DNA of 64,000 nt from Acidihalobacter aeolianus (GTDB lineage Bacteria > Pseudomonadota > Gammaproteobacteria > DSM-5130 > Acidihalobacteraceae): assembly GCF_001753165.1 (NCBI RefSeq), contig NZ_CP017448.1, positions 1,754,462 to 1,818,461 of the forward strand, in the 5' to 3' direction. A model generated the notes under the pieces. That model made no database searches. It was given only the letters and a program-made list of their open reading frames with translations, and had not been told where the DNA came from. Position 1 is the stretch's first letter. Each line of letters opens with the position of its first letter. The position numbers and the translations under genes are program-made. Positions 1 to 64,000 of the stretch are shown here, in pieces.

Positions 1-1150
1 TGTGGAGACAGCGGGTCTTTCTTACATCGGCCGACTTTTGGCGGATACCTTGGGTTGGCACCGACCCTCTTTGCCACCGGATGAGGCTGGGCTCTCGGCA
101 GCAGAGCGGGCTAGCCTGCAGTGCGTCCTGCCAGCCTCGCTAAGCCTTCAGGAGCGAGTGAGCATGGCGGAATTCATTCTCACGGGTTTGGGGCTGAATC
201 GTGGAGTCGCCCCTGTCGTACTTCTTATTGGTCATGGCAGCTCCACCACCAACAACCCTCACCGGGCTGGTCTGGATTGTGGGGCCTGCGCCGGACAGAC
301 AGGGGAGGTGAATGCCAAGGCTGCGGCCAGCCTGCTTAATGATCCACGGGTGCGTGAGGGTCTCGTCGCCAAAGGTTGGAATCTCGACCCGAACTGCTGT
401 TTTCTCCCCGCTCTTCATGACACCACCACTGACCGAGTAGAGATATTGGGGGGGCTGGATGAACCTCGTCTGAATATCGAGATTCTCACCGAGTTACGGG
501 TAGCGTTGGAGAAGGCGGCCAATCTAACTCGCCTAGAGCGCATGTTGCGTCTGGAACCGGATCTACAGGATTCCCAAGTCGTCGCTCGTAACATGGGCTT
601 CCGTGCCCGGGATTGGTCCCAGGTGCGTCCCGAGTGGGCGTTAGCGGGTAATGCGGCCTTCATAGCGGCGCCACGTTGGCGTACTCGGGAGATGAATCTT
701 GCAGGGCGTGCTTTTCTACACGACTACGATGTGGGCAAAGACCCGGATTTTGCCGTCCTTACCTTGATCATGACGGCCCCCTTGGTGGTGGCCAATTGGA
801 TCAACCTGCAGTACTACGGCTCAATCGTAGACAACCAACGGCAGGGGTGTGGCAATAAGGTTCTGCACAATGTCGTGGGCGGGACCATCGGTGTACTGGA
901 AGGCAATGGCGGTGATCTACGCATTGGATTGTCAGAGCAGTCACTGCGCGATAGTAACAGTGGTTTGCAACACGAACCCCTGCGGTTATCGGCTTTCATT
1001 GAAGCGCCGAAGGAGCAAATGGATGAAATTATTGAGGGCAATGAAACGCTGCGGCAGCTCGTAGATAACCGATGGATCTGTATCCTGCAGATTTCTCCTG
1101 AAGGGACGATCTACCAACGGCAAGCAGTCGGGCAATGGAACCCGATTTAG
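1..1150 (+). CDS. dabA: DabA-type inorganic carbon transporter subunit (UPF0753/DUF2309), 5' end outside window
   Basis: This is the C-terminal part (about 382 residues) of a DabA protein, the carbonic-anhydrase-like cytoplasmic subunit of the DAB CO2/bicarbonate accumulation complex, which pairs with the membrane protein DabB. The segment GHGSSTTNNPH...LDCGAC (about residues 77-96 of the visible part) carries a His and a Cys 15 residues apart. That matches the spacing of the H524/C539 zinc ligands described for Halothiobacillus DabA. The other two ligands (Cys/Asp) lie in the part cut off by the window. The frame is open to the left edge, so the first GTG at 2 is not a credible start. dabB would be expected upstream. 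The downstream PDC-sensor and CbbR-like genes on the same strand suggest a low-CO2-responsive locus. The family call is firm; the transport role is inferred from family knowledge. Confidence 0.9.
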   Translation, partial: VETAGLSYIGRLLADTLGWHRPSLPPDEAGLSAAERASLQCVLPASLSLQERVSMAEFILTGLGLNRGVAPVVLLIGHGSSTTNNPHRAGLDCGACAGQTGEVNAKAAASLLNDPRVREGLVAKGWNLDPNCCFLPALHDTTTDRVEILGGLDEPRLNIEILTELRVALEKAANLTRLERMLRLEPDLQDSQVVARNMGFRARDWSQVRPEWALAGNAAFIAAPRWRTREMNLAGRAFLHDYDVGKDPDFAVLTLIMTAPLVVANWINLQYYGSIVDNQRQGCGNKVLHNVVGGTIGVLEGNGGDLRIGLSEQSLRDSNSGLQHEPLRLSAFIEAPKEQMDEIIEGNETLRQLVDNRWICILQISPEGTIYQRQAVGQWNPI

Positions 1151-1229
1151 GACGAAGTTATTCCTGCTGACTCCTGAAGGAGGCGGCGCCTATCTCTATT
1201 AATGGGAACACTTGGCGGAGGTTAACACC

Positions 1230-2351
1230 ATGACGACATTTCCTAACAATCCTAGTGAGGATCGATCTTGCTCATTTGAAACAGAGACGCACAGCGGCGC
1301 AGCTTCTCAAGAGGATCTGGGTGGCGCTATAACGCAGCAAAGGGATCGATTGATGAGCCTTCTCTACGGTCCTCTGCGTCGAATCGGTATGCAATGCGGC
1401 CAAGCAACAATCGATGGCGTCGAATTATGGAGTGAAAGATCTTTATTGGATAATCTGCTGCAGGATGCTTTCTCGTCGATTCCTCATTGCAAATATCTTT
1501 ATGCAATGAATAGAGAGGGCGTGCAAATTAGTTCGAGCATGAGTCGCGAAGGGTTGATTTCTAAACATTTTGAACGTGATCGATCAGACAGGCCTTATAT
1601 GCGTGAAGCGTTATCGTTGGCAGGATTTCTGGATAAGCAGCGTGAGACACACTACCAACAATGGCCATACACAGAAGGCGGTATGCAAACCGTGGATTTC
1701 TTGTTGTGCGATGCTTACATTAGCGAACACGCATTACGCCCATCAATGACGGCGGTTTACTTTGTGCGAGATGTGCGAGGTAATCATATCGGTTTTGTTG
1801 GAGCGGATTTTGCGTTACGCGATTTGCCGCAAAGTCGTCAAATATATCAAGAACCACGCCTCGGCAGACATTTTTCTGGCGATGCATATGGCTCAATTAC
1901 GTTGTCGAGCAATACGAGGCAGGACAGTAAACTGGACGTGAATATAGATACTGTGACCAGTGTCATAGAGGAACTTATACTTTTCCATGGTGTTCATCAT
2001 GTTAAGTTGCATTTCGCAAGCGGCCAAACTGTCCTTTGGCAGGTAGACGACCCATGTCGTTATCGCCTGATGACGGTTGGGAATCTCATTGACCCAGACA
2101 GCTGTTTGGCTTATCCGAAGCGCCCATATCCCGATAACGCTTTAATAGCGCCAGACGAAATTCGCAAAATACTTAGCCAAATGAAGCGGTTACGCAATAG
2201 TGATGAATTGCTTTGCTTGCTTACAGGGTCATTGAATATTTTTAATGGCATGGTTGGAGTGAGTTTTTCCTCAGGGAGTTCACATTATGTGCCTCATGAG
2301 GATTTTCTAGAAACGGACCTGTCGCTATGGACATCAAAAAACCCATATTAG
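1230..2351 (+). CDS. Soluble PDC/Cache-type sensor domain protein
   Basis: The protein has 373 residues with the ATG at 1230, which follows GGAGGT at 1217-1222 with a 7-base gap; the upstream TTG at 1212 would remove that spacing. The central part (about residues 95-210) resembles a PDC (PhoQ-DcuS-CitA) sensor fold: an FERDRSDRPYM segment, then a DAYIS...RPSMTAVYFVRD strand pair and a final HIGFVGADFAL strand. No signal peptide, membrane helix, HTH or enzymatic output domain is visible, which is unusual because PDC domains normally sit outside the membrane. It lies 79 bases after dabA and before the CbbR-like gene. A role sensing a carbon metabolite or bicarbonate is inferred only from context. 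The region is visibly more AT-rich than the later part of the window. Confidence 0.6.
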   Translation: MTTFPNNPSEDRSCSFETETHSGAASQEDLGGAITQQRDRLMSLLYGPLRRIGMQCGQATIDGVELWSERSLLDNLLQDAFSSIPHCKYLYAMNREGVQISSSMSREGLISKHFERDRSDRPYMREALSLAGFLDKQRETHYQQWPYTEGGMQTVDFLLCDAYISEHALRPSMTAVYFVRDVRGNHIGFVGADFALRDLPQSRQIYQEPRLGRHFSGDAYGSITLSSNTRQDSKLDVNIDTVTSVIEELILFHGVHHVKLHFASGQTVLWQVDDPCRYRLMTVGNLIDPDSCLAYPKRPYPDNALIAPDEIRKILSQMKRLRNSDELLCLLTGSLNIFNGMVGVSFSSGSSHYVPHEDFLETDLSLWTSKNPY

Positions 2352-2514
2352 GATCAGTGTTCAGTAACAGTCATGAAGTACGGAACGTGCGATGATAGGT
2401 AATCGTATTCACCCTGCTACGAGCGTACGGTTCTGTATCCATATCGTTGGCATGGATTCGTCTGGTCGTCAGGGAGCGTATGAAATGATTCGGCAGCGTT
2501 GGGGATGAGTGTGT

Positions 2515-3495
2515 ATGTTTGATAATGAAATAGGAAACTTGCTTCGTCATATAACTTTTCGCCAGCTACAGATATTCATGGCTGTGGTTGAGCAGAAAAG
2601 TTTTACCAAGGCGGCTGAAAAATTATTTCTCACACAATCCTCTGTTTCCGTGCAGGTGAAGAAGCTTGCTGACGCTATAGGCGTGCCTTTATTTAAGCAG
2701 ACCGGTCGAAAAATACAGCTAACGGATGTCGGACAGGAGCTCTGCGCCACCGCAAAACAGATGTTGGGTGCGCTAGAAAATCTGGAAATGTCGGTAGCTG
2801 ATTATCAGGGTTTAAAGCGCGGTAACTTGAAGCTAGGCGTTGTAACGACGGCGAAATATATTGCTCCAGAATTGTTGGGCGAGTATGGACTGATGTTTCC
2901 CGGAATTCAGTTGGCCATGAATGTGACTAATCGCGACAAAATTATCGACAGGATTAAGCGGTATGATGATGATCTTTATGTTATGGGCTTGGTTCCGGAG
3001 GATGAGGTGAGTGTTACTTGCAACTATTTTGCACCTAATCCATTGGTCGTTCTGGCGCCTTCTAGCCATCGACTATGTCACGCTCAGGGGATCTCGTTAG
3101 AAGAAATAGCCAAAGAGCCATTTCTGCTGCGCGAGCCCGGTTCTGGTACACGAGAAGCTATCATGCGCTTATGTAGAGAACGCAACCTAAAACTCAATGT
3201 GCGGATGGAACTCGGGAGTAATGAAGCTATTAAACATGGCATAGTGGGAGGCTTGGGGATTTCCGTCTTATCTCTGCATTCTCTTGTGCTCGAAGGCGTA
3301 TCAGGGATGATATCCGTTCTAGATGTGGAAGGCTTTCCGATTATGAGAAAATGGTACTTGGTATATCCAAAGGAAAAAACATTGTCGTTGCCTGCGCAAC
3401 GATTTATTGAGTTTTCTGTAGACCGTGAAGATGCAATTACTAAACGTCTCGCGGGCATTTGGCCTAAACTGAGCGAATACGTGGACGGTAGTTAA
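2515..3495 (+). CDS. cbbR: LysR-family transcriptional regulator, CbbR-like
   Basis: This is a 326-residue LysR-type regulator. The N-terminal winged HTH begins at ITFRQLQIFMAVVEQKSFTKAA and continues with SSVSVQVKKLADAIG, followed by a two-lobed LysR substrate-binding domain (about residues 90-300) with the GSGTREAI and GLGISVLSL signatures typical of CbbR proteins. CbbR regulators control Calvin cycle, carboxysome and DAB genes in response to metabolites such as RuBP or NADPH. Its position just downstream of dabA supports the CbbR label rather than CysB or another LysR subtype. ATG 2515 follows GGGGA at 2501-2505; a GTG two codons upstream (2509) is the alternative. The gene is AT-rich compared with the housekeeping genes after 5 kb. 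Confidence 0.75.
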   Translation: MFDNEIGNLLRHITFRQLQIFMAVVEQKSFTKAAEKLFLTQSSVSVQVKKLADAIGVPLFKQTGRKIQLTDVGQELCATAKQMLGALENLEMSVADYQGLKRGNLKLGVVTTAKYIAPELLGEYGLMFPGIQLAMNVTNRDKIIDRIKRYDDDLYVMGLVPEDEVSVTCNYFAPNPLVVLAPSSHRLCHAQGISLEEIAKEPFLLREPGSGTREAIMRLCRERNLKLNVRMELGSNEAIKHGIVGGLGISVLSLHSLVLEGVSGMISVLDVEGFPIMRKWYLVYPKEKTLSLPAQRFIEFSVDREDAITKRLAGIWPKLSEYVDGS

Positions 3496-3603
3496 TTCAC
3501 ATTTCTTAATGTGAGAGATACTTTAAGATGATTTACCGCTGAAATTTGAATCCAGTTGAATAGCCACCCATCAATTGGGGCGCTTCCTTGCAGGAATATA
3601 CCG

Positions 3604-4467
3604 ATGGCTACAAACAAAATTGGTGAAAATCCATATGTGGGTGAGCGAGTCGCGTTACTTACTCAGCATGGAAAAGAGCAGGTGATTGCCCCTGTACTGG
3701 CTGGTGCAATTGGTTGCAAGGTAGAGCGTGTGGCAGGTTATGACACGGATCTCCTGGGTACGTTCACGCGTGACATTCCGCGTGCGGGCATACAGATTGA
3801 GGCCGCGAGAAAGAAAGCTCGGATTGGGATGCAAATCTCTGAGGCAACCCTGGGATTGGCAAGCGAAGGATCCTTTGGGACGGATCCGTTCGCTGGAATT
3901 TTACCCTGGAATGTCGAGTTTTTGATTTTTATTGACGCCTTGCGCGAAATCGAAGTGGTTGGTGTGGCGGAGGGCCAAGCGAATAGTGCTCACTGCATGG
4001 CCGAAGACTGGGATGCCGTTGTGTCGTTCGCGCGCAAGACCAGATTTCCCGAGCATCATCTCGTTTTGAGGCCGGAGAGCGAGAATGACCCACGCATTAG
4101 TAAAGGCATCGCCAGTTGGCCAGACCTTGAAGCGGCTTTTACATATGCGCTCCGACAATCGATCAATAGCCGTGTTTTTCTCGAAGTCGACTTACGCGCC
4201 AGCGCAAACCCAACCCGCATGGGCAATATCCGCTTGGCGGCCGAGAATCTGGTCCAAAAGCTTCGTTCACAGTGTCCCGTTTGTGGCACTCCTGGCTTCT
4301 GGATTGTCGAGCGGATAGGAGGATTGCCTTGTAGCGATTGCGGGGCACCAACCCGCGAGATAAGGGCTGAGATCCATGGCTGCCCCAAGTGTGAGCATCG
4401 TGTCATGCGCGAGCGTCCATTGAGTCAATACGCAGATCCGGGGCGCTGCGACTACTGCAACCCATGA
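3604..4467 (+). CDS. Uncharacterised protein with C-terminal CxxC zinc-ribbon motifs (DUF6671-like)
   Basis: The protein has 287 residues with ATG 3604, preceded by AGGA at 3592-3595; the upstream in-frame TTG at 3556 has no such site. The N-terminal two thirds are an alpha/beta domain containing GTDPFAGILPWNVEFLIFID and a later RANPTRMGNIR-like stretch. The C-terminal 70 residues hold four cysteine pairs (CPVCG, CSDCG, CPKC, CDYC) that look like zinc ribbons. The overall pattern resembles the DUF6671 family, for which I know no biochemical function. It sits between the CbbR-like gene and sua5 on the same strand with its own 108-base upstream gap, so co-transcription with dabA is possible but not shown. 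Confidence 0.6.
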   Translation: MATNKIGENPYVGERVALLTQHGKEQVIAPVLAGAIGCKVERVAGYDTDLLGTFTRDIPRAGIQIEAARKKARIGMQISEATLGLASEGSFGTDPFAGILPWNVEFLIFIDALREIEVVGVAEGQANSAHCMAEDWDAVVSFARKTRFPEHHLVLRPESENDPRISKGIASWPDLEAAFTYALRQSINSRVFLEVDLRASANPTRMGNIRLAAENLVQKLRSQCPVCGTPGFWIVERIGGLPCSDCGAPTREIRAEIHGCPKCEHRVMRERPLSQYADPGRCDYCNP

Positions 4468-4503
4468 TGGTTTCTCGATTGAGGGGGCAAGAGTGAAACG
4501 TGT

Positions 4504-5598
4504 ATGAGCGACTGGCAAAAAATCGCGGTTGATTGCAATCCACCCGAAATCGGACACAGGCACACAGACCAACCGATGGCGGAGGTGGCGGGCGATAGAC
4601 ACGATCCTCTTTTGGAGGCGCATCGGGCAGCCGCCATTTTACGGGCTGGGGGACTCGTCGTTTTCCCCACGGAAACAGTTTATGGCTTAGGCGCTGATGC
4701 CAGTAATCCACGTGCGGTCGCGCGGATATACGCGGCTAAACGCCGGCCAGTCGATCATCCGCTGATCGTTCATCTTTTGGGTACGTCACAATTGACTGAG
4801 TGGGCGAGGCACATCCCGCGCGCAGCTTGGCAATTGGCGGAGGCTTTTTGGCCGGGGCCATTGACTTTGGTTTTACCCCGCGAGCCCAGAGTGCCGGGCA
4901 TCGTGTCAGGGTGGCTGGATACTGTGGCGTTGAGAGTGCCCGACCATCAGCTTGCCTTGGCACTATTGGATGCGTTCGGAAGTGGCGTAGCGGCGCCTTC
5001 GGCCAACCGATATGGCCATGTGAGTCCTACGTCGGCAGAGGACGTACGAGAAGAGCTCGGCGATAATGTGGATTTCTTGCTGGATGGTGGAAACTGTCCT
5101 ATTGGTATCGAATCCACGATCGTAGATTTGTCGTCCACCATACCCAGGATTTTGCGTCCTGGTGCGATCCCCGAGCAGGCTTTACAGCAAGCCCTGGGTA
5201 CTGCTGTGCCGATTGCCCGCATGGTTGATGATGCACCCTATCCAGGGCAAAAGCTCTCACACTACGCACCTCAAGCCCGCGTGATCCTGTCATCATGGGA
5301 TGACGCGTTACTACACGTTGGCCAATGGCATGCGATTGGCCAACGTGTAGGATTGTTAGCACAGTATCGCCCCAATTGGTTGCCAGAAAATGTAACTTGG
5401 CTTTATTTCGGGGAGACTCTCCAAGAACAGGCCCGGGTCTTGTATAACCGTCTGCGTCAAGCCGATCACTTGGGTGTGCAAGTACTGGTGACGGTAATGC
5501 CGGCTGAGGCAGGGATCGGCTATGCGATTTGTGACCGGCTACGCCGCGCCGCCGGCCAGGGCGGTGATGGGCATGCCCGTACACAGCGAGTGCCCTGA
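4504..5598 (+). CDS. sua5: L-threonylcarbamoyladenylate synthase (Sua5/TsaC type with Sua5 domain)
   Basis: The enzyme makes threonylcarbamoyl-AMP from threonine, bicarbonate and ATP, the first step of t6A modification of ANN-decoding tRNAs. The YrdC domain (about residues 37-235) shows FPTETVYGLGAD, the KR of AAKRRPVDHPL, FWPGPLTLVL, SANRYG and GIESTIVDLS. A linker then leads to the C-terminal Sua5 domain starting near PGQKLSHYAP, so this is the long Sua5 form rather than short TsaC. ATG 4504 leaves about 37 residues ahead of the YrdC core and has only a distant GA-rich stretch upstream; ATG 4576 is an alternative. The stop overlaps the pyrC start by one base (TGATG), indicating translational coupling. 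The coding sequence contains a perfect 16-bp inverted repeat, listed separately. Confidence 0.93.
   Translation: MSDWQKIAVDCNPPEIGHRHTDQPMAEVAGDRHDPLLEAHRAAAILRAGGLVVFPTETVYGLGADASNPRAVARIYAAKRRPVDHPLIVHLLGTSQLTEWARHIPRAAWQLAEAFWPGPLTLVLPREPRVPGIVSGWLDTVALRVPDHQLALALLDAFGSGVAAPSANRYGHVSPTSAEDVREELGDNVDFLLDGGNCPIGIESTIVDLSSTIPRILRPGAIPEQALQQALGTAVPIARMVDDAPYPGQKLSHYAPQARVILSSWDDALLHVGQWHAIGQRVGLLAQYRPNWLPENVTWLYFGETLQEQARVLYNRLRQADHLGVQVLVTVMPAEAGIGYAICDRLRRAAGQGGDGHARTQRVP
5311..5350. repeat. Perfect 16-bp inverted repeat inside sua5
   Basis: The arms CTACACGTTGGCCAAT (5311-5326) and ATTGGCCAACGTGTAG (5335-5350) are exact reverse complements separated by 8 bases. The repeat lies in the Sua5 C-terminal domain and encodes the two similar peptides HVGQW and IGQRV. 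It has no T-run and sits in mid-gene, so it is not an ordinary terminator. A hairpin in the mRNA or a protein-binding palindrome are both possible. Confidence 0.8.
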
Positions 5599-6683
5599 TG
5601 CCCGAAGTGACGCCTACCCCCGGAAACGGCGGGAAGTCTACGGAGAATCGGCTGGTCCTGACTCGGCCCGACGACTGGCATGTGCATCTGCGCGATGAGG
5701 AAATGCTGACGTCAGTGCTCCCCGATACGGCGAGGCGGTTTGCTCGTGGCATGATTATGCCTAATCTTGATCCGCCTGTGCATACGTTGGCTGAGGCCTG
5801 CGCCTACCGCAACCGTATTCTGGCAGCGGCACAGTCGAAGGGCCTATCCTTCGAGCCGCTAATGACCTTGTATCTCACCGACCACACCACACCCGAAGAA
5901 ATCAGACGGGCAAAGAAGAGCGGATTCGTGTACGCGGTGGGAGAAGTTTTTCTCACCGGTGCGACGACAAATTCTGCCTTCGGTATCACCGGCTTCGCAC
6001 GTTGTGAGCCGGTGTTCTCAGCCATGGAAGAGACTCGTTTGCCGTTGCTGCTGCACGGTGAGGTGACAGATCCAGAGGTGGATCTGTTCGACCGCGAGCG
6101 ATTGTTCATCGAGCAGTACCTTACACCCATCGTTGAGCGCTTCCCGGGCCTGAAGATCGTCCTGGAACACATCACCACGCGGGAGGCGGTTGAATTCGTC
6201 TGTGGGGCACCGGACACCGTGGCGGCGACCATTACCGCGCATCATCTGCTGCTTAACCGCAATGCGATGTTCGTCGGTGGCCTGAGCCCACACCATTATT
6301 GCCTGCCGGTCCTGAAGCGTGAGCACCATCGCCAGGCGCTACTGGCTGCGGCCATATCGGGCAATTCCAAGTTCTTCCTCGGCTCAGACAGCGCACCGCA
6401 TCCGCGGCCCGCCAAGGAGTCCGCTTGCAGCTGCGCTGGCATATACACCGCACACGCGGCCATCGAACTTTATGCCGAGGCGTTCGATGAGGTGATGGCG
6501 CTTGATCGTCTGGAAGCCTTTGCAAGTTTTCACGGCCCCGATTTTTATGGGCTGCCGCGTAACAGCGACACCATCACTCTGGAGAAGCGAAGCTGGGTCG
6601 TGCCCGAGGAGATGCATTTGGAGAAAGCAACGATTGTACCACTGCGAGCTGGTGGCACAGTGGCATGGAGGCTCGTCGAATGA
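5598..6683 (+). CDS. pyrC: Dihydroorotase (class II, PyrC)
   Basis: The enzyme cyclises N-carbamoyl-aspartate to dihydroorotate in de novo pyrimidine synthesis. The 361-residue protein has the DDWHVHLRD metal-binding start (about residues 24-32), the GMIMPNLDPP substrate loop, the HGEVTD and LEHITTREAVEFV histidine motifs and the GSDSAPHPR end. These are the class II (E. coli PyrC-like) signatures with an intact binuclear zinc site; the carbamylated Lys would lie in the YAVGEVFLTGATTNS neighbourhood. ATG 5598 overlaps the sua5 stop. A 113-base gap separates it from ilvD. Confidence 0.96.
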   Translation: MPEVTPTPGNGGKSTENRLVLTRPDDWHVHLRDEEMLTSVLPDTARRFARGMIMPNLDPPVHTLAEACAYRNRILAAAQSKGLSFEPLMTLYLTDHTTPEEIRRAKKSGFVYAVGEVFLTGATTNSAFGITGFARCEPVFSAMEETRLPLLLHGEVTDPEVDLFDRERLFIEQYLTPIVERFPGLKIVLEHITTREAVEFVCGAPDTVAATITAHHLLLNRNAMFVGGLSPHHYCLPVLKREHHRQALLAAAISGNSKFFLGSDSAPHPRPAKESACSCAGIYTAHAAIELYAEAFDEVMALDRLEAFASFHGPDFYGLPRNSDTITLEKRSWVVPEEMHLEKATIVPLRAGGTVAWRLVE

Positions 6684-6796
6684 AGCCTCGCCTATGGGAA
6701 ATACACCGCATGACGGCCACGCCACGCGACGTATACAGGCCTATGGGCCGCGCCGCTGCATCCGTAATCCTAACTCTCAATAAGTGATAAGTCATA

Positions 6797-8470
6797 ATGA
6801 CTGACAACCGTAGAAGCAAAATCGTCACCCAGGGCGTGCCGCGATCACCCAACCGCGCGCTGCTACGCGCCACGGGTTTCGGCGACGCGGATTTTGACAA
6901 GCCTATTGTCGGCGTGGCAAACGCGCACAGCACCATCACACCCTGCAATCTTGGCATCGGGGTGCTTGCGGCGCGCGCAGAGGTGGCCATGCGGGAGGCC
7001 GGCGCCATGCCGCAGACCTTTGGCACCATCACCATCTCGGACGGCATCGCTATGGGCACCGAAGGCATGAAGTACTCGCTGGTATCGCGCGAGGTGATAG
7101 CGGACGCAATCGAGACGGTATGCCAGGGCCAGAGCCTGGACGGTGTCCTCGCTACCGGCGGCTGCGACAAGAACATGCCAGGCGCGATGATCGCCATTGC
7201 ACGCATGAACATCCCGGCGATCTTCGTCTACGGCGGCACCATCAAGCCGGGCCAATATCGAGGTCGCGACCTTACTATCGTGAGCGCCTTCGAGGCAGTA
7301 GGTGAATATATTGCGGGCAAGATTGGTGAAGTAGAACTGCTGGAGATCGAACGGCGAGCGTGCCCAGGTGCCGGCTCTTGCGGAGGTATGTACACTGCCA
7401 ATACCATGGCCTCGCTGTTCGAGGCCATGGGTATGAGTTTGCCGTATTCCTCTACGATGACGGCGGAAAGCTCGGAGAAGGTCGATAGCGCCGAGCGTTC
7501 CGCCAGAGTATTGGTCGACGCAATCGAAAAACAAGTCCGGCCCCGCGACCTCCTCACTCGCGCCGCCTTCGAGAACGCGCTAGCCGTGCTGATGGCCCTC
7601 GGAGGTTCAACCAACGCTGTGCTGCATCTGCCGGCGATCGCACATGCTGCCGGAGTGAAGCTAACACTTGACGATTTCGATGCGTTCAGTCGGCGTGTAC
7701 CGGTGCTCTGCGACCTGAAGCCTTCAGGTCAGTATGTCGCCACCGACCTCCATCGTGCGGGCGGGATTCCCCAAGTGATGAAACTCTTGCTCGTGCATGG
7801 CTTACTGCACGGCGATGCACTCACCGTAACCGGCCAGACTCTTGATGAGGTGCTTCGGGACGTGCCTGATGAGCCGTCCAGCGCCCAAGATGTGATCCGA
7901 CCTTGGCCTGATCCGGTGTACCCGCATGGCCATCTGGCCATCCTCCGGGGCAATTTAGCCGAAGAGGGGGCACTCGCCAAGACCAGCGGCGTACGGGCCC
8001 CGAAGATCACTGGCCCGGCTCGTGTGTTTGACTCGGAAGAAGCATGCATGGAGGCAATCCTGGCGTGTAAGATCCATCCGGGCGACGTGGTGGTCATCCG
8101 CTACGAAGGCCCCAAGGGTGGCCCCGGCATGCGCGAAATGCTCTCGCCCACCGCTGCCCTTGTCGGCCAAGGACTGGGCGACAGCGTCGGGCTTGTCACT
8201 GATGGACGATTCTCCGGCGGCACCTACGGGATGGTGGTCGGTCACGTCGCGCCGGAAGCGGCAGTGGGTGGAGCCATCGCCTTGGTCAACGAGGGAGATT
8301 TGATCACTCTGGACGCGGAACGGCGCCTGCTTCATCTCGATATATCCAACGAAGAAATCGAGCGCCGACGCAAAATCTGGCAACAGCCCCCGCCGCGGTA
8401 CACCCGTGGTGTACTGGCAAAATATGCGCGGCTAGTGTCGTCGGCAGCCAAGGGTGCGGTAACAGACTGA
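6797..8470 (+). CDS. ilvD: Dihydroxy-acid dehydratase
   Basis: IlvD is the iron-sulfur enzyme that dehydrates 2,3-dihydroxy-isovalerate or 2,3-dihydroxy-3-methylvalerate in valine, leucine and isoleucine synthesis. The 557-residue length is normal. Cluster cysteines lie in [10 protein letters not shown] (about residues 118-127) and [14 protein letters not shown] (about 190-203). The substrate/Mg motifs [14 protein letters not shown] and [11 protein letters not shown] are intact near the C terminus. ATG 6797 is the first in-frame start and comes after stop codons upstream. It is followed after 49 bases by bioA on the same strand. Confidence 0.96.
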
Positions 8471-8519
8471 ATCCTATGGCCCGACAGCCCCAAGCGCCAG
8501 GACCCGCGGAGAATCGGTT

Positions 8520-9851
8520 GTGCAACGACATGTAGATACTCTTGCGCGGCTAACGAAGCCATTCGAATGGGACGATGCACTCACTTTCGACCGCGCCCAT
8601 ATCTGGCACCCTTATAGTTCGATGATCGCCCCGCCGCCGGTCTACCCGGTCGTCTCGGCATCGGGGGTGCATCTTACGCTCGCGGACGGTCGTAAACTTA
8701 TTGATGGCATGTCTTCGTGGTGGGCGGTGATTCACGGTTACAATCACCCACGGCTCAACCTCGCTCTGGAAAAGCAGATCAAGAGCATGGCGCATGTCAT
8801 GTTCGGTGGCTTGACCCATACACCGGCGATCGATCTTGCACGCCGATTAGTTGCATTGACTCCTGATCCACTCGATAAGGTCTTTTTGTGCGATTCAGGC
8901 TCAGTATCAGTCGAAGTGGCCATCAAAATGGCGATTCAATACTGGCAGGCCCGAGGGCGCCCGCGCAAACATCGGCTGCTCGCACTCGCTGGCGGTTATC
9001 ACGGTGACACTTTTGCCGCCATGTCGGTGTGCGACCCGGTCACCGGTATGCATCATTTGTTTAGAGGTGTGCTCCCTCAGCAATTCTTCGCGCCGCGGCC
9101 TGGTTGCCGTTTCGGAGAACCCTGGGACCCGGACGATGTTACCGAATTCGCCGGCCTTATCGGGGCACACTGCGACGAGATCGCTGCGGTAATTCTGGAA
9201 CCCATCGTTCAAGGCGCAGGTGGCATGTGGTTCTACCATCCCGAGTACCTGCGGCAGGTGCGTGCCCTGTGCGATGCGCATGACGTATTGCTGATCACCG
9301 ACGAGATTGCCACCGGTTTCGGACGCACAGGTACGCTCTTCGCCTGTGAGCATGCGGGTATCGTCCCGGACATTCTCTGTCTTGGCAAAGCGCTTACCAG
9401 TGGCTATTTGACCCTGGCAGCCACTCTGACTACCGCCAGTGTGGCGGAGACCCTCTCTTGCGGCGGTGCCGGTTGCCTCATGCAGGGTCCTACTTTCATG
9501 GCCAACCCGCTCGCTTGTGCGGTAGCCACTGCGAGTATCGATCTGTTGTGTGAGTCAGACTGGTGGCAGAGAAGTGTGCAGTCCATTGAGCAGCAGTTAA
9601 GGGATGAGCTTGCTGCGTGCATCGAGTTACCAAGTGTACGTGATGTGCGGGTGCTTGGGGCGATCGGTGTGATCGAGATGCAAGAATCAGTTGATGTGCG
9701 ACGGCTGACACCGCGCTTCGTTGAGTCTGGAATCTGGTTGCGGCCTTTCGATCGCCAAATTTATATAATGCCGCCGTATGTAATCGAACCACAGGATTTA
9801 TCTTGTATCACTGACGCTGTACGGCGTGTATTGGTAGAAAAGGGTTGTTAA
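8520..9851 (+). CDS. bioA: Adenosylmethionine-8-amino-7-oxononanoate aminotransferase
   Basis: BioA is the PLP enzyme that converts KAPA to DAPA with SAM as amino donor in biotin synthesis. The 443-residue protein contains the HIWHPYSSM start characteristic of BioA, the SGSVSVEVAIKMA cofactor-phosphate loop, ITDEIATGFGRTG with the PLP Asp, and the Schiff-base Lys in LCLGKALTSGY. The start is GTG 8520 with GGAG about nine bases upstream; a TTG lies one codon earlier. No other bio genes are in the window. About 227 bases with only a weak GATGCT/AGCATC hairpin (9854-9872) follow before metR. Confidence 0.95.
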   Translation: MQRHVDTLARLTKPFEWDDALTFDRAHIWHPYSSMIAPPPVYPVVSASGVHLTLADGRKLIDGMSSWWAVIHGYNHPRLNLALEKQIKSMAHVMFGGLTHTPAIDLARRLVALTPDPLDKVFLCDSGSVSVEVAIKMAIQYWQARGRPRKHRLLALAGGYHGDTFAAMSVCDPVTGMHHLFRGVLPQQFFAPRPGCRFGEPWDPDDVTEFAGLIGAHCDEIAAVILEPIVQGAGGMWFYHPEYLRQVRALCDAHDVLLITDEIATGFGRTGTLFACEHAGIVPDILCLGKALTSGYLTLAATLTTASVAETLSCGGAGCLMQGPTFMANPLACAVATASIDLLCESDWWQRSVQSIEQQLRDELAACIELPSVRDVRVLGAIGVIEMQESVDVRRLTPRFVESGIWLRPFDRQIYIMPPYVIEPQDLSCITDAVRRVLVEKGC

Positions 9852-10078
9852 ACGATGCTATTTATGAGCATCCTCGCTGTATTCTTCCTGTCACAGATTC
9901 TGCTGACGAGCCAAAATTATTAAACCAAGCACGCCGGAAGGTCTTCAGTTAAGCGCGTCTCAGTATCTCGGGAAATACTCGAACTTGTTGGTCTTGGGCA
10001 CGGATTTTCCCGGGTAAGGTAGATACTTCGAGTCTATAGTTGCGGATTAGTACGCCAAGCTAGCCGCTGGTTCACCAG

Positions 10079-10963
10079 TTAATATGGCTGTCGGGCCAGC
10101 GAGAAAAACGCTGTTACATAATCAATGTCAGTATCCGCTTCACGGGTGCCGAGAAATATCTCTTTCGAAATACCCTGATGGCCAATGCGTACGGGCGTTA
10201 CCGGGATCCTTTCAGCGTATTCATCTACCAACCATCGAGGCAAAGCAGCCACGCCACGTCCGCTCGCAACCATCTGTAGCATGATATCGGTCGTTTCAAT
10301 GACCTTGTGACGCTTGGGTCTGATGCCGGCCGGTAAAAGAAACTGGGTGTAGATGTCGAGGCGGTCTATTGCAACCGGATAGGTAATCAGAACCTCGTCG
10401 ATAAGTTGGTGAGGTTCTATATGGCGAATTCCAGCTAATGGATGCTCGCGCGCCATCACAAGCACTTGCTCGTAAGCGAATACTGGTTCAAATGATAGGC
10501 CAGGGTGGCGCAATGGGTCCGGTGTCACAAGAAGATCAATCTCGTGAGCGAACAGAGCCCCTATGCCGCCGAACTGAAATTCCTGTTTTACATCAACATC
10601 CACGTCAGGCCATTCCCTCAGGTAGGGCGACACGATGTTGAGCAGCCATTGGTAGCAGGGATGGCATTCCATACCGATGCGCAAGGTACCACGTTCTCCT
10701 TCCGCATATTGGCGCATCCTGTCTTCGGCCTGTTCGAACTGAGGCAATAACCGGTTAGCAACGCCGAGCAGATGTTCCCCGGCCTGAGTGAGTCGCAGTC
10801 GGCGACCTTCCCGAGCCCATATTCGCGTACCCAAATTCTGTTCGAGCTTCTTCATCGCGTGACTCAAGGCTGATTGAGTCAGACAGAGCACTTCAGCGGC
10901 CCCTGTCAGGGAACCTTGTCGCGCCACTTCCCTCACGATGTTCAAATGCGTTTTCTCAATCAT
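10079..10963 (-). CDS. metR: LysR-family methionine regulator MetR
   Basis: This is a 294-residue LysR regulator. The HTH (ARQGSLTGAAEVLCLTQSALSHAMKKLEQ) is followed by a binding domain with IGMECHPCYQWLLNIV, DLLVTPDP, LITYPVAIDRLDIYTQFLLPAG and the MVASGRGVAALPRW end. These closely parallel E. coli MetR, whose co-inducer is homocysteine. Start ATG 10963 (MIEKTHL) aligns with the usual MetR N terminus; a longer reading would add ten residues. It is divergent from metE, the classical MetR target, which makes the assignment strong. Confidence 0.93.
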   Translation of the reverse strand: MIEKTHLNIVREVARQGSLTGAAEVLCLTQSALSHAMKKLEQNLGTRIWAREGRRLRLTQAGEHLLGVANRLLPQFEQAEDRMRQYAEGERGTLRIGMECHPCYQWLLNIVSPYLREWPDVDVDVKQEFQFGGIGALFAHEIDLLVTPDPLRHPGLSFEPVFAYEQVLVMAREHPLAGIRHIEPHQLIDEVLITYPVAIDRLDIYTQFLLPAGIRPKRHKVIETTDIMLQMVASGRGVAALPRWLVDEYAERIPVTPVRIGHQGISKEIFLGTREADTDIDYVTAFFSLARQPY

Positions 10964-11082
10964 GATGCGAACTCTGGTATGAATAATACTCATTTAATCC
11001 TGAAAAAATAACATTTTAAATCATGCATCGTAAACCTTAACATGAGCGATCCCTTTCTATTGGAATCCATCAAGGCGCTGCT
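10964..11082. promoter_or_regulatory. metR-metE divergent control region
   Basis: This 119-base AT-rich region lies between two divergent genes whose products are a regulator and its usual target. MetR sites follow TGAA-N5-TTCA. I see TGAA half-sites (for example 11001-11004) but no exact full palindrome. The regulatory role rests on arrangement and family knowledge, not on a clear operator. Confidence 0.5.
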
Positions 11083-13377
11083 ATGGTCACGACACACAAT
11101 CTGGGTTTTCCGCGCATTGGCGCAAGACGTGAATTAAAATTCGCTCTTGAGGCGTACTGGAAAGGGGAGTCCTCGCGTGAGGAGCTGATTAAAATTGGCT
11201 CTAAGTTGCGCCAGCGTCATTGGGAACAACAAGCCGCCCTTGATCTGATTCCAGTTGGCGATTTCGCATTCTATGACCAAGTGCTCGACATGAGCTTCAT
11301 CCTGGGCAACCTCCCAGAACGTGCACGTGGCTATCATGGTGATGCATTAGACAATTATTTTCGGGTCGCGCGGGGTCGCTCGGCCCCGGGTATCGAAGAT
11401 CATGGGGCATGCTGTAGTGGAGTCCAGGCGGGTGAAATGACCAAATGGTTCGATACTAACTATCACTACATTGTGCCGGAATTCACTACCGAGACAGCGT
11501 TTTCCTTAGATGCCTCGCGCCTGTTGGACCAGATGAATCAAGCCGTCGAATTGGGGGTTAAAGTCAAACCAGTTCTCATCGGCCCGGTAACCTACCTTTG
11601 GCTTGGAAAGGCCAAAGACGATTCCGATAAGCTGGCCCTGCTGGAACGCCTCTTACCGGTTTACGCCCAGTTATTGGATGCCTTGGCCGTCGCGGGGGCT
11701 GAATGGATCCAAATTGACGAGCCCATTCTTGTCACCGAACTTGGCGATGACTGGCGTCATGCAATGAGCCTGACCTATCACAGACTCAGTGGCTGTCGCG
11801 CTAAGCTGCTGCTTGCCACTTACTTCGGCCAGTTGCAAGAAAATTTGCATCTCGCAAGCACCTTGCCCGTGGCAGGCTTGCATGTGGACGCTGTCAATGC
11901 TCAGGATGAAGTTGCAACGCTTGTTGATCTGTTGCCTGCCCACAAGGTGCTTTCACTTGGAGTCATTAACGGCCGCAACATCTGGAAAACCGATCTTGGG
12001 TCAGTGCTGGACTGGCTCGAACCCTTGCATGACCGGCTCGGAGATCGTTTGTGGCTCGCACCGTCGTGCTCGTTGTTGCACGTGCCAGTCGATCTTGCCA
12101 GTGAATCGAAGCTCGACCCCGAAATCCGATCCTGGCTAGCGTTCGCGGTGCAAAAACTGGACGAACTGAAGTGCCTGGCAAGCGCGCTAACTCAAGGACG
12201 GGAGGCGGTTCTTGATGAACTAAGCGACAATCGGGCTGCCATTATCTCCCGCCAATCATCTGTTCGTGTCAACAACCCAACAGTTAAGACAGCACTGACC
12301 GAACTCGATCCCAAGATGGGTACACGTAAGAGCCCCTTTAGGATACGCAAGGCTAGGCAATCCACGTTGTTGAATCTACCGGTCTTCCCAACAACCACGA
12401 TTGGTTCTTTCCCCCAAACATCGGTGATTCGTCACGCCCGCCGTCAGTTTAAGGCCGGCGAACTCGATGGCGAAGGCTATAAAGACGCCATGCGCGCCGA
12501 AATCGTGCGCTGCGTACGCGAGCAGGAGGCGCTGGATCTGGATGTGCTGGTGCATGGCGAGGCCGAGCGTAACGACATGGTCGAGTACTTCGGCGAGCAG
12601 TTAGATGGCTACGCTTTCAGTCAGTTCGGGTGGGTGCAGAGTTATGGTTCACGCTGCGTCAAACCCCCCATCCTATTTGGTGACATCAGCCGCTCGCGGC
12701 CGATGACCATTGACTGGATCACCTATGCGCAGTCGCTCACCGACAAACCGATGAAGGGCATGCTGACCGGTCCGGTTACCATTCTCAATTGGTCCTTCGT
12801 GCGCGACGACCAGCCACGTTCAGTCACCTGCCGGCAACTCGCACTGGCCATCCGCGCGGAAGTCCTGGATCTGGAACAAGCCGGAGTGCATATCATCCAG
12901 ATCGACGAGGCGGCGCTGCGAGAAGGGCTGCCGCTTCGCAAGTCGCAATGGAACGCCTATCTGAAATGGGCGGTCGAAGCCTTCCGCATCGCTGCTAACG
13001 GCGTGGCCGATGAAACGCAAATCCATACCCATATGTGCTACTCGGAATTCAACGACATCATGCCTGCTATCGCCGATATGGACGCTGACGTGATCACGAT
13101 CGAAACCTCCCGTTCGGACATGGAACTGCTGGATGCGTTCGATGAGTTCCAGTATCCCAATGAGATAGGACCGGGCGTTTATGATATCCATTCACCCAAC
13201 ATTCCCAGTCAAGAGCACATCGTGCAGCTGATGAACAAGGCGGCCGAACGCATTCCGAAAGACCGCCTGTGGGTGAACCCTGACTGCGGTCTGAAAACAA
13301 GGCAGTGGGAAGAAGTCATTCCTGCCTTACGCAACATGGTGGCCGCCGCAAAGGTCTTGCGCGAAATGGCGACCTAA
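11083..13377 (+). CDS. metE: Cobalamin-independent methionine synthase
   Basis: MetE transfers a methyl group from 5-methyl-tetrahydropteroyl-triglutamate to homocysteine. The 764-residue protein has the N-terminal half starting [18 protein letters not shown] and the catalytic C-terminal barrel. The zinc ligands are visible as His650 and Cys652 (HTHMC), Glu674 (TIETSRSD) and Cys735 (NPDCGLKTR). This is the E. coli 641/643/665/726 set shifted by nine. It is divergent from metR, so it is expected to be activated by MetR with homocysteine. A hairpin follows about 150 bases after the stop. Confidence 0.97.
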
Positions 13378-13523
13378 TGGATGGTTGATTTTGGATCAGG
13401 GAGGCAGCCATCTTCCACAGTGCATCAACCACGTTCAGCGTGCGGTGTGGCCCGTTCTTACATACCGCGCGCTGCCAAATACTCGGTATGGCGTTATGTG
13501 TTATGACCGACTCTATTTTCGAC

Positions 13524-13544
13524 AACGCCCTTTAAAAGGGCGTT
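13524..13544. terminator. Hairpin between convergent metE and c-di-GMP gene
   Basis: AACGCCC (13524-13530) and GGGCGTT (13538-13544) form a 7-bp GC-rich stem whose TTTAAAA loop can extend the pairing. It lies 8 bases beyond the stop of the - strand GGDEF/EAL gene and 147 bases beyond metE. T-runs are short on both sides, so termination is likely but not strong. Confidence 0.55.
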
Positions 13545-13551
13545 TGATCGT

Positions 13552-16500
13552 CTAGCTGTCGGCCTGTGCTCCTTGGGCATACAGTCGTCGATCGATCTGC
13601 TCAATCACGCGATCCAAGGCCTCTCTAAAATGATCCCAGGCCTTTTCCAATCCCTCGACATCCCCGTGTGAAGAGGGATCTGACGACAATGCATTAATGA
13701 TCGAACCGATCGATTCATGCAGATGATCGTGTGCTTGCTTGAGCGCAACGGTGTCATAGGGGATCGCATCGGTACTGGAAAGCCACTCCGTGATGGGGCA
13801 GGGGGCACGCCATGTCTTGACCAGGCCGTTGAGTGTGTCCGAAGACAAGGGGCTTTCTGTCATGGCCCCACGTAGTCTTGCAATGTATTGACTGTGGAAG
13901 GGTAGAGCCTGCAGCAAGGTGAGTACTTCGGGGGTCGATCGCCAGTGCGGGGTGGTGGCGAAGCGACGGTCCGGCGCGTATGCCGACAACCATGCGATCA
14001 GCTCGGATTCGGGCATCGGTTTGGCGCCCAGATACCCTTGGATCACCCGTCCGCCCAACCGCTGCCATAGACGGGCGATACGTTCCGTCTCCACCCCCTC
14101 GGCAATCACCTCGGCCCCGTGCATCTCTGCCAGGGACAAGGCGGCATAGCCGACGGATAACGCCTCGGTGTCGTGTTCGAGGTTCTGAACGAACTGCAGA
14201 TCGAGTTTGATCGTATCCAGAGGCAGTTCGCGTACATATTGAAGTGAGGCATAGCCGCTCCCAAAATCATCCAGATCGACATGCACACCCAAGGCACGTA
14301 CTTCACTCAGCATGCGTGCGCTTTTGTCGAGATCGGCGAGCGCTTGGGTTTCTGTCAGCTCGATCGACAGATGTTCGGCAACGACCGGATACCGCAACAG
14401 AACACTGCTCAGATCTTCGAGAAAACCCGAATGCTGCAGGTGCCTGGCGCAGATATTCACGCTCAAGCGCCCGAAGGCGAGGCCGTCAGATAGCCACCGC
14501 GTGATCGCCATCGCAGCAGCATTGAGGCAATAACAACCCAAGGAGCGCGAGAGGCCCGTATCGGCTTCGACCACAGGCATGAACGCCTTGGGCATCCACA
14601 TGCCACTCACAGGATCCTGCCAGCGGATTAGGGCCTCGATCCCAATGATTTCCCCGGTTTGAAGATTGATTTGAGGTTGGAAGTAGAAAATCAAGCGATT
14701 TTCCAATAATGCAGCAGGCATGCGTTGGTGTATGAGGTATTCCTGCTTGGCAAGACTCGCCATGTCGCGGTGAAAGAGTTGCCAGCGATGTCGGCCGCTA
14801 CCTTTGACGGCATACAAGGCTGCATCCGCGTGGCGTAGAAGATCGGCTGGCGTACCTCCGTCAAAGGGATACAGGGTCAACCCCAGGCTGGCATCGGTTT
14901 TCAGTGCGGCCTCGATCCCTTCAATACATATAGGCTTGCGCACGGCAGCGAGCAAACGGCTGGCAATATGATCCAGCTCTTCGGCGTCCGCGATGCCTTC
15001 CAGCAGGATGCCAAACTCATCACCACCGAGTCTCGCGACCGTATCGCCCTGGCGAACTGCTTGATTGAGTTCCGTAGCCAGATGCGTGATGACCATATCT
15101 CCGATATGGTGTCCCAAGCTGTCGTTGATCTGCTTGAAGTAGTCCAGATCGAGGATGCCGATGCCCGTCAATCGATCTGCTCGGTCAGTGCGGCCGATGG
15201 CTTGCTTGAGTGCGCGCATGAAGTAAGCACGGTTCGGCAGGCCGGTCAGCGGGTCCTGTTGGCTCAGGCGGGTGATCGCTTGTAGGTGATCGAACTGATT
15301 GACCCCGAGTGCGACGTCGCCGGCCAATTCCTCCATCAGTTGAATCAGCGGCGCGGAGAAATAATCAGCTTGCTGCGCATAGGCGGCCAACACGCCGGGG
15401 TCGCCTGCTTCCGTGGTAAAAGGCACAGCGACCAAGCTACGCAGTCCATAATGCGCCGCTCTTTGCTGCCAGAGGATGAAGCTGCCGTCGCGTTGCAAAT
15501 CGGCAATCACAATCGTATTGGCATGATGCACGGCCTGGCCTACGGGCCCTTGAGCGGTGGGCGACCCTTCGGCCATATCGAGTTCCAGACCGTCGACGTA
15601 GCCCCGCGCAGTACCCGATACCGCCCGGACACGCATGTGCGTTCCCTGCTGAATCCCGATCCAGGCCAGCGGTAAATCGGCGCCTTCGACAAGTCTGGCG
15701 CATGTCATCCGGTAGAGTTTTTCCGGCTCGGGGTTATGCAGTAATGTCCGATTGATACCTCTTAGTGCCCCGTAATACCGGCGCAAAAGTGACTCTTCTC
15801 GTGCGAGCCTAGCGAACCGCCAGGCACTCATACCCAGGGCAGTAGCCAGCAGGAGCGTCAAAACAAACCCTTCGCCGGCTCCCCCATGACTTAGCCAGTC
15901 ATGCCAAATGGCAGAAGTGGGTAGGCTTGTCACAACCCGGAGCGGGTAGTGCGCTACCTTAGCCCAGGCAGTGATCTGCCCAGGATGTATGGGAGCGCCA
16001 TTGGCGCCATAGGTATTCGTAAACCATCGGGAGATCCAGCTGGGGTTCTCAGTCGGAGGGCTGGGATCAGTTTGGCCGGACGTATCCGGGGAGGTCTTCG
16101 CGAACGACTGGGCGCCATGACTTAAACCGGCCCAGGTAAGGGTGCAGTCCAGTCTATGCCCCGCGACTCGATCATCAGCAGCGTTAATCGTTCGTGGATG
16201 GGACACCCAAGGCAGCAAGGCAATCACATCGAGCATGGCGTCACCGCTGGCATCCCGGATGCTAATGCACGCGGGTACTACGCGATGTAGCGGGGCCGAT
16301 GCCTGTGCGGGTCCAGGCATCGGGGCACCGAGCGTAAGCCGTTTGCCAGCATTGCCGGGGCAGATCGTACGCCCCACGCGCAGATAGGGGCTTTGCAATG
16401 CGGGAAGTGCGATAGGCGACGAGCCCATCAGGTGATGATTTTGCGCCTCGACAATCAGGATGGGCAGGAAGGTTTCGGGGTAGGAGGATTGAAACAAGGC

Positions 16501-16692
16501 GATCCGTGTATCAACCCCTGCGGCAGACGGTGTGTCATCGAGCACGACAAGATTGCCGAGGGCACGCAAGGCGAATGCCCAGTGGTCCAAGGCTGTGGAT
16601 TCTTGTTTTGCGAACCGTTGCGCCCGCTGGCTGAGTTCATGCGCGATACGCTGCTGCGTACTGTGCCAGGTACTGACGCCAAAGCCGATCAC
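13552..16692 (-). CDS. Membrane GAF-GGDEF-EAL c-di-GMP protein with C-terminal CZB-like zinc domain
   Basis: The protein has at least 1046 residues. In order it has an N-terminal membrane helix, a periplasmic sensor (to about residue 265), a second helix (about 275-295), a GAF domain (about 320-460), GGDEF (motif RLGGDEF near 555) and EAL (EAL near 685, ELTE, DDFGSGYASL, AEGVE, QGYL all present). Both catalytic signatures are intact, so synthesis and hydrolysis of c-di-GMP are both possible. The last 110 residues contain PFHSQ, then APCPITEW 32 residues on, then HDHLH 23 residues further. This resembles the His-Cys-His-His zinc site of CZB domains. The first good start (GTG 16692) would cut the first helix. 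The frame stays open upstream to 16740 with hydrophobic codons (LRALGITALLLAVIGFG) but no ATG/GTG/TTG next to the G-rich RBS at about 16744-16753, so the true start is unclear. Confidence 0.85.
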   Translation of the reverse strand: MIGFGVSTWHSTQQRIAHELSQRAQRFAKQESTALDHWAFALRALGNLVVLDDTPSAAGVDTRIALFQSSYPETFLPILIVEAQNHHLMGSSPIALPALQSPYLRVGRTICPGNAGKRLTLGAPMPGPAQASAPLHRVVPACISIRDASGDAMLDVIALLPWVSHPRTINAADDRVAGHRLDCTLTWAGLSHGAQSFAKTSPDTSGQTDPSPPTENPSWISRWFTNTYGANGAPIHPGQITAWAKVAHYPLRVVTSLPTSAIWHDWLSHGGAGEGFVLTLLLATALGMSAWRFARLAREESLLRRYYGALRGINRTLLHNPEPEKLYRMTCARLVEGADLPLAWIGIQQGTHMRVRAVSGTARGYVDGLELDMAEGSPTAQGPVGQAVHHANTIVIADLQRDGSFILWQQRAAHYGLRSLVAVPFTTEAGDPGVLAAYAQQADYFSAPLIQLMEELAGDVALGVNQFDHLQAITRLSQQDPLTGLPNRAYFMRALKQAIGRTDRADRLTGIGILDLDYFKQINDSLGHHIGDMVITHLATELNQAVRQGDTVARLGGDEFGILLEGIADAEELDHIASRLLAAVRKPICIEGIEAALKTDASLGLTLYPFDGGTPADLLRHADAALYAVKGSGRHRWQLFHRDMASLAKQEYLIHQRMPAALLENRLIFYFQPQINLQTGEIIGIEALIRWQDPVSGMWMPKAFMPVVEADTGLSRSLGCYCLNAAAMAITRWLSDGLAFGRLSVNICARHLQHSGFLEDLSSVLLRYPVVAEHLSIELTETQALADLDKSARMLSEVRALGVHVDLDDFGSGYASLQYVRELPLDTIKLDLQFVQNLEHDTEALSVGYAALSLAEMHGAEVIAEGVETERIARLWQRLGGRVIQGYLGAKPMPESELIAWLSAYAPDRRFATTPHWRSTPEVLTLLQALPFHSQYIARLRGAMTESPLSSDTLNGLVKTWRAPCPITEWLSSTDAIPYDTVALKQAHDHLHESIGSIINALSSDPSSHGDVEGLEKAWDHFREALDRVIEQIDRRLYAQGAQADS

Positions 16693-16826
16693 CGCTAAAA
16701 GTAGTGCAGTAATACCTAGGGCACGTAATATCGTAACTACTCACCCCCCCTGCGATAAATAAATAGCAAAAAGTTACGATATTTAAAGAAACCGCCAAAC
16801 TGTGCACAAAAGTACGGGAACCCTTA

Positions 16827-17634
16827 GGGCCCGTTCACATTAATTTTGATATAATTGCTGCATGGAAATTACCTTGCAGCAGTACAAAATCATCGAGCCC
16901 TTGTTGCCGCTTCCGCGAGGCAATATAAAAATATCCAACCTACAGGTGCTTAACGCGATCCTGTACGTGGCCGAGCATGGCTGCAAGTGGCGTGGCTTAC
17001 CGGTCCGTTTCGGTCGCTGGCACAGCATCTATATGCGCGCCAATCGCTGGGCCAAACAGGGCGTGCTGGATCGAGTCTTCCTGGCGCTGCAGGAAAACGA
17101 CGTGATTAATATCCAAGTCGATCATGTCTCGCTCGATTCCACAGCCGTCAAGGTTCATCCAGACGGAACCGGTGCTTTAAAAAAAACGGTCCTCAATCTA
17201 TCGGCAAATCCCGCGCCGGATGGACAACCAAGATTCATCTGGTCGCCGCCGGAGCCAATCGAGCCGTAGCCTTTCGACTTTCCCCGGGACAGGCCGGAGA
17301 TGCACCAGAAGGCAGAAAACTGCTCAAAAGCCTGGAGCACTGCGGCTGGGAAGGCACCTCGGTCATCATGGACCGCGCCTATGAGGGTGACGAGACGCGC
17401 CAGCTCGCGCTGGATCTGGGTATGACCCCAGTGGTGCCGCCCAAGCGCAATCGGCTCACGCCTTGGGAATACGATCTTGAACTTTACAAGAAGCGCAATG
17501 AAGTCGAGCGACTATTCCGAAGACTCAAAGGATTTCGGCGCATCTTCTCACGCTTCGATAAGCTCGATGTCGTCTTCACCTTCTTCATCCACTTCGCTCT
17601 CATCGTCGATACACTTATTAGTGTGAACAGGCCC
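16827..17634 (+). mobile_element. IS5-family (IS427-type) insertion sequence, 808 bp
   Basis: The left end GGGCCCGTTCACATTAA (16827-16843) and the reverse complement of the right end, GGGCCTGTTCACACTAA (17618-17634), match at 15 of 17 positions. Both ends are flanked by TA (16825-16826 and 17635-17636), consistent with the short TA target duplication of the IS427 group. Between them lies a two-frame transposase. It sits about 85 bases upstream of the c-di-GMP gene's reading frame and may separate it from its original promoter. Confidence 0.88.
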
Positions 17635-17637
17635 TAG
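16862..17637 (+). CDS. IS5-family transposase in two overlapping frames
   Basis: Frame A (16862-17269) encodes MEITLQQYKIIEPLL...HGCKWRGLP...RWAKQGVL...VSLDSTAVKVHPDGTGALKK, with the first catalytic Asp in the LDST block. The protein continues in the -1 frame (NGPQSIGKSRAGWTTKIH...VIMDRAYEGDE...KRNEVERLFRRLKGFRRI) to 17637, giving the second Asp and the ERLFRRLK Glu of the DDE site. The switch coincides with eight A residues at 17179-17186, a plausible -1 slippage site, so the enzyme may be made by programmed frameshifting; a mutation is the alternative. The stop TAG (17635-17637) lies just outside the IS and uses the TA of the target site. Confidence 0.85.
17179..17186 (+). other. A8 slippery run, candidate -1 frameshift site of the transposase
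   Basis: Reading TTA AAA AAA in frame A and slipping back one base gives AAC GGT CCT. This joins ...GALKK to NGPQSIG, the sequence usual at this place in IS5-family transposases. The run is too regular to tell a programmed site from a homopolymer error. Confidence 0.6.
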
Positions 17638-17806
17638 GAACTCCTCGGTATTGGGATTGAAGGTGCGCCGGCGCCGTGCGCTGCATGCAATTCGCCGACA
17701 CAAACTCTGTCACAACCAGGAGGAGATTTCTTACAGAAAATTCGGATGCCTGTTCGAATCGACGCGCAATCGGGCGGATTCGCTCGCTGGAAAGGCCTGC
17801 TTCGGT

Positions 17807-18256
17807 TCAGTCCGAGCAGCGCAGGCACTGGATATCGTAACGCTCGATCCACGCTCTGAGCGCGGCCATCGCCTCGGGTCCAGTGTGCAGGCCGGTCAAC
17901 GCCGCCTCGATGCCGTCCTGTGGCTGCAACCGAGCGACCCAAGCGTCCCGGTAGGGGTCGATATTGAGCAGATGGCCATCATCGACCACAGCCTCGTTCC
18001 GCTCGATGACCTGAGCAGCGAAGGGGATGGGAACGCCGCCCGCCCATTTGCCGCTTTCCAGAGTAGCCACGTGACGTCCGGGCTGGATCAAGGTTCCCGG
18101 CTTCTTGATGCGCGCGCGGAGGATTCGCCCGGCAAAGGTCTGCGCGGGATCGGTGATTCCCACCGTCGCCGTGCCATCGGCCTCGGCACGCAGCCAGACA
18201 TAATCGAGATCGTAATAGAGCTCTTCGGGAAGCTCGCAGCCACGGTACGTAGTCAT
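17807..18256 (-). CDS. GcvH-like lipoate-binding protein (LbpA-like)
   Basis: This 149-residue protein has a glycine-cleavage H-like lipoyl fold: YYDLDYVWLRAEADGTATVGITDPAQTFAG, then the lipoylation hairpin with TLESGKWAGG (Lys70) and PIPFAAQVIERNEAV. The ESGKW motif, instead of the ESVKAASD type of true GcvH, resembles LbpA proteins of the sHdr sulfur oxidation pathway. No gcvT/gcvP or hdr genes are nearby, so that link is family-based inference. The start overlaps the hemerythrin stop by four bases (ATGA), so the two are translationally coupled. A region of 170 bases without a clear gene separates its end from the IS. Confidence 0.75.
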   Translation of the reverse strand: MTTYRGCELPEELYYDLDYVWLRAEADGTATVGITDPAQTFAGRILRARIKKPGTLIQPGRHVATLESGKWAGGVPIPFAAQVIERNEAVVDDGHLLNIDPYRDAWVARLQPQDGIEAALTGLHTGPEAMAALRAWIERYDIQCLRCSD

Positions 18257-18699
18257 ACGGCGCCCTCCAGCTCACTCGCGGCGCGCTCTCCGACAGCCTG
18301 CAACCGAGACTCTGGCTCGAAAAGAGGGAACACGTCGCGTTCCTCGGTGGCATGGTGATCGGCAACGATACGCAGCAACGTTTGCAGAGTGTCCTGCACG
18401 TCTTGGTGATCGTGCGCAGCAACCGCATCCGCCAGTTCATCGAAGAAGACCGGAAGTTCCTGGTGACGTTTGCGCAGGAAGGCGAGGGTGCGTCGACCTT
18501 CGTCGTCGGCCACCGTCTCGAACGCGGGGTAAACGATGCGTTCCTCGACGTCGATGTGGTGGACCAGATGCGCCTTTTGTCGCGCCACGATTTCAGCCGC
18601 CTTGTCCCAATGACCACCCCCGGCGAGTTCTTCCAGACCCTCGAGACGCGCCTCCATCTCGCGATGCTCACCCAAAAACGCCTGATCGAAGTGATTCAT
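18253..18699 (-). CDS. Hemerythrin HHE-domain protein
   Basis: The protein has 148 residues starting at ATG 18699 (MNHFDQAFLGEHREME), preceded by AGGTGAG. The diiron-binding pattern is visible: GEHREME, HLVHHIDVEERIVYP, KRHQELPVFFDEL and DHHATEERDVFPLFE, giving the HHE repeats of bacterial hemerythrins. Such proteins bind O2 or NO or act in Fe-S repair. It is the first gene of a two-gene unit with the lipoyl protein and is divergent from the thioredoxin-like gene. Confidence 0.88.
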   Translation of the reverse strand: MNHFDQAFLGEHREMEARLEGLEELAGGGHWDKAAEIVARQKAHLVHHIDVEERIVYPAFETVADDEGRRTLAFLRKRHQELPVFFDELADAVAAHDHQDVQDTLQTLLRIVADHHATEERDVFPLFEPESRLQAVGERAASELEGAV

Positions 18700-18848
18700 C
18701 GTACTCACCTCATGGTTGCCTGAGATGCATACAGATGACTGCGATCGGCGCGGGATTGCCTTGACCCACATCAAGGCGTCTTGGCCGCTTCCTGTCGGAG
18801 AATCACCCGTGTCCGGTCCGTTTGATCGCATCAACGCGGGGGAATGGC

Positions 18849-19157
18849 ATGAAAGTCCAACTACTGGTTTCGCAATGGTGTCCGAGCTGCCCCCAGGCAG
18901 AACGCGTGTGGGGGCAATTGGCTGAAGAGCGACATGACTTCGAATACGAGGTGCTCGATGTGGGCGTGAGGCCCGGGCGCGACATCGTTTCCAATCTGAT
19001 GATACGCAGCATCCCAGCCACCGTGATCGATGGGAAACTGTATGCCGTAGGCGTGCCGAGCAAGACAGAGGCCCAAGAGTTCATCACCCAGGCCAGCGGA
19101 GCGGTTACTCGCCAGCATGACACCCAGCCATTACATGTACATGCGCCAACTGCCTGA
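18849..19157 (+). CDS. Small thioredoxin-fold protein with CPSC motif
   Basis: This 102-residue protein begins MKVQLLVSQWCPSCPQA; the redox pair is Cys11/Cys14 in a thioredoxin-like WCPSC motif. Later it has RSIPATVIDGKLYAVGVPS, in which the cis-Pro (IPA) of the fold is present. ATG 18849 follows a strong GGGGGAA site; an upstream start would add nine residues. No signal peptide is present, so it is probably cytoplasmic. Its partner is unknown. The divergent hemerythrin and lipoyl genes suggest a shared redox or sulfur function. Confidence 0.8.
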   Translation: MKVQLLVSQWCPSCPQAERVWGQLAEERHDFEYEVLDVGVRPGRDIVSNLMIRSIPATVIDGKLYAVGVPSKTEAQEFITQASGAVTRQHDTQPLHVHAPTA

Positions 19158-19226
19158 TTACTTGAACTACTTAGGCAGACACGGGCGTTATCCAATCGGG
19201 AAACACCCGTAAAAACGGGAACAGCT

Positions 19227-19484
19227 TCAGGCGATGGGATGCGGGCTGATCTCGTCCGCAAAGCACGCCACGGGTGGGCCGGCGTCACCACTCTCGGTGC
19301 TAAAACTGACCAGATAAAGCTCGGTATCCGGCTCCAGTTCCACATGCCCCGTGTTGATCAGCATGCCCATGGTACCGGGTAGCGCGAACACCTGATTCGG
19401 CTCGCACCCCGGCACGGAACCGTCGTTGACGATGGTCGTGGTTGCATAGACGGCATCGCCGTTTTGAAGTTCGCTGAGCTGCAT
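19227..19484 (-). CDS. NifZ-like small protein
   Basis: The protein has 85 residues starting at ATG 19484 after GGAGG. The pattern GDAVYATTTIVNDGSVPG...PGTMGMLINTGHVE...ELYLVSF and GPPVACFADEI resembles the SH3-like NifZ family, whose best-known member helps nitrogenase P-cluster assembly. No nif genes are seen here, so the role is open. It follows the unknown gene at 19529-20239 by 45 bases on the same strand and may be co-transcribed with it. Confidence 0.6.
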   Translation of the reverse strand: MQLSELQNGDAVYATTTIVNDGSVPGCEPNQVFALPGTMGMLINTGHVELEPDTELYLVSFSTESGDAGPPVACFADEISPHPIA

Positions 19485-19528
19485 GATCGTCACCCTCCGA
19501 CTGACTGCTGTCGTCGACAAAGGGCGCC

Positions 19529-20239
19529 TTAGACGGCGCCCCAAGCCTCGCGCTTCACATCGGTTACGGCCTCGAGCAACTCATCCAGGCTCCTTACCGA
19601 ACCCTTCGCCTGATAGCTCTTCATCTCCTGGTAAAGCGTCTTGATCTTGTCTCCCGGGGACTGGCCCTTGAAATCGCTTTTTTCCAGAGCCAGCTCGTCA
19701 ATGGCCTCGTTCCAGCACACGCCTTGAACCAGAGGAATGATGGCCGCCTTGGTATTGCCGATTTCGTAAATCGCCCGATCCTTGGCATTCACCACAAACA
19801 GCATCATGCATAGGTCGCTGGCAAAATCCTTTTCAAATCGATCCAACAACCGCGGCATCATGTCAATTCGATCAAGGCTACCCACCAACAGATGAAGTTT
19901 GTCGTCGGCCAGGAGTATCGCACCGCGCAGAATCTCCTGAGGGGGGTTAGGGTGACCTTTGTCATCCAGCCCTCCGTCGACGATGACCAGATCGCCTCGG
20001 TATGCACTCAACCCAGGAGTTGATGTCTCTTCCAGAAAATTGGAATTGAAGAGCAGATTGTCGTTTTTGTAGTCGTTCAGAACCACGAGCCATCTCCATT
20101 GATCACATGACGTCCAATGGATACGGGCAATCTTTGTGCCGGTCGACAGTCTCCGAGGATTCATACAAAGAAACAAACAGTTAGTAAAATCAGCCCCCGT
20201 AACAGGGGACCCAAGGTTGGTAGCATTTGCCACAAACAC
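19529..20239 (-). CDS. Unknown protein with a ParA-like strand but no P-loop
   Basis: I do not recognise this 236-residue protein. A GDLVIVDGGLDDKG segment resembles the Walker B/switch strand of ParA/MinD ATPases, and LLVGSLDRIDMMPRLLDRF plus LFVVNAKDRAIYEIGNTKAAIIPLV fit an alpha/beta fold. No deviant Walker A motif is present, and the first 25 residues look unlike a natural N terminus. GTG 20239 has AAGGA six bases upstream; ATG 20164 is another possible start. It may be a 5'-truncated or recombined gene. It ends about 45 bases before the NifZ-like gene, and its start is only about 65 bases from the dif site. Confidence 0.5.
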   Translation of the reverse strand: MFVANATNLGSPVTGADFTNCLFLCMNPRRLSTGTKIARIHWTSCDQWRWLVVLNDYKNDNLLFNSNFLEETSTPGLSAYRGDLVIVDGGLDDKGHPNPPQEILRGAILLADDKLHLLVGSLDRIDMMPRLLDRFEKDFASDLCMMLFVVNAKDRAIYEIGNTKAAIIPLVQGVCWNEAIDELALEKSDFKGQSPGDKIKTLYQEMKSYQAKGSVRSLDELLEAVTDVKREAWGAV

Positions 20240-20303
20240 GACAATCCTTCTTGGAAAGGAAGCAGAACACGGGACCAGGCAGGATCAAATACGTCCGGAT
20301 GTT

Positions 20304-20331
20304 ATTTAACATAATATCCATTATGCGAACC
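20304..20331 (-). other. dif: Chromosome dimer resolution site dif (complete)
   Basis: Read on the - strand, the site is XerC arm GGTTCGCATAA, spacer TGGATA, XerD arm TTATGTTAAAT. By comparison with the E. coli dif sequence, 26 of 28 positions agree; the differences are one in the XerC arm and one in the spacer. XerC/XerD act here, activated by FtsK, to resolve chromosome dimers. Coding polarity in the window switches around this place, which supports a terminus location. Confidence 0.92.
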
Positions 20332-20737
20332 TCCACAGAGACCGCTGTGAAGGTGCCTGCCCAAAGCCCCGTGTCTTGTAACACGGGGCTTTAGTCCGAC
20401 GGATCGGAATCCTGACGGTCTTTTGGCTACCTTCGGCATCCTGACTGCACCCTTCCAATCTAGGGCTTTTGGGTGCAATTCCGGCTGCATTGTTTTCGGA
20501 CAGCATTGTCAGTTTGTCTTCGTGGTTGGTCATCGCGGTAGAAATTCGGACAGATTGACCGAGTGTAATTGACAGCTTGTCGCTTTGCCTCAATGTCACC
20601 CTGATGCGGGCTGATTCGGTCGGATTTATGTTGGCTGGGCCTTGCGTGCGGCGACAGGCGCAAGCGCTAGCGCGCCTGCCGCCGCCTCTCGTACGCCCAC
20701 CATCCTTGTATTCCTCAAACGCCATGGGTTGATTCAT
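20321..20737 (-). CDS. Possible 138-residue ORF ending inside dif
   Basis: ATG 20737 (MNQPMAFEEYKDGG) is preceded by AAGGATAA, a fair ribosome site. The frame is open for 138 codons to a TAA inside the XerC arm. The sequence is Arg/Ser/Thr-rich and matches no family I know, and the second half crosses the 12-bp hairpin, so much of it may be non-coding. In a circularised element its stop would overlap the regulator's start as TAATG. This roughly 490-base stretch (20332-20819) otherwise holds only hairpins and short repeats and is a candidate origin region. Confidence 0.25.
   Translation of the reverse strand: MNQPMAFEEYKDGGRTRGGGRRASACACRRTQGPANINPTESARIRVTLRQSDKLSITLGQSVRISTAMTNHEDKLTMLSENNAAGIAPKSPRLEGCSQDAEGSQKTVRIPIRRTKAPCYKTRGFGQAPSQRSLWRFA
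20363..20392. repeat. Perfect 12-bp hairpin next to dif
   Basis: AAAGCCCCGTGT (20363-20374) and ACACGGGGCTTT (20381-20392) are exact reverse complements around a 6-base loop. It lies about 32 bases from the dif site on the element side. It could be the operon terminator or a single-strand hairpin of a phage-like origin. Confidence 0.7.
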
Positions 20738-20785
20738 TTCGCTTATCCTTTCGGTTTTCTGGTTTTAATCGTGCCGATTGATCGC

Positions 20786-20802
20786 GGCGAGATTTTCTCG
20801 CC
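20786..20802. repeat. GGCGAGA/TCTCGCC hairpin in the element
   Basis: A 7-bp stem with a 3-base loop lies 18 bases after the stop of the 132-residue gene on the - strand. No strong T-run follows (CGCGATC), so it may be an attenuator-like or origin hairpin. Confidence 0.5.
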
Positions 20803-20819
20803 GTGAGCGATTGGCGTTT

Positions 20820-21218
20820 TTAGGTCTTGTTTTCCTCCATGCTGGGTGGTGGGTCGAACTCGATGTACGGGAACAGTTCGTCAGGCCCACATTCCGGGCA
20901 TCCGGCTTCCCACACTTCGTACCTGCCCTCGGCCTCGATGTTGATCCACCATCCACCGGTGCAGCCGTAACCGTGCCAGCTGATCGCTTCGATCAGTCCG
21001 CGTTTGCCTACTGGCCAGTAGTCGCTGATCTGTTTGCTGCATCCTTTCTCGTCCAATTCGTCGCAACACAGCAGTTGGCCCCAGTGCGTTTTCTCGATCG
21101 TTTGCTTGAGCGTGAAGCGTTTGCCGACGTAGACCTTGAGTTCCTCGAAGCTCCGGTTGAAGCCTTTCGGGATCAGTTCGCTGGGCGGTGTTAGCGTGTT
21201 GCTGATGGCTTGTTCCAT
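20820..21218 (-). CDS. Unknown 132-residue element protein
   Basis: ATG 21218 follows GAGGA and lies 10 bases after the preceding gene. The acidic protein has cysteines in LLCCDELDEKGC, GYGCTGGWW and EAGCPECGPDELF, possibly a metal site, and Trp/Gly-rich middle strands (ISWHGYGCTGGWWINIE). I know no family match. Position in a compact operon and good start signals support a real gene. Confidence 0.55.
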   Translation of the reverse strand: MEQAISNTLTPPSELIPKGFNRSFEELKVYVGKRFTLKQTIEKTHWGQLLCCDELDEKGCSKQISDYWPVGKRGLIEAISWHGYGCTGGWWINIEAEGRYEVWEAGCPECGPDELFPYIEFDPPPSMEENKT

Positions 21219-21228
21219 GGGGTTGTCC

Positions 21229-21438
21229 TCAGTGCGTGCCTTCGGCCGCGGCTTGGATCACACCTGCGGCCGTTAGGATTTTCAGGTGGTTTGCCCAAGT
21301 GCTTTCGTTGCGGAAGAACTGGTGTGCCTCTTCGAGGCCCATGAGTTGGATCAGCAGATAGCACTTGTAGCTGGCTCGGCCTTGCTGCTGGCTCGGCGCG
21401 TTGTTCAGGATCTGAGTACGGATCTGTGCTTCGTTCAT
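21229..21438 (-). CDS. Unknown 69-residue element protein
   Basis: It starts at ATG 21438 (MNEAQIRTQILN), nine bases after the stop of the 31-residue gene, with GAGGTG upstream. The sequence ASYKCYLLIQLMGLEEAHQFFRNESTWANHLKILTAAGVI looks all-helical and could be a small DNA- or protein-binding module. No family is recognised. It is third in the operon. Confidence 0.55.
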   Translation of the reverse strand: MNEAQIRTQILNNAPSQQQGRASYKCYLLIQLMGLEEAHQFFRNESTWANHLKILTAAGVIQAAAEGTH

Positions 21439-21446
21439 GGCGCACC

Positions 21447-21542
21447 TCACAGTCCGTAGTGGCTATGCAGGAACCAGAGCACGACCGTGGCGCACATCAC
21501 CACGGTATCTCCGCCTGTGTGCACCATCGTGAGCGCGCTCAT
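21447..21542 (-). CDS. 31-residue predicted membrane peptide of the element
   Basis: The start ATG (21542) overlaps the regulator's stop TGA as ATGA, and the stop TGA is at 21447-21449. The peptide is MSALTMVHTGG followed by a hydrophobic stretch (DTVVMCATVVLWFLH) ending HSHYGL, one membrane helix. Very small membrane proteins of this kind are common in filamentous phages. The overlap with the gene before and the 8-base gap to the gene after support translation. Confidence 0.5.
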   Translation of the reverse strand: MSALTMVHTGGDTVVMCATVVLWFLHSHYGL

Positions 21543-22084
21543 GCGGTCACCATCGCTTGCTGGTGCTGGACCCGCTGCACGCCGGCGATGAGCTTGCGCA
21601 GTCCCTCCTCGACCTGCTCGCGTTCTTCGCTCTCCGGGATTTTTAGGTTGTCGCTGTAGATGAGTGCCAGCATCAGTCCGACCAGGTCGAGCTTGCCGAT
21701 GAGTTTCAGGTGATCTGCCACGCGTTCGTCCACGCCGAGTAGCAGGTCTGAGGGTTTGAAGTGATGACTGCCGGTTTTTCCGCGACTGAGCTGTTGCAGG
21801 ATCGTTAGGGAACGGATTTCACCTGGTGAGAAGCTGTCTTGCTCGGGCGACCACAATTTGCCGTCCTTAAATCCCCAGCCTTCCCAGTTTTGCGCGTAGG
21901 GAATGCCGTCTGTGACCGTCCTGAACCATTTCCACGCGGCCGGCGGCATTTTTCCGGTTCCGCTTTCCCAGCGCCTCCAGGTGCGTGCTGAGACGTCGAC
22001 AATTTTGGCGGCCTTTTCGACGGTCAGCCTCCCTACTCCAAACCGCTGCCGTCTAATTTCGTTCGCATTTGGTGATTTATCCAT
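21539..22084 (-). CDS. HTH regulator, DUF3653-like phage protein
   Basis: The protein has 181 residues from ATG 22084 (MDKSPNANEIRRQRFG). The HTH reads LTVEKAAKIVDVSARTWRRWESGTGKMP, followed by the phage-type block WEGWGFKDGKLWSPEQDSFSPGEI seen in DUF3653 proteins of filamentous phages. The C-terminal 90 residues are helical. The start codon is within the degenerate dif-like site. In the integrated state, host DNA also provides an in-frame ATG at 22096 (MVRIMDK). It is the first gene of the element operon and is likely its regulator. Confidence 0.7.
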   Translation of the reverse strand: MDKSPNANEIRRQRFGVGRLTVEKAAKIVDVSARTWRRWESGTGKMPPAAWKWFRTVTDGIPYAQNWEGWGFKDGKLWSPEQDSFSPGEIRSLTILQQLSRGKTGSHHFKPSDLLLGVDERVADHLKLIGKLDLVGLMLALIYSDNLKIPESEEREQVEEGLRKLIAGVQRVQHQQAMVTA

Positions 22085-22094
22085 TATGCGAACC
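22067..22094 (-). other. Degenerate dif-like attachment site
   Basis: On the - strand it reads GGTTCGCATAA TGGATA like dif, but the XerD arm is AATCACCAAAT, with 7 of 11 positions changed. It marks the far end of the integrated element. The changed arm belongs to the element and the XerC arm to the host side. Confidence 0.8.
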
Positions 22095-22220
22095 ATCGGA
22101 TTCGCAGGGGTCAGGGCTTGCCGCCGCTAAGCGGCTGATATTGAAGCCCGCTAATCTACCATCATGGCTAGCGGTGTGTTCAGATTGACTCTCCCCCGCC
22201 GATTCAAGCTAAATTGAAGC

Positions 22221-23006
22221 ATGACTCAGACAATTACCGATCTTGTTGATTTTTCGCTCTACCCGCTCGATGACGAGTCATTTGCCAATGACTGTGCTGA
22301 GCGGCTTACCGCCAACGGGGTGCTCACACTTCCAGGTTTTCTGCGCAGCAGTGTTGTTGGAACTCTGGCGGCGGAAGCTGAGGCGCAGAAGCACGAGGCC
22401 TATTACACCTCGAATACGCATAATGTTTATCTGACAGACCTGCGTCCTGAACTAGGCACCGATCACATCTACAACCGGCAGGTCCAATCGTCAAAGGGCT
22501 GCATTACGACAGATCAAGTGTCTGATCTTTCGGGATTGAAGACCATTTATTTTTCGGACGAATTCCGTCGATGCGTTGCGGGTATCGTTGGTAAGGCAGC
22601 ACTGTACGAGTATGCAGATCCGCTGTCCTCCATCAATGTCCATTACGCCAGCGACGGCCAGGAACTTGGCTGGCACTTCGACAATTCGGAATTCGCAATC
22701 ACCCTGCTTCTACAGTCACCGGAAAGCGGTGGACAGTTTGAATATGTCAGGGATTTGCGGGATGCGGATCATGGCGAGTTGAATTTCGGTGGCGTTGCCA
22801 AGGTACTCGACCATGAAACCGGGGTCGAGCAACTCGATATCACGCCGGGTACGCTGGTCCTGTTCCGCGGTCGCAATTCCATGCATCGGGTGACCCCCGT
22901 CATTGGCGGGAAGACACGTATTCTGGTGGTGCTTGCCTATAATTCCGAGCCCGAGATCGCGCTCTCGGAGCCGGCACGGATGACCTTTTTCGGCCGCCTT
23001 GGCTGA
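22221..23006 (+). CDS. Fe(II)/2-oxoglutarate oxygenase, HalD/BesD-related
   Basis: The 261-residue protein has the facial triad His152-x-Asp154 (LGWHFDNSE) and His222 (NSMHRVTPV), with the 2-oxoglutarate Arg233 (GGKTRILVV). It resembles proteins often named HalD/BesD-family halogenases. True halogenases replace the Asp by Gly or Ala; here Asp is present, so hydroxylation is more likely. The substrate is unknown. ATG 22221 is 126 bases past the element end. No biosynthetic partner genes are adjacent. Confidence 0.75.
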   Translation: MTQTITDLVDFSLYPLDDESFANDCAERLTANGVLTLPGFLRSSVVGTLAAEAEAQKHEAYYTSNTHNVYLTDLRPELGTDHIYNRQVQSSKGCITTDQVSDLSGLKTIYFSDEFRRCVAGIVGKAALYEYADPLSSINVHYASDGQELGWHFDNSEFAITLLLQSPESGGQFEYVRDLRDADHGELNFGGVAKVLDHETGVEQLDITPGTLVLFRGRNSMHRVTPVIGGKTRILVVLAYNSEPEIALSEPARMTFFGRLG

Positions 23007-23050
23007 TCCCTGGGAATGCGCCTCAACGCACGCCGCACCCGTAGGATTGA

Positions 23051-23656
23051 TTAACTGATGACCTTCTCCTTAAAGCGCACGTTCTGCTGCCCTATCAAGG
23101 TCAATTGGACGCCTAAATCACTGAAGGCGGCACGGTAAATCTTGTAGGCGTCTTCGGGGTCCTTCTGTTTGAGTTCGGCAATCTCGCTCAGCAGACGCGG
23201 CAGTTTCTTGTAGACGGTGTCGATGCACATGGCCAGCCAATAATCATTGGTGATCCATTTATCGGTCAGTTCCGCCAATCGCGTGAAGGTCCGCTTCAGC
23301 AACGGGAATCCTGTTTTAGCCTCGCGCATGCACACTAGATGGACATAGTCCTCATAGGCATCGTCGGCATACGCCCGTGCCTTGCTGATCTCCAGCAGAT
23401 AACGCTCGCTGTACCATGACACCAGGGCATCGAAGCGCGCATTGAAGTCGTCCTCGGTATCCAGGTCTACGAAAGGCTGCAGATTGGCGGTGACCACCTC
23501 GTACGTCTGCGTCATCTTGCCCATCATGGTGTTGAACAGTTCGCTGAACTTCCCGGGGCCGATCTCGGCGTTGATGATTCCCGTGATGGTGGCGAACTCC
23601 GTGACAGTGATCCCAATGCTGGCCAGTTCCTTCTCGAGAACGAATTCGATTCCCAT
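23051..23656 (-). CDS. Unknown helical protein
   Basis: I do not recognise this 201-residue protein. It begins MGIEFVLEKELASIGITVTEF and is mostly predicted helical, with aromatic-rich stretches (RFDALVSWYSERYLLEISKARAYADDAYEDYVHLV) and no signal peptide, membrane helix or cysteine cluster. Start ATG 23656 has GAG-rich sequence just upstream. It is convergent with the oxygenase gene and in the same direction as the yegP-like gene 56 bases upstream. Confidence 0.55.
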   Translation of the reverse strand: MGIEFVLEKELASIGITVTEFATITGIINAEIGPGKFSELFNTMMGKMTQTYEVVTANLQPFVDLDTEDDFNARFDALVSWYSERYLLEISKARAYADDAYEDYVHLVCMREAKTGFPLLKRTFTRLAELTDKWITNDYWLAMCIDTVYKKLPRLLSEIAELKQKDPEDAYKIYRAAFSDLGVQLTLIGQQNVRFKEKVIS

Positions 23657-23712
23657 CGCTACGACTCTTTGAGGTTATAAGGATCACGCAAGTCCGCGTG
23701 TCACTGCAGCCA

Positions 23713-24048
23713 TCAGGCGGCCAGATCCACGATTTCGGCGACGCAGGCATTGTCCTTGACCGTGTGCAGCGCATTGTCGAAGTGCATGGTGTTGCTGTAG
23801 AGCACGCTCTTGACGAGGATTTGCCCGGTGCCGTCCTTGATCACGAAGAAGAACTCTCCGGCCGGCACCTTGCCTGCCGCGATCTGTTCGGACACGAGTG
23901 AGCCTACGCGCACATCCTTGATGGCCTGCTCAGCTTCACCCTTGTCGGCATATTCGCTGCTCATCAGGATCAGGTCGCCCTCGCCGTTGACGAAATGGAA
24001 GTAGTACTGTTGCTCGTCGTTTTTCCTGAGCTCGAAGGTGGCTGGCAT
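23713..24048 (-). CDS. YegP-family protein (DUF1508 repeats)
   Basis: The 111-residue protein has two YegP/DUF1508 repeats: FELRKNDEQQYYFHFVNGEGDLILMSSEY and EFFFVIKDGTGQILVKSVLYSN. ATG 24048 (MPATFEL) follows GGGGAGAA; longer readings upstream are not supported. The family is small, cytosolic and without an established function. The gene is divergent from the broken flavodoxin gene. Confidence 0.85.
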   Translation of the reverse strand: MPATFELRKNDEQQYYFHFVNGEGDLILMSSEYADKGEAEQAIKDVRVGSLVSEQIAAGKVPAGEFFFVIKDGTGQILVKSVLYSNTMHFDNALHTVKDNACVAEIVDLAA

Positions 24049-24382
24049 ACGATTCTCCCCGTGTGAGACGGTCCGTGTAATGAATGAGGTATCTAAGCCG
24101 CAGGCGCTTGCTTGCCGGTTCCCAACGCTGCAAACGGCATACCAGCCGCGCAAAGCCCGTATATCGCTTTTCCAGGGCATCCGCGGCGAATCTTTTGTCG
24201 TATCCGCGACATTCGCGAACGCCGGCTTGTGGCAATTCGTACCCTTTGTGCGCGTAGACGCGGGCGCATGCGGCGAGATGCCATGGAGGACATTGATCTG
24301 CCTCGCCGAACCGGCCATCGCTATCCCATGGCAGAAATTCTGCATTCATGGACGCGTTCGTAGGCAATTACGGGTGGCGGAA
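24049..24382. other. Intergenic region between yegP-like and flavodoxin genes
   Basis: This 334-base gap lies between divergent genes. The flavodoxin frame stays open through it, but the translation (rich in Ala, Arg and Pro) matches no family and has no credible start signal. It probably holds the promoters of both genes; I see no clear operator. Confidence 0.4.
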
Positions 24383-24842
24383 GTGGCAAAGATTCAAATC
24401 TTGGTCGGCAGCGTCAACGGCATGGCCCTGCAGTCGGCCATGGCTGTGGCGCATGTACTCAATCGTCAGGGGCATGAAGTACGTGTAAACGAGGAACCCA
24501 GGTACGCTGATTTGCTGCAGGACGGCGAAGAGGTGCTATTGGTTTGCTGTTCGACCACCGGCGACGGCGAACTGCCGCGCAATATCTACCCGCTGTTTCT
24601 GGCACTGGACGACGGTGCCATCGAACTGCATGGCCGTTATTACGGCGTGATCGCGCTCGGTGACAGTGGATAGTGGATATCGCCAATTCGCCCAAGCGGG
24701 CTTCATGCTGGAAAGCGCACTCTATATGGCCGGTGCCAAGCGCCTGGGTGATGTTTGCACACTGGATGCAAGGAAAACTCCCAACCACCCGCTGGCAGCA
24801 GCGCAATGGGCCAATGCGTGGGTGGAAGGCATACCCGCATGA
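24383..24842 (+). pseudogene. Flavodoxin-like gene broken by a 7-bp tandem duplication
   Basis: The frame starting at GTG 24383 (AKIQILVGSVNGMALQSAMAVAHVL) is a flavodoxin of the MioC/YqcA size class, with the FMN loop CCSTTGDGELPRNIYPLF. At 24665-24678 the unit AGTGGAT occurs twice in tandem, giving GDSG followed by a stop at 24671-24673. Removing one copy restores YGVIALGDSGYRQFAQAGFMLESALYMAGAKRLGDVC to the TGA at 24840. That gives exactly 151 codons, a normal length. The change looks recent because the downstream half is undamaged. The last codons overlap the next gene as ATGA. A sequencing or assembly error cannot be excluded. Confidence 0.85.
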
Positions 24843-25210
24843 GCGAATCGCATGACCCCGCTCGCCCTTGCCCGTACCCCCTTGCCTGTATCATGGAGCT
24901 TGATCGATGGAAGATCAGATCGGCGGTTCATCACTTCACGTCATATACCGGTGTGACGCTACCGTTGAAATTGGTCAACCCGCTCGACGACTCGGCGTTG
25001 GATAACCGCAATACCTATTTTCGCGGGTATTTCGACGGCGACGACCGGCTGATCCTGTGCCAGAAGGTGGTTTATGGCGAGGTGGAACTGGAACATCGCT
25101 ATGAATATCACCCCAACGGGCAGCTTCAACGCGCAGGAATCAAGATATTCGACGAAGACAGCGAATCGGTCATGTTGTTCGATGAGGACGGAACCCGGAT
25201 TGACAGTTGA
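24839..25210 (+). CDS. DUF6156-like small protein
   Basis: The 123-residue protein starts at ATG 24839, overlapping the flavodoxin stop. The core HHFTSYTGVTLPLKLVNPLDDSALDNRNTYFRGYF and LILCQKVVYGEVELEHRYEYHPNGQLQRAGI fits the DUF6156 family, which has no known function. Translation may depend on coupling with the broken flavodoxin gene. The alpha/beta antitoxin-like YEYHPNG repeat form suggests a binding rather than catalytic role, but this is a guess. Confidence 0.65.
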   Translation: MSESHDPARPCPYPLACIMELDRWKIRSAVHHFTSYTGVTLPLKLVNPLDDSALDNRNTYFRGYFDGDDRLILCQKVVYGEVELEHRYEYHPNGQLQRAGIKIFDEDSESVMLFDEDGTRIDS

Positions 25211-25333
25211 ACGCGTCCGCGAAAGGCCTGCGAGGCATCGTGATGGGTTGGTAGGCTGGCATCATGCGCCCCACCCTACGTAAAATCTCCATCGCCTCAC
25301 CTGCCCCGCTTTGCCAAGGGCGAACACCTCCAC

Positions 25334-25969
25334 ATGCTCGATTACTACGCTAGGCGCGCCGCCGAGTACGAACGGATCTACGACAAACCGGAGCGTCAGC
25401 GCGATCTGAGGTTGCTGAGGAACGTATTGTCCACGACCTTCGCGGGCGAACACCTGCTGGAAGTCGCCTGCGGCACCGGCTACTGGAGCGCCGTCACGGC
25501 ACAATCGGCGGCCAGTATCCTGGTTACCGACGCCAACAGCGAGGTACTCGATCTCGCTCGCCGTAAGGACTATGCCCCCTGCACCGTCGAGTTCCGGCAA
25601 GACGACGCGTATGCACTTGAGAGCGTTACCGGCGCGTATACGGCGGGATTTCACGGTTTCTGGTGGTCACACATTCCCCAGAGCAGGAAGAAGGCATTTC
25701 TGCAGACCTTTCATGCCAGGCTCGCCCCTGGAGCCAGGGTCGTCATGCTGGACAATGCCTTCGTCACAGGCAGCAACACGCCGATCTCAAGGCGCGACGA
25801 GGAAGGCAACACGTATCAAATCAGGCGACTCGAAGACGGTTCCGAGTACGAAGTCCTGAAGAATTTCCCGACGGACGAAGAACTGCGCAGTGATCTCTTT
25901 CCCCATGCAAGCGGAATCGAGATCACAAGGCACGAGTATTACTGGATGGCGCAGTACCGCCTGGCCTGA
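25334..25969 (+). CDS. Class I SAM-dependent methyltransferase
   Basis: The 211-residue protein has the Rossmann motif I LLEVACGTGYWS (about residues 39-50), the acidic end of strand 2 (ILVTDANSEVL) and the strand 4 block GFHGFWWSHIP, followed by RLAPGARVVMLDNAF. Its substrate is unknown. ATG 25334 is the first start after a 120-base gap. The gene is convergent with mrcA, with 23 bases between the stops. Confidence 0.85.
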   Translation: MLDYYARRAAEYERIYDKPERQRDLRLLRNVLSTTFAGEHLLEVACGTGYWSAVTAQSAASILVTDANSEVLDLARRKDYAPCTVEFRQDDAYALESVTGAYTAGFHGFWWSHIPQSRKKAFLQTFHARLAPGARVVMLDNAFVTGSNTPISRRDEEGNTYQIRRLEDGSEYEVLKNFPTDEELRSDLFPHASGIEITRHEYYWMAQYRLA

Positions 25970-25992
25970 TTCCTGTCGTCCGGATCAACCGC

Positions 25993-28617
25993 TCAGAAGA
26001 GCGGCCCACTATTGCTGCCGTTTTGCGTCGCGTTGCTGCCAAGCGGCCCATTGCCTGAAGCTGACGGGTTCTGCAGCGGCGCGTTGCCGAATTGCTGCAG
26101 GAAATTCCCGCTGCCGTTGCCCGGCGGCATGGGGGTTTGGGACGCACCCGGCAGCGACGTGGCAGACGCACCCAGCATCGGGAATGCCGGCATGCTGGCC
26201 GGTGGCAGGAACCCGGACAAGAAGTCGAACACCTCACCGCCATTCGACTCGAGGGTGCCGGTCTTCGGGTTCACGCTGGCCTGGGTGACGTCTTCGGGCT
26301 GGAAGAACGGGTAATCGCCTTCGCCCGCCAGAGCCGCTTTCATGTAATGAATCCAGATCGGCAGCGCCTCGCGCGCGCCCGCGGCCCAATGCCCCATGGG
26401 TTGATTGTTATCGAAACCGACCCAGGTAGCGGCGATATAGTGGCGACCATAGCCAACGAACCAGGCATTCTTCTCATCGTTCGTGGTCCCCGTCTTGCCG
26501 GCAAGGTGATGACCCAGCGGCCGGGCAGCAACACCGGTGCCGTCACGGATCACCCGCTGCAGCATCCGCGTCATGAGGTAGGCAACCCCGGGCGTGATGG
26601 CCGGCTTATCGGGCGGCTGAGCCACACAAAGTGCGCAATTCTTGAGCGGCAGATCGTCGCCGTTCGCATTGACCACCTTGGTGATTAGGTAGGGCTTGAC
26701 CAGGAATCCCCCGTTGGAGAAAACGGCGTAGGCCCGCGCCATCTGCAGAGGGGTCACGTCGGCCGCACCCAGCACCAGCGACGGCACCGGGGGCAGCTGC
26801 GAGGACTTGAAACCGAACTGTTTGGCGTAGTTGATCGCATACGGGATACCCACGTGCATGAGGATGCGTACGCTGGGGACGTTGATCGAATCTGCGAGAT
26901 CCTTCCACAGGGGAATGGGCGTCTTGGAAAAGGTTTTCTCGTAATTGATCGGCTTATAGTAGGTGCCGTTCGGCAGCTTGACCTTGAGCGGCGTATCTTC
27001 CACCAGCGAGACCGGTGTCAAATAATCCGAGCGGCCATGCGCAAGCAGCTCTGGACCGTCGAGCGCAGCGGCGTAGACGAACGGCTTGAATGAGGATCCC
27101 GGCTGGCGGTAGGCATATAGCGCGCGGTTGAAATGGCTGAGCGCATAGCTGAATCCGCCCACGACCGAAACGATCGCGCCGGTGGAATTGTCCATGCCGA
27201 CGAGGGCGCCCTGCACGTCCGGTATCTGCGTAAGCTGCCATCCGGCCTCGCCGGGGGCAGGTGTCTTCCATACCGCCGTACGCCAGTATTCGCCATTTTG
27301 GGGCCAGCCAGGATCTACGTAATGACGTAACCAGACAAGGTCGCCTCGCTTGAGCAGTTTGGCGATATCCACCGGCTTCGTTGGCGTCCCGCCGCCGGAC
27401 GGCTCGTTGATCCAGGCGACGCCCCGTTCACCCAGGATGATGGTTTCCTGACCTTCCAGGGAGATACGAGCCTTCCGCTTGGAAGCGGACAACACCACGC
27501 CCCAATGCAGGTTGGCCGGGTCCTGCGGCGGCAGAACGGCGGGGCGAACCCCATTGAGCGCCTGGGTGATCTGCGTCTCGCTGAGCTGCGCGATCGGTCC
27601 CCGGTAATGTTTCGGATCCAGGCTATCCAGACCCATCGAGTAGTTTTCCAGCCCGATGGCCACGGCCTTGTTCGCCACCGCCTGCAGCCTCGGAACGATG
27701 GTGGTATAGACCTGTAGCCCAGTGCGATAGGTCATGTCAGCGCCGTATTGCGAGACCAGCCACTTTTCGATCCATTGCGTGGCATAGCGTGCGAGATTGC
27801 GCCCCTGGTTGTGGTATTGCGCACTCAACGGCGACGCCTCCGCCTCGCTCGCCTGTCGCGGCGAAATATAGCCGTGCGCGAGCATTCGTCCGAGAACATA
27901 GTTGCGGCGCGTCCGCGCGGCCTTGGGATTGGCCAGGGGATTGAAATATTCAGGGGCCGCAGGCAGCCCGGCCAGCATGGCCATCTGCGGCAGTGACAGT
28001 TCGTCGACCGGCTTGCCGTAGTAGATCTGAGCAGCCGCGCCTACGCCGTATGCGCCATTGCCGAGATAGATCTTGTTCAGATAAAGATCGAGGATCTCGC
28101 GGTGCGAGAAGTGGCGCGCAAGCTTGTAGGCCAGCAGGATTTCCCGCACCTTGCGCGTAATCGTCTTTTCAGGCGACAGGTAGAAGTTGCGCGCCACTTG
28201 TTCGGGGATGGTGCTCGCTCCCTGCACCGGCGCGAAATGGATCAGGTCGATCCAGGCTGCGCGCAGTATCCCGGGAAAGCTCACCGGATAGTAAAGCGGG
28301 TTATGGCTCCAGAAATGACCGTTTTCGGCAGAAACGAAGGCGTTACGCAGTTGATCGGGTATTTGCTGGGACTGCAGTGTGTCGCGCAGACGCGGGCCGT
28401 CGACCGACAGCAACTGGCCGTTGGCGGCATAGATGCGCAACGGTGTCGCTGGCTTCCAGTGTTTGAGTTCCGCCACCGATGGCAGCGTGTGCCAGAGGTA
28501 GGTGAGCCAGCCGCCAATGCCCAGAGACCCGAAAACGACCAGCAACAGGACTACTTGGCCCGTGATCCGCCAGAACCTGCCTGGTTCGCGCGGATCGCGG
28601 CGTTGATCACGTCTCAT
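25993..28617 (-). CDS. mrcA: Penicillin-binding protein 1A (bifunctional)
   Basis: This class A PBP polymerises and cross-links peptidoglycan. In order it has a cytoplasmic tail with many Arg, one membrane helix (VVLLLVVFGSLGIGGWLTYLW), a GT51 glycosyltransferase domain (FVSAENGHFW, STIPEQVARNFYLSPEKT, KIYLGNGAYGVGAAAQIYYGK), an OB-like insert, and a transpeptidase domain with SSFK, SINVPS (SxN) and KTGTTNDEKNAWFVGY. The C-terminal tail is Pro/Asn/Gly-rich and low-complexity. ATG 28617 gives 874 residues; a GTG at 28635 is the alternative. About 190 bases with no gene lie upstream. Confidence 0.93.
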   Translation of the reverse strand: MRRDQRRDPREPGRFWRITGQVVLLLVVFGSLGIGGWLTYLWHTLPSVAELKHWKPATPLRIYAANGQLLSVDGPRLRDTLQSQQIPDQLRNAFVSAENGHFWSHNPLYYPVSFPGILRAAWIDLIHFAPVQGASTIPEQVARNFYLSPEKTITRKVREILLAYKLARHFSHREILDLYLNKIYLGNGAYGVGAAAQIYYGKPVDELSLPQMAMLAGLPAAPEYFNPLANPKAARTRRNYVLGRMLAHGYISPRQASEAEASPLSAQYHNQGRNLARYATQWIEKWLVSQYGADMTYRTGLQVYTTIVPRLQAVANKAVAIGLENYSMGLDSLDPKHYRGPIAQLSETQITQALNGVRPAVLPPQDPANLHWGVVLSASKRKARISLEGQETIILGERGVAWINEPSGGGTPTKPVDIAKLLKRGDLVWLRHYVDPGWPQNGEYWRTAVWKTPAPGEAGWQLTQIPDVQGALVGMDNSTGAIVSVVGGFSYALSHFNRALYAYRQPGSSFKPFVYAAALDGPELLAHGRSDYLTPVSLVEDTPLKVKLPNGTYYKPINYEKTFSKTPIPLWKDLADSINVPSVRILMHVGIPYAINYAKQFGFKSSQLPPVPSLVLGAADVTPLQMARAYAVFSNGGFLVKPYLITKVVNANGDDLPLKNCALCVAQPPDKPAITPGVAYLMTRMLQRVIRDGTGVAARPLGHHLAGKTGTTNDEKNAWFVGYGRHYIAATWVGFDNNQPMGHWAAGAREALPIWIHYMKAALAGEGDYPFFQPEDVTQASVNPKTGTLESNGGEVFDFLSGFLPPASMPAFPMLGASATSLPGASQTPMPPGNGSGNFLQQFGNAPLQNPSASGNGPLGSNATQNGSNSGPLF

Positions 28618-28827
28618 GCCTCCCTGCCTTCCCACCTTGGTGCTTCACTCTTTGCGTGCAGTCATTGGACACGATAATCGCCTCGTGGTTCAGTCGTCGG
28701 ACCGCTCGACCCGCTCGAGCCCAACGCGACACCGAAATTCTGGCGCTCGATTAACCCCTAAAATAATCAAGTGATTGAAGTATATACCTTAGAAACTGGA
28801 CGAGTATGCGCCGAGCGCGTCTGGTAC

Positions 28828-29598
28828 TTATGAGGGAGGAGCTGTTTGTCGCTCGGCCAGCAACGCGGCGACTAGATGGAGATCCTCGGGGGTGTCCACG
28901 CCATGCCCCGGAACCGCCACGGCCTCGGCCACGTGGATTCGGGCGCCGTGCCAAAGCACGCGCAGTTGTTCGAGCTTTTCGATGCTTTCCAGTTCGCACG
29001 CGGGCAGCTCGACATAGCGACGCAGGAATCCCGCGCGGTAGGCATACAGGCCGATATGGCGCCAGCCGATGGGCGTTTCGCGCGACTCGGCGCCTATGAC
29101 GTCCCGTTCCCAGGGTATGGGGGCCCTGCTGAAGTACAGCGCATAGCCGGCTGCATCACGCACGACCTTGACCGTGTGCGGATCATTGAGCTGTGACGCG
29201 GAGTGTATCGGTGCACACAGGGTGGCCACGCTGGCGTCAGCGAAGTTCAGCAGATCCTCCGCAACCTGACTGATGATCGACGGCGGAGTCAGGGGTTCGT
29301 CGCCCTGCAGGTTGACCACTACATCGTAGTCACCCCAGCCGTGCATGGTTGCCACCTCCGCCAACCGCTCGCTGCCCGAGCGATGATCCGACGAGGTCAT
29401 CACCGCGACCGCACCAAAATCAGCGCAGGCCTGGGCAATCCTGGAATCGTCCGTCGCAACCAACACCTCGTCCGCACCCGCAGCCAGTGCGCAATCGTGC
29501 ACGTGCGCCAACAGCGGCCGTCCCGCCAACGGCAACAGGGGTTTCCCCGGCAGCCGGGTTGACGCATAACGCGCGGGAATGACAATACGGAAACCCAT
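28828..29598 (-). CDS. kdsB: CMP-KDO synthetase
   Basis: KdsB activates KDO with CTP for LPS inner core synthesis. The 256-residue protein begins FRIVIPARYASTRLPGKPLLPLAGRPLLAHV, with ATDDSRIAQACADFG, TSSDHRSGSERLAEV, NLQGDEPL and FSRAPIPWERD, all family hallmarks. It is the last gene of the exbB-exbD-msbA-waaA-like-lpxK-ycaR-kdsB unit on the - strand. Confidence 0.96.
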   Translation of the reverse strand: MGFRIVIPARYASTRLPGKPLLPLAGRPLLAHVHDCALAAGADEVLVATDDSRIAQACADFGAVAVMTSSDHRSGSERLAEVATMHGWGDYDVVVNLQGDEPLTPPSIISQVAEDLLNFADASVATLCAPIHSASQLNDPHTVKVVRDAAGYALYFSRAPIPWERDVIGAESRETPIGWRHIGLYAYRAGFLRRYVELPACELESIEKLEQLRVLWHGARIHVAEAVAVPGHGVDTPEDLHLVAALLAERQTAPPS

Positions 29599-29626
29599 TC
29601 AGGCGACTCCAGTTTGCAGTGCCGGA

Positions 29627-29812
29627 CTAGAGCGACTCGACCTCTTCCTGGGTCAGGGTGCGCGCTTCTTCCTCAAGCATCACGGGGATACCGTCGCGGA
29701 TCGGATAGGCAAGTCGTGCCGACCTGGAAATCAGTTCGTTCTTTTTCTTGTCATAGATCAGCGGCCCCTTGGTGACCGGGCACACGAGAATATCAAGCAG
29801 TTTCTTGTCCAT
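29627..29812 (-). CDS. ycaR: YcaR/Trm112-family small zinc-ribbon-like protein
   Basis: The 61-residue protein starts at ATG 29812 ([21 protein letters not shown]) and shows the [16 protein letters not shown] ending of the Trm112/YcaR family. Only one of the usual zinc cysteines (Cys11) is clear. The 5' end overlaps lpxK by 20 bases and kdsB follows after 28 bases, the usual place for this gene. GGAG precedes the start. Confidence 0.9.
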
Positions 29813-30797
29813 TGAGCACACTCCTCAGACGCTCACCGAAGGCGCCTATCCAATTTCGCTCGGGCATGGCCTCGATCGGTACATACCAGATGTCGGGCGA
29901 TGCAAACGCCGTGCATTTTACGGCATCCTTCTCCGTCATGAGCACGACATGGCCATCGCCAAAGGCGATATCGCTCGGGGCAACCGGGTGGTGGTCTGGC
30001 AAGGAATGTCGGATTACTCTTAGCCCAACCCGTTCCAACGCAACGAAAAACCGCTCGGGATTGCCGATGCCGGCAACGGCGTGCACCGGCTTTCCCGCGA
30101 AAGCCGTCAGCGGGCGCAGTTCATCCAGGGAGCCGATTCGCCTGGCCTCGCCCATGACGATATTCACGCTGAACTCTCCCGGCGCGGGGCTTCCCTCTGT
30201 GATGAGCACGAAATCCACTTCGTCGAGTCGGTCGGCCGGTTCGCGCAGCGGCCCCGACGGCAGGCAACGCCCGTTGCCCAGACGCCTGCGACCGTCGAGC
30301 ATGGCAATTTCGATGTCACGCCACAGCCGGTAGTGCTGCAACCCATCGTCGCTGACGACGATGTCGCAGCCATGCCCCTCTATCAGCATCTCGACGGCGG
30401 CCGGACGACGACGGCAGATCGCCACGGGCACACGGGTACGCCGGGCAATCAACAGCGGCTCATCGCCGACCGCAACCGCATTGTCGTCGGCAGACACCAA
30501 ATGCGGCATTTCGCCACCTGTACTGGCGCGATAGCCCCGGCTGACCACACCCGGCTTCCAGCCCTGAGCACGCAGCCAATCGACCAACCAGATGACCATG
30601 GGCGTCTTTCCCGTCCCGCCGACCATGATATTGCCTACCACCACGACGGGTACAGGCCAGCGTGCAGGCGGCTCATCCAGATAGCGACGCCTACGCCGGC
30701 GGGCAGTCTGTTCGCACAGGACGGAGAGTGGGCGAAGTGCCCGAGCAAGCGGGCCATCCGTGTACCACTGAGCTTGAAGTATGTTACCTAGTCCCAT
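29793..30797 (-). CDS. lpxK: Tetraacyldisaccharide 4'-kinase
   Basis: LpxK phosphorylates the 4' position of the lipid A precursor at the inner membrane. The 334-residue protein has an N-terminal membrane-associated helix, the P-loop [12 protein letters not shown] (about residues 55-66), [26 protein letters not shown] and [10 protein letters not shown]-type motifs. Downstream it overlaps ycaR. Confidence 0.96.
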
Positions 30798-30809
30798 GTT
30801 TATATATAT

Positions 30810-31967
30810 TTACCAATCGAATACACGGGTGAGAAAATCATCGATAGCACCCTGTACCCGTCTGCGCTCCTCCCAGAAAAAACGTCGGCCGGCGTCACCG
30901 CGTCGGCGCGCATTCAGGGGATCTTCTTGCAGGGTGGCCCAGTCTCGCCAAACGGCGTCGCTGGATTCGGCCGAGGTGAGCGGTAACCGAGGGCACAATG
31001 CGCGGGTCGCTTCGCCCGCGAGCAACGCACAGCCACCTGCCAATGCCTGCCACAGGGTCGAGCGTTCATGCGTATCGAGGTAGCCGCCGGCGGCGGCGCT
31101 GGCAACGGCCGCGTACCAGCGTGGATCGTCGACCACGACCACCTGCCCGGCAGGCAACGGTGCACGGTCCCAGGCACTGATGTTCAGCGCTTCGCGGGCA
31201 ATGCCATGCTCGACCCGACCGGATACGAAGAACACACCGGCCTGCGTGAGCGCAGAGTGGCGCCAGTACGCGATCGCATCGGCGATCGTGGCGCCGGCAT
31301 CGTCGTGCCACCACCAGAGATTCAACCCATCGCGCCCGGCACCTGCGAGGCTGCGCAAAGTGGTATCGACCTGCGCCTCGGCGAACAAGGCCAGAGGATC
31401 GGCCGCATCGGCCAATGCCGCGGCCCTGCCGCCCGTACGCCAAGCCTCGGCCTGCGCGGCATCACGCGGATACGCCGCTTCCAGCGCAACTGGCGCAGGG
31501 GCGGTATTGAAGGCGATCACATGGGTGCCGGCGGCCTGCGCCGCCTGGAGCAGATTGGCGTGCGGCACCGTATCGACCAGGATCAGCCCCAGAGGATTCA
31601 GGCGCGACATCACGCGACGGACCGCGACAGGACGATCGCTCGGTCCGTAGCCCAGGCCGATCTTGCGCAAGCCCTTCACGCGCGGCTCGATGATGTCGGC
31701 ATAGTCGTGTTCGAAGGTCAGCGCGATGCGTATGTCGAGCCGGCGCTCGCGTAGCGCACCCAGCAGTTCGCAGGCGAGGCGCACCGAGTCGCGGCTGCGT
31801 CCGGCCTTGATCCAGACCACCTTTCCCTCGCCCTGCGGCGGCCGCAGGTAACCCTTGCGTGCCAGCGCGGAGGCGCGCAGTCCGTTGCGCCGGTCGCGCC
31901 AGTTGGCACGCCAGACCGGCCACCAGGCGGCACCATAGTCCCCTGGCGCTCGCGCCGAACCGCTCAA
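30810..31967 (-). CDS. WaaA/KdtA-like glycosyltransferase, divergent
   Basis: The 385-residue protein lies where waaA (KDO transferase, GT30) is often found. It shows weak similarity to WaaA: VVWIKAGRSRDSVRLACELLGAL, IALTFEHDYADIIEPRV, LGYGPSDRPVAVRRVMSRLNPLGLILVDTVPHANLL. The acidic catalytic motif of WaaA (HAxSxGE) appears as KAGRSRDS without the Glu, and there is no N-terminal membrane helix. It may be a KDO transferase relative with altered chemistry, or an inactive paralogue; a true WaaA would then lie elsewhere. The start is TTG 31967 after GAGGAGG, overlapping the msbA stop as TTGA. Confidence 0.6.
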   Translation of the reverse strand: MSGSARAPGDYGAAWWPVWRANWRDRRNGLRASALARKGYLRPPQGEGKVVWIKAGRSRDSVRLACELLGALRERRLDIRIALTFEHDYADIIEPRVKGLRKIGLGYGPSDRPVAVRRVMSRLNPLGLILVDTVPHANLLQAAQAAGTHVIAFNTAPAPVALEAAYPRDAAQAEAWRTGGRAAALADAADPLALFAEAQVDTTLRSLAGAGRDGLNLWWWHDDAGATIADAIAYWRHSALTQAGVFFVSGRVEHGIAREALNISAWDRAPLPAGQVVVVDDPRWYAAVASAAAGGYLDTHERSTLWQALAGGCALLAGEATRALCPRLPLTSAESSDAVWRDWATLQEDPLNARRRGDAGRRFFWEERRRVQGAIDDFLTRVFDW

Positions 31968-33748
31968 CCGCCCTCCTCGGCCGGCACCTGCGGCGCGGCT
32001 TCCTCGCGGAACTGCATGCGGTGCAGGCGCGCGTATATCCCGTCCAGCGCGATGAGTTCGCGATGGGCGCCGATCTCGACGATCTCACCCCGCTGCATCA
32101 CCACGATGCGGTCCGCGTTCTCGATCGTGGACAGACGGTGTGCGATGACGAGGGTGGTCCGTCCCTTCACCAGTTCGTCCAGGGCCGCCTGGATGTGACG
32201 CTCGGATTCCGTATCCAGGGCCGAGGTGGCCTCGTCCAGAATCAGGATCGGCGCGTCCTTGAGCAGAGCGCGTGCGATGGCCAGCCGCTGACGCTGGCCG
32301 CCGGAGAGCAGCACACCGTTCTCGCCGACCAGCGTGTCCAGCCCCTGGGGCAACTGTTCGATGAATTCCCAGGCATGCGCGGCACGCGCCGCCCCGATGA
32401 TGCGCTCGCGCGGGGCGCCACCCTGGGCGCCGTAGGCGATGTTTGCGGCGATGGTGTCGTTGAACAGGATGACCTGCTGGCCGACATAGGTCATCTGCGC
32501 GCGGAGGTTGTCGAGCAGCAGTTCGCCGACCGGTATCCCGTCGAGCAGAATCTGGCCGCGCTCGAGTTCGTAGAAGCGCGGCAGCAGATTGACCAGGGTG
32601 CTCTTGCCACTGCCCGATCGGCCGACCAGGGCCACGGTCTCGCCCGGTGCGATGTTCAGGTCGATATGCCGCAGCACGTCGCCCTTGTCCTTGTCGTAGG
32701 CGAAGCACACGTCGCGATATTCGATGTGCCCGCGGGCGCGCTCGATCATCTGACGTCCGGTATCGCGCTCGGGCGCGGCATCCAGCAGCGCGAAGATGGT
32801 CTCGCCCGCGGCGATCCCCTTCTGCAGCGTGGGATTGATCTGCGCCAGGCGACGCAGGGGCTCCATCAGCATGAGTACGGCGGTGACGAAGGACACGAAG
32901 CTGCCGACGTTCATCGACTCAAACAGGGTGCCCGAAGTCGCGAGGTAGACGATGAAGGCGATACCGATCGCGGCGATGAACTCCATGACCGGGAGGCTTG
33001 CCGCCTGAGCGGCCGTGGAACGCAGCTGGAGCCAGCGGCTACGCTGATTGACCTCGGCGAAACGGCGCGTCTCATAATCGACGCCGCCGAACAGCTTGAT
33101 CACCCGCTGACCCTCGATCATCTCCTCGGAAACGTGGGTCACCTCGCCGACGACGTCCTGAATGCCGTGGCTCAAGCGCCTGAAGACCTTGGATACGGAT
33201 TTGACGATAAGGGCAATGATCGGGATCAGGACCAGGAACACCAGACTGAGCTTCCAGCTCAGGTAGACCACCCAGATCATCAGCCCCAGCGCGGTAATGG
33301 TGTCGCGCACCAGAATGGTGAAGCTGCTCGTCGAGGCCCCCGCCACCTGCTCCACGTTGTAGGTCAGCTTGGCGAGCAGTTCGCCGGACGATGCATTGTC
33401 GAAAAACACCACCGGCATATGCAGCAGGCGGTCAAACATGCGCCCGCGCAGATCCATGACGACGCGCGTCCCGACGAAGGCCATGAAATAGGCCGCGATG
33501 TAACTGGCCACGCCGCGTACGAAATACAGCCCGACCAGCGCCAATGGAATCCACGTGATGGTATGCATATCCCGCTCGACGAAGCCGCCGTTGAGCAACG
33601 GTTTCATCAGCGCCGCCATGGCGGGTTGCGTAGCGGCAGTCAGGGTCATGCCGACGACCGCCAGCAACAAATGGGGCCAATGCTGCAGGGATTCGTGTAA
33701 CAGGCGTCGGTAGACCTGGGCGCCTGTAGCCGCCGATGCGCTAGCCAT
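31964..33748 (-). CDS. msbA: Lipid A flippase ABC transporter MsbA
   Basis: MsbA is a homodimeric exporter that flips lipid A-core across the inner membrane. The 594-residue half-transporter has six membrane helices (to about residue 330) and an ATPase domain with Walker A VGRSGSGKST, Q-loop, signature LSGGQRQRLAIARAL, Walker B ILILDEATSALD and the H-loop IAHRLST. It is coupled to the next gene by a 4-base overlap and follows exbD after one base. Confidence 0.96.
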   Translation of the reverse strand: MASASAATGAQVYRRLLHESLQHWPHLLLAVVGMTLTAATQPAMAALMKPLLNGGFVERDMHTITWIPLALVGLYFVRGVASYIAAYFMAFVGTRVVMDLRGRMFDRLLHMPVVFFDNASSGELLAKLTYNVEQVAGASTSSFTILVRDTITALGLMIWVVYLSWKLSLVFLVLIPIIALIVKSVSKVFRRLSHGIQDVVGEVTHVSEEMIEGQRVIKLFGGVDYETRRFAEVNQRSRWLQLRSTAAQAASLPVMEFIAAIGIAFIVYLATSGTLFESMNVGSFVSFVTAVLMLMEPLRRLAQINPTLQKGIAAGETIFALLDAAPERDTGRQMIERARGHIEYRDVCFAYDKDKGDVLRHIDLNIAPGETVALVGRSGSGKSTLVNLLPRFYELERGQILLDGIPVGELLLDNLRAQMTYVGQQVILFNDTIAANIAYGAQGGAPRERIIGAARAAHAWEFIEQLPQGLDTLVGENGVLLSGGQRQRLAIARALLKDAPILILDEATSALDTESERHIQAALDELVKGRTTLVIAHRLSTIENADRIVVMQRGEIVEIGAHRELIALDGIYARLHRMQFREEAAPQVPAEEGG

Positions 33749-33749
33749 C

Positions 33750-34196
33750 TCAGCGGCCGTTGCGTGGCGCGACTTTGTCCGTGGCGATGGACAGGCGGGA
33801 AAGTCCGAGCTGGCTGGCCACGTCCATCGCGGTCACCACCGCCTGATAAGGCGTCTTGACGTCGGCACGAATGATCAGCGGCGTCTTGTCCCCGGCGGTC
33901 GACTTGGCCTGGGCGAGTGCGCGGTAAAGAGTCTCGAAACGATTGTTCACCAGTTCCCGGCCGTCTAGGTAATAGTGCCCCTTGGCGTCGATCCCCAGCA
34001 CCAGCGGGCTCTGCTTGTTAGTGATGACCGCACTCTCCGCCTTCGGCAGCTGGATCTTGAGTTCGGACTGGCGGCTGAATGTGGTGGTGACCATGAAGAA
34101 GATCAGCAGGGTCAGCACCGTGTCGACCATCGGCGTCATGTCGATGCCGGAACCCTCGGGCTGACGGTTGTGTCGGCCGTGGCGGCTGAAATTCAT
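33750..34196 (-). CDS. exbD: ExbD/TolR-family proton-channel subunit
   Basis: The 148-residue protein has a short cytoplasmic tail, one membrane helix with the conserved Asp (GSGIDMTPMVDTVLTLLIFFMV) and a periplasmic domain. It pairs with ExbB to use the proton gradient for energising outer-membrane processes. The start overlaps the exbB stop (ATGA). Placement before msbA is common in gammaproteobacteria. Confidence 0.93.
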   Translation of the reverse strand: MNFSRHGRHNRQPEGSGIDMTPMVDTVLTLLIFFMVTTTFSRQSELKIQLPKAESAVITNKQSPLVLGIDAKGHYYLDGRELVNNRFETLYRALAQAKSTAGDKTPLIIRADVKTPYQAVVTAMDVASQLGLSRLSIATDKVAPRNGR

Positions 34197-34837
34197 GTAC
34201 CGGTTCTCGTCTTGCGCACCGTCGCCGTCGTACTGGACAGGTTGTGCAGACTGTCGACGAGCTGGATCGACTGGTCCTCCATCTCCACGGTCAGAGCATC
34301 CACGTACCCGCGAAAATAACGGAAGAAGATGTGGGCAGGAATCGCGACCAGCAGCCCGGCGGCCGTCGTGATCAGGGCCTTGGCGATGCCGCCGGCGAGA
34401 ATGTGCGGATTGCCCACCCCCACCGAGGTAATCACACCGAAGACCTGAATCATGCCGAATACCGTACCCAGCAATCCCATCAGCGGCGAGATGGTCGCGA
34501 TCGTACCCAAGGTATTCAGAAAGCGCTCCAAGTCGTGCACCACCTGGCGTCCGGTCTCCTCGATTCGCTCCTTGATCATCTCATGCGGCTGGCGTCGATT
34601 CGCGAGACCTACGGCCAAGATGCGGCCCAGCGGCGATCCGGTGGCGATGGCCTGGATGCGCTCGGCAGGCAATTCGCCGCGCCGTAACTCACCGACCACG
34701 GTTTCAAGCAGTCCGCGCGGCATGATGCGGGTGCGCCTCAGCGACCAGAAACGTTCCAGGATAATGGCCAGCGCAAGAATGGATGCGCCGATAATCGGCG
34801 CCATGACCCAACCGCCTGCCTTGACGATCTCGAACAC
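34193..34837 (-). CDS. exbB: ExbB/TolQ/MotA-family proton-channel subunit
   Basis: The 214-residue protein has three membrane helices, including IGASILALAIILERFW and the Pro/Gly-rich pair TIATISPLMGLLGTVFGMIQVF and ALITTAAGLLVAIPAHIFFRYF. It is the first gene of the lipid A export operon. The nearest upstream gene (Nramp) ends 93 bases away on the same strand. Confidence 0.94.
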   Translation of the reverse strand: MFEIVKAGGWVMAPIIGASILALAIILERFWSLRRTRIMPRGLLETVVGELRRGELPAERIQAIATGSPLGRILAVGLANRRQPHEMIKERIEETGRQVVHDLERFLNTLGTIATISPLMGLLGTVFGMIQVFGVITSVGVGNPHILAGGIAKALITTAAGLLVAIPAHIFFRYFRGYVDALTVEMEDQSIQLVDSLHNLSSTTATVRKTRTGT

Positions 34838-34930
34838 GTGTCAATGCCTCGCTTTTTAGGATTGCCCGCAGAAACGATGCCGAATCATACACGGTACGCC
34901 CAAGTCAGGTTAAGCACGCAGCTCCGCACC

Positions 34931-36208
34931 CTACCCCGCACCACCGATCCACGAAAGCCCGCCGAAAAGTCCGAGACATGAGGTCAGCACGATCACGCTG
35001 CCGACGATCCAGGCATATAGCCCACGTAAGCGGTACGGTTCAGGCAAGGCACGCCGCCCCAGCATGAACAGAAAACCCAGCACCAGCGGCAGCAACAGGG
35101 CATTCATCACCTCAACCGCGACGCTCAGGGCAACCAGGTCATTTACCAGCCCCACGACCACCGCACCGGCCCCGACCACCAGGGAATAGACCGCGTAGAA
35201 CCAGGGCGCACGCTGCGGACTGTCCTGCAGGGAACGTCGGTAACCGGCCACCTCGCCAAGCCCCCAGGCGGCAGCAAGCGAAACGACGATGGCAGCTACC
35301 ATGCCCGCACCCAGAATGCCGATCGAGAACACCAAGCGACCGGGCCCTTCTCCGAGGTAGGGTGTGATCGCCTCGGAGATTTCCTCGACCGTATCCAGTG
35401 GCGCGCCTCCCGGATGCGTACCCAGGGTGGCGGCGGCCGCGACCAGCACGGCCGCCATGATGAGCTGGGTGATCACCGCACCCACCGCCGTGTCGATGCG
35501 CGCGTAGCGCAGCGCGTTCGCACGCAGACCTTTGTCGGCAATCGCGGACTGCTGATAGAACACCATCCACGGCATGATGACGGCGCCGATATTCGCCGCC
35601 ACGAGGTAGAGGTAACCCGAATTGCCGAGCGGGAGGTTGGAAAAGCCCGCCAGCGCGGCATCCGGATTCGGATGTGCGCGCAGGGCGACCCAGAAAAAGG
35701 CCAGCTCGAAGGCCCCCATCAGCATCGCCACCCGCTCAACCCGCCGATAGCTACCGGTCCATACCACGACGATCAGGAAACCGGCTGCCAGAGTCAGGCT
35801 GAACGCGGCAGGCACGCCGTACAGGCGCCCAACGCTGACCATACCCGAGAACTCGGTGAGCAGCGCGCCCACGCAGGCCACTACCAGGGTCGACACCGAA
35901 AGCCATGCCCACCCCTGCCCGAATGTATCGCGGATCAGTTCGCCGTGGCCGCGCCCGGTGATCAGCCCCAGTCGTACGGTCAGTTCCTGGACAATGTATA
36001 GGATCGGAATCAACAGCAACTGCAACGGCAACAGATGATAGGACCACTGAGCTCCACTCTGCGCAGCAGTGATGATGCTGCCGACGTCGGTATCCGCCAG
36101 CATCACGACCAGACCTGGGCCGAATACGCTGACCATCAGCTTCCATCGCGTTGCGAATATCCTGCGCTCGCCGGGATGCAACGGCGGAGCCCCCATTGGT
36201 TTATTCAT
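34931..36208 (-). CDS. Nramp-family metal transporter with altered TM1/TM6 motifs
   Basis: The 425-residue protein has 11 or so membrane helices typical of Nramp. In TM1 the family DPGN is replaced by ADTDVGSIITA. In TM6 the MPHN signature reads IMPWMVFYQQSA. Changes like these occur in Nramp-related magnesium transporters and other divergent clades, so classical Mn/Fe transport cannot be assumed. A 16/19 Fur-box match just upstream, however, points to iron or manganese control. ATG 36208 follows GAGGG. Confidence 0.85.
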   Translation of the reverse strand: MNKPMGAPPLHPGERRIFATRWKLMVSVFGPGLVVMLADTDVGSIITAAQSGAQWSYHLLPLQLLLIPILYIVQELTVRLGLITGRGHGELIRDTFGQGWAWLSVSTLVVACVGALLTEFSGMVSVGRLYGVPAAFSLTLAAGFLIVVVWTGSYRRVERVAMLMGAFELAFFWVALRAHPNPDAALAGFSNLPLGNSGYLYLVAANIGAVIMPWMVFYQQSAIADKGLRANALRYARIDTAVGAVITQLIMAAVLVAAAATLGTHPGGAPLDTVEEISEAITPYLGEGPGRLVFSIGILGAGMVAAIVVSLAAAWGLGEVAGYRRSLQDSPQRAPWFYAVYSLVVGAGAVVVGLVNDLVALSVAVEVMNALLLPLVLGFLFMLGRRALPEPYRLRGLYAWIVGSVIVLTSCLGLFGGLSWIGGAG

Positions 36209-36222
36209 GAGCCCTCGTTAAT

Positions 36223-36241
36223 GATGATGCTAATCATTCTC
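36223..36241 (-). promoter_or_regulatory. Fur box upstream of the Nramp-type gene
   Basis: GATGATGCTAATCATTCTC matches the 19-base Fur consensus at 16 positions. It lies 14 bases in front of the Nramp start codon, where a bound repressor would block transcription. Confidence 0.7.
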
Positions 36242-36276
36242 GTTATTACCTATAGAGCGCATTGTCGGACAAAGGT

Positions 36277-38685
36277 TCAATCCATGACTCGATATTTCAT
36301 CACGGCCTGCCGAGTAACCATATCGGGAATGGATATATAGTGCCAAAAACTCGCATGACTCAGTCGATAACTGACCACATGCACATTGCGGGCTGCCATT
36401 GCCGGGAAGTCGACGCTGATCGCACCCAAGTCAGCAGTGTCGTAAATATCCGCACCAACCGCTCGATAGCGCTGCAGGACATTCGGGTCCGGGAAACCAT
36501 AACGGTTGCCGAATCCGCTGCTGACCAATGCAATACGAGGTGATATCGCAGCAACCAGCTCCATCGAGGATGAGGTGCGACTGCCATGATGCGGAACCAG
36601 CGCCACGTCGGCCGCGAGTTGGCCCGGAGCGTGGGCGAGGAGGCTCTGCTCCCCGTTTTTCTCGACATCCGACAGCAGTAACGCGCTGCCGCCCGCCCCA
36701 CTAATCCTGAGCACGCAACTGCGGTCGTTGCGCTTGCCGCCGGTGGTGTCGTCGGGGCTCAGAAAAGTGAACACGACCCCGTCCCAGCGCCAGCTCTGAC
36801 CGGCTCGGCAGGCATTCGGACCCTGTGGGCCGGTCGTTTCAGACACAAGAAACGCCGCACGCAACGATGCCACCCCGCCGCGGTGATCCATATCCGCATG
36901 GGATACGACAAGACGATCGATTCGCGTGATGCCCTGTGCGCGCAAAAACGGGCCGACGATGGCTTCGCCCGCATCGAAACGCGGTCCATAACGCGGGCCA
37001 GCATCGTACACAAGCACATGATCCGCCGTCTGGACCGTGAGCGCGAGTCCCTGCCCAACGTCGAGTGCCGTGAGTCGCCAGGCACCCGGCTCGGGGGCAG
37101 CCCTTGCCGGGAGCAGCAGAGGAGCGATCAGAATCCAACCCACCCAGCGCGCCGGCCAGGCACGCGGCGCGAGCACGACGATTGCACCGAGCAGCGCGCT
37201 CGGCAGCACCCAGAACGCACCAAGCCCGAGCCTCCAGTGCGCACCTGGAAGCCCGGACAGCCATTCCAGAGCTGGCCACATGAAACCCAGCAGCCATGCA
37301 CTCAAATGCAATAACGACGAAGCGGCGGAAGGCCAGACGGCCAGACCCAGCGTACCGATCAGAGCCAACGGCAAGACCAGCATGGCGATCCAGGGCACCG
37401 CCAGTAAATTGGCCAGCGGCGCCACCGGCGCCGCGCGCTGGAACAGAGCAATACTAAGCGGCAACAGCCCTACGGCGAGCGCCCATTGAACCCGTCCCCA
37501 CTCCCTCCAGGCAAATGGACTCGCCACATGACGTCGACCGACAACTGCATAGAGGATGAAACCCACCGCTGCAAAAGATAGCCAGAACCCTGCGTTGTGC
37601 ACGGCGAAAGGGTCGAAGATCAGCACCGCCAGCAGCGCCAGTGCCAGGGACTGGAATGGTCTGACCCGCCGCTTGAGCAGAACGCCGCCCATGACGACGA
37701 GCAACATTACCATCGCCCGTTGGGTCGGAATCGAGAAACCAGCTAGTAGCGCGTACCCTGCAGCGGCAAGCAGAGCTACCGCCGCAGCGCCCTGTGGTGC
37801 GCTCACGCGCAGTACCAAGGCGGGAACCGCTCCCCAGATGCGCCGCATCAGGGCGAATATCAAACCCGCAATCAAACCGATATGCAGCCCGGAAATGGCG
37901 ATCAGATGGTTGGTGCCCGTCTGCAGCAATATGTCCCAGCGTTGTTCGGGAATGTCGCCGCGCAGCCCCAGTACCAGCGCGGCGATCACCCCGGCATTGT
38001 CGTCATCGCCAAGCGCTGCGTGCAGCCTTCGATTCAGCCATTGACGCGTGCGATCGACCCACACCTTTGCGCCAGCAACCTCGCCCAGCCGAATAGCTGC
38101 ATGGGACGTGCGAACATAACCCGTCGCCCTGATCCCTCTCGAGAACAGCCATTCCTCGTAATCGAAACCGCCCGGGTTCATATAGCCATGTGGCGGTTTC
38201 AGCCGCACGGTCAACCGCCAGCGCTCTCCTGGATGTAGCAGAGGGCGAGGTCCAAACCAACTCAGACGCACGTACCCGGGCGGATGTTCAACCCGGCGGC
38301 CATCGAGCTCAGCAGAATCAACGGCAAACTCGAAACGAGTCGAACGGTTGTTTCGCTCGGGAACCCCGGCGACAACACCCGTAAGCACCACGTCCCGATG
38401 CATATCCTGGGCGGGCCATGCTCCACCGAGCAAACCGTCCGCACGCAACAAGGCCCAACCGAAACCGAGGACGCACCAAACCACGAAGCTTCTCGGCACA
38501 CGCCATCGCACCCCTATACGGATGCCCGCGAGGATAATGGCAGAAACGGCAAAATAGACCGCCCATGAAGGCAGATCCGACATCCAGCCAAGCGCCAGAA
38601 CGCCCGACAAAAACGCCAGCGCATATAGCGGCGTCACTAATTCCCCCCTTGCCCGCCATCGATACGACACGTATCTGTCATGCAA
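36277..38685 (-). CDS. comEC: ComEC/Rec2 DNA-uptake channel protein
   Basis: This 802-residue inner-membrane protein is required for natural transformation. It has an N-terminal OB-like/DUF4131 region, a multi-helix competence domain (GTNHLIAISGLHIGLIAG), and a C-terminal metallo-beta-lactamase-like domain (ALDVGQGLALTVQT, DAGPRYG, VSHADMDHRGG, PHHGSRTSSS) with the HxDxDH metal motif intact. The Fur box and Nramp gene lie beyond its end. It is divergent from the DUF2062 gene. Confidence 0.94.
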   Translation of the reverse strand: MHDRYVSYRWRARGELVTPLYALAFLSGVLALGWMSDLPSWAVYFAVSAIILAGIRIGVRWRVPRSFVVWCVLGFGWALLRADGLLGGAWPAQDMHRDVVLTGVVAGVPERNNRSTRFEFAVDSAELDGRRVEHPPGYVRLSWFGPRPLLHPGERWRLTVRLKPPHGYMNPGGFDYEEWLFSRGIRATGYVRTSHAAIRLGEVAGAKVWVDRTRQWLNRRLHAALGDDDNAGVIAALVLGLRGDIPEQRWDILLQTGTNHLIAISGLHIGLIAGLIFALMRRIWGAVPALVLRVSAPQGAAAVALLAAAGYALLAGFSIPTQRAMVMLLVVMGGVLLKRRVRPFQSLALALLAVLIFDPFAVHNAGFWLSFAAVGFILYAVVGRRHVASPFAWREWGRVQWALAVGLLPLSIALFQRAAPVAPLANLLAVPWIAMLVLPLALIGTLGLAVWPSAASSLLHLSAWLLGFMWPALEWLSGLPGAHWRLGLGAFWVLPSALLGAIVVLAPRAWPARWVGWILIAPLLLPARAAPEPGAWRLTALDVGQGLALTVQTADHVLVYDAGPRYGPRFDAGEAIVGPFLRAQGITRIDRLVVSHADMDHRGGVASLRAAFLVSETTGPQGPNACRAGQSWRWDGVVFTFLSPDDTTGGKRNDRSCVLRISGAGGSALLLSDVEKNGEQSLLAHAPGQLAADVALVPHHGSRTSSSMELVAAISPRIALVSSGFGNRYGFPDPNVLQRYRAVGADIYDTADLGAISVDFPAMAARNVHVVSYRLSHASFWHYISIPDMVTRQAVMKYRVMD

Positions 38686-38758
38686 ATGGACAAGCAGCCT
38701 AGCCCCAAACGCGGCATAATTAGCGAATATTTACGCCGCACTCCGCCGGTCGCGCCAG

Positions 38759-39292
38759 ATGGCCAAACGCATCATCCAACGTCTGTTTCCGAATCATCAA
38801 GCCGTCAAGGAACATAAGGCCCTGCGCTTTCTCGGGCGCTGGCTGCACGACCCCAGCCTATGGCACCTGAACCGGCGCTCTGTTGCCGGGGCCTTCGCCG
38901 TCGGGCTGTTCATGGCGTTCGTGCCCTTCCCGGCCCAGATGGTCGGAGCCGCCCTGCTCGCCATCGTATTCCGGGTCAATCTCGCCATTTCGGTCGCACT
39001 GGTCTGGCTGACCAATCCCCTGACCATCCCGCCCATGTTTTACTTCGCCTATCTGGTGGGAACCTGGATTCTCGGATCGCCGGCACCCCACGACGGCAAC
39101 TTTCATCTCACGGCAGCCTGGTTTCAAGCCGAGTTTAGCCACATCTGGCGTCCCTTGCTGCTCGGCAGTTTCGTGGTGGGCAGTACGCTCGCGGCAAGCG
39201 GCTATTTCGCCATCCGTATGCTGTGGCGAATACATGTGGTACACCGCTGGCGCCAGCGCCTGCGGCGTCAGCATCCGGACAACCTGTCCTGA
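38759..39292 (+). CDS. DUF2062 membrane protein
   Basis: The 177-residue protein has the DUF2062 core (LNRRSVAGAFAVGLFMAFVPFPAQM, LVWLTNPLTIPPMFY) and about three membrane helices. The function is unknown. The gene is commonly found between comEC and lolC/lolD in gammaproteobacteria, as here. Confidence 0.9.
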   Translation: MAKRIIQRLFPNHQAVKEHKALRFLGRWLHDPSLWHLNRRSVAGAFAVGLFMAFVPFPAQMVGAALLAIVFRVNLAISVALVWLTNPLTIPPMFYFAYLVGTWILGSPAPHDGNFHLTAAWFQAEFSHIWRPLLLGSFVVGSTLAASGYFAIRMLWRIHVVHRWRQRLRRQHPDNLS

Positions 39293-39322
39293 GAGATCTG
39301 CTGGCAACCGCCAGGCAGTCGT

Positions 39323-40024
39323 TTACGACCCGCCGATCAGCACGCCGTCATCGAGTCGCAATACGCGGTCCATGCGCCGGGTCAGCAGGGCATCGTGGGT
39401 TACGATGACGAGCGCCGTTTCCAGCTCCTGATTGAGCCGCAGCAGCAATTGATAGATCTGGTCGGCATTCTTGCGATCCAGATTGCCCGTCGGTTCGTCC
39501 GCAAGCACGGCGCGCGGCTCGGTGATCACTGCGCGGGCGATGGCGGCCCGCTGACGTTCGCCGCCTGACAGTTCGCCCGGTTTGTGCTGGAGACGCCCCA
39601 GCATCCCGACGCGCTCGAGCAGCATACGCGCCCGCTGCGAGGCCTGCGTCGGGTGTGCACCACGGATCAACAGCGGCATGGCGACGTTTTCCAACGCCGT
39701 AAATTCCGGCAGCAGATGGTGAAACTGGTATACGAAGCCAAGCGCCTCGTTGCGCAGGCGTCCACGCGCGACGTCGGGCAGATGCCCCATGTCCTGTCCA
39801 CACACATGCACCTCACCCTCGCTCGGCGTCTCCAATCCACCCAGCAGGTGCAGGAGGGTGCTCTTGCCGCTGCCCGAACTGCCCACGATAGCGAGTTTTT
39901 CCCCGGGCATGACCGTCAGATCGATACCGCGCAGCACCTCTACCTGGAGACCGTTCTCGCGAAACGTCTTCTTGAGACCACGGCACTGCAGCACAGGATC
40001 GCCGGATTGCAGGGTATTCAGCAC
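39323..40024 (-). CDS. lolD: Lipoprotein-releasing ABC ATPase LolD
   Basis: LolD drives release of outer-membrane lipoproteins from the inner membrane to LolA. The 233-residue protein has Walker [13 protein letters not shown], signature [14 protein letters not shown] and Walker [13 protein letters not shown]. It follows the lolC/E-type permease after 15 bases. Confidence 0.95.
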
Positions 40025-40039
40025 GAAGCGGCCCCGTCG

Positions 40040-41287
40040 TCAGTCATAGCGCAATGCCTCCGCCGGCTGAGTGCGCGCTGCGCGCCAGGCCGGATACACG
40101 GTCGCCAGCACCGACAGCACGAAGGCGATTACGCCGATATGCAGCACGTCGCGCCACTCCAGATGGGAAGGCAACTGGCTGATGTAGTAAACCTGGGGCG
40201 AGAGAAACTGCACATGGAAAAGGTGCTCTATGGCCGGAACGATGGTCTCCACGTTGAGCGAAAGCAACACACCGCCCAGCACGCCAAGCAGTACGCCGAT
40301 GAAGCCGATCAGCGTGCCTTGCACCATGAAGATACGCATCACCCGGCCGGGCGAAAGCCCCAGGGTGCGCAGGATGGCGATATCGGATTGCTTGTCCGTG
40401 ACTACCATGACCAGGGTGGACACGATGTTGAACACTCCCACGGCCACGATGAGAAACAGAATCACGAACATCACCGTCTTTTCCGTTTTCACCGCGTGGA
40501 AGAAATTGGCGTTTTCCTCGGTCCAGTCGCTCACCCAATAGCGCGGACCGAGCGTATGACCGATACCCGCGGCGACCTGCGGAGCCGCCATCACGTTTTC
40601 GAGTTTGAGACGCAGACCGGTGACCCGGTCGTCGAGCCGGAACAGCCTGGATGCGTCCTGTATGTCGATGAAGGCCATGCTGCGGTCGTACTGGTACATC
40701 CCGACCGAAAAGACACCGACCACAGTGAACCGCCGAAAGCGTGGTAGGATACCGGCCGGCGTCACGGTGGTATCCGGCGTGATGACCGTTACATGATCGC
40801 CCGGCCCCACGCCGAGATAGGCGGCAAGCTCCTTCCCCAGCACGATCCCGAACTCGCCCGGCCGCAGGTTGGAGAGTTTGCCCGCCACCATGTGTCGACC
40901 GACATCCGAGACGGCACCCTGCTGTGAGGGCATGATGCCCTGGATCAGCACACCGCTGACCGCGCGTCCGGCCGTCACCATCGCCTCTCCCTGCACGTAG
41001 GGTGCAACCCCGGTCACCCCAGGTGTCCCTGCAATGCGTTTCTCCAGGGACTGCCAGTCGCCCACGCCATTTCCGTACTCGGTGATCGTCACATCGGACG
41101 CCATACCAAGTATGCGCTGTTGCAGCTCACGCTCGAAACCGTTCATCACCGACAGTACCGTGATCAGCGCGGTCACCCCTAGGGCGATGCCGAGCATAGA
41201 AATCAGGGTGATGAAGGAAATGAAATGGTTCCTGCGCTTTGCGCGGGTGTAGCGCAGCCCGATGAAAAGTTCGAGGGGATGAAACAT
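40040..41287 (-). CDS. lolC: Lipoprotein-releasing permease LolC/LolE
   Basis: The 415-residue FtsX-like permease has an N-terminal helix (FISFITLISMLGIALGVTALITVLSVMNGF), a large periplasmic domain and three C-terminal helices ending VYPAWRAARTQPAEALRYD. Only one such permease gene is present beside lolD, so the transporter may be a LolDF-type homodimer of permeases rather than LolCDE. That inference needs the rest of the genome. Confidence 0.93.
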   Translation of the reverse strand: MFHPLELFIGLRYTRAKRRNHFISFITLISMLGIALGVTALITVLSVMNGFERELQQRILGMASDVTITEYGNGVGDWQSLEKRIAGTPGVTGVAPYVQGEAMVTAGRAVSGVLIQGIMPSQQGAVSDVGRHMVAGKLSNLRPGEFGIVLGKELAAYLGVGPGDHVTVITPDTTVTPAGILPRFRRFTVVGVFSVGMYQYDRSMAFIDIQDASRLFRLDDRVTGLRLKLENVMAAPQVAAGIGHTLGPRYWVSDWTEENANFFHAVKTEKTVMFVILFLIVAVGVFNIVSTLVMVVTDKQSDIAILRTLGLSPGRVMRIFMVQGTLIGFIGVLLGVLGGVLLSLNVETIVPAIEHLFHVQFLSPQVYYISQLPSHLEWRDVLHIGVIAFVLSVLATVYPAWRAARTQPAEALRYD

Positions 41288-41393
41288 GGCGGGATTAAAC
41301 CATACCCGCCGTTTCCAGTGGAACGGGCGAAGCTTCTCGGAGCCGCTGGACGAGTGCTATAGTCGCAATCGTCGATTCATGCAGGAGACCGCC

Positions 41394-41696
41394 ATGCTCA
41401 TCCGCTCGCTGCTTGCGCTAAGCCTGCTGCTGGCCGGCGGTATCGCTCCCCTGGCCCAGGCCGAAGTCCTGATCATGCCCAACGGACACCCGCACGCCGC
41501 ACGCCTGCAGGATCAGCCTCACCGCGGCATGACCATGCATCAGGTGCTCAAGCGTTTCGGGAAGCCAACGCAGCGTATCGCTCCCGTGGACAACCCGCCG
41601 ATCACCCGCTGGGTCTACCCGCACTACACGGTGTACTTCGAGGACCGGTACGTCATTCACACCGTCGTGCACCCCGGTACCAGGCTCACCCCCTGA
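41394..41696 (+). CDS. Small periplasmic protein of unknown function
   Basis: The 100-residue protein starts at ATG 41394 with AGGAGA five to six bases ahead. The N terminus is a classical signal peptide (LIRSLLALSLLLAGGIAPLAQA, cleavage after AQA). The mature part contains GMTMHQVLKRFGKPTQRIAPVDNPPITRWVY, like an SmpA/OmlA-type repeat that follows from outer-membrane assembly factors. The function is unknown. Confidence 0.7.
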   Translation: MLIRSLLALSLLLAGGIAPLAQAEVLIMPNGHPHAARLQDQPHRGMTMHQVLKRFGKPTQRIAPVDNPPITRWVYPHYTVYFEDRYVIHTVVHPGTRLTP

Positions 41697-41731
41697 CCGA
41701 TCTCACCTGCGCTGCCCATAGAACAATCCGC

Positions 41732-42802
41732 ATGACCTCTCAGATCACAAGACGGCTACCTGCCGAATGGGAGCCGCAGGATGGCGTCATGCTCACCTGG
41801 CCTCACGCCGGTACCGCATGGGCACCGCAACTCGCCGCCGTCGAGCGTGTCTACCGAGACCTTGCCGAGGCGATCACCCAACGGGAAACCGCATTCATCG
41901 TCTGCCGCGACGAAGCCCATCGCGAGGTAGTCGCCGCGCAGCTTGCCCATTTGGACCGCACCCGCATTCGCTACGCGCTCGCCCCCAGCAACGACACCTG
42001 GGCGCGCGACCACGGCCCCATCGCCATCTGCGACGGCGGCAAACCCCGTCTTTTGGACTTCGTGTTCAATGGCTGGGGCGGCAAGCATGCGCATGATCTC
42101 GACAATGCCATCAACCGCCACCTCGCCGAGTCCGCCGGATTCGCCTCGTCCATGACGCAGACCGACTTCGTGCTCGAGGGCGGCGCCATCGACACCGACG
42201 GCGCAGGCACGTTGCTGACCACGCGCCACTGCCTGCTGACGCCGACACGCAACCCCGAACTGAACGAAACAGCGATCGAGGACCGACTGCGACGCGAACT
42301 CGGCGTCACCCGCGTGCTCTGGCTCGATCATGGCGAACTTGCCGGCGACGACACCGATGGCCACATCGATACACTCGCCCGCTTCTGCGACCCGGCGACC
42401 ATCGCCTACGCCAGCTGCGACGACCCGGCCGACGAACACTATGCCGAGCTCCTGGCCATGCGCGGCGAACTGGAAGCGCTGCGCCAGCGCGACGGCAATC
42501 CCTATCGGCTGATACCGCTGCCCCTGCCGCATGCATGCTACGACGATGAGCAACGACTGCCGGCAACCTATGCCAATTTCCTGATCATCAACGACGTCGT
42601 ATTGGTCCCTACCTACGGCGACCCGACGGCGGACAAACACGCCCTGCGGGCGCTGGCCGACGCCTTCCCGGGACGGGAAGTGATCGGCATCGACTGTCTC
42701 CCGTTGATCCGTCAATACGGCAGCCTACACTGCGTCACCATGCAACTTCCGGCCGGTGCGCTCGCCACGCCGCCAGCCGACATGCCACCCCCCTGCACCT
42801 GA
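41732..42802 (+). CDS. aguA: Agmatine deiminase
   Basis: AguA hydrolyses agmatine to N-carbamoyl-putrescine in polyamine synthesis. The 356-residue pentein-fold protein has RLPAEWEPQDGVMLTWPH, NDTWARDHGPI, FVLEGGAIDTDG, DGHIDTLARF and the catalytic Cys334 in GSLHCVTMQ. It starts at ATG 41732. aguB is not in the window. Confidence 0.94.
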   Translation: MTSQITRRLPAEWEPQDGVMLTWPHAGTAWAPQLAAVERVYRDLAEAITQRETAFIVCRDEAHREVVAAQLAHLDRTRIRYALAPSNDTWARDHGPIAICDGGKPRLLDFVFNGWGGKHAHDLDNAINRHLAESAGFASSMTQTDFVLEGGAIDTDGAGTLLTTRHCLLTPTRNPELNETAIEDRLRRELGVTRVLWLDHGELAGDDTDGHIDTLARFCDPATIAYASCDDPADEHYAELLAMRGELEALRQRDGNPYRLIPLPLPHACYDDEQRLPATYANFLIINDVVLVPTYGDPTADKHALRALADAFPGREVIGIDCLPLIRQYGSLHCVTMQLPAGALATPPADMPPPCT

Positions 42803-42878
42803 GCCGTGGAATGATCTATCTTCTGTGTGCCCGGGATTCCCGCATGAGGCATCCGGACATCACACGGAGGAGATCACC

Positions 42879-43076
42879 ATGAACGCTAACGTTGGTACCC
42901 TGGACCGGATCGTCCGCATCATCATCGGCCTGGCCCTCATTTCGCAGGTATTCGTCGGCCTGCACACCCTTTGGGGCTGGATCGGCATACTGCCCCTCGC
43001 CACCGGCCTGATGGGCTGGTGCGGCCTTTATACCGTGCTCGGCATCCGTACCTGCCCCCTGCGCAAGGAATCCTGA
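42879..43076 (+). CDS. DUF2892 small inner-membrane protein
   Basis: The 65-residue protein starts at ATG 42879 with GGAGGAG upstream. It shows NVGTLDRIVRIIIGLALIS and GWIGILPLATGLMGWCGLYTVLGIRTC, the two-helix DUF2892/YgaP-like pattern, with the terminal Cys conserved. The function is unknown. Confidence 0.88.
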   Translation: MNANVGTLDRIVRIIIGLALISQVFVGLHTLWGWIGILPLATGLMGWCGLYTVLGIRTCPLRKES

Positions 43077-43157
43077 CCACCCCGCCGCCGCGATCCGCGC
43101 TGCAGATCGCGGCGAGCTGTGGGAGAATGGCGCGCCCTGTATCAGCCCTGCATCACC

Positions 43158-46100
43158 ATGCCCGAATCGCTTTCCGCCAAACCACTTCCCACCAGCGCGG
43201 TCGATCCGCTGCGCCCGTCGCACCCCAGGGGGCGCAATGACAGCACGGCGCTGTACAACCTCAAGGGCGCCGCACTGGCGATAGCCGCTGCCGCAGCTGC
43301 GGACGCACACGCAGGCCCGACGCTGCTCATCACGGGCGACACCCAGGCCGCCTGGCATCTGGAACAATCCCTACGCTTTTTCCTCCCCCAGGGCGTCGAA
43401 GTCCTGCATCTGGAAGATTGGGAAACGCTTCCCTACGACGTCTTCTCTCCGCACGACGACATCGTTTCGCAGCGGCTGGCCGTGCTTAACCGTCTACCCA
43501 CACTGCAACGCGGCGTCATCGTCGTGCCGATGCAGACGCTGATGCAGCGCCTGGCACCTCCTGTTTACATCCACGGTCACGCCCTGAACTTCCGCACCGG
43601 CGAGCGCCTCGACGTCGACACCTTTCGTAGAAGGCTCGAGGCAGGCGGCTACCGCGCTGTCAATCAGGTCATGGCGCACGGCGAATTTGCCGTACGCGGC
43701 GAGATCCTCGATCTCTATCCGATGGGTTGTCCGCAGCCCTATCGTCTGGACCTGTTCGACGACGAAATCGAAAGCATCCGAGCCTTCGATCCGGAATCCC
43801 AGCGCTCCGGGGATCAGGTCGAGAGCATCGAACTCATGCCGGGACATGAGTTCCCGCTCAACGACGAAGGCATCAAGACCTTTCGTCGGCGCTATCGAGA
43901 GCGTTTCGAGGGCGATCCGCAAAACAGCGCGGTCTATCGCGGAGTCAGTCAGGGCACCCCGCCTGGCGGTATCGAATACTACCTGCCGCTGTTCTTCGAA
44001 CGCACCGCGACCCTGTTCGACTATCTTCCGCAAAACGCCCTGGTCCTGCTCGCAGGCGACGTATGGACCGCTGCTGAACGGCAGTTCGCGCTAATTGAAG
44101 AACGCCACGAACAACGCCGTCACGATATCGAGCGACCGCTGCTCAAACCGGCAGAACTGTTTCTGGACCTGCACGACCTGCAATCTGCGGTTGCCGGGCA
44201 TCCGCGTCTCGCCTTGTCCTCTACACCCGGCCCAGAGACAGCGATGGATTCCGAGCAGGCTGAAACCGCGGCCCTCCCTCCGCTGCGCCTGGAACCCCGT
44301 GCCAGCGAGCCGGCCGGCGCACTGAGGCGCTTCCTGCACGAAACCTCCTGCCGCGTCTTGTTCACGGCCGAATCGGCCGGGCGCCGCGAAGCCCTGGCCG
44401 AACTCCTGCACGGCCACGGCCTGCAGCCCAAAACCGTGGAAAGCTGGAGCGAGTTCCTTGCCAGCGACATACCGCTCGCCTTGAGCGTGGCACCCGTCGA
44501 GGCCGGCGTCATGCTGCCGGGACGCGGCATTGCCATCGTCGATGAGCAGTCGCTCTTCGGACAGCGTGCCCAGCAGCACCGCCGCAACCGGCGCCAGACG
44601 CGCGACGCCGACGCGGTGATCCGCAACCTGACCGATCTCAATCCGGGCGCGCCCGTAGTCCACGAGGAACATGGCGTCGGCCGTTACCAGGGACTCAGCC
44701 GCCTGAATATCGGCGAGATCGAGGCCGAATTCCTGGTACTCGAATACGCCGGCGGGGACCGCCTGTACGTGCCGGTCGTCTCGCTGCACCTCATCAGCCG
44801 CTACACCGGCGCCAGCCCCGACGAAGCGCCGCTGCACAAGCTCGGCGGCGACCAATGGCAACGTCTGCGCAAGCGCGCAGCGGAAAAGGCCTCCGATGCG
44901 GCCGCCGAGCTGCTTGAGATCAATGCCCGCCGCGCGGCCAGGCAAGGCCAGTCCTTTATCGTTGACGGCGACGAATACGCCGCCTTCGCAAGTGCCTTTC
45001 CCTTCGAGGAAACGCCGGACCAACAGACCGCGATCAAGGCGGTGCTGGCGGACCTCGCAGCCCCGCACCCGATGGACCGCGTCGTCTGCGGCGACGTTGG
45101 CTTCGGCAAGACGGAAGTGGCCATGCGCGCAGCGTTTGCCGTGGCCCAGAGCGGGTGGCAGGTCGCCATCCTGGTACCCACCACTCTGCTCGCCGAACAG
45201 CACCTGAACAACTTCCGCGACCGCTTTGCCGAATGGCCGTTCCGCATCGAATCGCTGTCCCGCTTCCGCAGCAAGAAGGAGCAGGATGGCGTGCTCAAGG
45301 CGCTGGTCGAAGGTACCGTCGACATCGTCATTGGCACCCACAAACTGCTCTCGCCCGAGGTGCGCTTCAAGCGCCTGGGACTCGCCATCGTCGACGAGGA
45401 ACACCGTTTCGGCGTACGCCACAAGGAACGCCTGAAGCAACTGCGCGCCGAGGTGGATCTGCTCACCCTGACCGCCACGCCGATACCGCGCACGCTCAAC
45501 ATGTCGCTCTCCGGCCTGCGCGACCTGTCGATCATCGCCACTCCGCCACCGCGCAGACACACCATCAAGACCTTCGTGCACGAATGGAGCGACACGCTGA
45601 TCACCGAGGCCTGCGCACGCGAGCTGAGCCGCGGCGGACAGATCTACTTCCTGCACAACGAGGTCAAGACCATCGAACGCTCGGTGGCCCAGTTGCGCGC
45701 GCTGATGCCCCATGCTCGCATCGGCATGGCCCACGGCCAAATGCGAGAGCGCGAACTCGAACAGGTGATGCTCGACTTCTATCACCGCCGCTACGACATG
45801 TTGGTCGCCACCACCATCATCGAGAGCGGGATCGACGTGCCCAACGCCAATACCATCATCATCGATCGCGCGGATCGCCTCGGCCTGGCCCAGCTGCATC
45901 AGCTCCGCGGACGCGTGGGGCGGTCGCACCACCGCGCCTATGCGTATCTCATCACCCCGCCGCGCAAGGCGCTGACCCCGGATGCGGTCAAACGCATCGA
46001 GGCCATCGAAACCCTCGGCGACCTCGGCGTCGGTTTCAGCCTCGCCACGCACGATCTCGAGATCCGCGGTGCCGGCGAGCTTCTCGGAGAGGATCAGAGC

Positions 46101-46649
46101 GGACAGATCCAGGAGATCGGCTTCACGCTATACAACGAACTGCTCGAACGCGCTGTGGACGCGCTCAAGGCCGGCAAGCTGCCGGAACTGGAACGCCCCC
46201 TGGACCATGGAGCCGAGGTCGATCTGGCGATGCCCGCGCTGCTGCCCGACGATTATGTAAGCGACGTACACAGCCGACTGATTCTGTACAAGCGCATCGC
46301 CAGCGCGGCAACGGAAGAGGATTTGCGCGAGCTTCAGGTGGAACTGATCGACCGTTTCGGACTGTTGCCCGACCCGACCAAACACCTCTTCGAAATGACG
46401 CGGCTCAAGCTGCGTCTGGCGCCGCTCGGCGTTCGCAAGCTGGAGGCCGGTCCGCAAGGGCTGCGTATCGTCTTTTCCGAACTGACCTCAGTCGATCCGG
46501 CACGCCTCATCGCCCTGCTCCAGTCGGACCCGCAGTGCTATCGTCTGGATGGCCAGTACAAACTGCGCGTGACTCGACCGCTGGACGCAGTCGAAGATCG
46601 CCTGGACGCGATCGAGGCCCTGATCGCCAAACTCACGCCTGCCGCCTAG
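43158..46649 (+). CDS. mfd: Transcription-repair coupling factor
   Basis: Mfd removes stalled RNA polymerase and recruits UvrA. The 1163-residue protein has the UvrB-like N-terminal domains (QAAWHLEQSLRFF, EDWETLPYDVFSPHDDIVSQRL), the CarD-like RNAP-interaction domain (NPGAPVVHEEHGVGRYQGL), the RecG-like motor with Walker A GDVGFGKTEVAM (about residue 647) and DEEH box VDEEHRFG, and the TRCF C-terminal domain. ATG 43158 (MPESLSAK) fits the usual length; 13 further residues upstream are unlikely. csiV follows. Confidence 0.96.
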   Translation: MPESLSAKPLPTSAVDPLRPSHPRGRNDSTALYNLKGAALAIAAAAAADAHAGPTLLITGDTQAAWHLEQSLRFFLPQGVEVLHLEDWETLPYDVFSPHDDIVSQRLAVLNRLPTLQRGVIVVPMQTLMQRLAPPVYIHGHALNFRTGERLDVDTFRRRLEAGGYRAVNQVMAHGEFAVRGEILDLYPMGCPQPYRLDLFDDEIESIRAFDPESQRSGDQVESIELMPGHEFPLNDEGIKTFRRRYRERFEGDPQNSAVYRGVSQGTPPGGIEYYLPLFFERTATLFDYLPQNALVLLAGDVWTAAERQFALIEERHEQRRHDIERPLLKPAELFLDLHDLQSAVAGHPRLALSSTPGPETAMDSEQAETAALPPLRLEPRASEPAGALRRFLHETSCRVLFTAESAGRREALAELLHGHGLQPKTVESWSEFLASDIPLALSVAPVEAGVMLPGRGIAIVDEQSLFGQRAQQHRRNRRQTRDADAVIRNLTDLNPGAPVVHEEHGVGRYQGLSRLNIGEIEAEFLVLEYAGGDRLYVPVVSLHLISRYTGASPDEAPLHKLGGDQWQRLRKRAAEKASDAAAELLEINARRAARQGQSFIVDGDEYAAFASAFPFEETPDQQTAIKAVLADLAAPHPMDRVVCGDVGFGKTEVAMRAAFAVAQSGWQVAILVPTTLLAEQHLNNFRDRFAEWPFRIESLSRFRSKKEQDGVLKALVEGTVDIVIGTHKLLSPEVRFKRLGLAIVDEEHRFGVRHKERLKQLRAEVDLLTLTATPIPRTLNMSLSGLRDLSIIATPPPRRHTIKTFVHEWSDTLITEACARELSRGGQIYFLHNEVKTIERSVAQLRALMPHARIGMAHGQMRERELEQVMLDFYHRRYDMLVATTIIESGIDVPNANTIIIDRADRLGLAQLHQLRGRVGRSHHRAYAYLITPPRKALTPDAVKRIEAIETLGDLGVGFSLATHDLEIRGAGELLGEDQSGQIQEIGFTLYNELLERAVDALKAGKLPELERPLDHGAEVDLAMPALLPDDYVSDVHSRLILYKRIASAATEEDLRELQVELIDRFGLLPDPTKHLFEMTRLKLRLAPLGVRKLEAGPQGLRIVFSELTSVDPARLIALLQSDPQCYRLDGQYKLRVTRPLDAVEDRLDAIEALIAKLTPAA

Positions 46650-46660
46650 TGGGAGTCAGC

Positions 46661-47434
46661 ATGCCAGGAATTCAGACCCACCCCCTGATCGCCTTGCTTG
46701 CGGCAGCCTGCAGCTGCCTTGCTTCCGGCGTAGTCGCGGCCGCTGCGCCGCCGGCTGTCGAAAACAGCTACCGGGTCGAGATGATCCTGTTCGCATTCAA
46801 CGATCCCGACAACTTCAACCAGGAAATGTGGCCGCAGAACCCGCCGCCACCGGTCGCCACTAATGCCCTCGACCTCTTCAATGGCCAGCAGGCACCGGGA
46901 TTCAAGGTGCTGCCGCCCAGCGAATATGCTCTGACCGGTGCCGCACGCAGGCTCCAGGCCAGCGGCCGCTACACGGTTCTGGCGCACGTCGCCTGGGAGC
47001 AGCCCGGCCTTTCCATCGACCAGGCCGTGCCCATCGAGATCGATGCTGGACGCGATTACGCACCGTTGTACCCGGCACTGATGGCGCCCCGTTACGTGAA
47101 CCAGAATGGGCAGACCGTGGAAATACCGGCCCCGCAGCACCTCTATCGGCTGTCGGGCACAGTCAAGGTGGTACTCAGCCGCTACCTGCACGTCTACACC
47201 GACCTCGTACTGAATGTTCCCACCCAAAACCTCCCGGGTCCGAACAATCAGAACCAGCTGATCGAGGACACCGCGGTGATCGACAACCCTCAGGCGCAAC
47301 CCGCGCCGGGTGGAACCTTGACCGAGGTCCACATCGTCGAACACCGTCGTACGCGCAGTCGCAAACTGAACTACATGGACAACCCAATGTTAGGCATCCT
47401 GTTCGAGATATGGCCGGTCGGCGACAGCCGGTAA
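46661..47434 (+). CDS. csiV: CsiV-family periplasmic protein
   Basis: The 257-residue protein starts at ATG 46661, 12 bases after mfd. The signal peptide is PLIALLAAACSCLASGVVAAAA. The mature part has YRVEMILFAFND, AARRLQASGRYTVLAHVAWEQPG, LYRLSGTVKVVLSRYLHVYTDLVL and VEHRRTRSRKLNYMDNPMLGILFEIWPV, typical of the CsiV family often found after mfd. CsiV homologues affect peptidoglycan or envelope stress responses. A longer ORF in this frame that starts inside mfd (45155) is not a gene. Confidence 0.85.
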   Translation: MPGIQTHPLIALLAAACSCLASGVVAAAAPPAVENSYRVEMILFAFNDPDNFNQEMWPQNPPPPVATNALDLFNGQQAPGFKVLPPSEYALTGAARRLQASGRYTVLAHVAWEQPGLSIDQAVPIEIDAGRDYAPLYPALMAPRYVNQNGQTVEIPAPQHLYRLSGTVKVVLSRYLHVYTDLVLNVPTQNLPGPNNQNQLIEDTAVIDNPQAQPAPGGTLTEVHIVEHRRTRSRKLNYMDNPMLGILFEIWPVGDSR

Positions 47435-47482
47435 AAAGATAGAAATGACTTTAGGAAAAATACATTATTTATTGTTTTTATT

Positions 47483-48814
47483 TTACTTACTACCTCGCGC
47501 ATCACGATCCCGCGCACGCAATGCCGCCAAACGCTCCTTGATCTTCGCCTCCAGCCCGCGGTCGCTCGGATCGTAGTAACGCTCCTCCGGCATGTCATCG
47601 GGGAAATACCGCTCGCCGGCCGCATAGGCGTCGGCTTCGTCGTGCGCGTAGCGATAATCCTTGCCGTAATCCAGCGAGCGCATCAAGGCGGCCGGCGCGT
47701 TGCGCAAGTGCAGCGGCACGTCCAGGGTGCCATGGCTGCGCACCGAAGCCATGGCCGCATGGTAGGCGACATACACCGCATTGCTCTTGGGTACGACCGC
47801 GAGGTAAACCACCGCATGCGCGAGCGCCAGCTCGCCCTCAGGCGACCCCAAACGTTCATAGGTATCCCAGGCGTTCAGGGCGAGTTCCAGGGCACGCGGG
47901 TCGGCATTGCCGATATCCTCGCTGGCCATGCGCACAAGACGGCGCGCGACGTAGAGCGGGTCGCAGCCGCCGTCGAGCATGCGGCAAAGCCAATACAGGG
48001 CGGCATCCGGGCTCGAACCGCGCACCGACTTGTGCAAGGCCGATATCTGGTCGTAGAAATACTCGCCGCCCTTGTCGAAACGGCGCAGAGACTGCGTCGC
48101 CACATCGACGATGACCGCCGAGTCGATCCTGCCGGCATGCTCGGGGGTATCGGCCAGGTCCGCGGCCAGCTCGAGCAGATTGAGGGCGCGCCGCGCATCC
48201 CCATCTGCCGCAGCCACGAGCTGCGACATCGCCTGTTCGTCGATCTCAAGCCCGAGACCGCCCAGCCCGCGCGTCTCGTCCGTCAGTGCCTGGGCGATGA
48301 CCGCATGGATATCATCCTCGCCCAGCCCCTTGAGCACATAGGTACGCACGCGCGAGAGCAAGGCGTTGTTCAGTTCGAAGGAGGGATTTTCCGTCGTGGC
48401 ACCGACGAAAAAGACTGTGCCGTCCTCGACATGGGGCAGGAAGGCATCCTGCTGGGCTTTGTTGAAGCGATGCACCTCATCCACGAACAGCACTGTCGGG
48501 CGATGTTCGGTTTCGCGCGCCAGGCGGGCCTGGGCCACGGCCTCGCGAATGTCCTTGACCCCGGACAGGACGGCGGACAGGCTCAGGAACTGGGCCGCCC
48601 CCTGCTGTGCCAGCAGACGGGCCAGTGTCGTCTTGCCGGTGCCGGGCGGTCCCCACAGAACCATGGAATGCAGACGACCCTCGGCGATGGCACGCCACAG
48701 CGGTTTGCCCGGTGCCAGGAGGTGGCCCTGACCAATGAAATCATCGAGCCGGCACGGCCGCATGCGGTCGGCCAGCGGCCGATACCCTTCGGCGCTATGC
48801 TCGTCCTTGCCCAT
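47483..48814 (-). CDS. rarA: Replication-associated recombination protein A
   Basis: RarA is a AAA+ ATPase acting at stalled forks. The 443-residue protein has PLADRMRPCRLDDFIGQ, Walker A GPPGTGKTTLARL, Walker B VLFVDEVHRFNKAQQDAFLP, a sensor 1 region (ATTENPSFELNNALLSR) and the C-terminal tetramerisation domain. It is the third gene of ftsK-lolA-rarA. The gap to csiV is only 48 AT-rich bases. Confidence 0.96.
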   Translation of the reverse strand: MGKDEHSAEGYRPLADRMRPCRLDDFIGQGHLLAPGKPLWRAIAEGRLHSMVLWGPPGTGKTTLARLLAQQGAAQFLSLSAVLSGVKDIREAVAQARLARETEHRPTVLFVDEVHRFNKAQQDAFLPHVEDGTVFFVGATTENPSFELNNALLSRVRTYVLKGLGEDDIHAVIAQALTDETRGLGGLGLEIDEQAMSQLVAAADGDARRALNLLELAADLADTPEHAGRIDSAVIVDVATQSLRRFDKGGEYFYDQISALHKSVRGSSPDAALYWLCRMLDGGCDPLYVARRLVRMASEDIGNADPRALELALNAWDTYERLGSPEGELALAHAVVYLAVVPKSNAVYVAYHAAMASVRSHGTLDVPLHLRNAPAALMRSLDYGKDYRYAHDEADAYAAGERYFPDDMPEERYYDPSDRGLEAKIKERLAALRARDRDARGSK

Positions 48815-48829
48815 GCCGCGCCAACCCGG

Positions 48830-49462
48830 TCACATCCCGTTGACCACATCCACGCCGGGAGGCGCGGAAAACACGAAATCGGTGGCGGGCAGGCTGCTGT
48901 TCTGTACCAGATGATCCAGTTCGATGACCGTGCGGTGCCCGAACTGGTCGTACAGCACCATCTCTCGGACCAGCCCCTGCTGCAACCCAAGCCGGATACG
49001 CTCGAATTGGGCATCGTGCAATTGCTTCGGCATCAACTGGACCCACGACATACCGTTGCTCTGGCCCTCGTCGCTGAGCGTGAAACTCTTGCTCAGCGGC
49101 GTACCGCCGCCGAGCAGCATGATCGGCGCCTGCCCCAGGCGCTTGGCCACGGGGCTGACCGTGACCTGTGCGAGATCCCTATCGTAGACCCACATCTTCT
49201 TGCCGTCGGACACGATCTGCTGTTCATGCGGCTTGAGATAAGACCAGTTGAAGCGATCCGGCCGCGCCAATTCGAAACTGCCGGTTGTGGTACGCAGCAA
49301 GGAGGAACCCTGGGTTTCGTAGACGCGTTGCGTGAAATCGCCCTTGAGGGTGTGGGTTTGATTGAAAAACTGCTCCAGCTCGGCAATCGCATCGGCATGC
49401 GCCGGGAATACGCACAGCAAGCCGACGAACAACAGCAAGGGCCGCAACAACCTGAACGACAT
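48830..49462 (-). CDS. lolA: Outer-membrane lipoprotein carrier protein
   Basis: LolA is the periplasmic chaperone that takes lipoproteins from LolCDE to LolB. The 210-residue protein has a signal peptide ending VFPAHA and the LolA fold: FFNQTHTLKGDFTQRV, GSFELARPDRFNWSYLKPHEQQIVSDGKKMWVYDRDLAQVTV. It lies between ftsK and rarA, and its LolD/LolC partners are at 39-41 kb. Confidence 0.95.
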   Translation of the reverse strand: MSFRLLRPLLLFVGLLCVFPAHADAIAELEQFFNQTHTLKGDFTQRVYETQGSSLLRTTTGSFELARPDRFNWSYLKPHEQQIVSDGKKMWVYDRDLAQVTVSPVAKRLGQAPIMLLGGGTPLSKSFTLSDEGQSNGMSWVQLMPKQLHDAQFERIRLGLQQGLVREMVLYDQFGHRTVIELDHLVQNSSLPATDFVFSAPPGVDVVNGM

Positions 49463-49557
49463 GGGAGTACTCCGGGGAGTGGCGTGGACGAAAAGAAGGA
49501 TCTAGCGGTGGCGCCAATGCAGGAGCATCTTAGCACCCGCCTGGAGATCGCGGCAGG

Positions 49558-51864
49558 TTAGGCCTCAGGTGGAGCAGCCGCAAGAACTTCGCGATTCCCG
49601 TTGGCCTGCACCGGGCTCACGATGCCGGCAGCCTCCATATCCTCGATCATCCGTGCGGCGCGGTTGTAACCGATCTTGAGGCGGCGCTGGACGTAGGATA
49701 TGGAGGCCTTGCGCGATTCGGTGACGATGGCAACCGCCTGGTCGTAGAGGGCATCGGTCTCGCGCTCGTCCCCTCCCTGCTCCAGCCCGGGAATGCCGTC
49801 ACCCGGCAGGGGTTCGTTGACAATAGCCTCGATGTAATTGGGACGCCCGCTGCGTTTGAGCGCCTTCACCACGCGGTGCACCTCCTGATCGGCCACGAAA
49901 GCACCATGCACACGGTCCGGCAGCGCCCTGCCGGGCGGCAGGTACAGCATGTCGCCATAACCCAGCAACTGCTCTGCGCCCATCTGGTCGAGGATGGTGC
50001 GCGAATCGATGCGTGAGGATACCTGGAACGCGATGCGCGTCGGGATGTTGGCCTTGATCAACCCGGTGATGACGTCGACGGACGGCCTTTGCGTGGCGAG
50101 GATCAGGTGGATGCCCGCCGCACGCGCCTTCTGCGCCAGGCGCGCGATCAGCTCCTCGACCTTCTTGCCGACCACCATCATCATGTCGGCGAACTCATCC
50201 ACCACCACCACGATGAACGGCAGCGGTTCGAGCGTCGGCGCCGGCGCTTCGGGATCGAATGCGGCAGCGGCGTTGTACAGCGGGTCCGCGATCGGCTGTC
50301 CCTGCTCCTTGGCTTCCTGCAGCTTGCGGTTGAAGCCCGCCAGGTTGCGCACCCCGAGCATGGACATGAGCTTGTAGCGGCGTTCCATTTCGGCCACACA
50401 CCAACGCAGGGCGTTGGCGGCGTCCTTCATATCCGTCACCACCGGCGTCAGCAGGTGCGGGATGTCGTCGTAGACGCTGAGTTCCAACATCTTCGGATCG
50501 ATCAGGATCAGCCGCACTTCATCCGGAAGCGCCTTGTACAGCAGGCTCAGCAGCATCGCGTTGACCGCAACCGACTTGCCGGATCCGGTGGTGCCCGCCA
50601 CCAGCAGATGCGGCATGCGGGCCAGGTCCGCAACCACCGGTATACCCGCGATATCCTTGCCGAGCGCCAGGGTCAGGGCCGACTTGGATTCGTCGTAGGC
50701 CTTGGAGCGCAGCATCTCGGACAGCGCCACCACCTCGCGGTGCTCGTTCGGTATTTCAAGGCCGATGACGGACTTGCCTGGAATGACCTCGACGATGCGC
50801 ACGCTGACCACGGCGAGCGCGCGCGCGAGATCCTTGGCGAGATTGGTGATACGGCTGACCTTGATGCCTGCCGCAGGCTGCAGCTCGAAACGGGTGATGA
50901 CCGGGCCCGGATGCACTGCGACCACGGTCACCTCGATCCCGAAGTCGGCCAGCTTGAGCTCTACGAGGCGCGACATTGCCGCCAGGGCCTCCTCGGAATA
51001 GCCTCCCTCCGTGATCTGCGGGGGATCGAGCAATGCGAGCGAGGGCAAACCACCTGCCCCGGGCTCGCCCTCGAACAGCTGGATCTGGCGTTCCCGCTCC
51101 ACCCTGGCGCTGATCTGGGGCTTGGTCAGCTTGGGTTCGATCTTGGGTTTCGGCTGCTGCGCACGACGGTCGGTCTTCACCTTGACCGCTGCCTCGCGCG
51201 TCTGGCGCACCTGATTCGATTCTCGACGCTCGCGCAGGGCGCCGAGCAGGTGTGCCGTAAAACGGGCACAGGCCACGGAGAAGCGACCGGTCAGGTCCAT
51301 CAACCTGAGCCAAGACAAGCCGGTCGCCAGGGTGACCCCGGCGAGAAACACGCCAAGCAGCATGAGCGTGGCGCCCAGGCGGCCGACTAACGGTGTCAAC
51401 CGGTTCGAGACCAGATCGCCCAGAACACCACCTGCGTCCAGCGGCAGATACCCGGCGGAAAAGTGCATGGTGGCAAGTCCACAGCCGGAAATCAGGGTAA
51501 CCGCAAACCCGAGCCAACGTAGGCCGAAGGCCGCCGGATCGAACTCGCCGTCGGTGGAACGACCGCGGAAGATCAGGTAGCCGCTGTAGATCACCATCAG
51601 CGGCGCGAGATAGGCCAGATAGCCGATGAAGTAGAGAAAGAAGTCGGCAAACCAAGCCCCGGCGCGTCCCGCAAGATTGGCGACCGGCCGCCCGCTACCC
51701 GTCTGCGACCAGCCGGGATCGCCGGCGTGGTAACTGACCAGGGCTAGCAGCAGGTACAGACCTGCCGCGCCGAAGACGAACAGCGCCCCTTCACGCAGAC
51801 CGCGCGTGCGACTGACATTGAGTGCCTGCAGCCAGCCGCGTCTTGGTGTGGTCGTTTCGCCCAA
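49558..51864 (-). CDS. ftsK: DNA translocase FtsK
   Basis: FtsK pumps DNA at the septum and activates XerCD at dif. The 768-residue protein has 4-5 N-terminal membrane helices (to about residue 185), a short basic linker, an alpha/beta RecA-like motor with Walker [15 protein letters not shown] (about residue 428) and [10 protein letters not shown], and a winged-helix gamma domain at the end ([35 protein letters not shown]) that reads KOPS sequences and contacts XerD. The linker is short compared with E. coli FtsK. Its substrate dif lies at 20.3 kb in this window. Confidence 0.97.
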
Positions 51865-52010
51865 AATACTTCACACTCCCAATGAAATAAACTGGCTATC
51901 AGTTTGATAGAACAAGCATTTCATTGCAATTCAGACTTGCAATCGGGTGTTCGTGCGATCAGATCGCACAAGATCAGCACGCTTTGCCGGCATAGACGGT
52001 TTCACGCTAA

Positions 52011-53066
<1,056 letters not shown>

Positions 53067-53101
53067 CCCGGTCCTGACCGGCACGGCCCGCGGAGGATCG
53101 C

Positions 53102-54265
53102 GTGGCGCTCGAAATCAGCATTCAGCAAGGACTGGGTGACGTTGATGCGGACGCCTGGGATGCGCTGGGCGGCGACCGCAACCCGTTTCTCAGCCACGCC
53201 TTTCTGCACGCGCTTGAAACCACCGATTGCCTGCAGCCTTATGGCTGGCACCCCTATCACCTGCTGGTTCGCGATACCGATGACGGCGGTCGCCTGCTGG
53301 CTGCCACACCGCTCTATGCCAAGACCAATTCCTACGGCGAATTCGTGTTCGACTGGGCCTGGGCTGGCGCCTACGAGCGCAACGGCAAGAATTACTACCC
53401 GAAGCTCGTTTCGTCCATTCCGTACACCCCGGCCACCGGCAGCCGTCTGCTGGTCCGGCTAGACGCACCGAACCCGGATGCACTGGCGGACTTGATGATT
53501 GCGCAGACGATCGAATTCGCGCGCAACAACCACCTGTCCGGCATGCACTGGCTGTTCACGCCGGAAACCGAAACCGAACGTCTGGGATCGCACGGACTGA
53601 TGCGCCGTCTCGGCTGTCAGTATCACTGGGAGAACCGCGGCTACGCCGACTTTGCCGACTTTCTCGCGGCCTTCAGCTCGCGCAAACGCAAGAAGGTGCA
53701 GCGCGAGCGAAGACGCGTAGCCGAACAGGGTGTCAGCCTGCACGTGCTGCATGGCGACGAACTCGATGACGACATCATCGAAGCGTTTCACGGCTTCTAT
53801 CTGAACACCTTCGAGCGGCATATGGGCGTGCCCACCCTCGGCCTCGATTTCTTCCGCACGGTGGCACGCGCGCTGGGACCGCGCTTTGTCCTGGTGATGG
53901 CGCGCCGCGATGGCGAATGGCTGGCCGGCGCGGTGAACTTCCGCGGCGCCGACACGCTATACGGGCGCTACTGGGGCTGTCGGGAAACCGTCGAGGACCT
54001 GCATTTCGAGGCGTGCTACTACCAGGGAATCGATTATTGCATCGCCGAAGGCCTGAGCCGCTTCGAACCGGGTGCCCAGGGCGAGCACAAGATCGCGCGC
54101 GGCTTCCTGCCGACCCGGACCTGGTCGGCGCACTGGATCGCAGACCCGGAATTCCGCGTGCAGCTGGAACGCTTCTGTCGCCACGAGCAGAGTCTGATGG
54201 AACGCGAGTGCACCGAACTGATGGCGCACTCCCCGTACCGCGACACCCCTGAGGCCGGGGAGTGA
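53102..54265 (+). CDS. FemAB-like GNAT-fold protein (DUF482)
   Basis: The 387-residue protein of the DUF482/FemAB-like family has two GNAT-like halves: [28 protein letters not shown], and [19 protein letters not shown] with the later [30 protein letters not shown] 53102 follows GCGGAGG. The substrate is unknown. The stop overlaps the aat start by four bases (GTGA), and both aat and this family transfer aminoacyl or acyl groups. Confidence 0.85.
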
Positions 54266-55047
54266 AGCCACTGGCCTGGCTCGACCCGGGCACCCCGGAT
54301 CAACCCTTCCCGCCCGTCGGCAACGCTCTTGAGGAACCCGACGGCCTCCTCGCCGCGGGCGGCGATTTGTCGCCCGCTCGCCTGCTCAACGCCTATCGTC
54401 ATGGCATCTTTCCATGGTACGAAGCCGGTCAACCGATCCTGTGGTGGTCGCCGGACCCGCGTGCCGTGCTTTTCCCTCGCGAGTTCAGGCTGCACCGCAG
54501 CCTGCGCAAGACCCTGCGGCAGGGACACTTCACCTATACCGTCGACGAGGACTTCGACAGCGTCATCGCGCAGTGTGCGGCGCCACGACATGGGGCGCCC
54601 GGAACCTGGATCACCCCTGAAATGCAGCTCGCCTACCGACGGCTGCACCGTCTGGGTCATGCCCATTCGGTCGAAATCCGGGATGCCCAAGGTCGCTTGG
54701 TGGGCGGGCTCTACGGCATCGCACTCGGCCGCGTGTTCTTCGGCGAGTCCATGTTCAGCCGAGAGACCGACGCCTCCAAAGCGGCCCTGGCCGTCCTGGC
54801 CGCACAATTGGAGGCTTGGGATTTCGCGATGATCGACTGTCAGCAGGACACGCCACACCTGCGCTCGCTCGGCGCACGTCCGCTTGCGCGCAACGACTTC
54901 GTTACCCTGCTATCGAAGCATTGCGCACGCGAAGGCGTTCCCGGTCCCTGGAAAATCGACGCGGAACTGCATCCTGAGATCTGGCACCCCGGGCATCCCC
55001 GCACCGGAGAAACGCACAGCGACAATTCAGGGTTTGCAAGCCGCTAG
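54262..55047 (+). CDS. aat: Leucyl/phenylalanyl-tRNA-protein transferase
   Basis: Aat adds Leu or Phe to N-terminal Arg/Lys of proteins for the N-end rule. The 261-residue protein has [65 protein letters not shown] and GVFFGESMF-like motifs in their usual order. It starts with GTG 54262. It is convergent with the purine phosphorylase gene, and the two stops overlap in CTAG. Confidence 0.95.
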
Positions 55048-55787
55048 AGCAGCGGCATCAGAGCCTCGAGCATGCGCGCCACGTCGCTCATGCCCGCATC
55101 CAGGTTGCGGCCGACCTCTTCCATGGTGATCGTCGCATCGGGACCGCGGCCAGCCGCCCAGTTGGCAACGACGGCACAGGTGGCGTAGGCGAGTTCCAAC
55201 TCGCGCGCCAGCCCCGCTTCAGGCATGCCAGTCATTCCGACCAGATCGCAACCGTCGCGCGACATGCGGTCGATTTCGGCACGCGATTCGAGTCTCGGCC
55301 CCTGCGTCGCGCCGTAAGTCCCGTTGTTCATCTGTCCAAGCTTGGCCGAATCGCAGGCCGCGATCATCGCGCTGCGCAGCGCTCTATCGTAGGGCTCGGT
55401 GAAATCGACATGGGTCACCTGGCTGAGACTACCCTCGAAATAGGTATGTGCCCGCGACCAGGTGTAGTCAATGATCTGATCTGGAATCGCCAGCCGGGCA
55501 GGTTTCATTTCCGGGGTAATCCCGCCTACCGCCGCAACGGCGATGACCCGGGTGATGCCGATGTGCTGCAACGCCCACAGGTTGGCCCGGTAGTTCACCT
55601 GATGCGGCGGGATCGTGTGTCCGGGGCCGTGACGAGGAATGAAGGCGATCTCACGTCCGAAAAGATGTCCGTGGGTCACCGGCCCCGAAGGTTCTCCGTA
55701 AGGGGTGTGGATGACCTCGCGATGGATGATTTCGAGCCCACTCAGGCGCGTCAGGCCGGTTCCGCCGATAATTGCAACGTTCGTCAT
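55044..55787 (-). CDS. mtnP: Methylthioinosine/methylthioadenosine phosphorylase
   Basis: The 247-residue PNP-family enzyme has [66 protein letters not shown] and the [18 protein letters not shown] signature. Its size and the paired hpt resemble the methylthioinosine phosphorylase of Pseudomonas, in which hypoxanthine is then salvaged. Distinguishing it from MTA phosphorylase needs substrate tests. It overlaps hpt by four bases (ATGA). Confidence 0.88.
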
Positions 55788-56395
55788 GCGTCTTCCGCGA
55801 GCAAACTGTCCGGAACCGCGTAGATGCCAGGCGCGTTGCGCAGATATTCGTGATAGTCGAGGCCATAACCGAACACGTATCGATCCTCGACGTCGAGTCC
55901 GGAGAAGTCGGCCTTGATACCCTGGTACTTGCGGTCATGCAGCTTCTCGACCAATACCGCCGTCTTGACGCTGGCGGCACCTGCATCACGGCAACTACCG
56001 AGCACCGCATGGAGCGTATGACCTTCGTCGAGAATGTCATCGATCACCAGCACGTGGCGATCCTGCAGTGAGATTTTAGGCGCAACGCGCCATTCGACCT
56101 CGTGTCCACGGGTGCCGCTGCGATAGCGGGTGGCATGAAGATAGTCGACCTGCAGAGGAAAATTCAGCCGCGTCAGCAGCTGCCCCGCAAATACGAAACC
56201 GCCGGTCATGACGACTAGCAACAGAGGGTTAATATCCCCGTAAGCCTGGGTTATCGAACCGGCGAGGGAATCGAGCGCGCCGGCCACGGCTGCGGCATCG
56301 TAGATGCAGTCGGACTCGCGCAGAACACGGGCCGCGTCCTCGGGACCCGGCCCCGTGGACGGCACGGTCCGATTGTCGGGTGCTGTGCCGCCCAT
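55784..56395 (-). CDS. hpt: Hypoxanthine-guanine phosphoribosyltransferase
   Basis: The 203-residue protein has the type I PRTase loop VLVIDDILDEGHTLHAVL and the C-terminal EKLHDRKYQGIKADFSGLDVEDRYVFGYGLDY. It makes IMP or GMP from PRPP. Overlap with the phosphorylase gene suggests hypoxanthine from methylthioinosine is fed to it directly. Confidence 0.9.
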   Translation of the reverse strand: MGGTAPDNRTVPSTGPGPEDAARVLRESDCIYDAAAVAGALDSLAGSITQAYGDINPLLLVVMTGGFVFAGQLLTRLNFPLQVDYLHATRYRSGTRGHEVEWRVAPKISLQDRHVLVIDDILDEGHTLHAVLGSCRDAGAASVKTAVLVEKLHDRKYQGIKADFSGLDVEDRYVFGYGLDYHEYLRNAPGIYAVPDSLLAEDA

Positions 56396-56405
56396 GGTCG
56401 TCTCC

Positions 56406-56774
56406 TTAGTAGGTGAAGGTGACGGTGTCGTCGTCCATCGCCTCGCTGATCACGTAGGCGCCGCCAACGGTTTCCTCGATCTCGGGAATCAGATCGTTGC
56501 CCCACAGATCCAGGGTCGGGGTGCAGACCTTGAAGGACACGCCCGCTTCGTGGGCGTCCTTGATGAAATCGTAGACCGACTTGTCGCTGCCTTCCTGCAC
56601 GAACAGCTTCTCGGCCACGCCGGTCTTGGCCAGCTCGCCGGCACGGGCGGTCAGGATCACTTCGACTTCATACTCCATCGCCGCGGCTACGGTGGCCTGG
56701 AAGAACGGCGCGCCCAGTTCCGACGGGTTCGAGGGGTCGGTGTTCACCATCACGATCAACAGCTTGTCAGCCAT
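56406..56774 (-). CDS. DsrE-family protein
   Basis: The 122-residue protein starts at ATG 56774 after GGAGTGA. The DsrE fold is seen in KLLIVMVNTDPSNPSELGAPFFQATVAAAMEYEVEVILTARAGELAKTG, with a single Cys in FKVCTPTLDLWGNDLI. Single-cysteine DsrE proteins transfer sulfur or bind persulfides in sulfur oxidisers. No tus or dsr genes flank it, so a sulfur role is family inference. Confidence 0.85.
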   Translation of the reverse strand: MADKLLIVMVNTDPSNPSELGAPFFQATVAAAMEYEVEVILTARAGELAKTGVAEKLFVQEGSDKSVYDFIKDAHEAGVSFKVCTPTLDLWGNDLIPEIEETVGGAYVISEAMDDDTVTFTY

Positions 56775-56868
56775 GGGGTCACTCCATAAGTGGATCACAA
56801 AGGAGGCGGCATTATAGGCATGCCCACAGGGCTTTGCCACCTTTAGCGTTCACTAATATTTACGTGCG

Positions 56869-57810
56869 TCAAGCGTCCGGCAAATGCTCGTTCAGACCGA
56901 GTCCGGCCAGTCCGTCGAGTTCGGCCAGGCTGCGCTCGACCTCCTCCCGACCGGCCTCGATGGCCTCCTTCGCCCGATGGAATTCCATCAGTCCGATATG
57001 CGCGAGCCTGGGCGAGAGGAGCACATCGGGTGGATCGCCAGCCATCCGGCTGCGCGTGATGCGTATCGACATGATGTTGAGACTGCGGGCCACCACCTCC
57101 AGGATCGACGGCCATTCGATATCGCGTTTTTTGCCGCCCTGACGACTCAACAGACGCGTCAGCTGGCGCAACCAAAGCCCACCGCCTTCCTCTTCTTCAT
57201 CGGACGGACTCACATCTCTCTCGACAGGCGACAGCGGATCCGGAATCGCATGCCGCCGCAGCAGGTCGGAATTGAGATCGACGGCAATGACCACCTCCGC
57301 GCCCAGCGCCCGGCACAGAGAAACCGGCACCGGATTGACCAACCCCCCATCGACCAGCCAACGGCCGTCGCGCTCGGCAGGCGCGAACAGGCCGGGCAAG
57401 GCGATCGAAGCGCGAACCGCGGCAAGGATGGAGCCTTCGCGCAGCCATATTTCGTTGCCGCTGGCGAGGTCGGTCGACACTGCGCCATAGGGCACGCCGC
57501 AATCCTCGATGCTCCGCTCCGGGATCATCGACTCTAGCGCATCCAGCAGACGCTCGCCGTTGATCAGGCCGCCGTTGAAACGCACGTCCAGCATGCCCAC
57601 CACTTCGCGCCACGTCAGCCGCTCGACCCAATCCCCAAAGGGCTCCAGGGCATCGGTGACCATGGCCGCACCGACCAGGGCCCCGATCGAGGTACCTGCG
57701 ACGACATCGGGCTCGATGCCATGCGCCCTGAGCGCGCGGATCACGCCGATATGCGCCCAGCCACGTGCGGAACCGCTGCCGAGAGCAAGTCCGATGCGTG
57801 GACGTTTCAT
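56869..57810 (-). CDS. Patatin-like phospholipase (RssA-like)
   Basis: The 313-residue protein starts at ATG 57810, overlapping the mscS gene end. It shows the oxyanion motif ALGSGSARGWAHIGVI, the nucleophile GTSIGAL and the catalytic Asp in DGGLVNPVPV. The substrate is unknown. Upstream is a poly-G-rich RBS. The last 90 residues are a helical extension. Confidence 0.9.
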   Translation of the reverse strand: MKRPRIGLALGSGSARGWAHIGVIRALRAHGIEPDVVAGTSIGALVGAAMVTDALEPFGDWVERLTWREVVGMLDVRFNGGLINGERLLDALESMIPERSIEDCGVPYGAVSTDLASGNEIWLREGSILAAVRASIALPGLFAPAERDGRWLVDGGLVNPVPVSLCRALGAEVVIAVDLNSDLLRRHAIPDPLSPVERDVSPSDEEEEGGGLWLRQLTRLLSRQGGKKRDIEWPSILEVVARSLNIMSIRITRSRMAGDPPDVLLSPRLAHIGLMEFHRAKEAIEAGREEVERSLAELDGLAGLGLNEHLPDA

Positions 57811-58922
57811 GCCCCCTCCCCCGCCTGCATCGCGACGGGGCCGGCAATATGCAGCGTGCGTGTGGGGAAGGCGATCTCGGCACCGTACCGTTCGACGATC
57901 TCGGCGATCTCCAGCATCACCGCCTGGCGGACGGCCAGGTATTCGGCCCACTGCGTGGTGCGCGTGAAGCAATAGATCATGAAATCGCACGAGGAATCGC
58001 GGAATCCGTTGAAATACACCATCAGCGTCTGCTCGGTGTCGATATCCTGGCGTGCGCGCAGCATCGTTTCCACCGCCTGGACGATGCGGCCAAGCACGGC
58101 GAGGTCGTCGTAGCGAATACCCACGGTTTCGTAGATTCGCCGGTGCGTCATGCGCGAAGGATTGACCACCGCCATGCTTGCGAACATCGAGTTGGGAACG
58201 TACACGGGGCGTTTGTCGAAACGGCGGATGCGCGTGAGCCGCCATCCGATGTCCTCGACCGTGCCTTCGATGTCGCGGTCCGGCGAACTGATCCAGTCGC
58301 CGACGGCGAACGGCCGGTCGAGATACAGCATCAGCCCGCCGAAGAAATTCGCCAGGATGTCCTTTGCGGCAAAGCCGATCGCGATACCACCGATGCCGCC
58401 GAAGGCAAGCACCCCGGAAATGCTGAATCCCAGGCTCTGCAAAGCGATCAGCGAACCGGTAATCAGCACCGAAACGCGCAACAGCCGCGCCAGGGCCTTG
58501 GCCGTCGTGAGATCGATGGACTCCCCGCGCGCCTGTCGCTCTGCGACCAGGCTCGTTTCCAGTTCGCTGATCAGGCGCACGACGAACCAGACGAGCGCGC
58601 CGATCACGCCCAGTGTGCGCAGGGCCGGCACCGCGGAAAACAGCGCAGCGCCGGTATCGTGACGAATGATCTCGCCGGCAAAACCGATGCCGACCACCCA
58701 GATCAGCAATCGCAGCGGCCGACGGGCGGCTTCGATCAACGCATCGTCCCAGACGTTGCGCGTTCTCGCGGTCTGCCTGCCCAGGCGCTCCAGGATTCTT
58801 GCGAGCACCATATTGGCTGCTGCGGCCGCACAGACGACGAGAAACACCTCGAGCATCCAGCCCGTCATCTCGTGACGCTGGAGAAACCCGTAGACACGCT
58901 GAAAAGCCGCCGTCCAATCCAT
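57807..58922 (-). CDS. MscS-family mechanosensitive channel
   Basis: The 371-residue protein has several membrane helices and the MscS core (LLRVSVLITGSLIALQSLGFSISGVLAFGGIGGIAIGFAAKDILANFFGGLMLYLDRPFAVGDWI), then the soluble beta and alpha/beta domains (GTVEDIGWRLTRIRRFDKRPVYVPNSMF). It lies in the large MscS-like class, of YnaI/YbdG size. It is coupled to the patatin gene. Confidence 0.93.
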   Translation of the reverse strand: MDWTAAFQRVYGFLQRHEMTGWMLEVFLVVCAAAAANMVLARILERLGRQTARTRNVWDDALIEAARRPLRLLIWVVGIGFAGEIIRHDTGAALFSAVPALRTLGVIGALVWFVVRLISELETSLVAERQARGESIDLTTAKALARLLRVSVLITGSLIALQSLGFSISGVLAFGGIGGIAIGFAAKDILANFFGGLMLYLDRPFAVGDWISSPDRDIEGTVEDIGWRLTRIRRFDKRPVYVPNSMFASMAVVNPSRMTHRRIYETVGIRYDDLAVLGRIVQAVETMLRARQDIDTEQTLMVYFNGFRDSSCDFMIYCFTRTTQWAEYLAVRQAVMLEIAEIVERYGAEIAFPTRTLHIAGPVAMQAGEGA

Positions 58923-58966
58923 GCCCTAACCCGTCCGTTCAGTCGGCTGCCCGTCGTGGCGTTCGT

Positions 58967-60016
58967 TCAAACATTCAATTCGGCATCGGGAAATTCGGCC
59001 AGACCGCGTAGGGCATCCACGGCCGCTTTCCACGCCGGCAGCTGCTGCACACCGGCCAGTCCGTCGACATGCCCCTGCCCGCGCATCCGCGCCAGTCGGA
59101 CCTGGGCCACGGGATCGGTCTCCGCGGCCTCCAACTCGGCAAGCACCTCCGCTGCGCCTTCCGGATGATTGCACACCAGGAGCATGTCGCAGCCGGCTGC
59201 GAGTGCGGCACGCGCACGCTGAGGGTAATCGCCTACGAATTCCGCCCCGGCCATGCCGAGGTCATCGCTGAAAATCGCCCCCGAGAATCTCAGACGCCGG
59301 CGAAGTATCTCCTGGAGCCAGAAGCGTGAAAAACCGGCAGGCAGTTCGTCCACCTGGGTGTATACGACGTGCGCAGGCATGATCCCGGCCAGTGTATCCG
59401 CCAACATGGCGAAAGGACGCAGGTCGTGGGCTTCTATTTCGGCCATTTCACGCCCGTCGACCGGCAGGGTCAGGTGGGAATCCTCACGTACGGCTCCGTG
59501 ACCCGGAAAATGCTTGCCGACAGCCTGCATGCCCGCACGTCGCATGCCCCGGACATAGGCCTGGGCCAAGGCTGCAACGGATTCCGGGCGCCGGTGGAAG
59601 GCACGGTCGCCAATCACGCCGCTTACGCCATGCGCTAGATCCAGCACCGGGGCGAAACTGAAGTCGACGCCGACCGCGCGCAGCTCCGCAGCCATCAGCC
59701 AGCCTGCCTGTTCCGCCAGATCGATCCCGCACTGATGATCTGCGTCGTAAGCGCGTCCCAGCGAGGCCGCCGGCGGCAAGCGGGTAAACCCATCGCGAAA
59801 GCGCTGAACCCGCCCACCCTCGTGGTCCACGGCGATCAGTAGGCGCGGATCGCGCAGAGCGTGTATTTGCGCAGTCAGCGCCTGCAGCTGCGCTATCGAT
59901 TCGAAATTGCGGGTGAACAGGATGACGCCACCGGTGCGCGGATGTGCCAGCCGTTCCCGCGCCTCTGGCGTGAGCGATGTGCCTTCGATATCCAGCATGA
60001 CCGGTCCTAGACCCAT
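58967..60016 (-). CDS. nagZ: Beta-N-acetylhexosaminidase NagZ
   Basis: NagZ removes GlcNAc from anhydro-muropeptides during peptidoglycan recycling. The 349-residue GH3 protein has MLDIEGTSLTPEARE, AVDHEGGRVQRF, KHFPGHGAVREDSH and DDLGMAGAE, giving the usual Asp nucleophile and His-containing loop. ATG 60016 (MGLGPVML) is the true start; the longer frame runs into tRNA-Leu. Confidence 0.95.
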   Translation of the reverse strand: MGLGPVMLDIEGTSLTPEARERLAHPRTGGVILFTRNFESIAQLQALTAQIHALRDPRLLIAVDHEGGRVQRFRDGFTRLPPAASLGRAYDADHQCGIDLAEQAGWLMAAELRAVGVDFSFAPVLDLAHGVSGVIGDRAFHRRPESVAALAQAYVRGMRRAGMQAVGKHFPGHGAVREDSHLTLPVDGREMAEIEAHDLRPFAMLADTLAGIMPAHVVYTQVDELPAGFSRFWLQEILRRRLRFSGAIFSDDLGMAGAEFVGDYPQRARAALAAGCDMLLVCNHPEGAAEVLAELEAAETDPVAQVRLARMRGQGHVDGLAGVQQLPAWKAAVDALRGLAEFPDAELNV

Positions 60017-60062
60017 CAGACACCCCCATGGCAAGGATCGACCAAGCGAACCGTTCGAACGA

Positions 60063-60147
60063 TGGTGCCCGGAGCCGGAATCGAACCGGCAAGGCCAGAG
60101 CCGGGGGATTTTAAGTCCCCTGCGTTTACCAGTTTCGCCATCCGGGC
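60063..60147 (-). tRNA. tRNA-Leu (anticodon TAA)
   Basis: The 85-base gene includes an encoded CCA. The acceptor GCCCGGA pairs with TCCGGGC, a long variable arm is present as expected for Leu, and the anticodon loop CTTAAAA gives TAA. The T arm GGTTCGATTCC is intact. It is the last of three tRNA genes on this strand. Confidence 0.95.
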
Positions 60148-60174
60148 CGGTATTGAACGGTGTTGCAGAATTTT

Positions 60175-60248
60175 TGGAGGCTGGGGTCGGAATCGAACCG
60201 GCGTACACGGCTTTGCAGGCCGCTGCATAACCACTCTGCCACCCAGCC
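60175..60248 (-). tRNA. tRNA-Cys (anticodon GCA)
   Basis: The 74-base gene includes CCA. The acceptor GGCTGGG pairs with CCCAGCC, the discriminator is T, and the anticodon loop CTGCAAA gives GCA. The T arm is intact. Confidence 0.95.
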
Positions 60249-60289
60249 TTGGGTTGCGCCGGATGATAGCATCATCGGCGCTGACACGA

Positions 60290-60314
60290 AAAACCCCGGC
60301 GGAGCCGGGGTTTT
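60290..60314 (-). terminator. Strong intrinsic terminator between tRNA-Gly and tRNA-Cys
   Basis: On the - strand AAAACCCCGGC pairs with GCCGGGGTTTT around a 3-base loop and is followed by T residues. It lies 9 bases past the tRNA-Gly end, so most transcripts from that gene should stop before tRNA-Cys. Confidence 0.8.
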
Positions 60315-60323
60315 CAGGAAATC

Positions 60324-60399
<76 letters not shown>

Positions 60400-60570
60400 G
60401 GAGGGCGACAATCCTATCCACCCGATTTTTTTATGTCAACCACGTTTCGGAAACCGTCTGGAAAGACTGCTCCATGGCGATTTCACGTTCGGGGGGCGCA
60501 TTTATAGGGCATTACCTCAAAGCCGTCAACGGGTGCACATGAACTCGGCGAGCACATTTGCTGCACGGCT

Positions 60571-61116
60571 TCATGCACGCAAGGCGGCGGCAAGATACTT
60601 GAACATCGATGCCAGAGTGAAGAATGCTGCCACATAGAGCAATCCCAAGCCTATCCAGCGCAGATCCACGCCGAGCAAGGGCCATTTATAAAGCAGCAGG
60701 ACCAAGGCCGCCATCTGCGTCGCGGTCTTCAGTTTGCCGATAAAGGCAACCGCCACCTTGCTGCGCTCGCCTACCTCGGCCATCCATTCGCGCAAGGCGG
60801 AAACCGTGATCTCACGCCCGATGATAACGATGGCAGGCACCGTCAACCACGCCGTCGAATATTGTTCGACCAGCATGACCAGGGCTGCGGTCACAATCAG
60901 CTTGTCTGCCACCGGGTCGAGAAAGGCACCGAACCTCGAGGTCTGATTCCAGCGCCGGGCGAGATAACCGTCAGCCCAGTCGGTGATGCCGGCGAGCAGG
61001 AATATCAGCGCACTGACCGGAGGCCCCCAGTGCCAGGGCAAGTAGAATATGAGAATGAACACCGGGATCAAGGCGATCCGCAGCAGTGTCAGCATGATGG
61101 GAATATTGAAGGTCAT
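60571..61116 (-). CDS. pgsA: Phosphatidylglycerophosphate synthase
   Basis: PgsA makes phosphatidylglycerol phosphate from CDP-diacylglycerol. The 181-residue integral membrane protein has the CDP-alcohol phosphotransferase motif ([27 protein letters not shown]) with all catalytic Asp residues, between [17 protein letters not shown] and later helices. The start overlaps the uvrC stop (ATGA). About 170 bases without a gene separate it from tRNA-Gly. Confidence 0.95.
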
Positions 61117-62951
61117 CCTGCATCGCCATGAAAGTGTTCATATATCTGTTCGGCGAGATGCCGACTAACACCCGGCACTTTGGCCAGTTCCTCGACCCCC
61201 GCCCTGGCAACCCCGCGCTGTCCACCAAAATGCTTGAGCAGCGATTGGCGACGCTTGGGCCCCAATCCCGGGATAGTCTGCAATGGCGATGTCGTGCGTG
61301 ATTTGGTGCGGCGCTGGCGATGCCCGCTGACCGCAAAACGATGTGCCTCGTCCCTGATCTGCTGCACCAGATGCAGCGCCAAATGGTGCGAAGGCAGTCT
61401 AACGGGGGCCTGCCGACGACTCAAGGTCAGCGTATCAAGTTCCGGCTTACGCCCCTCCCCCTTGGTGATGCCGACGACCGCGACGTCGCTGATCTGCAGT
61501 TCCTCCAGAACACGCTCGGCTTCGTGCACCTGACCGCGGCCGCCATCGATCAACAGGATATCGGGCAATTGCGCGTCCTCAGACTTCAGCCGGGTGTAAC
61601 GGCGCGTCAGTGCCTGGTGCATGGCCGCGTAGTCGTCTCCCGGCGTGATGCCCTCGATATTGAAACGCCGGTAATCGGATTTGATCGCACCCTCGCTGCC
61701 GAACACGACGCAGGACGCGACCGTGGATTCGCCCCGGGTGTGGCTGATGTCGAAGCATTCGATGCGCCCGGGCGTCTGGGCGAGTTCCAGAACCTCCTGC
61801 AGGGCCTCCAGGCGACGCTCGGTGGTAAGACGGTTTGCCTCGCGCGCCTGCAGGGCCTGTGTGGCGTTCTGCATGGCCATGGCCAGCCACCGCGCACGCT
61901 GACCTCGCACCGTGCTGCTGACGGCCACCTTGCGCGTTGCCTGCTGGGTAAGCACCTGGGCGAGCACTTCCGGATCGCAGGGTGCGGGCGTGGCGATGAT
62001 TTCCGCCGGAGTTTCTCGATCGAGGTAATACTGCTCGAGGAAGGCCTGCATCGCCTCGTCCGCCTCCATGTCGGACGGAATTCGTGGATACAGGGCCTTG
62101 TTGCCTAGATTATGCCCGCCGCGGATGCTGAACACCTGCGCGCAGGCATGATTGCCTGATCGCGCCAGCGCAACCAGATCGATATCCCCCGCGCCATCGG
62201 TCGTGACGTACTGGCGCTCGCTGATCTGGCGCAACGTGTCGATCTGATCGCGATAGCGTGCTGCACGCTCGAAGGCCAGTTCAGCCGACGCGCGTTCCAT
62301 GTCGGCCACCAGTTCCGCGATCAGATCGTCGGAATGCCCTTCCAGAAAGCGGATTGCGCGGGCGATATCCTCACCGTATTCGCGCGCTTCGATATAGCCC
62401 ACGCAAGGTGCGGTACAGCGCTTGATCTGATACTGCAAACAGGGGCGAGAACGATTGGCGAAAAAACTGTCCTCGCACTGTCGCACCCGGAACAGGCGCT
62501 GCAGCGTACTCAGCGTGTCGCGTACGGCCTGGGCGGAGGGATAGGGCCCGAAATAGCGCCCCATGGCCTTGCGCGGACCGCGATGAAAGCCGATCTTCGG
62601 ATAATCTTCACCTTGTGAAACAAAGATATACGGATAACTCTTGTCATCGCGCAACAACACATTATAGCGGGGGCGATGGGCCTTGATGAGGCTGTTTTCC
62701 AGCAGCAGCGCCTCGGCCTCGGTATGCGTGACCGTGACCTCCATGGTCACGATCTGCGCCACCATCGCGCGAATCCGCGGGCTGGGCAGACGACTGCGAA
62801 AGTAGCTGGATACCCGCTTCTTGAGATCCTTCGCCTTGCCGACGTAGAGCAGCTCCTGCCCTGTACCGAGCATGCGGTACACGCCCGGACGGTGAGTCAG
62901 GTTCTTGAGGAAACCTGCGGCGTCGAAACTGGTGGATTCACCCTTGTCCAT
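61113..62951 (-). CDS. uvrC: Excinuclease ABC subunit C
   Basis: UvrC makes both cuts in nucleotide excision repair. The 612-residue protein has an N-terminal GIY-YIG domain ([27 protein letters not shown]), a UVR helix pair, the RNase H-like domain ([20 protein letters not shown]) and HhH repeats at the end ([19 protein letters not shown]). ATG 62951 is the likely start, inside the last bases of the udg gene. Confidence 0.96.
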
Positions 62952-63582
62952 CGAGATATGCGCGGGCACGCCCCACGATCGCATCGAACATCGCTTCCGT
63001 CAGGCGCCCCGTTTGCGTGTTGTAACGGCTGCAGTGATAGGAAGACAGCATCTGCAGATTTCCCGGCAGAGCATACTCGACGCCATGGGCGAAGGGATAT
63101 CCGCTTTGCTTCAGTCCGAGCGCGCGCAACACGGCCTTGTGCGCGATTCCGCCCAGGGCCAGCACCATCGCCCCAGACGCGAGGCTACTCAGCTCGGCAC
63201 CCAGATAGGCATTGCAGGCGACGATCTCGGCGGTCACCGGCTTGTTCTCGGGCGGCAGGCATTTCACGGCATTGGTGATCCGGCAATCGGTCAACCACAG
63301 ACCGTCGTCCGCGCCACTGACCTCGGCAAGATTCGAAAAACCGTACCGTTCCAGCATCCGATACAGCAGGATGCCGGCGTAATCCCCGGTAAACGGCCTG
63401 CCCGTCGCGTTGGCACCGTGCATGCCCGGCGCGAGACCCACGATCAACAAACGTGCCGCCGCATCGCCGAAAGGCGCGACCGGAGCATTGTGATACTCGG
63501 GGTGGCGCACGCTTACCCGATCCAGGAAATCCGCCAGCCGTGGGCAGCGGCGGCAGGCGGAATCGTATATCCGCGCGCTCAC
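62938..63582 (-). CDS. Uracil-DNA glycosylase, family 5 (UdgB)
   Basis: The 214-residue protein shows GLAPGMHGANATGRPFTGDYAG and YHCSRYNTQTGRLT, hallmarks of the iron-sulfur family 5 glycosylases. Cluster cysteines are likely Cys10 and Cys13 (SACRRCPRL), the Cys of VKCLPPE and the Cys of VACNAYL. It overlaps uvrC by 14 bases and CYTH by four bases. Confidence 0.88.
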   Translation of the reverse strand: MSARIYDSACRRCPRLADFLDRVSVRHPEYHNAPVAPFGDAAARLLIVGLAPGMHGANATGRPFTGDYAGILLYRMLERYGFSNLAEVSGADDGLWLTDCRITNAVKCLPPENKPVTAEIVACNAYLGAELSSLASGAMVLALGGIAHKAVLRALGLKQSGYPFAHGVEYALPGNLQMLSSYHCSRYNTQTGRLTEAMFDAIVGRARAYLDGQG

Positions 63583-64000
63583 GACCGCGACAAGGGCGGG
63601 TTCGCCCAGGCTTTGAACGGATGTTCGACGAGGCTCACGTTGTAGTACCGGATATCGTCGGAAACCTCATCACCCACCCAGTCGGGCCGGGCGAAGGCTG
63701 CATCCGGGGACTCGAGTTCGATCTCCGCCACGATCAGGCCCGCGTTATCGCCCTCGAAGACGTCGACCTCCCAACGATGTCCGGCATGGTCCACGAAATA
63801 GCGGGTCTTTTCGATCAGCGGCTTGCGGCAGAGGCAGTCCAGTATTTCATGGGCCTCGGCCAGCGGTATCGGATACTCGTATTCGAGCCGGCTCACGCCT
63901 AGGGTGGCGCCCTTGATGTTCAGATAGGCATCGTGATCCGACACGCGCACACGCACCGAACTCGTTTCCACACCGCCCAGGTATCCTTGTCTGTAGCGCT
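63579..64000 (-). CDS. CYTH-domain protein, 5' end outside window
   Basis: At least 140 residues of a CYTH/triphosphate tunnel protein are visible. The frame is open to the right edge (YRQGYLGGVETSSVRVRVSDHDAYLNIKG...). The GTG at 63971 is therefore not the real start. Basic and acidic alternating strands (WEVDVFEGDNAGLIVAEIELES) line the tunnel. Substrate: inorganic triphosphate or an adenylate-type phosphate, not resolved. It overlaps the glycosylase start. Confidence 0.88.
   Translation of the reverse strand, partial: RYRQGYLGGVETSSVRVRVSDHDAYLNIKGATLGVSRLEYEYPIPLAEAHEILDCLCRKPLIEKTRYFVDHAGHRWEVDVFEGDNAGLIVAEIELESPDAAFARPDWVGDEVSDDIRYYNVSLVEHPFKAWANPPLSRS

Follow-up and report, generated by a model that had tools for sequence, protein, structure and literature searches.

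The locus described here lies in a 64,000-nucleotide stretch of Acidihalobacter aeolianus DNA that was analysed as a whole (the window). On the minus strand, positions 17807-18256 encode a GcvH/LbpA-like protein of 149 residues with a single lipoyl domain, here called LIP3 and defined by the list of open reading frames, Pfam and alignment. Upstream of it lies HEM1 (18253-18699, minus strand), coding for a hemerythrin (HHE) protein of 148 residues from its ATG that was recognised by Pfam and by its di-iron ligand positions; the two genes overlap by 4 bp (ATGA, 18253-18256). A dedicated thioredoxin-fold protein of 102 residues (Thioredoxin_3, hereafter Trx) is encoded divergently from HEM1-LIP3 on the plus strand (18849-19157), as assigned by Pfam and by alignment with 33 relatives; its open reading frame is listed from a TTG at 18822, and the conserved start MKVQLLVS corresponds to the ATG at 18849. 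The active site of Trx is CPSC (C11-P-S-C14). Between the divergent HEM1 and Trx genes lies an FNR/DNR-type box, CTTGACCCACATCAAG (reverse CTTGATGTGGGTCAAG; 18760-18775), 60 bp from the HEM1 start and 73 bp from the Trx start.

Open reading frames and Pfam agree with the preliminary description of this DNA, which had named an LbpA-like ESGKW lipoyl protein overlapping a hemerythrin by four bases beside a divergent CPSC thioredoxin-fold gene. LIP3 scored 99.7 bits against Pfam GCV_H (cut-off 22.2), HEM1 72.1 bits against Hemerythrin (cut-off 25.3) and Trx 47.6 bits against Thioredoxin_3 (cut-off 24.8). The predicted lipoyl lysine of LIP3 is K70 within ESGKW (codon 18047-18049), and the protein carries extra cysteines, Cys7 near the N-terminus and the pair C144-x-R-C147 at the C-terminus. 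HEM1 combines the Pfam hemerythrin domain with the conserved di-iron His/Glu positions, whose ligands we take to be H12, H48, E52, H79, H115 and E119. It is not a bacteriohemerythrin according to NCBIfam (NF033749, 22.4 versus 84 bits), and its relative at locus L061 is not a RIC/YtfE repair protein (NCBIfam RIC, 23.3 versus 204.7 bits). Membership of a nif cluster, hinted at by a neighbouring NifZ-like gene, was rejected: nifH is about 853 kb off, and NifZ was found by tblastn in 0 of the 82 other LIP3 loci.

The genome (3.5 Mb, two contigs) holds four GcvH-like genes, located on contig C1: a GcvH at 815 kb with ESVKA, two tandem LbpA-type genes at 899-900 kb with ESGKW, and LIP3 at 1772 kb. 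The shdr cluster (C1:893-905 kb) comprises, in order, a rhodanese-like gene, hdrC1-B1-A-hyp-C2-B2, the two LbpA genes and matches to lipS1-slpl-lipT-lipS2, the exact names resting on gene order as given in the available text of PMC10332631, PMC6382920 and PMC6067878. Among the shdr genes scanned, Pfam found 4Fe-4S (hdrC1), pyridine-nucleotide oxidoreductase (hdrA) and CCG (hdrB2) domains. Dedicated lipoate-assembly genes, whose possible presence the preliminary description had raised, do occur in the genome at about C1:900.5-905.1 kb, and the four match, in order, radical SAM, a lipoyl-ligase catalytic domain, FAD-binding and radical SAM. LIP3 lies outside this cluster and, by sequence, is distinct from GcvH and from both LbpAs of the cluster.

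LIP3 among lipoate-binding proteins

Work on LbpAs gave lipoate a role in sulfur oxidation, and the presence of two LbpAs is called unexplained in the discussion of the same paper (PMC6067878, available text). Compared with GcvH, LbpAs have two additional cysteines, close to the N- and the C-terminus respectively (Cao et al. 2018, PMC6067878, available text). LIP3 likewise has a GcvH-like single lipoyl domain with the conserved attachment lysine, and cysteines absent from GcvH near each terminus (C7; C144 plus C147). Residues C7, K70, C144, R146 and C147 are invariant in an alignment of 61 LIP3 proteins, made up of 57 of the 64 loci from the contig scan described below, three relatives and the window protein (L055, L082, L088, L091, L113, L115, L116 and L011 being left out); two LIP3s from the class sample (L127, L129) have ESSKW instead of ESGKW. 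With GcvH, LIP3 has in common the fold and the position of the lipoyl lysine, whereas the GcvHs of the family carry ESVKA, are only 34-39% identical to LIP3 (five proteins) and belong to a type whose two curated NCBIfam cut-offs LIP3 does not reach (67.3 versus 115.85 and 101.9 versus 117 bits). The structure model of LIP3 (pLDDT 92.7, the C-terminal CxRC end being least certain) found H-proteins as its best PDB matches, the first being the lipoylated one of Escherichia coli.

In the tree, the 72 LIP3 rows form one group (support 75/90, 71% of bootstrap trees), whose nearest neighbour is the LbpA in lbpA1 position. LIP3 thereby falls outside the LbpA1 and LbpA2 types, with moderate support and with reference LbpAs taken from the family (10) and the class sample (12) rather than from the published set. 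On this placement LIP3 is regarded as a third lipoate-binding group besides LbpA1 and LbpA2. It resembles the LbpA1/LbpA2 of sHdr in the lipoyl domain and the ESGKW loop, and occurs in the same organisms with the same lipoate-assembly genes in the genome. It differs from them in its usual location outside the shdr cluster, its separate tree group, its C-terminal CxRC with two cysteines, its constant Trx partner and the DNR/FNR-type box found in half of the loci tested. The published LbpA alignment probably hardly includes LIP3, since its 95 proteins are encoded in or beside hdr clusters (PMC6067878, available text). No description of the LIP3 class was found in the open literature, supplements apart (including the available text of PMC10332631, PMC6382920, PMC12423496, PMC1274295, PMC3770913 and PMC6067878), and no system combining an LbpA with hemerythrin, thioredoxin, NnrS, NO or Fnr is named there.

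Partner genes and co-occurrence with sHdr

The LIP3 gene is present in five of five genomes of the family, the four relatives being 68-83% identical, each time with a hemerythrin gene upstream and Trx alongside, which argues against a chance arrangement. A contig scan with LIP3-specific N-terminal peptides yielded at least 64 loci, including loci from Acidithiobacillus, Sulfuriferula, Thiobacillus, Sideroxydans, Thioalkalivibrio, Rhodobacteraceae and Burkholderiales. Partners were mapped in 69 loci (64 from the scan, the window and four relatives), LIP3 itself being scored in 68 (not L115) and only partially matched at L113 and L116. Among the 68 loci, L035 and L060 are the same contig, and L081/L082 as well as L090/L091 each come from a single MAG; the counts lean towards membership because the partner HMMs were trained iteratively on the same loci.

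Trx occurs in 63 of the 69 loci, and at 62 of 68 it is separated from LIP3 by less than 2 kb. Directly upstream of LIP3 (n=68) stands a hemerythrin in 22 loci, a 131-residue four-helix membrane protein (4TM_A) in 41 and neither in five; no locus has both. In 39 of the 41 4TM_A loci, Trx is fused to a second 4TM domain (4TM_B), and the 4TM-type LIP3s make up a clade of 44 rows (starred in the tree). In 19 of 20 loci, solo Trx is encoded on the strand opposite to the hemerythrin, and at 14 of the 22 HEM-LIP3 loci (one contig counted twice) LIP3 starts at the hemerythrin stop codon with zero gap. Every Trx protein, whether fused (39) or solo (24), keeps the CxxC motif, which is also invariant in the alignment of the window Trx with its 33 relatives. 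The di-iron positions are present in 21-22 of the 22 hemerythrins and invariant in the 14 aligned; invariant histidines mark the membrane proteins as well (H41/H43/H60 in 41/41 4TM_A, H136/H153 in 39/39 fusions). The closest family resemblance of the 4TM proteins is to COX1 and NnrS, at scores under the Pfam cut-offs (L078: NnrS 22.8 versus 28, COX1 25.8 versus 34.8). In a fold search of the PDB with the Trx::4TM_B model, receptor chains ranked first and most matches were thioredoxins; the membrane domain found no match. Most Acidithiobacillus loci and the family of the window carry a hemerythrin and an unfused Trx. A search of this family for the 4TM partner gave no match, in a set without positive control.

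None of the Trx, hemerythrin and 4TM families, scored by the same profiles, was found within about 1.5 kb of 22 other LbpA-type loci (10 from the family, 12 from the class sample, of which eight, L139-L146, in genomes without an sHdrB2 match) or of five GcvH loci. The constant partner of LIP3 is the thioredoxin. The hemerythrin is not the defining partner, as Trx is found in 18 of 18 LIP3 genomes of the class sample and 4TM_A outnumbers hemerythrin by 41 to 22 in the 68 loci. The preliminary description was thus right that the lipoyl-hemerythrin pair is conserved (lipoyl gene, hemerythrin and Trx in five of five family genomes, 22 HEM-LIP3 loci among 68) and wrong in centring the locus on the hemerythrin. 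Judged by these profiles and residues, the third component belongs to one of two gas-binding types: a di-iron hemerythrin, as here, or small heme-oxidase-I/NnrS-like membrane domains with invariant His.

The class sample consisted of 369 genomes drawn evenly from the class of the source genome; it is independent of the peptide scan, and the Trx profile was built from the scan loci. LIP3, called at 190 bits or more (next value 163, the split being chosen after the gap was seen), is present in 18 genomes; sHdrB2, accepted at E values up to 1e-80, is present in 22, and 17 genomes have both. The only genome with LIP3 and without sHdrB2 is G389, which is 75% complete; five of the 22 sHdrB2 genomes (G160, G201, G220, G348, G374) lack LIP3 and its Trx. 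The Trx profile reached at least 113 bits in exactly the 18 LIP3 genomes. Weaker matches occurred in three genomes without LIP3, at 99, 96 and 81 bits, the first of these (G363) carrying another LbpA-type gene. Fisher tests, in which kinship is ignored, gave 5.5e-24 for LIP3 with sHdrB2 and 8e-28 for LIP3 with Trx, weak Trx matches counted. Even so, within each of the families f53, f90, f107 and f156 some of the sampled members have both LIP3 and Trx and others have neither. In G225 the two genes are 57 kb apart, so that their link is more than one of neighbourhood. The 14 LIP3 loci of the class sample hold Trx in 12, 4TM proteins in 10 and hemerythrin in seven cases. Among the 50 LIP3 genomes searched, which stand for 50 of the 64 loci, sHdrB2 of at least 65% identity was found in 38 (one a fragment), LipS1 in 44 (some fragments) and either in 46; G007, G019, G031 and G044 matched neither.

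Nine shdr-lip proteins were searched against 83 LIP3 loci (the 69 plus 14 of the class sample; 14 of the 83 show only about 1.5 kb on each side). None of the five Hdr subunits searched was found near LIP3 in 82 of the 83. The exception is L123 in genome G080, where LIP3 is followed by an hdrB1 gene (84% identity) that is cut off by the end of the contig. In this genome a second hdrB1 stretch lies about 4 kb from Trx and hemerythrin on their contig, and the main shdr cluster begins a third contig. A place within or adjoining an hdr-like cluster, one of the traits by which LbpAs are recognised, is not a feature of the window LIP3, and among the 83 loci it is approached only at L123. Lipoylation through sLpl(AB)/LipS1/LipS2 instead of LipB/LplA is a further trait of LbpAs. 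The preliminary description had taken the pair to stand apart from sHdr. This holds for location, the genes of the window being outside the shdr cluster, and does not extend to independence from sHdr, in view of the 17 of 18 LIP3 genomes with sHdrB2 and the hdrB1 of G080. At four of the 83 loci (L072, L093, L104, L124), LIP3 has a lipoate-ligase-like gene in its vicinity (27-31% identity to sLpl), the one at L072 having an LplA-B catalytic domain (117 bits), and such neighbours favour lipoylation of LIP3.

Upstream box and regulators

Ahead of the first gene, 31 of the 62 regions compared (L055 was too short) carry a box of the form TTGAT-N4-ATCAA with 9-10 of 10 matches, against 0.4% of shuffles that kept base composition and not dinucleotides. 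Of the 92 such boxes in the loci, 31 fall within these 62 regions, which account for about 2% of the bases; 29 of these boxes begin 47-81 bp ahead of the start. In four family relatives the box lies at a near-identical position upstream of HEM1 (73-76 bp), and in eight Acidithiobacillus-type loci the best of the sites preceding the globin gene has 8 or 9 matches. The pattern YTTGATNNNNRTCAAR has five matches in the source genome and its reversed control none. The five are the window site, one before a Rieske gene, one before an SCP2-domain gene that neighbours a U32-peptidase gene, one inside an open reading frame and one without clear target; the SCP2-domain and U32-peptidase genes we take to be possibly concerned with oxygen-independent ubiquinone synthesis.

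Neighbours with strong scores in the 69 loci include Crp/Fnr regulators (32), flavin reductase (10), globin (9), NnrS (8) and SirB (6). The closest solved relative of both regulators tested, which are LIP3-linked and from other genomes, is DNR (3dkw), and none of the 32 LIP3-linked Crp-type regulators has an FNR-type N-terminal Cys cluster, as expected of DNR-like proteins. The protein of the source genome that is most similar to a LIP3-linked regulator (60% identity) is encoded next to hemerythrin and bacterial globin genes. The box by itself fits an O2 or an NO signal, since the motif is common to FNR (O2) and DNR (NO) regulators. Taken together, DNR-like regulators, globins, NnrS and a box at fairly fixed upstream distance suggest that the LIP3 module is probably under NO or low-oxygen control. 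The regulators and the upstream box lend weight to the oxygen-linked use of lipoate envisaged in the preliminary description, in the wider form of an O2- or NO-linked use. Among the members of the DNR/NnrR regulon are nnrS, hmp and dnrN/ytfE (Rodionov et al. 2005, PMC1274295), and its TTGATnnnnATCAA-type box and its NnrS, flavohemoglobin and hemerythrin-type companions recur at LIP3 loci. A lipoyl protein or a dedicated Trx is not among the regulon genes in the available text of that paper.

A candidate lipoyl-thioredoxin relay

As far as sequence comparison goes, the window locus represents a local variant of a module that is conserved among sHdr-type sulfur oxidisers, its putative core being LIP3, usually away from the shdr cluster, with the dedicated small Trx. 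The best supported reading is that LIP3 and Trx would form a functional unit in sHdr organisms, together with NO/O2-binding proteins and under a DNR/FNR-type switch. In its specific form, to which a probability of just under one half is given, the unit is a dithiol relay from lipoyl to thioredoxin that serves NO/O2-binding proteins. The sLpl/LipS1/LipS2 pathway, whose genes accompany shdr, would attach lipoate to Lys70, and the dihydrolipoyl arm would be reduced by electrons from sulfur oxidation or by dihydrolipoamide dehydrogenase. Dihydrolipoyl LIP3 might then reduce Trx, perhaps via CxRC, and Trx would pass electrons to the NO/O2-binding partner or repair it. Removal of NO, or of residual O2, under low oxygen would protect the thiol, persulfide and [4Fe-4S] chemistry of sHdr. 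The nearest working analogy may be the mycobacterial DlaT(SucB)-AhpD-AhpC chain, a lipoyl-dependent peroxidase system of oxidative and nitrosative defence in which a lipoyl protein reduces a thioredoxin-like protein. The partner proteins of the two systems are unrelated, and the likeness would be one of function.

Several observations favour the relay: the single tree group of LIP3 apart from other LbpAs and GcvH; the Trx at 113 bits or more confined to the 18 LIP3 genomes and within 2 kb at 62 of 68 loci; sHdrB2 in 17 of those 18; the partner families not found within about 1.5 kb of the LbpA-type and GcvH controls; the lipoate-ligase-like genes at four of 83 loci; and the box in 31 of 62 upstream regions, with DNR-like regulators and globin, reductase, NnrS and hemerythrin neighbours. 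Counted against it are the 4TM partner not found in the family of the window by a search without positive control, the box motif common to FNR and DNR regulators, the five of 22 sHdrB2 genomes without LIP3 and Trx, the 31 of 62 upstream regions without a 9-of-10 box, the Trx relative of G363 at 99 bits, the two of five genomic box matches that lie inside an open reading frame or lack a clear target gene, and the fusion model whose membrane domain found no match in the PDB.

The strongest rival, itself rather unlikely, is that LIP3 is a condition-specific LbpA isoform which at low oxygen or under NO docks on sHdr in place of LbpA1/LbpA2 as sulfur carrier, with Trx reducing or de-persulfidating it and the hemerythrin or heme partners merely co-regulated. 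LIP3 does track sHdrB2, groups beside the LbpA in lbpA1 position and has the ESGKW loop and the N- and C-terminal cysteines of LbpAs. The reading is kept alive by G080, with hdrB1 following LIP3 and a second hdrB1 stretch about 4 kb from Trx and hemerythrin. It sits poorly with the five Hdr subunits not being found near LIP3 in 82 of 83 loci (14 of them short) and with a constant Trx companion that was not found near the 22 other LbpA-type genes. An electron outlet is improbable: dihydrolipoyl electrons of sHdr would flow through LIP3 to the Trx::4TM fusion and a partner 4TM heme protein, and on to the quinone pool or to O2/NO, in a respiratory rather than protective role. Such a path would suit the 41 loci with 4TM_A upstream, the 39 fusions to 4TM_B, the invariant His and the resemblance to COX1 and NnrS. 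Those resemblances nevertheless stay below curated cut-offs, and the window's family and most Acidithiobacillus loci carry hemerythrin and a separate Trx instead. That the hemerythrin delivers or senses O2 for a persulfide or oxygen-sensitive lipoyl step is most improbable: the zero-gap junction in 14 of 22 HEM-LIP3 loci and the intact di-iron ligands would agree with it, but the larger group has 4TM_A directly upstream (41 versus 22 loci) and none has both. Identity as an ordinary GcvH paralogue with chance neighbours is scarcely credible and was rejected, the GCV_H match and GcvH fold being outweighed by the NCBIfam cut-offs, the separate GcvH at C1:815 kb, the tree and the co-occurrence statistics.

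The relay may be carried one step further, in a form that is possible if doubtful: in sulfur-oxidising proteobacteria, a third lipoate-binding protein, usually unlinked to hdr, would drive an NO- or low-oxygen-induced chain from lipoyl through thioredoxin to heme or di-iron proteins, in which electrons from sulfur oxidation reduce NO or scavenge O2. If that chain is true, protein-bound lipoate acts outside carbon metabolism and outside sulfur transfer. The tie of LIP3 to one Trx, genome by genome, suggests a concrete redox partner for bound lipoate, and its association with NO/O2-type partners and regulators suggests a link from sulfur oxidation to nitrosative and low-oxygen physiology. LIP3 thereby makes testable both the reason for several lipoate-binding proteins in each sHdr organism and the exit route of dihydrolipoyl electrons.

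Genes around the LIP3 locus in the window

The dedicated thioredoxin-fold partner of the third lipoyl protein class (LIP3), referred to as Trx, is directly adjoined in the window by a gene for a NifZ-domain protein (19227-19544, minus strand; 38.4 bits against a Pfam cut-off of 27). In this genome, nifH lies about 853 kb from the NifZ-domain gene, and a tblastn search for NifZ gave no match at the other 82 LIP3 loci. An IS4/5-family transposase is found immediately downstream of LIP3 (16862-17637, plus strand) and its reading frame is apparently broken, being split over two ORFs, the first of which matches DUF4096 with 76.7 bits. A VC1465-family Xer recombination activation factor is encoded at 21539-22096 (minus strand; 74.2 bits against an NCBIfam cut-off of 70) and is surrounded by small uncharacterised ORFs, together with which it possibly represents the remains of a mobile island. 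The HalD-type Fe(II)/2-oxoglutarate oxygenase encoded at 22221-23006 (plus strand; 68 bits against a Pfam cut-off of 26) carries the H-x-D motif HFD, which favours a hydroxylase over a halogenase.

Hdr, ligase and lipoyl genes near LIP3 in other genomes

Genome G080 (loci L163 and L165) contains two stretches of hdrB1, a subunit gene of the sulfur-oxidation hdr-like cluster (shdr), in addition to its main shdr cluster. The first follows LIP3 at a contig end, and the second is separated by about 4 kb from the genes for Trx and hemerythrin. At four loci (L072, L093, L104 and L124), LIP3 has a lipoate-ligase-like gene close by that could encode a ligase dedicated to LIP3. In a Burkholderiales MAG (L096), a second lipoyl-domain gene (159 bits) lies about 4.0 kb downstream of LIP3 on the opposite strand.

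A second gas-response cluster

Elsewhere on contig C1 of the window's genome (L157, about 2262-2266 kb), hemerythrin (40.8 bits) and bacterial globin (24.2 bits) genes adjoin a DNR-like regulator gene, and another FNR/DNR box is present at 2256671, about 7 kb away. L157 represents a second gas-response cluster of this genome.
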